A stretch of 22,468 bases of DNA. Origin: a virus. Positions 1 to 22,468 of the stretch are shown in pieces. The notes beneath the pieces are model-generated. The model did no database searches, was not told where the DNA came from, and worked only from the letters and a program-made list of their open reading frames with translations. Position numbers and translations under genes: made by a program. Numbering within the stretch: position 1 is the first letter of the stretch; every line of letters begins with the position of its first letter. The stretch is from IMG/VR virus record IMGVR_UViG_3300027730_000158, positions 1 through 22,468 of that record; one strand, written 5' to 3'.

Positions 1-704
1 TACAAAATATTGCATCTAGTATAGGGGAAAAAGGAGCTACAGTATTTGATAAAGGAAGAGCAGCTTTAGAACAAGGTGATATATTTAGTAAAGAATTTTT
101 AACTGCTGCTGTACCGGGACAAGTTGGTGCAGTTGGTGATATGGCTTATATGAGTGCACAAAAAGCTTTAGATGAATATGATCAACAACAAGCAGCATTA
201 GGAGCAATGGGAGTTGCTAATACAGAAGCTAGAAAATCAGCTATAAGAAGAGCAATGGGATTATCAGGATACACAGAGCCAGAAATAGAATCAACACTTC
301 TTAAATTTAAATTTGCTACAGGTGGAAGAGTTGGATATCAAATGGGTGGAGGAACTAAACCACCATCAATGCCAATGAATCCAGATATGTTAGCAATGGC
401 ATTATTTGGAAGAAGTTATGATCAATTAACTTACACGCAAAAAAGTGCTATAGATGATATGTTAGTTACTAAAAAAGCTGAAGGTGGTATAATGGATTTA
501 GGTGGAAATGAAATGGATTTAAGAGCTAAAGGTGGATTTGTTCCAATTGGAAAAAAAGAAAAAGCAGATGATGTTCCAGCAAGACTTTCTAAAAATGAAT
601 TTGTATTTACAGCAAATGCAGTTAGAGGTGCTGGAAAAGGAGATATTAAAAAAGGAGCAAAGAAAATGTATCAACTAATGAGACAATACGAGGCAATGGC
701 ATAA
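1..704 (+). CDS. Virion-associated protein, 5' end cut by the window edge
   Basis: The reading frame (codons starting at base 3) is open from the left edge to the TAA at 702-704, so the ATG at 141 is probably internal and the true start lies outside the window. The visible part is about 233 residues. It carries glycine/arginine motifs (GGRVGYQMGGG; KAEGGIMDLGG) and a C-terminal segment with VPARLSKNEFVFTANAV followed by GAGKGDIKKGAKKMYQLM. Segments like this recur at the ends of otherwise unassigned structural proteins of marine phages (recollection of the family, not searched). It sits directly before three other probable virion genes, with one base separating it from the next ATG, which supports a structural or morphogenesis role. 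The exact function is unknown. Confidence 0.75.
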   Translation, partial: QNIASSIGEKGATVFDKGRAALEQGDIFSKEFLTAAVPGQVGAVGDMAYMSAQKALDEYDQQQAALGAMGVANTEARKSAIRRAMGLSGYTEPEIESTLLKFKFATGGRVGYQMGGGTKPPSMPMNPDMLAMALFGRSYDQLTYTQKSAIDDMLVTKKAEGGIMDLGGNEMDLRAKGGFVPIGKKEKADDVPARLSKNEFVFTANAVRGAGKGDIKKGAKKMYQLMRQYEAMA

Positions 705-705
705 T

Positions 706-1596
706 ATGGCAGTAAACCCAACACCAACATCGGTTCAACAAACATTACCTTCACCCTATATTGAAGGTGCGCTGACCGCATTAAGCGAAAGATTATTACC
801 TTTACTTTCAACTTCTGCAGCTATTCAAACTTCAACTTATGCACCACAAGTTGCAGGTATAAATCAATTTACACAAGCTGCTCAACAACAGGCCGCAAGA
901 CAAGCGGGACTTGGATCTTTAAGTTTTGATCCTAAAACTGGAGCTGTAACTACTGTCGGAGCAGGAACAGGTATTGCAGGTTATGAACCTTTCTTACAAC
1001 AAGCACAACAATATTCAGGACCACAAGCATACCAACAATTTATGTCGCCATATCAACAACAAGTTATTGATACAACTTTAACTGAATTTGATAGACAAAG
1101 ACAACAAATGTTAAATCAACAACAAGCACAAGCTGTTGCTGGTGGAGGTTTTGGTGGTGCAAGAGAAGGAGTTCAACGAGCAGAATTTGGTGCACAAAGT
1201 TTACAAGATAGAGCAGCACTACAAGCTCAATTATTACAACAAGGATTTGGTCAAGCGCAACAAGCTGCACAAACAGCATTTAATCAACAACAAGGATTAG
1301 CTACTTTACAACCTAATTTAGCTGGTCAACAAGCTCAACAACTTGCAACGTTAGGTGGTCAAGCTAGTGCTTATCAACAATCAATATTAGATGCTCAAGC
1401 TACTGCTGCAAGAGAAGCTGCATTTGAACCTTACACTAGATATGGTTTAGTTGGACAACAATTAACAGGATTAGTTGGTGGTTTCCCAACACAAGTTCAA
1501 ACCTATCAGCAACAACAACAACCAGCGAGTCCTTTCCAACAGTTTCTCGGAGCGGGGATTGGATTAGGATCTTTAGCTAAAGGGATATTTGGATAA
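706..1596 (+). CDS. Glutamine-rich probable virion protein
   Basis: 296 residues, extremely rich in Gln and Ala. The central part (roughly 115-200) has the pattern FDRQRQQMLNQQQAQA, then GGGFGGAREGVQRAE, then a repeated AQ/QQ helix-like stretch. This pattern (a helix with regular Gln/Arg, a Gly-Gly-x-Gly-Gly-x-Arg turn, another Ala/Gln helix) resembles helical internal or neck-region proteins that marine phage annotations leave unnamed. No catalytic motif, signal peptide or membrane segment is visible. The ATG follows the upstream TAA after one base, and its own TAA shares a base with the next ATG (TAATG), so it belongs to the same late structural operon. Role inferred from position and composition only. 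Confidence 0.75.
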   Translation: MAVNPTPTSVQQTLPSPYIEGALTALSERLLPLLSTSAAIQTSTYAPQVAGINQFTQAAQQQAARQAGLGSLSFDPKTGAVTTVGAGTGIAGYEPFLQQAQQYSGPQAYQQFMSPYQQQVIDTTLTEFDRQRQQMLNQQQAQAVAGGGFGGAREGVQRAEFGAQSLQDRAALQAQLLQQGFGQAQQAAQTAFNQQQGLATLQPNLAGQQAQQLATLGGQASAYQQSILDAQATAAREAAFEPYTRYGLVGQQLTGLVGGFPTQVQTYQQQQQPASPFQQFLGAGIGLGSLAKGIFG

Positions 1597-2783
1597 TGAG
1601 TAGAGTATTAAGAAGACCGATGTTCAGAGGTGGATACGTGGACAGCGAAGGAACAGGTATTACTTCGGGGTTAGATACACCTAAAAGAGGATTAGTAGAT
1701 GGTCCTGGAGGATATGCTGGAGAATTATCTTTTGGAGAAAAATTTAGAATGGCGATGGAAGAAGCAAATGCTAATCAACAAGCTAAATACGATGCACTTA
1801 AATCAGATAAATCATATAATTTAGATATAAATTTAGGAAGTATTTATGATGCATTAAATCCACCTACGTCTGAAATATTAAAAAGATTACAAGAACGTCA
1901 AAAACAAGAACCTTTAATGACTAGACTAAATAGATTTCTTACACAACCAGTTCCTGAAACTGAACTTACTTATAGAACAGAAGCTGAAAAACAAGCTGTT
2001 ATTGATAGAATTGCTGCTGAAGAAGAAGCTAAAAAAATGTCAACCAGTGAAAAATTAAAAGCAGAAACTACAAGTGTTGGAACAGATACAGGAGCAGTTG
2101 CAGGTAGAATGGAACAACCAGCTAAAACAGATTTAAGAACTGTATATGAAGATCTATTACCTTTATTTACAAAAGAACTTGGTGCATCAGAAGATGAATT
2201 TTCAAGACAAAAATATTTAGAACTTGCTAAATTTGGATTAAATTTATTAAGACAACCAGGTGGTCCTGCGGGAGGTAAGAGAGATTTATTAGGAGCCATT
2301 GCTGCTTCAGCAGAAAAACCATTAGAAGGTTATCAAACTATTTTAGCAAAAGAAAAACAAGCTCAAAGATTACCAAAAGCTTTAGCTTTAGAAGCTGCTA
2401 TGAAAGAAGCTGAACCTGGATCTATTGGTAAAGCAGTAAAAGATTTAAAAAAATTAGGTATACCTGAAAATAAAGCAATTGAAATTGCTACTCAAACAGG
2501 AAGTGCTACTAAAGAACAAACTTATGAAGGTGTTATTAGAAATCTTCAAGAAGGTCTAGTTAAAAATGGTATTGTAACTGAAGATTATGCAGCAAGAACA
2601 ACAGCTCAAGAATTATTATTAGCAGAAAAACAAGGGGTATCCGCTGCTGCATTTGAAAAATTCCCTGCTAATCCAATAGAAGGAAATTATTACATTATGA
2701 AAAATGGACAATCAGGAAGATACTATCAAGGAAAATTACTTAAACCTGGTGAAAAAGGATTTACTGGATCTTTATCAAAATAA
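1596..2783 (+). CDS. Probable virion protein with N-terminal Gly-Gly motif
   Basis: 395 residues, unrecognised as an enzyme. The N-terminus MFRGGYVDSEGTGITSGL echoes the Gly-Gly/Arg motifs of the gene starting before the window. Residues 100-170 are charged and probably helical. Around residue 210 comes KYLELAKFGLNLLRQPGG followed by GGKRDLLGAIAASAEKPLEGY, a helix-turn-helix-like stretch that I associate with marine phage structural proteins (recollection). The C-terminus (NPIEGNYYIMKNGQSGRYYQGKLL) looks like a small beta-rich unit. It starts on TAATG overlapping the previous stop and ends ten bases before the next gene, whose AAGGA ribosome site begins at its stop codon. Likely a minor capsid, tail or ejected protein. 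Confidence 0.75.
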   Translation: MSRVLRRPMFRGGYVDSEGTGITSGLDTPKRGLVDGPGGYAGELSFGEKFRMAMEEANANQQAKYDALKSDKSYNLDINLGSIYDALNPPTSEILKRLQERQKQEPLMTRLNRFLTQPVPETELTYRTEAEKQAVIDRIAAEEEAKKMSTSEKLKAETTSVGTDTGAVAGRMEQPAKTDLRTVYEDLLPLFTKELGASEDEFSRQKYLELAKFGLNLLRQPGGPAGGKRDLLGAIAASAEKPLEGYQTILAKEKQAQRLPKALALEAAMKEAEPGSIGKAVKDLKKLGIPENKAIEIATQTGSATKEQTYEGVIRNLQEGLVKNGIVTEDYAARTTAQELLLAEKQGVSAAAFEKFPANPIEGNYYIMKNGQSGRYYQGKLLKPGEKGFTGSLSK

Positions 2784-2792
2784 AGGAATTAA

Positions 2793-5700
2793 ATGGCTTA
2801 CGTAATTCCACAAGAAATTTTAGCAGAAAATAGAAAAAAAGAAAATGTTGGTTTTTTTGAATCAGCATTAGCAGGAGTTGCAACTGGTCTTTGGAATATA
2901 CCAAAAGGATTTGTATCTTTAGGTGCAGAACTTTATGATATAACAGGAGATACAAATACATCAAAAGATGTTGAAAAATGGTTTGATGATGTTAATCCAT
3001 TTGATGATGAAGCAGAAGCAAGAACTATTGGTAAAATAACTCAAGCAATATCTCAAATAGCTCCAGTAGGAGTTGCAGGATTTGCAGCAGGAGCGCGAGC
3101 AGGGGCTCTTGCTAAAAAAGCATTGGATGCAAAAAGATCAGGTAAAGCATTAAGCTTAACTAACATTGGATCTAAAATAGTTGGCCCAACATCTGGAGGA
3201 ATAGTTGGTAGTGGTATTGGAGAAGCATTAGTTTCTGATCAAGATATTGGAACATTTGCAGATATGGTAAGAGGAACTTCTTTAGAACCATATGCTTTAA
3301 CAATAATGGATATAGAAGAAAAAGAAGGTAGAGAAGAAGCATTTAGAAAATTATTAAATAGACTTAAATTTGGTACAGAAGGTGCTTTATTTAATTTAGC
3401 TTTAATGGGAACTGGAAGAGTTATTAAGAAATTAAGAGAACCTTCAGAAACTGGAATTCAAGAATATTCAGAAAGTTCTTTAGGAAGAGCTTTACAAAAA
3501 TTTGGAATAGCTGGATTAAGACCAGAGGGAGCAGGAACAAAAGCTACATTTGAAGCTCAACAATTAGGATTTGGTAATATAAAAGTAGTTGAATTTGCAG
3601 CTGGAAGAGAAGTTGAAAATTTTGATAAAGCATTAAAAGATATATTTCCTAAAATAGAAAATCAATATTTAATAGCTGATAAAAGTATAACTAACACAGA
3701 TCAAGCACAGAAAAAATTTTTAGAAGAAATATATGAAGTATTAAGACCTAAAAAAGGTGAAGAATCATTATTAACTCCACAGGCAAGGCAAAAAATTAGA
3801 TTAGAAACTAAAGAAGGAATTACTAAATTAAAAGCAACTCAAGGAACTTTTGATTTTGCACCAAGAGCAATAGATAAACCTAGATCTGTATTTACTATTG
3901 ATGATTATCAAGTTAGTTCAAAATTAAAAGATATTTTAGATAAAGTTAAAGTTGCTGGAGGAGATCCAGAACAAGTAAAAAATGCAATATTAAATTTTAG
4001 ATTAACCATAGATAATATGAGTGGAAGACTTCTTCAGGGAGGAATGCCAGAGGAAGTTGCTAAATCAATTGAAAGTCAATTAGGTAGTTATCTTACAAGT
4101 GAATATAAACAATTTAATCGTTTAATACCTTTAGGAAAATACAAAGTTACAAAAGAACAAATAGATAAATCTATTGATCTTTTAATTACAGATAAAGAAA
4201 AAGCTTATTTACTAAAATCAAAAGGAGAACCTTTATCTATATCTGAAAAAACAAGAATAAAAGATTCTGCAAAAAAAGAAGTAGAACAATTTTTAAAAGC
4301 TAAATCAATTGATCAAGTTGATGTAACAGATCCTAGTTTTAAAAGTGGTGTAGATACAGTTATTGATAGGGCTTCTAAACAAGAAATAGAAGCGGTTAGA
4401 GTAAATCCATCAATATTAAATGAAAAAGTTTTAAAACCATGGCAAGAAGAATTGGCAGGAATAATTAAAGATCCAAGATATACTTTTTATTCAACAGTCG
4501 GTAAGCAAGCTCATTTAAATTATACATTAAGATACATGGATCAAATAGATAATATAGGAAGTAAAGGTCCTAATAAATTTGTATTTAATGCAGAAGAATT
4601 ATCTAACGCTGAAAAAAATGATCCACTTAAATTTAAATTAGTTAAACCATCTGATAGTATTAATGGTCTTTCAAAATTAGAAAATAAATATGTTAGAGCA
4701 CCAATCTATGATGCAATATTTGATGTAACAAGTAATTGGTTAAATAGAAGTTCTGTAGGAACTGCTTATAAATATATGATACTTGCACCTAAAGCAGTTT
4801 CTCAAGTTGCAAAAACAATATTGTCTCCAATAACACACGTTCGTAACTTTATAAGTGCAGGAGCATTTGCTGCAGCAAATGGCGCAATCTTTCCAAGTTA
4901 TGGAGATGTAAAAATGTTAGCTCCTAAATTTTTAGGTGGTGAAGGAATATTATCAAAAGCTTATGATATAACGGGAAAAAGAGTATTAGGTACTATGACA
5001 AAAGCAGATCAAGACTTATATGAAAGATTATTAAGAGTTGGTGTAGCTGATAGTGCTGTTCAACCCGGAGAAACAAAAAGATTAATAAAAGATGTTATGT
5101 CTGATCCTGCACTTGCAGAGAAAAAAGTAATGAGAGGTTTATTAAATGTTCCAGAAAAAGCACAAAAGATTTATGGAAAAATTCAAGATGCATATGTAGC
5201 TGAAGATGAATTTTGGAAATACATAACTTGGAATTTAGAACGAAATAGATATGAAAACGTACTAACAAGTGCTGGGATAAATAAAGATAATTATTTAAAA
5301 ATATTATCAGAAGAATCTGATATGGGTAAATTTTTAAGAAAAATGACCCCTAGACAAGAAGTAGCTGCAGAATCATACCAAGGATTTTTAGATGAGATAG
5401 CAGGAAATTTAGCTCGTAATCAAGTTCCAAATTATGGTTATATTGGTAGAAGTGCAAAAGCATTACGTCAATCTCCATTTGGTAATTTCATATCTTTCCC
5501 AATTGAAATAGTAAGAACAGGAAATAATATTATGTCTCAAGCAATAGATGAAATAACAAGTGGTATCCCCGGTGTTGCTGCAATTGGTTATAGAAGATTA
5601 TTTAGTTTTGGAACTACTGTAGGTGGAATACCTTTAGCAATGTCTGAATATTTCAAAGCTCAAAACAATGTTACAGACGATGAAATAACAGCATTAAGAA

Positions 5701-6863
5701 GATTTGTTCCTGAATGGTCTAAAAATTCTACATTACTTCCAACAGGAAGAGATGAAAAAGGTTATTTAAAATACATAGATTTTAGTTATTCTAATGCATA
5801 CGATACATTAACAAGACCATTTAATTCGGTATTAAATGCAATATCACAAAGCGATGGAACAAATGCATCTCTAAAAAAAGCATTAGGAGAAGGTATTACG
5901 GAGGGTGTTGTTGATTTAATGGAACCATTTGCTTCAGAATCTATATTTACAGAAGCTTTAATTGATTCAACTTTTAGAAGGGGAATTGGTAGAGGAGGTA
6001 AACCAGTTTGGTCAGAAGAAGATGATCCTTTTGTTAAAATAGGAAAAGGTATAGCTCATGTAGCAGAATCTTTTACTCCAGGTTCACTATCTCAATTAAA
6101 AAGATTAAGTCAAACTGCTGTTGGTAAATCAGATCAATATGGAAAAACTTTTGAATTACAAGATGAATTACCTGGATTATTTGGATTTAGATCTATTCAA
6201 TCAGACCCTGAAAGAGGATTAGATTTTATGACTACAAGATTTACTAAAAGTTTAAAAAAAGATGAAAATTTATTTACATCTCCTTTATTAAAAGGTGGAA
6301 GAGTATCTCCTGAAGAAGTTTTAAATAGATATAAATATTCTGAATCAAGAAGATTTCAAACTATGAAAGAAATGTATCAAAATATAGAAGCAGCTAGAAA
6401 ATTAGGAGTTAGTGATTCTATTATTAGAAAAGAATTAGAAGCTAGAAAAGGAGTACAGCGTAATGTAATTAATTCTTTAATGAGAGGAAATTATTTACCA
6501 GATGAACCAAGTGAATTTTTTGTTGAACAAATGAGAAAAATTAATAATAATTTAAATGAAAAAGAAGGAATTGATTTACCTAATCCTTATTTTGAAACAC
6601 TTCCAAAAATAAAAGAAATAATAAATAAAAATAAAAATTTAAACCTATTGATTGATGAAATTAAAATACCTGAAGAAGTTGAACAAACTTTAACTAGCCC
6701 AACTACTTCTTTACCAACTCCTAATGTTCCATCAACTGGTGCAGTTAAACTTCCAAATATATCACAAAATATGTTAGGAACTAGGCAACAATATGCTTCA
6801 CTTTTCCCTAATGATGTGTTAGGAGAAGCGATTGCGAACAGGCCAAAACAAATAGTAGGATAA
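2793..6863 (+). CDS. Large probable internal virion (ejection) protein
   Basis: 1356 residues, the largest gene in the window. An AAAGGA ribosome site lies six bases before the ATG. The N-terminus (about 15-160) alternates amphipathic helices with Gly/Ala-rich hydrophobic stretches (APVGVAGFAAGARAGALAKK; GPTSGGIVGSGIGEALVS), as in proteins that insert into or cross membranes during DNA ejection. Near residue 680 the segment SPITHVRNFISAGAFAAANG resembles an Arg-Asn motif found in very large multi-domain phage proteins (polyvalent-protein-associated domains). Near residue 1170 is LLKGGRVSPEEVL, again with the GGRV motif. A Pro/Thr-rich tail follows (TLTSPTTSLPTPNVPST). No lysozyme or protease motif was recognised. 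Its size and its place between structural genes and the lysis pair match an internal core/ejection protein; this is inference. Confidence 0.75.
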   Translation: MAYVIPQEILAENRKKENVGFFESALAGVATGLWNIPKGFVSLGAELYDITGDTNTSKDVEKWFDDVNPFDDEAEARTIGKITQAISQIAPVGVAGFAAGARAGALAKKALDAKRSGKALSLTNIGSKIVGPTSGGIVGSGIGEALVSDQDIGTFADMVRGTSLEPYALTIMDIEEKEGREEAFRKLLNRLKFGTEGALFNLALMGTGRVIKKLREPSETGIQEYSESSLGRALQKFGIAGLRPEGAGTKATFEAQQLGFGNIKVVEFAAGREVENFDKALKDIFPKIENQYLIADKSITNTDQAQKKFLEEIYEVLRPKKGEESLLTPQARQKIRLETKEGITKLKATQGTFDFAPRAIDKPRSVFTIDDYQVSSKLKDILDKVKVAGGDPEQVKNAILNFRLTIDNMSGRLLQGGMPEEVAKSIESQLGSYLTSEYKQFNRLIPLGKYKVTKEQIDKSIDLLITDKEKAYLLKSKGEPLSISEKTRIKDSAKKEVEQFLKAKSIDQVDVTDPSFKSGVDTVIDRASKQEIEAVRVNPSILNEKVLKPWQEELAGIIKDPRYTFYSTVGKQAHLNYTLRYMDQIDNIGSKGPNKFVFNAEELSNAEKNDPLKFKLVKPSDSINGLSKLENKYVRAPIYDAIFDVTSNWLNRSSVGTAYKYMILAPKAVSQVAKTILSPITHVRNFISAGAFAAANGAIFPSYGDVKMLAPKFLGGEGILSKAYDITGKRVLGTMTKADQDLYERLLRVGVADSAVQPGETKRLIKDVMSDPALAEKKVMRGLLNVPEKAQKIYGKIQDAYVAEDEFWKYITWNLERNRYENVLTSAGINKDNYLKILSEESDMGKFLRKMTPRQEVAAESYQGFLDEIAGNLARNQVPNYGYIGRSAKALRQSPFGNFISFPIEIVRTGNNIMSQAIDEITSGIPGVAAIGYRRLFSFGTTVGGIPLAMSEYFKAQNNVTDDEITALRRFVPEWSKNSTLLPTGRDEKGYLKYIDFSYSNAYDTLTRPFNSVLNAISQSDGTNASLKKALGEGITEGVVDLMEPFASESIFTEALIDSTFRRGIGRGGKPVWSEEDDPFVKIGKGIAHVAESFTPGSLSQLKRLSQTAVGKSDQYGKTFELQDELPGLFGFRSIQSDPERGLDFMTTRFTKSLKKDENLFTSPLLKGGRVSPEEVLNRYKYSESRRFQTMKEMYQNIEAARKLGVSDSIIRKELEARKGVQRNVINSLMRGNYLPDEPSEFFVEQMRKINNNLNEKEGIDLPNPYFETLPKIKEIINKNKNLNLLIDEIKIPEEVEQTLTSPTTSLPTPNVPSTGAVKLPNISQNMLGTRQQYASLFPNDVLGEAIANRPKQIVG

Positions 6864-7084
6864 TGAAACGAATTGTAAAATCACGACTGGACGATCACGT
6901 ATTAGATTTATACGAACGCGTAGACGATGTTAAAAAAGATATATCAATTATTAAAAACAATCACCTTAAACATATGAGTATTTCTATTTATAAGATTGAA
7001 AGAAATGTTAACAAACTTATCTGGGGTCTTATAAGTGGTATGGGTGCTTTAATTCTCACACTGATTGCCATCGCACTTAAATGA
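6863..7084 (+). CDS. Small one-TM coiled-coil protein, possible holin-like lysis protein
   Basis: 73 residues. Residues 1-50 form a charged, probably coiled helix (LDDHVLDLYERVDDVKKDI) and residues 52-71 a single hydrophobic segment (LIWGLISGMGALILTLIAIA) running to the C-terminal Lys. This N-out-of-membrane coiled coil plus C-terminal anchor resembles XhlA-type phage lysis proteins. It starts on the shared base of the previous stop (TAATG), and its TGA overlaps the ATG of the M15 peptidase gene (ATGA at 7081), so the two are translationally coupled. A holin or holin-accessory role is inferred from topology and partner; a spanin or structural membrane protein remains possible. Confidence 0.65.
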   Translation: MKRIVKSRLDDHVLDLYERVDDVKKDISIIKNNHLKHMSISIYKIERNVNKLIWGLISGMGALILTLIAIALK

Positions 7085-7539
7085 AGTTAAGTAACAACTT
7101 TACTCTACAAGAGTTAACAAAATCTCAAGAAGCAATAAGACTCGGAATACCAAACGAACCTAATCAAGATCACATCTTTAATTTACAATTACTTTGCATG
7201 TATATACTCCAACCTGTTCGTGATCATTTTAATTTACCTATGACAGTTAGTTCTGGATATCGTTCAGCGGAACTTTGTGAAAGGATAGGATCGTCAGCCA
7301 AGAGTCAACACACTCGTGGTGAAGCAGCAGATTTTGAGGTATTTGGCGTTTCTAATAAGGATGTAAGTGATTGGATAGTAAATAATCTTGACTACGATCA
7401 ATGTATACTTGAATTCTGGAATCCCGATGAACCTAACTCTGGATGGATTCATTGCAGTTACTCTGCAGCCAAAAATAGACGACAGTATCTTAAAGCATCT
7501 AAACAAGATGGCAAGGTAATTTATTCTCCTCTTGTTTAA
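7081..7539 (+). CDS. Peptidase M15 family endolysin (D,D-peptidase)
   Basis: 152 residues, full length for a Peptidase_M15_3-type phage endopeptidase. The zinc-site motifs are visible in order: SGYRS at 58-62, SQHTRGEAADF at 75-85 (His77 and Asp84 as metal ligands) and WIHCSY at 122-127 (His124 as third ligand). Family members cleave peptide cross-links of peptidoglycan. There is no signal peptide, so release would depend on a holin, and the coupled one-TM protein upstream is the obvious candidate. It is the last gene of the late structural/lysis run; a 44-base gap follows before the SpeD-like gene. A second wall hydrolase is encoded far away at 21862-22419. Confidence 0.9.
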   Translation: MKLSNNFTLQELTKSQEAIRLGIPNEPNQDHIFNLQLLCMYILQPVRDHFNLPMTVSSGYRSAELCERIGSSAKSQHTRGEAADFEVFGVSNKDVSDWIVNNLDYDQCILEFWNPDEPNSGWIHCSYSAAKNRRQYLKASKQDGKVIYSPLV

Positions 7540-7583
7540 AAATAATTTGTTGCATTAATTTCAAAAAGTTGTATGACGCGTTA

Positions 7584-8213
7584 ATGAATAAACTTTTAGT
7601 ACATAAACATTTAATCGTAAGAGCAGAAGCGGTAAGTCCTCCTATGGACGAGGAGTTTCTTCGGCGTTGGTTAGAAAAGTTTATTTTTGGAATTGGTATG
7701 AAAGTTATGTTAGGACCATACGTGAAGTACTCTAACATGGAAGGTAATCGTGGTATTACAGGTGCAGCGATAATAGAAACCTCTCATATAGTTATGCATG
7801 TTTGGGACGAACCAACTCCAGCATTACTACAATTTGATGTTTATTCTTGTGGTGAGTTTAGTCCAGAAGAAATATGTGAAAAGATTAAAAAAGATTTTAA
7901 TACAACAAAAATAGAATATAAATTTTTAGATCGCGAACATGATCTACAAGAAATACATACCTTAACATATACAGATCCAATAGTTAAAAATTATGAAAAT
8001 AAAGAAATAGAAAAGAAAAATAATATATTAATGAAGAGTAGAAAAGAAGTTGAAATTAATGGTAATGGAACTTCTGGTTATGTTATTAAAGAAGGTATTC
8101 ACAAAGGAACAGTTCTTGGTCATATTAAAAGAGAAAAATCAAATATAGATAATAACAATAACATTAAAAATTCATCAAATAAAAATGAAGATTATGATGA
8201 ATTAGGTTATTGA
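7584..8213 (+). CDS. speD: SpeD-like pyruvoyl-dependent decarboxylase
   Basis: 209 residues from the ATG at 7584; an in-frame TTG at 7569 exists but neither has a Shine-Dalgarno. Residues 60-91 match the core of the S-adenosylmethionine decarboxylase fold: ETSHIVMH then FDVYSCG, giving Ser67 (pyruvoyl-forming), His72 and Cys89. Self-cleavage would fall between Thr66 and Ser67, where human and Thermotoga enzymes have Glu-Ser. The loop between the motifs is two residues longer than usual and the usual HTWPE is HVWDE. Residues about 140-209 are an unusual low-complexity Asn/Lys-rich extension. Spermidine synthesis uses this enzyme to make decarboxylated SAM; published work shows some pelagiphage SpeD homologues are instead arginine or ornithine decarboxylases. 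Which substrate applies here cannot be read from the sequence. Confidence 0.85.
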   Translation: MNKLLVHKHLIVRAEAVSPPMDEEFLRRWLEKFIFGIGMKVMLGPYVKYSNMEGNRGITGAAIIETSHIVMHVWDEPTPALLQFDVYSCGEFSPEEICEKIKKDFNTTKIEYKFLDREHDLQEIHTLTYTDPIVKNYENKEIEKKNNILMKSRKEVEINGNGTSGYVIKEGIHKGTVLGHIKREKSNIDNNNNIKNSSNKNEDYDELGY

Positions 8214-8237
8214 AATTTTAAAATAAATCATTATATA
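8210..8237 (+). promoter_or_regulatory. Candidate sigma70 promoter before hsp20
   Basis: TTGAAA at 8210-8215 and TATATA at 8232-8237 with a 16-base spacer, in the only sizeable gap between the SpeD-like gene and hsp20. This would give a leader of about 50 bases ending in the strong ribosome site. AT-rich sequence yields such matches by chance, so support is weak. Confidence 0.3.
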
Positions 8238-8295
8238 TCTCCTAGACTGCATCATGTGGATGGGTCAATTAACTTGCTTAACAAAGGAGATAATT

Positions 8296-8718
8296 ATGAC
8301 AAACCTAGAAGTTTTCAATAATTTAAGCAAACAATTATTCAATGGATCAACAAAGTTTTTTGATGATTCTTTTGAAAGTATTTTTGACACGTGGTCAAAA
8401 GCACAATCATTTCCATTCTATAACGTAGTAAAATACTCAAAAGGTAAATACGGTTTAGAAATCGGTTTAGCTGGATACAATAAAGAGAATATACTTGTAG
8501 AAGTTAAAGATGGTATCTTAACAATAGAAGGAAAAGTAGAAGATAAAAATGTAGACTATGTACAAAAAGGTCTTGCATTTAGAAAATTTTTCAAACAGTT
8601 TGAACTTGCTAAAGATATAGTAATTGACGAAGCTGAAATGAAAGATGGCCTATTAAAAATTAAACTTGGTTTTAAAGAACCAAAAGAAGTTGAAGGCATT
8701 AAAGTAGACGTAAAATAA
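8296..8718 (+). CDS. hsp20: Small heat-shock protein, Hsp20/IbpA family
   Basis: 140 residues from the ATG at 8296, chosen over the upstream in-frame ATG at 8254 because AAAGGAGA lies at 8284-8290, six or so bases before 8296, and because the extra upstream residues are not Hsp20-like. The alpha-crystallin domain spans about 38-125: FYNVVKYSKGKYGLEIGLAGY, ENILVEVKDGILTIEGK, a KGLAFRKFFKQFEL segment that matches the IbpA R-x-F-x-x-x-F pattern, and MKDGLLKIKL. A short I-x-V motif (IKV, 135-137), used by sHSPs for oligomerisation, lies near the C-terminus. The product would be an ATP-independent chaperone. Hsp20 genes are common in marine phages, where a role in virion assembly or host stress is presumed. 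It has the best ribosome site in this region. Confidence 0.9.
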   Translation: MTNLEVFNNLSKQLFNGSTKFFDDSFESIFDTWSKAQSFPFYNVVKYSKGKYGLEIGLAGYNKENILVEVKDGILTIEGKVEDKNVDYVQKGLAFRKFFKQFELAKDIVIDEAEMKDGLLKIKLGFKEPKEVEGIKVDVK

Positions 8719-8734
8719 TGTTCCCTTACAATGA

Positions 8735-8764
8735 GGAGGAGTGGAAATTTATATCCACTCCTTC
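8735..8764. terminator. Convergent hairpin between hsp20 and the SNF2 helicase gene
   Basis: AGGAGTGGA (8737-8745) pairs exactly with TCCACTCCT (8754-8762) around an 8-base AT loop; a G-U and a G-C pair extend the stem to 8735/8764. It lies just after the hsp20 stop and spans the final codons of the minus-strand helicase gene, where converging transcripts meet. No U-tract follows on either strand, so intrinsic termination is possible but not certain. Confidence 0.5.
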
Positions 8765-10188
8765 AATTCTTCACCCATAATTTGAGAAGCAATATCAATT
8801 TTCTTGCGGAGAGCTTTGACGATTTTTTCATCAATAGTTTTCTCCGCAATTAAATCAATGTACGTAACAGATTTCTTTTGACCTATTCTGTGCGCACGAT
8901 CCTCTGATTGTAATCTCTTCTCTAAATCATAACCATTAGAATAATATATAACCGTACTAGCCGCTGTTAGTGTAATACCATACCCGCCAGTTTGTGGATT
9001 ACCCACGAAGAAACGAAACGAGGAACGTGGATCTTGGAAGCGTTCTATATTCTTTTGTCTTTCATCTGAATTAATAGCACCATAATATTGCACAACAGAA
9101 TCTTCTCCATATTCTTTTTTAATAGCTGCAACAATACGTTCAATATCATAAATGTAATTGGCCCATATAATTGCTTTACCTTCTGTCTCTTCAAGAATAG
9201 ACATTAGTTCTTCTATCCTGTTGTTTTTAAGTTCCTGTATCTTTCCATCATCTGATTTGAAATGACCACAGGTTATTTGATGTAATCTCATTAATTGAGT
9301 TAATACATTAGGTGCAGTTAATAACTTTCCATTTAAAGTAGCTAATGCCATTTGTTTCATTGTAGAATAAAGTTTTGTTTGTTCTTCTGTAAGTTCTACT
9401 TCTCTTCTAATATAAATTTTATCAGGTAAATCTAAACAATCTTCTTTCAATACACGATAAGAGAATGGTTCTATTAATTTAGATAATTCATCTAGTCTTT
9501 GATAGCTTTTAACTATTTGAACCCTACGACCACCAAAGTTTCTTTCTATCATATGTGCATATCTAGATCTAAATGCATAGTAAGAACTAAAACCAAGTAG
9601 TTCTTCATTAAGAAAACCACATTGAGTATATAAGTCTAATGGACTTTTAGTAATAGGAGAACCTGTAAGTATTCTTCTATATTTAGCAAGCTCTGATAAT
9701 TTTAAAATTGATTTAGTTCTTTTAGCTGATGGTGTTTTAATAGTTGTAGATTCATCTACAGCAATTAAAGTATTGTGGCATGATAAAAACTTACGTACAA
9801 AAGTTAAACCTTTTGTAGTTGATAAAGCTTCAACATTCATAATAAAGATGTGAAGGTTGTAGTCTGTTTCAAACAAAGATTGATACTCTTTATCTTTTGT
9901 TTTGGATGTTAAAGCCGTCCATAGTACACTTTTATATTGTATATGGCTAGGCATATGTGTAGGAATTTCTGAAGATAACCAGTTCCTATAAACACCTTTT
10001 GGTGCTATAATTAACGCCGCATTTATTTTACCTTTGTCATATAGTATAGCTATATTATCAATAAGAACTTTAGATTTTCCAGTTCCCATTTCCATAAAAT
10101 AAGCATACTCTTCTTTATCCCAAGACTTTTCTAAAGCAACTAATTGATGCTCATACGGCTTGGTTTTAAATCTATAATCTCTAACCAT
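8749..10188 (-). CDS. SNF2-type superfamily 2 DNA helicase/translocase
   Basis: 479 residues, the only complete minus-strand gene. SNF2-family motifs are visible in order: Q-region PYEHQLVALE (11-20), Walker A EMGTGKSK (33-40), motif II VDEST (144-148, DES in place of the commoner DEAH), motif III LTGSP (174-178), motif V-like TGGYGITLTAAS (400-411) and motif VI QSEDRAHRIGQ (427-437). This is the compact core without accessory domains, as phages encode. Such proteins translocate on double-stranded DNA; phage homologues are linked to replication, recombination or fork remodelling. It is transcribed away from the replication block from a shared divergent promoter region and ends in a convergent hairpin facing hsp20. 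Confidence 0.92.
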   Translation of the reverse strand: MVRDYRFKTKPYEHQLVALEKSWDKEEYAYFMEMGTGKSKVLIDNIAILYDKGKINAALIIAPKGVYRNWLSSEIPTHMPSHIQYKSVLWTALTSKTKDKEYQSLFETDYNLHIFIMNVEALSTTKGLTFVRKFLSCHNTLIAVDESTTIKTPSAKRTKSILKLSELAKYRRILTGSPITKSPLDLYTQCGFLNEELLGFSSYYAFRSRYAHMIERNFGGRRVQIVKSYQRLDELSKLIEPFSYRVLKEDCLDLPDKIYIRREVELTEEQTKLYSTMKQMALATLNGKLLTAPNVLTQLMRLHQITCGHFKSDDGKIQELKNNRIEELMSILEETEGKAIIWANYIYDIERIVAAIKKEYGEDSVVQYYGAINSDERQKNIERFQDPRSSFRFFVGNPQTGGYGITLTAASTVIYYSNGYDLEKRLQSEDRAHRIGQKKSVTYIDLIAEKTIDEKIVKALRKKIDIASQIMGEELKEWI

Positions 10189-10208
10189 AAATAATTAAAT
10201 TCTTTCTA

Positions 10209-10237
10209 TTGACTTATTAAATAAAGATCATTATATG
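10209..10237 (+). promoter_or_regulatory. Candidate promoter for the rightward replication block
   Basis: TTGACT (10209-10214) and TATATG (10232-10237) are separated by exactly 17 bases. The -10 is covered by the 13-base dyad ATCAT-TAT-ATGAT (10227-10239), a possible operator. The predicted transcription start near 10245 falls before the ATG at 10262 but after the in-frame ATG at 10235, which helps fix the start of the next gene. Confidence 0.5.
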
Positions 10238-10246
10238 ATTTGTCAA
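10218..10246 (-). promoter_or_regulatory. Candidate promoter for the SNF2 helicase gene
   Basis: On the minus strand TTGACA (10246-10241) is a perfect -35 match, followed after 17 bases by TATTTA (10223-10218), a weak -10. Transcription would begin about 20 bases before the helicase ATG at 10188. It overlaps the opposite-strand promoter almost completely. Confidence 0.4.
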
Positions 10247-10261
10247 GAGAGAAATAATAGA

Positions 10262-10660
10262 ATGAAAAATAAAATATTTGAATTATATAAAGACAAAAGT
10301 CTAACAGAGTTTCTAGAGTTCATTAAGGAAAATCCTAATGAAAATTTTGTGTATGTATTACAACATCCACCAGCTAACATAAATATATTAAGCGCATCTA
10401 ATTTTGGATATTTAGTTATATGTCTTGCGTACTTTGATCAAGTTGCATTTAATGCAGCACCTTTCGTATTTAAGATGCGAAAGAACTTGAAAGATTTTAG
10501 GAAGCAAGATTATATATTGCTTACAGGAGATCCGGCGGTCATTGGTATTTCCTGTGCTATAGCAAGTGACATGACCAATGGCCAATTTAAGCTCTTGAAA
10601 TGGGATCGTAGAGAGTTTAAATATTACCCAATAGAATTCGATCTCTATCAGAAAGGATAA
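10262..10660 (+). CDS. Conserved-looking early phage protein of unknown function
   Basis: 132 residues from the ATG at 10262. The in-frame ATG at 10235 is rejected because it lies inside the predicted -10 box. A purine-rich AAGAGAG lies about 11 bases upstream. The protein is a mixed alpha/beta globular sequence with no signal peptide: EFIKENPNENFVYVLQHPP near the start, a hydrophobic helix (FGYLVICLAYFDQVAFNAAP), then YILLTGDPAVIGISCAIA and KLLKWDRREFKYYPIEF. The TGDP and LKWDR-x-x-x-x-Y-P segments look conserved and I recall similar unnamed proteins in marine phages, but no catalytic family is recognised. It is first in the rightward replication operon; its stop (TAA) overlaps the AAAGGA ribosome site of the next gene. 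Confidence 0.7.
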   Translation: MKNKIFELYKDKSLTEFLEFIKENPNENFVYVLQHPPANINILSASNFGYLVICLAYFDQVAFNAAPFVFKMRKNLKDFRKQDYILLTGDPAVIGISCAIASDMTNGQFKLLKWDRREFKYYPIEFDLYQKG

Positions 10661-10665
10661 CAACA

Positions 10666-11241
10666 ATGAGGAACACAATGAGTGATGATGTAAAGAGTAT
10701 GATGCTAGAAGATTCAACAGATCTTTTAGATAATGTGGAAGTAACTACGATAGCAGCAGAATGTCAAAAACTAAAAAGTTTACAAGATGATATTGAGCGT
10801 GCTGAAGAACACGTAGATAATTTAAAAAAAATGGCTGACGATATTAGTTCAAGAGTGATACCCGAACTGCTTGCAGAACAAGGTTTAACTTCTTTGAAAC
10901 TTGCTGATGGATCATCTGTAACTGTAAAAAGAGAATACAGATGTACTCTCCCTAAAGAAGATGAGAGAAGACAATCAGCGTATAACTGGCTTCGTGAAAA
11001 CGGTCTAGGTGACATTATTAAAAATAATGTAATTGTGACCTTTGGTCGTGGCGAAGATGACAAGGCACAACGTTTGTTGGACCTTGCAGCGTCAAATGGT
11101 TTTGAACCAAATCAGAAATCTGATGTGGCTTGGAACACTTTGACAGCTTTATTTCAGGAGCGTGTCGAGTCCGGGCTCGACATGCCTTCTGATGTCTTTA
11201 GTACTTGGATTAAAGACACAACAAAAATAACCCGTAAATAA
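10666..11241 (+). CDS. Coiled-coil phage protein of unknown function
   Basis: 191 residues. Two starts are possible: ATG 10666 (AAAGGA eight bases upstream) and ATG 10678 (AGGA five bases upstream); the longer is given. Residues 30-70 form a heptad-like helix (LKSLQDDIERAEEHVDNLKK), followed by a small beta element (LKLADGSSVTVKREY) and a helical half with RQSAYNWLRENGLGD and VAWNTLTALFQERVESGLD. The coiled coil plus globular half recalls Gam-like nuclease-inhibitor or SSB-partner proteins of phages, but that is a weak resemblance. It sits directly before the putative ssDNA-binding protein gene. Codons near 11161-11185 are unusually GC-rich and form a strong hairpin. Confidence 0.7.
   Translation: MRNTMSDDVKSMMLEDSTDLLDNVEVTTIAAECQKLKSLQDDIERAEEHVDNLKKMADDISSRVIPELLAEQGLTSLKLADGSSVTVKREYRCTLPKEDERRQSAYNWLRENGLGDIIKNNVIVTFGRGEDDKAQRLLDLAASNGFEPNQKSDVAWNTLTALFQERVESGLDMPSDVFSTWIKDTTKITRK
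11160..11185 (+). other. Strong GC-rich hairpin inside a coding region
   Basis: GCGTGTCGAG (11160-11169) pairs with CTCGACATGC (11176-11185) with one G-U pair; a further T-G wobble leaves the loop CCGG. It lies inside the 3' part of the 10666 gene, in codons (GTC GAG TCC GGG CTC GAC) unlike the AT-rich usage around them. A role in RNA stability or translation is possible; it may also be chance. Confidence 0.45.
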
Positions 11242-11251
11242 TGGAGAAACG

Positions 11252-12034
11252 ATGATGGCTAATGAAGCAATGGTAAAAAAACCGTTGACTAATGGTTCTG
11301 TCGCTTTGTTTGGAGATGATCTAGACAAAGGTTTTGAAAACATGACGCAACAAGATCTTGCGTTACCTTTCATAAGAATACTTGGTCAACTATCACCACA
11401 GGTAACTGAAGGTGATTCTAAATATGTTACAGGCGCTAAACCTGGAAACATATACAATACAGTTACGAATGAACTGTATGATGGTAAAAAAGGAATTAAA
11501 GTTATTCCTTGTTACTATAAGAAAGACTATCCAGAATGGTCTGATAGAGGAGAAGGATCTGCAGCTCCGGTTGCATTACATGCTCCCAACAGTCCAGTGA
11601 TAGCTACAGGTAAGAGAGAAGGATCTAAAATTAGATTACCAAATGGTAACTATTTAGAAGAGACTGCATCTTACTATGTAATGGTAGAAACTAAAGCAGG
11701 TGGTTATACCCCAGCTTTAATTACCATGAAGTCAACTCAACTCAATGTGAGCAAGAAGTGGAACGCAATGATGAAAACTGTTCAGATCTCTGACGGTAAA
11801 GGCGGATTTGCAGTTCCTCCAATGCATGGTGTTGTATACAACTTATCATCTAACTTACAAAAAAATGATAAAGGTAGTTGGTATGGTTGGGTAGTAACAC
11901 AAGATCGAATTTTAGAAACCAAAGATAAATCTTTGTACTTGAGTGCAAAAGGTTTTTCTGGTGACGTAAAAAAAGGATCGGTGCAAACAAGAGCTGATGT
12001 AGAAGAGAAGATAACAGAGAACGTACCGTTCTAG
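11252..12034 (+). CDS. Putative single-stranded DNA-binding protein
   Basis: 260 residues; ATG 11252 is followed immediately by ATG 11255, with GGAG five to eight bases upstream. The protein is beta-rich, with a segment (LALPFIRILGQLSPQV ... AKPGNIYNTVTNELY ... GIKVIPCYYKKDYPEW) that I associate with a widespread phage family often suspected to bind DNA. It ends in EEKITENVPF: the acidic stretch and final Pro-Phe resemble the SSB C-terminal tip (DDIPF in E. coli) that recruits partner enzymes. Its position directly before the primase and helicase supports the call. The ssDNA-binding function is an inference from this tail and context; the fold itself is not established here. Confidence 0.6.
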   Translation: MMANEAMVKKPLTNGSVALFGDDLDKGFENMTQQDLALPFIRILGQLSPQVTEGDSKYVTGAKPGNIYNTVTNELYDGKKGIKVIPCYYKKDYPEWSDRGEGSAAPVALHAPNSPVIATGKREGSKIRLPNGNYLEETASYYVMVETKAGGYTPALITMKSTQLNVSKKWNAMMKTVQISDGKGGFAVPPMHGVVYNLSSNLQKNDKGSWYGWVVTQDRILETKDKSLYLSAKGFSGDVKKGSVQTRADVEEKITENVPF

Positions 12035-12048
12035 GTTAATTAAGAAAC

Positions 12049-12070
12049 GGGGCTCGGTAATACGGGCCCC
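12049..12070 (+). terminator. GC-rich intergenic hairpin after the SSB-like gene
   Basis: GGGGCTCG (12049-12056) pairs with CGGGCCCC (12063-12070) with one T-G wobble and a six-base loop. It is strikingly GC-rich for this genome and begins 15 bases after the stop codon. No U-tract follows (AAAACATATGG), so it may attenuate or protect the abundant upstream mRNA rather than terminate fully. Confidence 0.5.
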
Positions 12071-12087
12071 AAAACATATGGCAGTTT

Positions 12088-13626
12088 ATGAAAGAAAAAT
12101 TTAAAGAAATATTTACTGGCTTTAAAACAGCTTATGGTCAGTATCAAAAAGGTGAGCGCGGAGAAAATGGAAAGCAAAAAGGAAAAGCATTTATTGTTAG
12201 AAAAGAAGTTGTTGATAAACTATGGGAAGATCATCTTAATGGTGTTGATCCTGCTCTTGGTATTATTCCTATTAATGAAGATAACAACTGTAAGTGGGGT
12301 TGTATTGATGTTGATCAGTATAATCTTAATCATGCTCAATTAATTAAAAAGATAAGAGATTTAAAACTTCCACTTATAGTATTTAGATCAAAGTCTGGTG
12401 GAGCACATATATTTTTATTTACTAAAGAATTCATAACTGCATCATTGATGCAGTCTACACTTAAAAAGATTTCAGATGCATTAGGATATCAAGGAGTTGA
12501 GATATTCCCTAAACAAACTGAAATACTTGTGGAACGTGGGGACACAGGTAATTTTTTAAATCTACCCTACCATAACCAAACCAAAGGATTAAGATATGCG
12601 TTCGACGATAATGGCTCCGCTGTATCACTTGAGGAATTTTATAAGCTCTATGATATTTATGCTTGCAGCAGGGAAGAAGTTGAGAAGATTCAAATCAAAG
12701 AAGAGAAGATAGAAGAAGCATTTAAAGATGGGCCTCCATGTTTAAATAGATTAGCTCGCGACGGCTTTGGCGAAGGATCTAGGAATAATGCATTGTTTAA
12801 TATCGCCATATATTTTAAACAATCTGATCCAGATTTTTGGCAAGATAAAGTCGTTGCGGCTAACTTAAATTACATGAATCCACCATTACCTAATAGTGAA
12901 GTACAACAGTTATTAAAATCAATTGGTAGAAAAGGTTATGACAAATACAGATGTAAACTTCCACCTATTGTAGATGTTTGTAATGCATCATTGTGTAGAA
13001 CTAAAAAGTTTGGTGTAGGTTTAGATGAAGAGAGTATGCCTTCTTTAAATAACTTAATAAAATATAATTCTAATCCACCACAGTACTTTTTAAATGTAGG
13101 AGAAGGAGATGAGGAAAAAAGAATAGAATTAAAAACAGAACATTTAGCAAATCCAGTTATGTTCTCTATTGCAATACTTGAAAAAGCAGATCTTGTTATA
13201 CCTAAACTTAAAGATAAAGATTGGAGAGAGTTTTATTTAAAACCATTAATAGATAAAATGCAAACAGTAGAACCTTTAGAATCGTTAGATCCAATGAATC
13301 AGATAACATCTTTATTACAAGATTGGACTACAAATAGACAGAATGCAAGAACGATGGATGATATATTTAATAAACTTCCATACACAGATGACAGAAGAGA
13401 ATTTACATACTTTAGAATGGAAGACTTTTTTAATTTCTGCAAAAAGAATCATTGGGAAATGGATAAGGCAAAGACAGGTAACTTATTAAAACAATTGAAA
13501 ACTATATTTATAGAAGAAGTTAGAATGAAGATTAAAGGTCAAGAACCTAGATTAGTTAAGATTAAAACAATGAAGAAGATAGACACAACAATATCACAAG
13601 TTAAATATCACGAGGAACATTTTTAA
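12088..13626 (+). CDS. Archaeo-eukaryotic-type (AEP) DNA primase
   Basis: 512 residues. AEP catalytic motifs are visible: CIDVDQY (Asp74 and Asp76, first metal motif), FRSKSGGAHIFLF (99-111, with Ser-Gly-Gly-x-His107) and VEIFPKQ (137-143), followed by GNFLNLPYH (154-162). The SGxxH, FPxQ and GNxxxLP pattern matches AEP primases of the TOTE-associated type. From about 227 comes GEGSRNNALFNIAIYFK and NLNYMNPPLPNSEVQQLLKSI, a helical unit like PriCT-type primase C-terminal domains. The remainder (about 300-512) is not recognised and may bind DNA or a partner. It would make primers for the family-A polymerase. Its TAA shares a base with the ATG of the UvrD-like helicase, so the two are made together. 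No ribosome site is visible before the ATG. Confidence 0.85.
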   Translation: MKEKFKEIFTGFKTAYGQYQKGERGENGKQKGKAFIVRKEVVDKLWEDHLNGVDPALGIIPINEDNNCKWGCIDVDQYNLNHAQLIKKIRDLKLPLIVFRSKSGGAHIFLFTKEFITASLMQSTLKKISDALGYQGVEIFPKQTEILVERGDTGNFLNLPYHNQTKGLRYAFDDNGSAVSLEEFYKLYDIYACSREEVEKIQIKEEKIEEAFKDGPPCLNRLARDGFGEGSRNNALFNIAIYFKQSDPDFWQDKVVAANLNYMNPPLPNSEVQQLLKSIGRKGYDKYRCKLPPIVDVCNASLCRTKKFGVGLDEESMPSLNNLIKYNSNPPQYFLNVGEGDEEKRIELKTEHLANPVMFSIAILEKADLVIPKLKDKDWREFYLKPLIDKMQTVEPLESLDPMNQITSLLQDWTTNRQNARTMDDIFNKLPYTDDRREFTYFRMEDFFNFCKKNHWEMDKAKTGNLLKQLKTIFIEEVRMKIKGQEPRLVKIKTMKKIDTTISQVKYHEEHF

Positions 13627-15134
13627 TGAGAACAATAATATTAGGACCACCAGGAACAGGAAAGACTACAACATTATTAAACTTGGTTGATGAATTTATA
13701 AAAAGTGGAACACGACCACAGGAGATAGGTTATTTTTCTTTTACAAAGAAAGCAGCAAGAGAAGCAGCAACAAGAGCTTCTGAAAAATTTGGATTAAGTA
13801 TAGAACATGATTTAATATATTTTAAAACACTTCATTCTTTAGCATTTAAAATGTTAAGTATGACTAAAGATAGAATGATGAGCCCAGAAGATTACAAAGA
13901 GTTTGGGATTAAATGCAATATACCAATAAAGACTGCATCTTATTCTGATGAGAATGGTATCTTCAATTCAGATAATGAATACTTAACTATCATTAATACA
14001 GCTAGAATTAAAAAAATAGATCTAATGGATTGTTATGATTTAAGAAACAATTTATTAGATATAGAAAGAGATACTTTATTTTTGTTAGATCAAGAATTAA
14101 AAAGATATAAGAAAGAAAAAGGATTAAAAGATTATACTGATTTAATAGAAGAGTTTGTTGAGAGAGATTTATCACCAAAGTTTAAAGTATTATTCATAGA
14201 TGAAGCACAAGATTTATCACATTTACAGTGGGAAATGGTCAAATCTATATGGAAAAACGCAGAAAAAACATACATTGCAGGGGATGATGATCAAGCTATA
14301 TTTAAATGGGCTGGGGCCGATGTAGATCACTTTATAGCGATGAAAGATGAGGTGGACGAGATTAAGATACTTAATCAATCTTATCGTATTCCTGGTGGTC
14401 CTATACATGAATTATCACAAAGAATTATATCAAGAATTAAGAATAGATATGAAAAAGACTATAAACCACGTGAAGAAACAGGCATTTTAAAATATCATAC
14501 AGATATTACACAGTTGGATATGTCTAAAGGAGAATGGACAGTTCTTGCATCAGCTAATTATTTTTTAGATGGTGTAAAAGAATTATGTGAATTACAGGGT
14601 TGGTACTATCAATACAAAGGATTTAACTCTATTAAATTAGAATTATTAGTGGCTTTAAGTAATTGGGAAGATTTTAGAAATGGTATGCCTTTAAATTATT
14701 TACAAATTAAAAATATATACAAATATCTTGGAGCTTATGTTGCACCACAATATAGAGATGCTAAAACATTAAAAGTTGAAGAAAGTTATTTAATAAATGA
14801 TTGTATGCAAAAACATGGTTTACTTACAAATGAAGTATGGTATAAGTCATTTGAAGGTGTTGATACAATTACAGAAAATTATATTCGTAATATGAGAGCA
14901 AATGGTGAGAAGATAAATAAAACTCCTAGAATTCTTATGTCTACAATCCACTCATTCAAAGGTGGTGAAAGAGATAATATTTGTATTCTAACAGATTTAA
15001 CAGCAGCAGCTATAAGACAAAATGAATATGATCCAGATGAATTACACAGATTATATTATACTGCTTGCACAAGAGCTAAAAAAGAACTTCACATAATAGA
15101 ACCAAGAGATTTCAACAAGGCATATTTGATATGA
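13626..15134 (+). CDS. UvrD/Rep-like superfamily 1A DNA helicase
   Basis: 502 residues, shorter than cellular UvrD (about 700) but with all main SF1A motifs: Walker A GPPGTGKT (7-14), Ia SFTKKAAREA (38-47), II DEAQD (192-196), III GDDDQAIFKWAG (219-230), IV QSYR (251-254), V STIHSFKGGE (439-448) and VI YTACTRAKKEL (478-488). Such helicases unwind DNA 3'-5'. Because no DnaB or T7 gp4-like ring helicase is visible, this protein, coupled by TAATG to the primase, is the best candidate for fork unwinding alongside the primase; that is inference. Its stop overlaps an ATG (ATGA at 15131) that opens the 45-codon frame described separately. Confidence 0.93.
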   Translation: MRTIILGPPGTGKTTTLLNLVDEFIKSGTRPQEIGYFSFTKKAAREAATRASEKFGLSIEHDLIYFKTLHSLAFKMLSMTKDRMMSPEDYKEFGIKCNIPIKTASYSDENGIFNSDNEYLTIINTARIKKIDLMDCYDLRNNLLDIERDTLFLLDQELKRYKKEKGLKDYTDLIEEFVERDLSPKFKVLFIDEAQDLSHLQWEMVKSIWKNAEKTYIAGDDDQAIFKWAGADVDHFIAMKDEVDEIKILNQSYRIPGGPIHELSQRIISRIKNRYEKDYKPREETGILKYHTDITQLDMSKGEWTVLASANYFLDGVKELCELQGWYYQYKGFNSIKLELLVALSNWEDFRNGMPLNYLQIKNIYKYLGAYVAPQYRDAKTLKVEESYLINDCMQKHGLLTNEVWYKSFEGVDTITENYIRNMRANGEKINKTPRILMSTIHSFKGGERDNICILTDLTAAAIRQNEYDPDELHRLYYTACTRAKKELHIIEPRDFNKAYLI

Positions 15135-15268
15135 TGTTACAGAATGGGATAGAGAGAAGGCATTTGGGGAGAGTGGTAGCTTCTTGCATCGGCAAAGTTG
15201 GTTCAGGTCTTTCGATTCCCATGTTTTTTTTACCTGTTAAACCAACAACTACCACAATAAAAATATGA
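15131..15268 (+). CDS. Possible 45-residue gene bridging helicase and DUF3310
   Basis: An open frame of 45 codons starts at ATG 15131, overlapping the helicase stop as ATGA, and ends at TGA 15266-15268, overlapping the DUF3310 start as ATGA. This is the coupling arrangement used throughout the window, which argues for a real gene. Against it, the codons (GGG, GTG, TGC, ATC, GGC, TCG, CCC) are unlike neighbouring genes, the peptide (GRVVASCIGKVGSGLSIP near the middle) matches nothing I recognise, and the same bases form a predicted RNA structure. Coding and structure may coexist. Confidence 0.3.
   Translation: MMLQNGIERRHLGRVVASCIGKVGSGLSIPMFFLPVKPTTTTIKI
15144..15255 (+). ncRNA. Predicted structured RNA leader upstream of DUF3310-polA
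   Basis: Three pairings are exact: GTGGTAG (15173-15179) with CTACCAC (15249-15255); TTGC (15184-15187) with GCAA (15192-15195) around ATCG; and GTTGGTTCAGGT (15197-15208) with ACCTG-TTA-AACCAAC (15232-15246), leaving only a TTA bulge. Together they form a closed three-way arrangement. The large loop holds a T8 run (15224-15231) and TCCCAT (15217-15222), which is complementary to ATGGGA (15144-15149) upstream, allowing a pseudoknot or an alternative fold. The 3' strand of the outer stem ends nine bases before the DUF3310 ATG, where a ribosome would bind, so folding could control translation of DUF3310 and the coupled polymerase. It matches no RNA family I know. Confidence 0.4.
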
Positions 15269-15483
15269 GCAATAAAACATTCTTTAGACAAGTAGGTGGT
15301 AAACATTATAAACAAATGGTAATACAACCATCTGTATTTATTAATGAAAACAATTTACCTTTTGCAGAAGGCAATGCAATTAAATACATTTGTCGTCATA
15401 GATTAAAAGGTAAGAAGGAAGATATATTAAAAGCAATTCATTATTTAGAAATGATTTTAGAAAGAGATTATAAAGATAAATGA
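15265..15483 (+). CDS. DUF3310 family protein
   Basis: 72 residues. The whole length matches the DUF3310 pattern: QVGGKHYKQMVIQPSVFI (9-26), EGNAIKYICRHRLKG (35-49) and DILKAIHYLEMIL (53-65). The domain occurs in many phages and is found at the C-terminus of T7 gp1.7, a nucleotide kinase, so a link to nucleotide metabolism is suspected but unproven for the stand-alone form. No Shine-Dalgarno precedes the ATG; instead the upstream bases pair into the predicted RNA structure. Its TGA overlaps the polymerase ATG (ATGA at 15480), so the two are coupled. Confidence 0.88.
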   Translation: MSNKTFFRQVGGKHYKQMVIQPSVFINENNLPFAEGNAIKYICRHRLKGKKEDILKAIHYLEMILERDYKDK

Positions 15484-17342
15484 CACGAACCTTTCAACAA
15501 CCTTTATTTGTTCCGGAAACGGAATGGGTAATGCCGGAAGAATTAAAAGATTTACGCGGTCATAAAGAAATAGCTGTGGATCTTGAAACATATGATCCTT
15601 ATTTAACTGAACTTGGATCGGGGAACGTAATTAAAAATGGTAAGATAGTTGGTGTTGCTGTAGCTGTAGAAGGTTGGTCAGGTTATTATCCGTTTGGTCA
15701 TCATCTTGGTGGTAATATGGATGAGAAATTAGTTTTAAATTGGTTACAAGATTTATTTAAACAAGATGCTACATTTATATTTCATAATGCAATTTATGAT
15801 GTGTGTTGGTTAAGATCTTATGGAATAGAAATTAAAGGTAGAATTGTAGATACAATGATAGCTGCATCTTTAGTTAATGAAAATAGATTAAGTTATAGAT
15901 TAGATACACTAGCAAAAGAATATTGTGGTTTAGGTAAAGATGAAAAAGTTTTAAACGAAGCAGCGAAAGAATATGGAATCAATCCTAAAAAAGATTTATG
16001 GAAACTTCCATCTATGTTTGTTGGCCAGTACGCAGAAAGAGATGCAGAAGCTACATTAAAACTTTGGCAACGTATGAAAATAGAATTAGAAAATGAACAA
16101 GCATGGGATGTTTTTAATTTAGAAACAAAATTATTTCCTTGCCTTGTAGACATGAGATTCAAAGGAGTAAGAGTTGATTTAGAAAAAGCAGAAAAAATTA
16201 AGAATAAATTAGTAGAAGAAGAAAAGAAATTATTGTTAAAAATCAATAAGTTAACAGGAGTTAATGTAGAATTATGGGCCGCAGCATCTATTGCAAAGGC
16301 ATTTGATGTACTTAAACTTCCATATGATAAAACAGAAAAAACAGGAGCTCCAAGTTTTACAAGAAACTTTTTAGCAAATCATCCTCATGAACTTGCACAA
16401 TCAATTGCAAACGCAAGAGAGATAAATAAAGCGCACACAACTTTTATAGACACAATTACAAAACATTCTTTCAAAGGTAGAATACATGCGGAGATAAATC
16501 AAATACGATCTGATGATGGTGGAACTGTTACTGGAAGATTTTCAATGTCTAATCCAAACCTACAACAGATTCCGGTAAGACATAAAGAATTAGGTCCATT
16601 GATTAGATCTATATTTATTCCAGAAGAAAATTGTAAATGGGGAGTATTTGATTATTCACAACAAGAACCAAGAATACTAGTTCATTACGCAATCCTACAA
16701 AATTTAGAAGGTGTTGATGAAATTGCAAAAGCATATGAATCAGGAGAAGCAGACTTTCATGCAAGTGTTGCAAAGATGGCAGGGATTGAAAGATCGCAAG
16801 CAAAAACAATTAATCTTGGATTAATGTATGGTATGGGTAAAAATAAATTAATGGCTGAACTAGGTTTAATGAAAGATGATGCTGAAAAATTAATTAGACA
16901 ATATCACACTAAAGCTCCTTTTGTTAAGAAGAGTATGGATAATACAACAAGGAAAGCAGAGAGAGATGGAAGAATTAGAACACTAGGTGGTAGAATTTGT
17001 AGGTTTGATCTTTGGCAACCAATTGAATTTGGTGTCAATACTCCACTTCCACTTGAACAAGCTAAAAAGAAATATGGAGATTTTTTAAAAAGAGCATTTA
17101 CTTATAAAGCTTTAAACAAATTAATACAGGGATCTGCTGCAGATATGACTAAAAAATCTATGGTAGCTTTGTATGAAAATGGAATTATACCACATATGCA
17201 AATACATGACGAAGTAGATATATCTGTTGATTCTGAAGAAACAAAGAATAAAATAATAGAAATTATGGAAAATGCAGTTAAATTAAAAATACCAAATAAA
17301 GTAGATTGTGAACTAGGAGATAATTGGGGTGATATTAAATAA
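15480..17342 (+). CDS. polA: Family-A DNA polymerase with 3'-5' exonuclease
   Basis: 620 residues, typical for a phage family-A polymerase without a 5'-3' exonuclease domain. Proofreading motifs are intact: Exo I DLETYDP (Asp34, Glu36), Exo II HNAIYD (Asn103, Asp107), Exo III YAERD (Tyr184, Asp188). Polymerase motifs: TGRFSMSNPNLQQIP (351-365), motif A FDYSQQEPR (Asp391), motif B RSQAKTINLGLMYG (Arg438, Lys442, Tyr450), motif C HDEVD (576-580, Asp577). The residue equivalent to E. coli Phe762 is Leu446, a variant reported to be common in marine viral polymerases and linked in the literature to replication style. It is the main replicative polymerase of the phage and last of the coupled helicase-DUF3310-polymerase run. 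Confidence 0.96.
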   Translation: MTRTFQQPLFVPETEWVMPEELKDLRGHKEIAVDLETYDPYLTELGSGNVIKNGKIVGVAVAVEGWSGYYPFGHHLGGNMDEKLVLNWLQDLFKQDATFIFHNAIYDVCWLRSYGIEIKGRIVDTMIAASLVNENRLSYRLDTLAKEYCGLGKDEKVLNEAAKEYGINPKKDLWKLPSMFVGQYAERDAEATLKLWQRMKIELENEQAWDVFNLETKLFPCLVDMRFKGVRVDLEKAEKIKNKLVEEEKKLLLKINKLTGVNVELWAAASIAKAFDVLKLPYDKTEKTGAPSFTRNFLANHPHELAQSIANAREINKAHTTFIDTITKHSFKGRIHAEINQIRSDDGGTVTGRFSMSNPNLQQIPVRHKELGPLIRSIFIPEENCKWGVFDYSQQEPRILVHYAILQNLEGVDEIAKAYESGEADFHASVAKMAGIERSQAKTINLGLMYGMGKNKLMAELGLMKDDAEKLIRQYHTKAPFVKKSMDNTTRKAERDGRIRTLGGRICRFDLWQPIEFGVNTPLPLEQAKKKYGDFLKRAFTYKALNKLIQGSAADMTKKSMVALYENGIIPHMQIHDEVDISVDSEETKNKIIEIMENAVKLKIPNKVDCELGDNWGDIK

Positions 17343-17348
17343 TATACA

Positions 17349-18014
17349 ATGTCTTATTTAAATGCTAATATACCACCGATTTATTGTAAAATAAGGAGAG
17401 AGTATTTATATGACTTACGAAAACATCATGGCGAAACTGAAGATTGTGTGGTCATTGGTATTGCAAGTATTCCAGGGCGTGCGATCTTATTTCATGCTTT
17501 ACTTACGAATGGTGCAATATATTGGCGGCTTCCTATCTCTGCTTTTATTCAAGGAGGAAGCAGCGGTACTGTGCATCAAGGACAAATGGAACATCCAGAT
17601 CTCGAAGATCTTGAGTTATGGAATTCATTTAGTTATTATCCTGCTATTACTACTTTTGATTTTTTAATCGGGCAGCGCTGTAAATATTTAGGTAAAGATA
17701 AAAAATTTATTCATGGACAATATTTATTTACAATTGATTGGGCACATCCAGAACCTAATATCTTGGATACTGAACATTCCGAAATACCTGATCAGCATAA
17801 GTGTGCTCACGTTTTGGCTCTTGATAACGGTTTTTTTGCAGCTCAACCTAATAATCGTATTTTGTGGAGTATTCCTAGCTTTACAACTTCAAAACATTGG
17901 CCGGATTATAAAGTTCAAACTACAGAATGGAATGTAGAAAATAGAAGTTGGCAATTAGAAGACACAGATGATATGTTCTATAATATAGATGCCAAGAAAA
18001 ACGAAAAAATTTAG
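17349..18014 (+). CDS. Conserved-looking phage protein of unknown function
   Basis: 221 residues beginning six bases after the polymerase stop. It is rich in aromatic residues and predicted beta-strands: EDCVVIGIASIPGRAILFHA (32-50), YWRLPISAFI and FSYYPAITTFDFLIGQRC, ending in an Asp/Glu-rich tail. There is no membrane segment, signal peptide, Walker motif or nuclease signature. I recall similar unnamed proteins beside polymerase genes in marine phages, so a replication-associated role is plausible on position alone. Its last 26 bases overlap the start of the following zinc-ribbon gene. Confidence 0.7.
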   Translation: MSYLNANIPPIYCKIRREYLYDLRKHHGETEDCVVIGIASIPGRAILFHALLTNGAIYWRLPISAFIQGGSSGTVHQGQMEHPDLEDLELWNSFSYYPAITTFDFLIGQRCKYLGKDKKFIHGQYLFTIDWAHPEPNILDTEHSEIPDQHKCAHVLALDNGFFAAQPNNRILWSIPSFTTSKHWPDYKVQTTEWNVENRSWQLEDTDDMFYNIDAKKNEKI

Positions 18015-18222
18015 AACACCATTACAGTTAGCTGCTAAAATTGAGCATGGTATATGTCCCTATTGCAATTTATTATCACCTTTGCTATTCTTATATAAAG
18101 ATTTCTACAGATGTTCTTTGTGTGGTGAAGAAGTAGAACAATATATTAACGGAGTTATTAAATACATTCCTATTACAAATAGTAAAAGAATAGGAATGAT
18201 AACAGAGAAACCACATGAGTGA
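17989..18222 (+). CDS. Small zinc-ribbon protein
   Basis: 77 residues with a Cys4 ribbon: CPYC (Cys23, Cys26) and CSLC (Cys42, Cys45), preceded by a basic N-terminus (PRKTKKFRT) suited to nucleic acid contact. It starts inside the previous gene (26-base overlap) and its end overlaps the next gene by eight bases. Only one ATG is available at the right position. Function unknown; a nucleic-acid or protein adaptor role is usual for such ribbons. Confidence 0.65.
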   Translation: MPRKTKKFRTPLQLAAKIEHGICPYCNLLSPLLFLYKDFYRCSLCGEEVEQYINGVIKYIPITNSKRIGMITEKPHE

Positions 18223-18562
18223 ATTAAAATTAAGTGATCAAACACAGGTAGCTTTACCTATTAAAAATATAGTAGCTATCATATCTGCTATTGTTGTAGC
18301 GGTATGGACGTATTTTGGGATCGTTGAAAGATTAAATAGACTTGAGACTAATGAAAAATTAATGGCACAAGACCTTTTAAAAAAGGCAGAACAAACTCCA
18401 AAGAATCAAGAGATGTATATGTTAATTGAGTATCAAGCTAAAGCATTAGATAAACATTCTAAACAATTAGAAGAAAATGTTCACACAAAAGTATTGATAG
18501 CTCAATTAGAAAAGAAAGTAGAAAAACTTGAAAAACAATTAGATGCTACAAAAGGTAAGTAA
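18215..18562 (+). CDS. Membrane-anchored coiled-coil protein
   Basis: 115 residues: a short polar N-terminus, one membrane segment at about 15-36 (PIKNIVAIISAIVVAVWTYFG), then an almost entirely helical charged region with clear heptads near 88-112 (LIAQLEKKVEKLEKQLDATK). This N-anchored coiled-coil layout fits an inner-membrane spanin (Rz-like) or another envelope protein. No lipoprotein partner with a lipobox is visible next to it, so the spanin idea is tentative. It overlaps both neighbours (eight bases upstream, one base downstream). Confidence 0.65.
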   Translation: MSELKLSDQTQVALPIKNIVAIISAIVVAVWTYFGIVERLNRLETNEKLMAQDLLKKAEQTPKNQEMYMLIEYQAKALDKHSKQLEENVHTKVLIAQLEKKVEKLEKQLDATKGK

Positions 18563-18771
18563 TGATCGAAGCCGTTTTTGCATTATTAATGTATATGAAT
18601 AATAAATTAGAGGGTTATTCACCTAAAGCTAGTCTTGCAGAATGTTTAGAACAAAAGAGAAAAGTTGAAAGAAATCCAGGAACAAATGTTGATTGGAGTT
18701 GTAAAGAAGTAAAAGCCATTGTAGAAACAGATAAACATGGCATTAAAAGAATTAAGGAAATTAAAGAATAG
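18562..18771 (+). CDS. Small phage protein of unknown function
   Basis: 69 residues starting on TAATG with the upstream stop. The N-terminus (IEAVFALLMYM) is hydrophobic but short and may be a weak membrane or packing helix; no lipobox is present. Two cysteines (in ECLEQ and WSCKEV) and a lysine-rich tail ending HGIKRIKEIKE follow. I recognise no family. Its TAG overlaps a GTG start for the next microgene. Confidence 0.6.
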   Translation: MIEAVFALLMYMNNKLEGYSPKASLAECLEQKRKVERNPGTNVDWSCKEVKAIVETDKHGIKRIKEIKE

Positions 18772-18902
18772 TGGCGCGTAAAGTTCAATCAGGTTCTGGT
18801 ACATTCATTAAACATACCAATAAAAAAAGACCAGGTCGTCATTCTAAAAGACCCAATAAACGTAGTAGTAGAAAAGAATATAAAGGTCAGGGAAGAAGAT
18901 AA
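18771..18902 (+). CDS. Very basic 43-residue protein (GTG start)
   Basis: GTG at 18771 overlaps the previous TAG, and the frame runs to TAA 18900-18902. The product is extremely basic: after GSGTFIKHTNKKRPGRHS comes KRPNKRSSRKEYKGQGRR. It has no acidic residue except one Glu. Short proteins with a KRPGRHSKRPNKRSSRK-type core recur in marine phages (recollection). The charge implies binding to nucleic acid or to an acidic protein such as host RNA polymerase or ribosomes; this is inference. It is the last gene before two hairpins. Confidence 0.65.
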   Translation: MARKVQSGSGTFIKHTNKKRPGRHSKRPNKRSSRKEYKGQGRR

Positions 18903-18910
18903 TGAATGCC

Positions 18911-18964
18911 CGCCCTAGTTGTACTAGGACGAGCAAACAAAAGGTGTGAGAAGAGATCTCCACA
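18911..18964 (+). other. Two tandem hairpins in an intergenic gap
   Basis: The first is CCTAGT-TGT-ACTAGG (18914-18928), extended by two pairs past a C-A mismatch to 18911/18931. The second is TGTGAGA (18945-18951) with TCT-C-CACA (18957-18964), one bulged C. They fill the 122-base gap 18903-19024 together with an AT-rich stretch that includes a weak promoter-like TTGCAA/TATCTT pair at 18985-19013. No U-tract follows the first; termination, mRNA 3'-end protection or regulation are all possible. Confidence 0.4.
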
Positions 18965-19024
18965 ATACCCTAAAAATAATTATCTTGCAACACTTGTTTT
19001 TTTAGTATATCTTCCCATATTATT

Positions 19025-19288
19025 ATGAAACCAACAGAAAGAAAAAATATGATAACGTTTGAAGAAATAGAAAACTGGGCTGCATCCGCAAAAAAAGGTG
19101 AAAAAATGGTGTATTACAAAGGTTTTTACGCTGAAGATTCTAAAAATAAATATGAGTTTAGAAAATTTTCAGAAGATCTTTTAAAGTTCGAAAAAAAGAC
19201 TAGTTTAGTCACTTTGTATCAAAAAAAAATTGAAGCAGGAGATCAAAATAAAAAACCCGTTTACGAATATTATATAGAAAAAAACTAA
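19025..19288 (+). CDS. Small phage protein of unknown function
   Basis: 87 residues from ATG 19025; an alternative ATG at 19049 (MITFEEIENW) would remove eight residues. No strong ribosome site precedes either, and the upstream sequence is AT-rich. The sequence is charged and mixed alpha/beta: FEEIENWAASAKKGEKMVYYKGFY, then a helix LLKFEKKTSLVTLYQKKI and a C-terminal strand PVYEYYIEKN. The compact helix-strand pattern is reminiscent of small single-domain phage regulators, but I recognise no family. It is followed 15 bases later by the RHH gene. Confidence 0.6.
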   Translation: MKPTERKNMITFEEIENWAASAKKGEKMVYYKGFYAEDSKNKYEFRKFSEDLLKFEKKTSLVTLYQKKIEAGDQNKKPVYEYYIEKN

Positions 19289-19303
19289 CAAAAGGAGAAG
19301 AAA

Positions 19304-19480
19304 ATGGCAAACCCGTCTAAATACAAGTCCTTATCTGTTGCAATAACAACTTGGAAAGAACTTGGAATACAAGCAGAAAGAACAAATAGAACTAGATCTA
19401 AAATGGTAGATAAACTTTTAAAGTTCTATAAAGAAAATAGAGGAGACAAAGCAAATGGAAACGGAAAACAAAACTCGTAA
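19304..19480 (+). CDS. Putative ribbon-helix-helix DNA-binding protein
   Basis: 58 residues behind a strong AAAGGAG ribosome site (19291-19297, seven bases before the ATG). Residues 6-45 fit the ribbon-helix-helix layout: a short strand (KYKSLSVA), helix 1 (TTWKELGIQAERTN), a turn and helix 2 (TRSKMVDKLLKFYKE), followed by a polar Gly/Asn tail. RHH proteins bind DNA as dimers through the strand and usually act as repressors or activators. Possible targets are the divergent promoter at 10209-10246 or its own operon; this is speculation. The last 26 bases overlap the next gene in another frame. Confidence 0.6.
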   Translation: MANPSKYKSLSVAITTWKELGIQAERTNRTRSKMVDKLLKFYKENRGDKANGNGKQNS

Positions 19481-19631
19481 AATTATCTGCCACGATTGTG
19501 GTGGTAATGGATATCGTAGAGATTGCTACGGAGAAGTATATCAATGTAAAAACTGTAAATCACAAGGTGAGATAACATTCACAGAAGAAGAAATGTTAGA
19601 GAACATTGATGACACAGGAGCCATTGTATGA
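19455..19631 (+). CDS. Small DnaJ-type zinc-finger protein
   Basis: 58 residues. Two CxxC pairs with glycine-rich followers are visible: CHDCGGNGY (Cys12, Cys15) and CKNCKSQGE (Cys31, Cys34), the pattern of half a DnaJ central zinc domain. The C-terminus is acidic (EEEMLENIDDTG). There is no J-domain, so it is not a co-chaperone in the usual sense; phage proteins of this type are generally unassigned. It starts inside the RHH gene and its TGA overlaps the next ATG (ATGA at 19628). Confidence 0.65.
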   Translation: METENKTRKIICHDCGGNGYRRDCYGEVYQCKNCKSQGEITFTEEEMLENIDDTGAIV

Positions 19632-19717
19632 AATTAGATAATTTTAAACCAAACTATTGGTTGTTATTTGTTATTTGTATGTGGTTGTTATTAATCTTAA
19701 CTATCATGATGTACTAA
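19628..19717 (+). CDS. 29-residue single-pass membrane microprotein
   Basis: The frame opens on ATGA shared with the zinc-finger gene and ends on TAATG shared with the next. After a polar start (KLDNFKPNY) almost every residue is hydrophobic (WLLFVICMWLLLILTIMMY), giving one membrane span to the C-terminus. The double coupling argues that it is translated. Function unknown; tiny holin-like or regulatory membrane peptides are possible. Confidence 0.5.
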   Translation: MKLDNFKPNYWLLFVICMWLLLILTIMMY

Positions 19718-19800
19718 TGGCTATTATTGATTTAGTAATTTTAGTTAGTTTTGTTCTCACAATCATAGCAATGTACAGTATGAGGCCACCAAAAATATAA
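19717..19800 (+). CDS. 27-residue single-pass membrane microprotein
   Basis: Starts on the last base of the preceding stop (TAATG) and ends one base before the next gene's ATG. It has one hydrophobic span (IIDLVILVSFVLTIIAMY) and a short basic tail (SMRPPKI). It may act with the preceding membrane peptide. Function unknown; support comes from coupling and composition. Confidence 0.5.
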   Translation: MAIIDLVILVSFVLTIIAMYSMRPPKI

Positions 19801-19801
19801 A

Positions 19802-20332
19802 ATGTTGAACATAAAGTTGAGAGAAGATCTTTGTAAGTTCGCTTGGGATACTGTTAACAAAAGAAATTTTGGTAATAGATCTATTGGCGCGAACGGAAAT
19901 AAAGAACAACAATACACAGGAATCATTGGCGAAGCAGTAATCTATGACATCGTTTATGGTAAACTACCCGAGTATAACGAAGCGGGGATCGTGGATATTG
20001 TTATCAATGGAAAAAAAGTAGATATCAAAACTATGGGCCGAACAGTTTATATGAAACCAGATTACGTTCACAACTTCGTTGGTTATCAAAAAGATTTTCC
20101 AAATGACATTTACATATTCAACAGCATTGTAAAAAAAGACAGAACAATTCAGATATGTGGTTGGCTGCCAAAAGATGAATTCTTTTTAAAATGTGAATTT
20201 TATAAAAAAGGAGAAGATCGTTTTAGAACTGATGGTAGTTCATTTAAAACTAAAGCACCTTTGTATGAAATAAAAAATAAAGAACTAAATGAAATTTATA
20301 TTGAAAGTGATGTTAGATCTATTGGTTTATGA
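19802..20332 (+). CDS. Probable PD-(D/E)XK-fold nuclease
   Basis: 176 residues. The segment GIIGEAVIYDIVYG (40-53, Glu44) followed by VDIVINGKKVDIKTMGR (64-80) fits the PD-(D/E)XK core: Asp65, then Asp74-x-Lys76 after a beta-turn. The glutamate-bearing helix, the spacing and the DIK triad suggest a restriction-endonuclease-like fold. The C-terminal half (CGWLPKDEFFLKCEF; APLYEIKNKELNEI) resembles a domain commonly paired with such nucleases in phages. Substrate unknown: host DNA degradation, Holliday/flap cleavage or packaging are all open. It overlaps the next gene by four bases (ATGA at 20329). Confidence 0.65.
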   Translation: MLNIKLREDLCKFAWDTVNKRNFGNRSIGANGNKEQQYTGIIGEAVIYDIVYGKLPEYNEAGIVDIVINGKKVDIKTMGRTVYMKPDYVHNFVGYQKDFPNDIYIFNSIVKKDRTIQICGWLPKDEFFLKCEFYKKGEDRFRTDGSSFKTKAPLYEIKNKELNEIYIESDVRSIGL

Positions 20333-20574
20333 GAAAAAATAAAAAAAATAAAGAGCTAGAACTTGAAATGATCTATGCAGAATTGTTTGATAAGATGGTT
20401 GAATTAGTTTTAAGAACCAATGAACCACAGATGGTTGCATCTACGATGATGGCACAATCTTTAAGACTATATAAAACTGTATTTAAACATCCTGGTGAAT
20501 TTAGAGAAGTTATTAATACTGTTTTAAAACAATCTGAAAATATAGAACCTTACAATCACAACACATTACATTAA
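20329..20574 (+). CDS. Small helical protein of unknown function
   Basis: 81 residues, coupled to the nuclease upstream by ATGA and to the HNH-like gene downstream by TAATG. After a Lys/Asn-rich start it is almost wholly helical: ELELEMIYAELFDKMVELVL, then QMVASTMMAQSLRLYKTVF and FREVINTVLKQSE. No motif is recognised. The helical repeats suggest a small adaptor or dimerising protein. Confidence 0.6.
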   Translation: MRKNKKNKELELEMIYAELFDKMVELVLRTNEPQMVASTMMAQSLRLYKTVFKHPGEFREVINTVLKQSENIEPYNHNTLH

Positions 20575-21074
20575 TGAAAGAAAAAAAATGCACCAAATGT
20601 TTAATTGTAAAACCTAAATCCGAATTTACTAAAGATTGTTGGAAAAAAAATGGAATAAGAAGTAATTGCAAAAAATGTGATTATATTAGAAAAAGTAAAT
20701 TTTTATCAACTGAAAATGGTTTTTTACAATCTATTTATCGTAATATGGTAAGTAGAAAAGAAGCAAGCGATGATGGAAAAGACAGAGGAAAAGTTTATGC
20801 GGTTGAATTTACATATAAACAACTAATAAAAAAATGGGAAGAACATAAATTAAAATATGGACAAAATTGTATCTACACAAATGAACCTATTTTTCATAAA
20901 AGAAATAGAGAACAAATAAGAGGAAATCAAATTTCAATTGATCGTTTAGATAATAATAAGCCATATACTATTGATAATATTGTTTTTTGTTCTTCACGAG
21001 CTAATTGGATTAAAGGTCAAGTAACCATTAATATGTGTAAAAAAATATTAGAAATATATGAAACACAATCCTAA
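20574..21074 (+). CDS. HNH-like endonuclease, divergent
   Basis: 166 residues. The N-terminus has a zinc ribbon (Cys6, Cys9, Cys32, Cys35: CTKC ... CKKC) typical of phage HNH proteins. The C-terminal part carries CIYTNEPIF (99-107) and SIDRLDNNKPYTIDNIVFC (121-139) then SRANWIKG, the layout of HNH proteins with a Ser-Leu/Ile-Asp-Arg-x-Asp-Asn core. The position usually taken by the first catalytic His is Arg124, so activity is uncertain. Free-standing HNH genes in phages are often mobile homing endonucleases. Its last 17 bases overlap the exonuclease gene, unusual for a recent insertion. Confidence 0.7.
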   Translation: MKEKKCTKCLIVKPKSEFTKDCWKKNGIRSNCKKCDYIRKSKFLSTENGFLQSIYRNMVSRKEASDDGKDRGKVYAVEFTYKQLIKKWEEHKLKYGQNCIYTNEPIFHKRNREQIRGNQISIDRLDNNKPYTIDNIVFCSSRANWIKGQVTINMCKKILEIYETQS

Positions 21075-21759
21075 ATTTATTTACCCTAAATCCATTAGAT
21101 CGTTAATTAATGACAAACGACACTATGAGATTGGTGCAACAAAATTACCATCGGTAACCACCATTCTTTCTGCAACGATGCCGGAAGAAAAAAGAAAATC
21201 ACTTGATGCGTGGAAACAACGCGTTGGTGCTACCGAAGCGCAGAAAGTAGTTACAACCGCAGCGAATCGTGGAACGGCGATGCATACAATTTTAGAACAT
21301 TATATAACAGGGCAAGGTTATCTTGATCTAACAGTCACAGGTCGTAATGCACATAACATGGCACAAACTATCTTTGAGAAAGGATTGAAAGATAAAGTCA
21401 GCGAATATTACGCCACAGAAGCTACCCTATTTTACCCAGATTTGTATGCGGGAGCTACTGATATGGTTGCAGTGCATGATGGAAAGGACAGTATTATTGA
21501 CTTTAAACAGTCAAATAAACCGAAGCGAAGAGAGTGGATAACCGAATATTGTCTACAACTTGCAGCATATGCAATGTCGCACAATACAGTTTATGGAACT
21601 TCAATTCAAAAAGGAGTTATTATGATGGTTACACCAGATAGTTATTATCAAGAATTTATTATAGAGGGAGAAGAACTTAAAAAATATATGCACGAATTTT
21701 TAGAAAGAGTAGATAAATACTACAATATCAAGGATTTAACTACTGTTGACAAAACCTAA
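21058..21759 (+). CDS. PD-(D/E)XK exonuclease, Cas4/RecB-like
   Basis: 233 residues with the motif set of RecB/Cas4-type nucleases: RGTAMHTILEHYI (71-83, His76), EATLFYPDLYAGATDMVAV (121-139, with GATD and Asp135), DSIIDFKQ (144-151, Asp148-x-Lys150) and CLQLAAYA (165-172, Gln167 to Tyr171). Related marine phage proteins are called exonucleases and are thought to substitute for T7 gp6 in recombination or in degrading host DNA for nucleotides. The codons are visibly richer in GC than in the overlapping HNH-like gene. A TTGACA sits at its very end and may be a promoter for the wall hydrolase. Confidence 0.85.
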   Translation: MKHNPKFIYPKSIRSLINDKRHYEIGATKLPSVTTILSATMPEEKRKSLDAWKQRVGATEAQKVVTTAANRGTAMHTILEHYITGQGYLDLTVTGRNAHNMAQTIFEKGLKDKVSEYYATEATLFYPDLYAGATDMVAVHDGKDSIIDFKQSNKPKRREWITEYCLQLAAYAMSHNTVYGTSIQKGVIMMVTPDSYYQEFIIEGEELKKYMHEFLERVDKYYNIKDLTTVDKT

Positions 21760-21773
21760 AAAATGAACACAAT
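21746..21773 (+). promoter_or_regulatory. Candidate promoter before the glucosaminidase gene
   Basis: A perfect TTGACA (21746-21751) overlaps the end of the exonuclease gene and is followed after 16 bases by CACAAT (21768-21773), four of six matches to TATAAT. It would give an untranslated leader of about 80 bases. Support is moderate because the -10 is weak. Confidence 0.35.
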
Positions 21774-21811
21774 GAAAGAATATGAACCAATAAGCAGCTA
21801 TAGGACTGCAC

Positions 21812-21829
21812 CTTATCTAAATAGATAAG
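21812..21829 (+). other. Perfect AT-rich hairpin in the glucosaminidase leader
   Basis: CTTATCT (21812-21818) pairs exactly with AGATAAG (21823-21829) around AAAT, followed by TTTATAAATC. It could be a weak terminator for the upstream operon or a leader structure; it lies 23 bases before the AGGAGG ribosome site. The rest of the 102-base gap (21760-21861) shows only a 21-codon open frame. Confidence 0.4.
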
Positions 21830-21861
21830 TTTATAAATCAACTAACATCGCAGGAGGACAC

Positions 21862-22419
21862 GTGAATAATTTAAAAGATTATATGCTGTACATCATCATA
21901 ACCTTCATTTGGGTATTTATTATATTGTTTGTTGCATTTTCAGAACCCGCCTTTGGCTACACTAATAACAAAGAATTCATTCAATCCGTCAATAAATGCG
22001 CGGATTATTTAGAAAAAAACATTAAGAAAGAAGACAGAATACCAAGAAAACTACTCCTAGCTCAAGCAGCATTAGAGTCTAATTATGGCCGTAGTCGTTA
22101 TGCAATAGAGGGAAACAATTTAATGGGCATATATCAGTTCAAAAATTTACATACCGGTATGACCCCAAGGGGTAACCCAAACGCCCCCTTTAGAGTGGCT
22201 AAATTTAAGTCTAAATGCCATTCTATAGAGTATTATATGAATCTATTGAATACGAAAGATGCCTATGTTTCTTTTAGAAATGAGCGGCTATTACAGTCAA
22301 AACTGCGCGTAAATGATGTAAATAGATACTACCACCTGTTATATAACTATTCTACTAACAAGGAATACCCACAATTATTAATTAGAACTCACAAGGAAAT
22401 TGTAGCTTTGGGCTTTTAA
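21862..22419 (+). CDS. Exported/anchored glucosaminidase (Bax-like wall hydrolase)
   Basis: 185 residues from GTG 21862, preceded by AGGAGG at 21852-21857 (spacing four bases, slightly short). An N-terminal hydrophobic segment (about 8-27, MLYIIITFIWVFIILFVAF) followed by SEPAFGYT reads as a signal peptide or a signal-anchor. The catalytic domain shows AQAALESNYGRSRYAIEGNNLMGIYQF: Glu72 is the expected catalytic acid of the glucosaminidase (PF01832/Bax) family, and the EGNNLMGIYQF segment is its hallmark. It would cleave glycan strands of peptidoglycan. With its own membrane segment it may act as a Sec-exported (SAR-like) endolysin, independent of the M15 enzyme at 7081-7539. A GC-rich hairpin follows its stop. 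Confidence 0.88.
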   Translation: MNNLKDYMLYIIITFIWVFIILFVAFSEPAFGYTNNKEFIQSVNKCADYLEKNIKKEDRIPRKLLLAQAALESNYGRSRYAIEGNNLMGIYQFKNLHTGMTPRGNPNAPFRVAKFKSKCHSIEYYMNLLNTKDAYVSFRNERLLQSKLRVNDVNRYYHLLYNYSTNKEYPQLLIRTHKEIVALGF

Positions 22420-22442
22420 TGTGGGGTTTTTAAGGCCCCACA
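22420..22442. terminator. GC-rich hairpin between convergent genes
   Basis: TGTGGGG (22420-22426) pairs with CCCCACA (22436-22442); two G-U pairs can extend it inward. It begins right after the TAA of the glucosaminidase gene and lies eight bases from the stop of the convergent minus-strand frame, so it probably ends both transcripts. No long U-tract is present. Confidence 0.55.
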
Positions 22443-22449
22443 CCATTTG

Positions 22450-22468
22450 CTACTCATCTTCGTCTTCA
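22450..22468 (-). CDS. Acidic C-terminal tail of a convergent gene (cut by window edge)
   Basis: On the minus strand the last visible codons read Glu-Asp-Glu-Asp-Glu-stop (TAG at 22452-22450) and continue past the right edge. A run of acidic residues ending at a stop, directly facing a bidirectional hairpin, is what the end of a real gene would look like. Only five residues are visible, so no family can be assigned; acidic tails occur on SSB-like, scaffold and terminase-linked proteins. Confidence 0.35.

Follow-up and report, generated by a model that had tools for sequence, protein, structure and literature searches.

A compact, pseudoknotted RNA family of variable genomic position in viruses related to HTVC023P-type pelagiphages

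The window analysed here (the whole 22,468-nucleotide stretch of the virus record) carries on its + strand a gene for a UvrD/REP-like helicase (13626-15134, stop codon at 15132-15134; Pfam PF00580), followed by genes for a DUF3310 protein (15265-15483; PF11753) and DNA polymerase A (15480-17342; PF00476). The question raised by this locus is what occupies the gap between the helicase and DUF3310 genes, both replication genes. An initial annotation had proposed a structured RNA that controls polA by autoregulation or in response to a ligand. Our comparison bore out a structured RNA that is conserved and pseudoknotted, and spoke against the control of polA. The gap holds one copy of this RNA, about 120 nt long and on the + strand (15137-15255, ends approximate), running from a conserved TTACAG to a conserved CTACCAC. 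The covariance model R1, which has the window sequence in its training set, matched 15131-15255 with 114.3 bits.

The pairings read from the window at the outset (7, 4 and 12 bp, the last with a 3-base bulge, and ATGGGA with TCCCAT) were all present. When the selected interval 15174-15255 was folded alone, the nested fold proposed earlier was recovered at -20.9 kcal/mol (z -3.2), and none of 200 shuffles was as good. Longer intervals with flanks gave z-scores of +0.1 to +0.8 and preferred another fold under nested-only folding. Because nested-only folding cannot hold pseudoknots, these whole-interval z-scores were uninformative. The folding energies were indecisive, and we therefore turned to comparison with relatives.

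A 20-mer taken from the 3’ region of the RNA, GTTAAACCAACAACTACCAC, matched 45 viral contigs, many of them at quite different loci, with the whole architecture present. With sequence patterns and R1, the family was found in at least about 160 IMG/VR contigs, which are fragments of uncultured viruses. Intact copies scored 74-118 bits with R1, and scores were lower only where a contig end cut the copy. For the training sequences a high score is built in; 22 contigs found later, with patterns that did not include helix d (described below), scored 93-110 bits. Many matches of the first loose pattern proved on inspection to be unrelated sequence and were dropped. The strict exact pattern had no match in 84,980 prokaryote species genomes, a type of scan that would miss divergent members. 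The single prokaryote match of the loose pattern, in a Microthrix MAG (L359), was unrecognised by R1 and was put down to chance. Used as blastn queries, four divergent members and the interval from the window gave nothing beyond short chance matches in 50,697 phage records.

Three annotated phages were closest to the window: 023Pt_psg01, HTVC027P and HTVC023P, with PolA identities of 76%, 56% and 53%, respectively. The RNA was not found by cmsearch in these three, a set without a positive control. The RNA is accessory, because these complete relatives do without it, and the viruses that carry it are relatives of HTVC023P-type pelagiphages.

Forty proposed base pairs were scored in an alignment of 44 divergent sequences (A1). 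Pairing was present in 88.3% of cells, and 26 of the 40 pairs were changed on both sides. The covariation score was 0.361, against 0.180 +/- 0.008 for shuffles and 0.09-0.15 for slid controls; relatedness can inflate the shuffle comparison, and the slid controls, which keep relatedness, gave the same contrast. Compensatory changes supported the three nested stems of the initial annotation (helices b, c and d).

The strands follow each other 5’ to 3’ as a, e, b, e’, c, c’, d, a’, d’, b’, all on the + strand of the window. Helix e pairs GGAG (15168-15171) with CTTC (15180-15183), with 95.5% of cells paired and changes on both sides in four of five pairs. This hairpin, GGAG[A-GUGGUAG]CUUC in the RNA, had been missed earlier, and its loop pairs with the 3’ end of the RNA: GTGGTAG (15173-15179) and CTACCAC (15249-15255) form helix b (99.4% paired, both-side changes in five of seven pairs), making an H-type pseudoknot with a first loop of one base. 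Hairpin c (TTGC-ATCG-GCAA, 15184-15195) has its arms at 15184-15187 and 15192-15195, and was 93.7% paired with both-side changes in four of five pairs. Helix d joins GTTGGTTCAGGT (15197-15208) to a 3’ strand at 15232-15246, which carries the bulge TTA at 15237-15239; in the window GTTGGTT-CAGGT pairs with ACCTG-[TTA]-AACCAAC.

Helix a links the 5’ end of the RNA to the apical loop of helix d and forms a second pseudoknot, its 3’ strand lying at 15209-15222. The lower part (ATGGGA, 15144-15149) pairs with 15217-15222. This pairing, which had been offered as either a pseudoknot or a competing fold, covaries and is a true pseudoknot. The upper part (GAGAG, 15152-15156, with 15209-15213) also covaries but was the weakest, with 63% of cells paired; it shifts register with bulges in A1 and is the least regular. 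Helices a, b and e probably form simultaneously, as their joint conservation suggests.

Helix d with its UUA bulge was near-invariant. It was paired in 100% of cells, and GTTAAAC was invariant in A1, partly owing to selection by the search patterns. The early patterns contained helix d, so it was re-examined in sequences retrieved via other parts of the RNA. There its only variants were G-U and compensatory ones compatible with pairing (L366 and L370). UUA bulge apart, few unpaired bases were universally conserved. In helices b-e, G-U pairs outnumbered A-C combinations by 120 to 5, indicating selection on the sense (+) strand as RNA. The element is almost certainly a genuine family of sense-strand RNAs. 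In one subfamily of UvrD-linked copies (L283-L357), an extra hairpin was observed 5’ of the RNA, its pairing kept while its sequence varies, as in TTTATATAC-GAAA-GTATATAAA and TTTACATAC-TAAC-GTATGTAAA.

At the gathering threshold of Rfam 15 the window gave no match, and permissive Rfam 15 scans of the window interval and ten member loci returned sub-threshold matches only, none of them convincing, in agreement with the earlier statement that no described class matches this RNA. ARAGORN recognised no cloverleaf and found no tRNA or tmRNA. Two segments of the RNA, AGUGGUAG and GGUUCG, are reminiscent of the D-loop and T-arm of tRNAs; both covary with partners on the 3’ side within another fold, and tRNA mimicry was rejected on that ground. 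Orphan structured RNA classes have been described from bacteria, phages and metagenomes, for example a set of 104 candidates (PMC2864571). The new RNA resembles them in being structured and discovered by comparative genomics, but it lies outside the families held in Rfam 15, is small and single-copy, varies in position and was found here in virus contigs only. Like the HEARO and omega RNAs, which are mobile and associated with HNH proteins (PMC9755519), it is structured, relocates as one unit and sometimes lies near HNH genes; unlike them, it is shorter and has no Rfam match. Pfam searches of selected neighbours revealed no large IscB/TnpB-like protein beside the RNA in the contexts inspected, and the neighbours were at most small HNH or endonuclease-VII-like proteins. 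No paper linking HEARO to HNH and ATGA was found, the literature covered on this phage group mentioned no noncoding RNA in its main text, and a search for pelagiphages with ncRNA gave nothing relevant; an earlier description elsewhere is possible. The RNA family and its fold are considered new; structured RNAs in general are already known from phages.

About 150 related viral loci were retrieved through PolA and the helicase. Close relatives, with helicases at least 79% identical, fell into two sets: the DUF3310 start was either at -4 from the helicase stop or at +130 to +150. Of the 61 distinct junctions examined, 46 were empty, 10 had the RNA, and 5 had an unrelated insert resembling a small-protein gene. 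At the empty junctions, the helicase and DUF3310 genes overlapped directly at ATGA; where the RNA was present, the gaps measured 130, 131, 132, 133, 149 or 150 bases. Two relatives (L095 and L096) differed by clean presence or absence of 136 bp between flanks 96.6% and 94.4% identical, and another (L091) was without the RNA between flanks 95% and 92% identical to those of the window. The unrelated insert, of 135 bp, was observed at the ATGA junction in L116, L121, L126, L134, L138, L024, L031 and L028, indicating that the junction accepts different cassettes. Short proteins like that of the junction insert (cluster L286_d1, 52 aa) were also found directly behind the RNA at other sites, and extra inserts of about 80 bp occurred between DUF3310 and polA in L093-L096, L137, L142 and L150.

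Across the virus group, 76 contexts of the RNA were sampled. A gene on the same strand ended within 50 bases 5’ of the RNA in 73 of them; in the remaining three, gene calling may have failed. The RNA followed a UvrD-like helicase gene in 46 contexts and a SNF2 helicase gene, either immediately or after one intervening small gene, in 16. All but one of these 16 copies faced a convergent gene, such as those for peptidase M15, Hsp20 or AdoMetDC. The other 14 copies were elsewhere, some of them close to a PD-(D/E)XK exonuclease gene or to genes for HNH or endonuclease-VII-like proteins. HNH proteins and others were among the products of the genes in front, besides the two helicases. No terminator or promoter was found near the RNA above chance. 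In L209 and L226, the product of the gene directly 3’ of the RNA is 238 aa long and contains a sigma-70 region 4 domain (PF04545). The window itself encodes an AdoMet decarboxylase (7569-8213; PF02675) and Hsp20 (8254-8718; PF00011) beside its SNF2 helicase, which are possible auxiliary metabolic genes.

Eighteen records with the RNA, ranging up to 67 kb, each had exactly one copy. Thirteen related records chosen for lacking the RNA at the helicase had no copy elsewhere in these fragments. UvrD helicase, SNF2 helicase and PolA were encoded together in all 15 RNA-bearing records tested (in G007 the SNF2 match is a contig-edge piece only), which places them in one virus group. In these 15 records, the neighbour of the RNA was UvrD in six, SNF2 in six and neither in three. 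The RNAs of L202 and L239 were 91.5% identical, and their flanks were unrelated. On such sequence comparisons, the RNA is inherited and moved as a unit.

A leader, riboswitch or operator of the DUF3310-polA genes was the role first considered for the RNA. The 3’ stem ends 9-26 bases 5’ of the next start codon in the window and many relatives, and there is a precedent in the translational operator of T4 gene 43, where gp43 binds its own mRNA leader. Both are RNA structures near a phage DNA polymerase gene, but the new RNA is far larger, pseudoknotted and mostly behind helicase or other genes, with no downstream gene for some copies. The proposal that the stem stands in place of a ribosome site does not extend to all relatives: in several (e.g. 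L153, L201 and L208), a spacer behind the stem has its own SD-like sequence before the ATG. The 46 close relatives with an empty junction keep both the helicase and DUF3310 genes, and the genes between the RNA and polA are variable. A leader would precede the gene it controls in most members, whereas 16 of the 76 copies lie behind SNF2 and 14 elsewhere. The SNF2-linked copies mostly face a convergent gene, away from polA and with no downstream target, and no other copy lies near PolA in those records or in group members with the RNA at further sites. A polA leader would need to stay before polA and a riboswitch needs a downstream target, so the function should be independent of what follows the RNA. 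Control of polA is largely refuted by the SNF2-linked copies, and we consider it quite improbable.

Other readings can be weighed on the same observations. The RNA could be a cis-acting 3’-UTR element, in which the knotted structure stabilises the upstream mRNA, either by stopping 3’ exonucleases or by guiding RNase processing. Its compact, pseudoknotted form and the same-strand stop codon directly in front in 73 of 76 contexts, operon ends facing a convergent gene included, would agree with this, but the gene in front varies, the usual helicase genes are without the RNA in many relatives, and tight gene packing alone accounts for the adjacency; we rank it second, as a tentative alternative. 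An unlikely third is a selfish RNA cassette of no benefit to the phage, moved for example by neighbouring homing endonucleases. Relocation as a unit, the clean filled and empty sites, and copies adjoining HNH or endonuclease-VII-like genes would suit such a cassette, whereas the restriction to one copy per record, the absence of an adjoining endonuclease from most UvrD- or SNF2-linked copies, and SNF2 sites without consistent target duplication argue against it. Nor does the RNA lie at the HNH-like gene of the window (20574-21074), which encodes a protein with zinc-finger cysteines and a putative HNH-like motif (SIDRLDNNKPYTIDNIVF) directly 5’ of the PD-(D/E)XK exonuclease gene. Small ribozymes of known kinds are also present in phages, and the size, pseudoknotted compactness and near-invariant core would be compatible with a self-cleaving ribozyme of new fold; with no Rfam ribozyme matched and few conserved unpaired bases beyond the UUA bulge, this seems very improbable. 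Finally, an ORF of 45 aa (15131-15268) fills the gap in the window exactly, and other relatives have at the same junction another cassette of about that size with a small ORF, while an origin or other signal read in the DNA would be compatible with a single movable copy. The gap lengths, however, break the frame, and the ORF had no Pfam match, on which grounds it was rejected as a conserved gene; a conserved frame with synonymous change only, which would have pointed to coding, was not seen. An RNA is favoured over both by the covariation, the excess of G-U over A-C and the orientation, which follows that of transcription, and we regard a small protein gene or DNA signal as extremely improbable.

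The reading that we prefer, with a probability of about 0.5, is a position-independent RNA acting in trans. It is favoured because of the covariation of the fold (helices b, c, d and e with pseudoknot a), the sense-strand bias, the single copy in each RNA-bearing record, the variable neighbours and the clean presence or absence. Fold, strand, copy number and variable position were observed as expected of a stand-alone noncoding RNA, from which we infer the activity in trans. The RNA is probably encoded by a free-standing RNA gene, and it probably does not serve as a switch controlling the DNA polymerase next to it. Such a gene would be a compact cassette right behind a stop codon, co-oriented and presumably co-transcribed with the gene in front. 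The transcript would fold into a rigid, doubly pseudoknotted unit. A partner from phage or host is presumably bound by the bulged helix that hardly varies (GUUGGUU-CG / CG-UUA-AACCAAC), which is the likeliest contact site. The RNA would act in trans during infection, whichever operon carries it. Against this trans-acting role, the constant place behind a stop codon would also suit an element acting in cis on the upstream mRNA, and complete relatives manage without the RNA.

As a compact, strongly constrained, single-copy RNA without a fixed neighbour, this family gives a concrete candidate for a role of RNA during infection. The working covariance model, the well-defined boundaries and the natural pairs with and without the RNA make it directly testable. 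It also suggests that in tightly packed phage genomes small RNA genes may be gained, lost and moved in the same way as protein cassettes.
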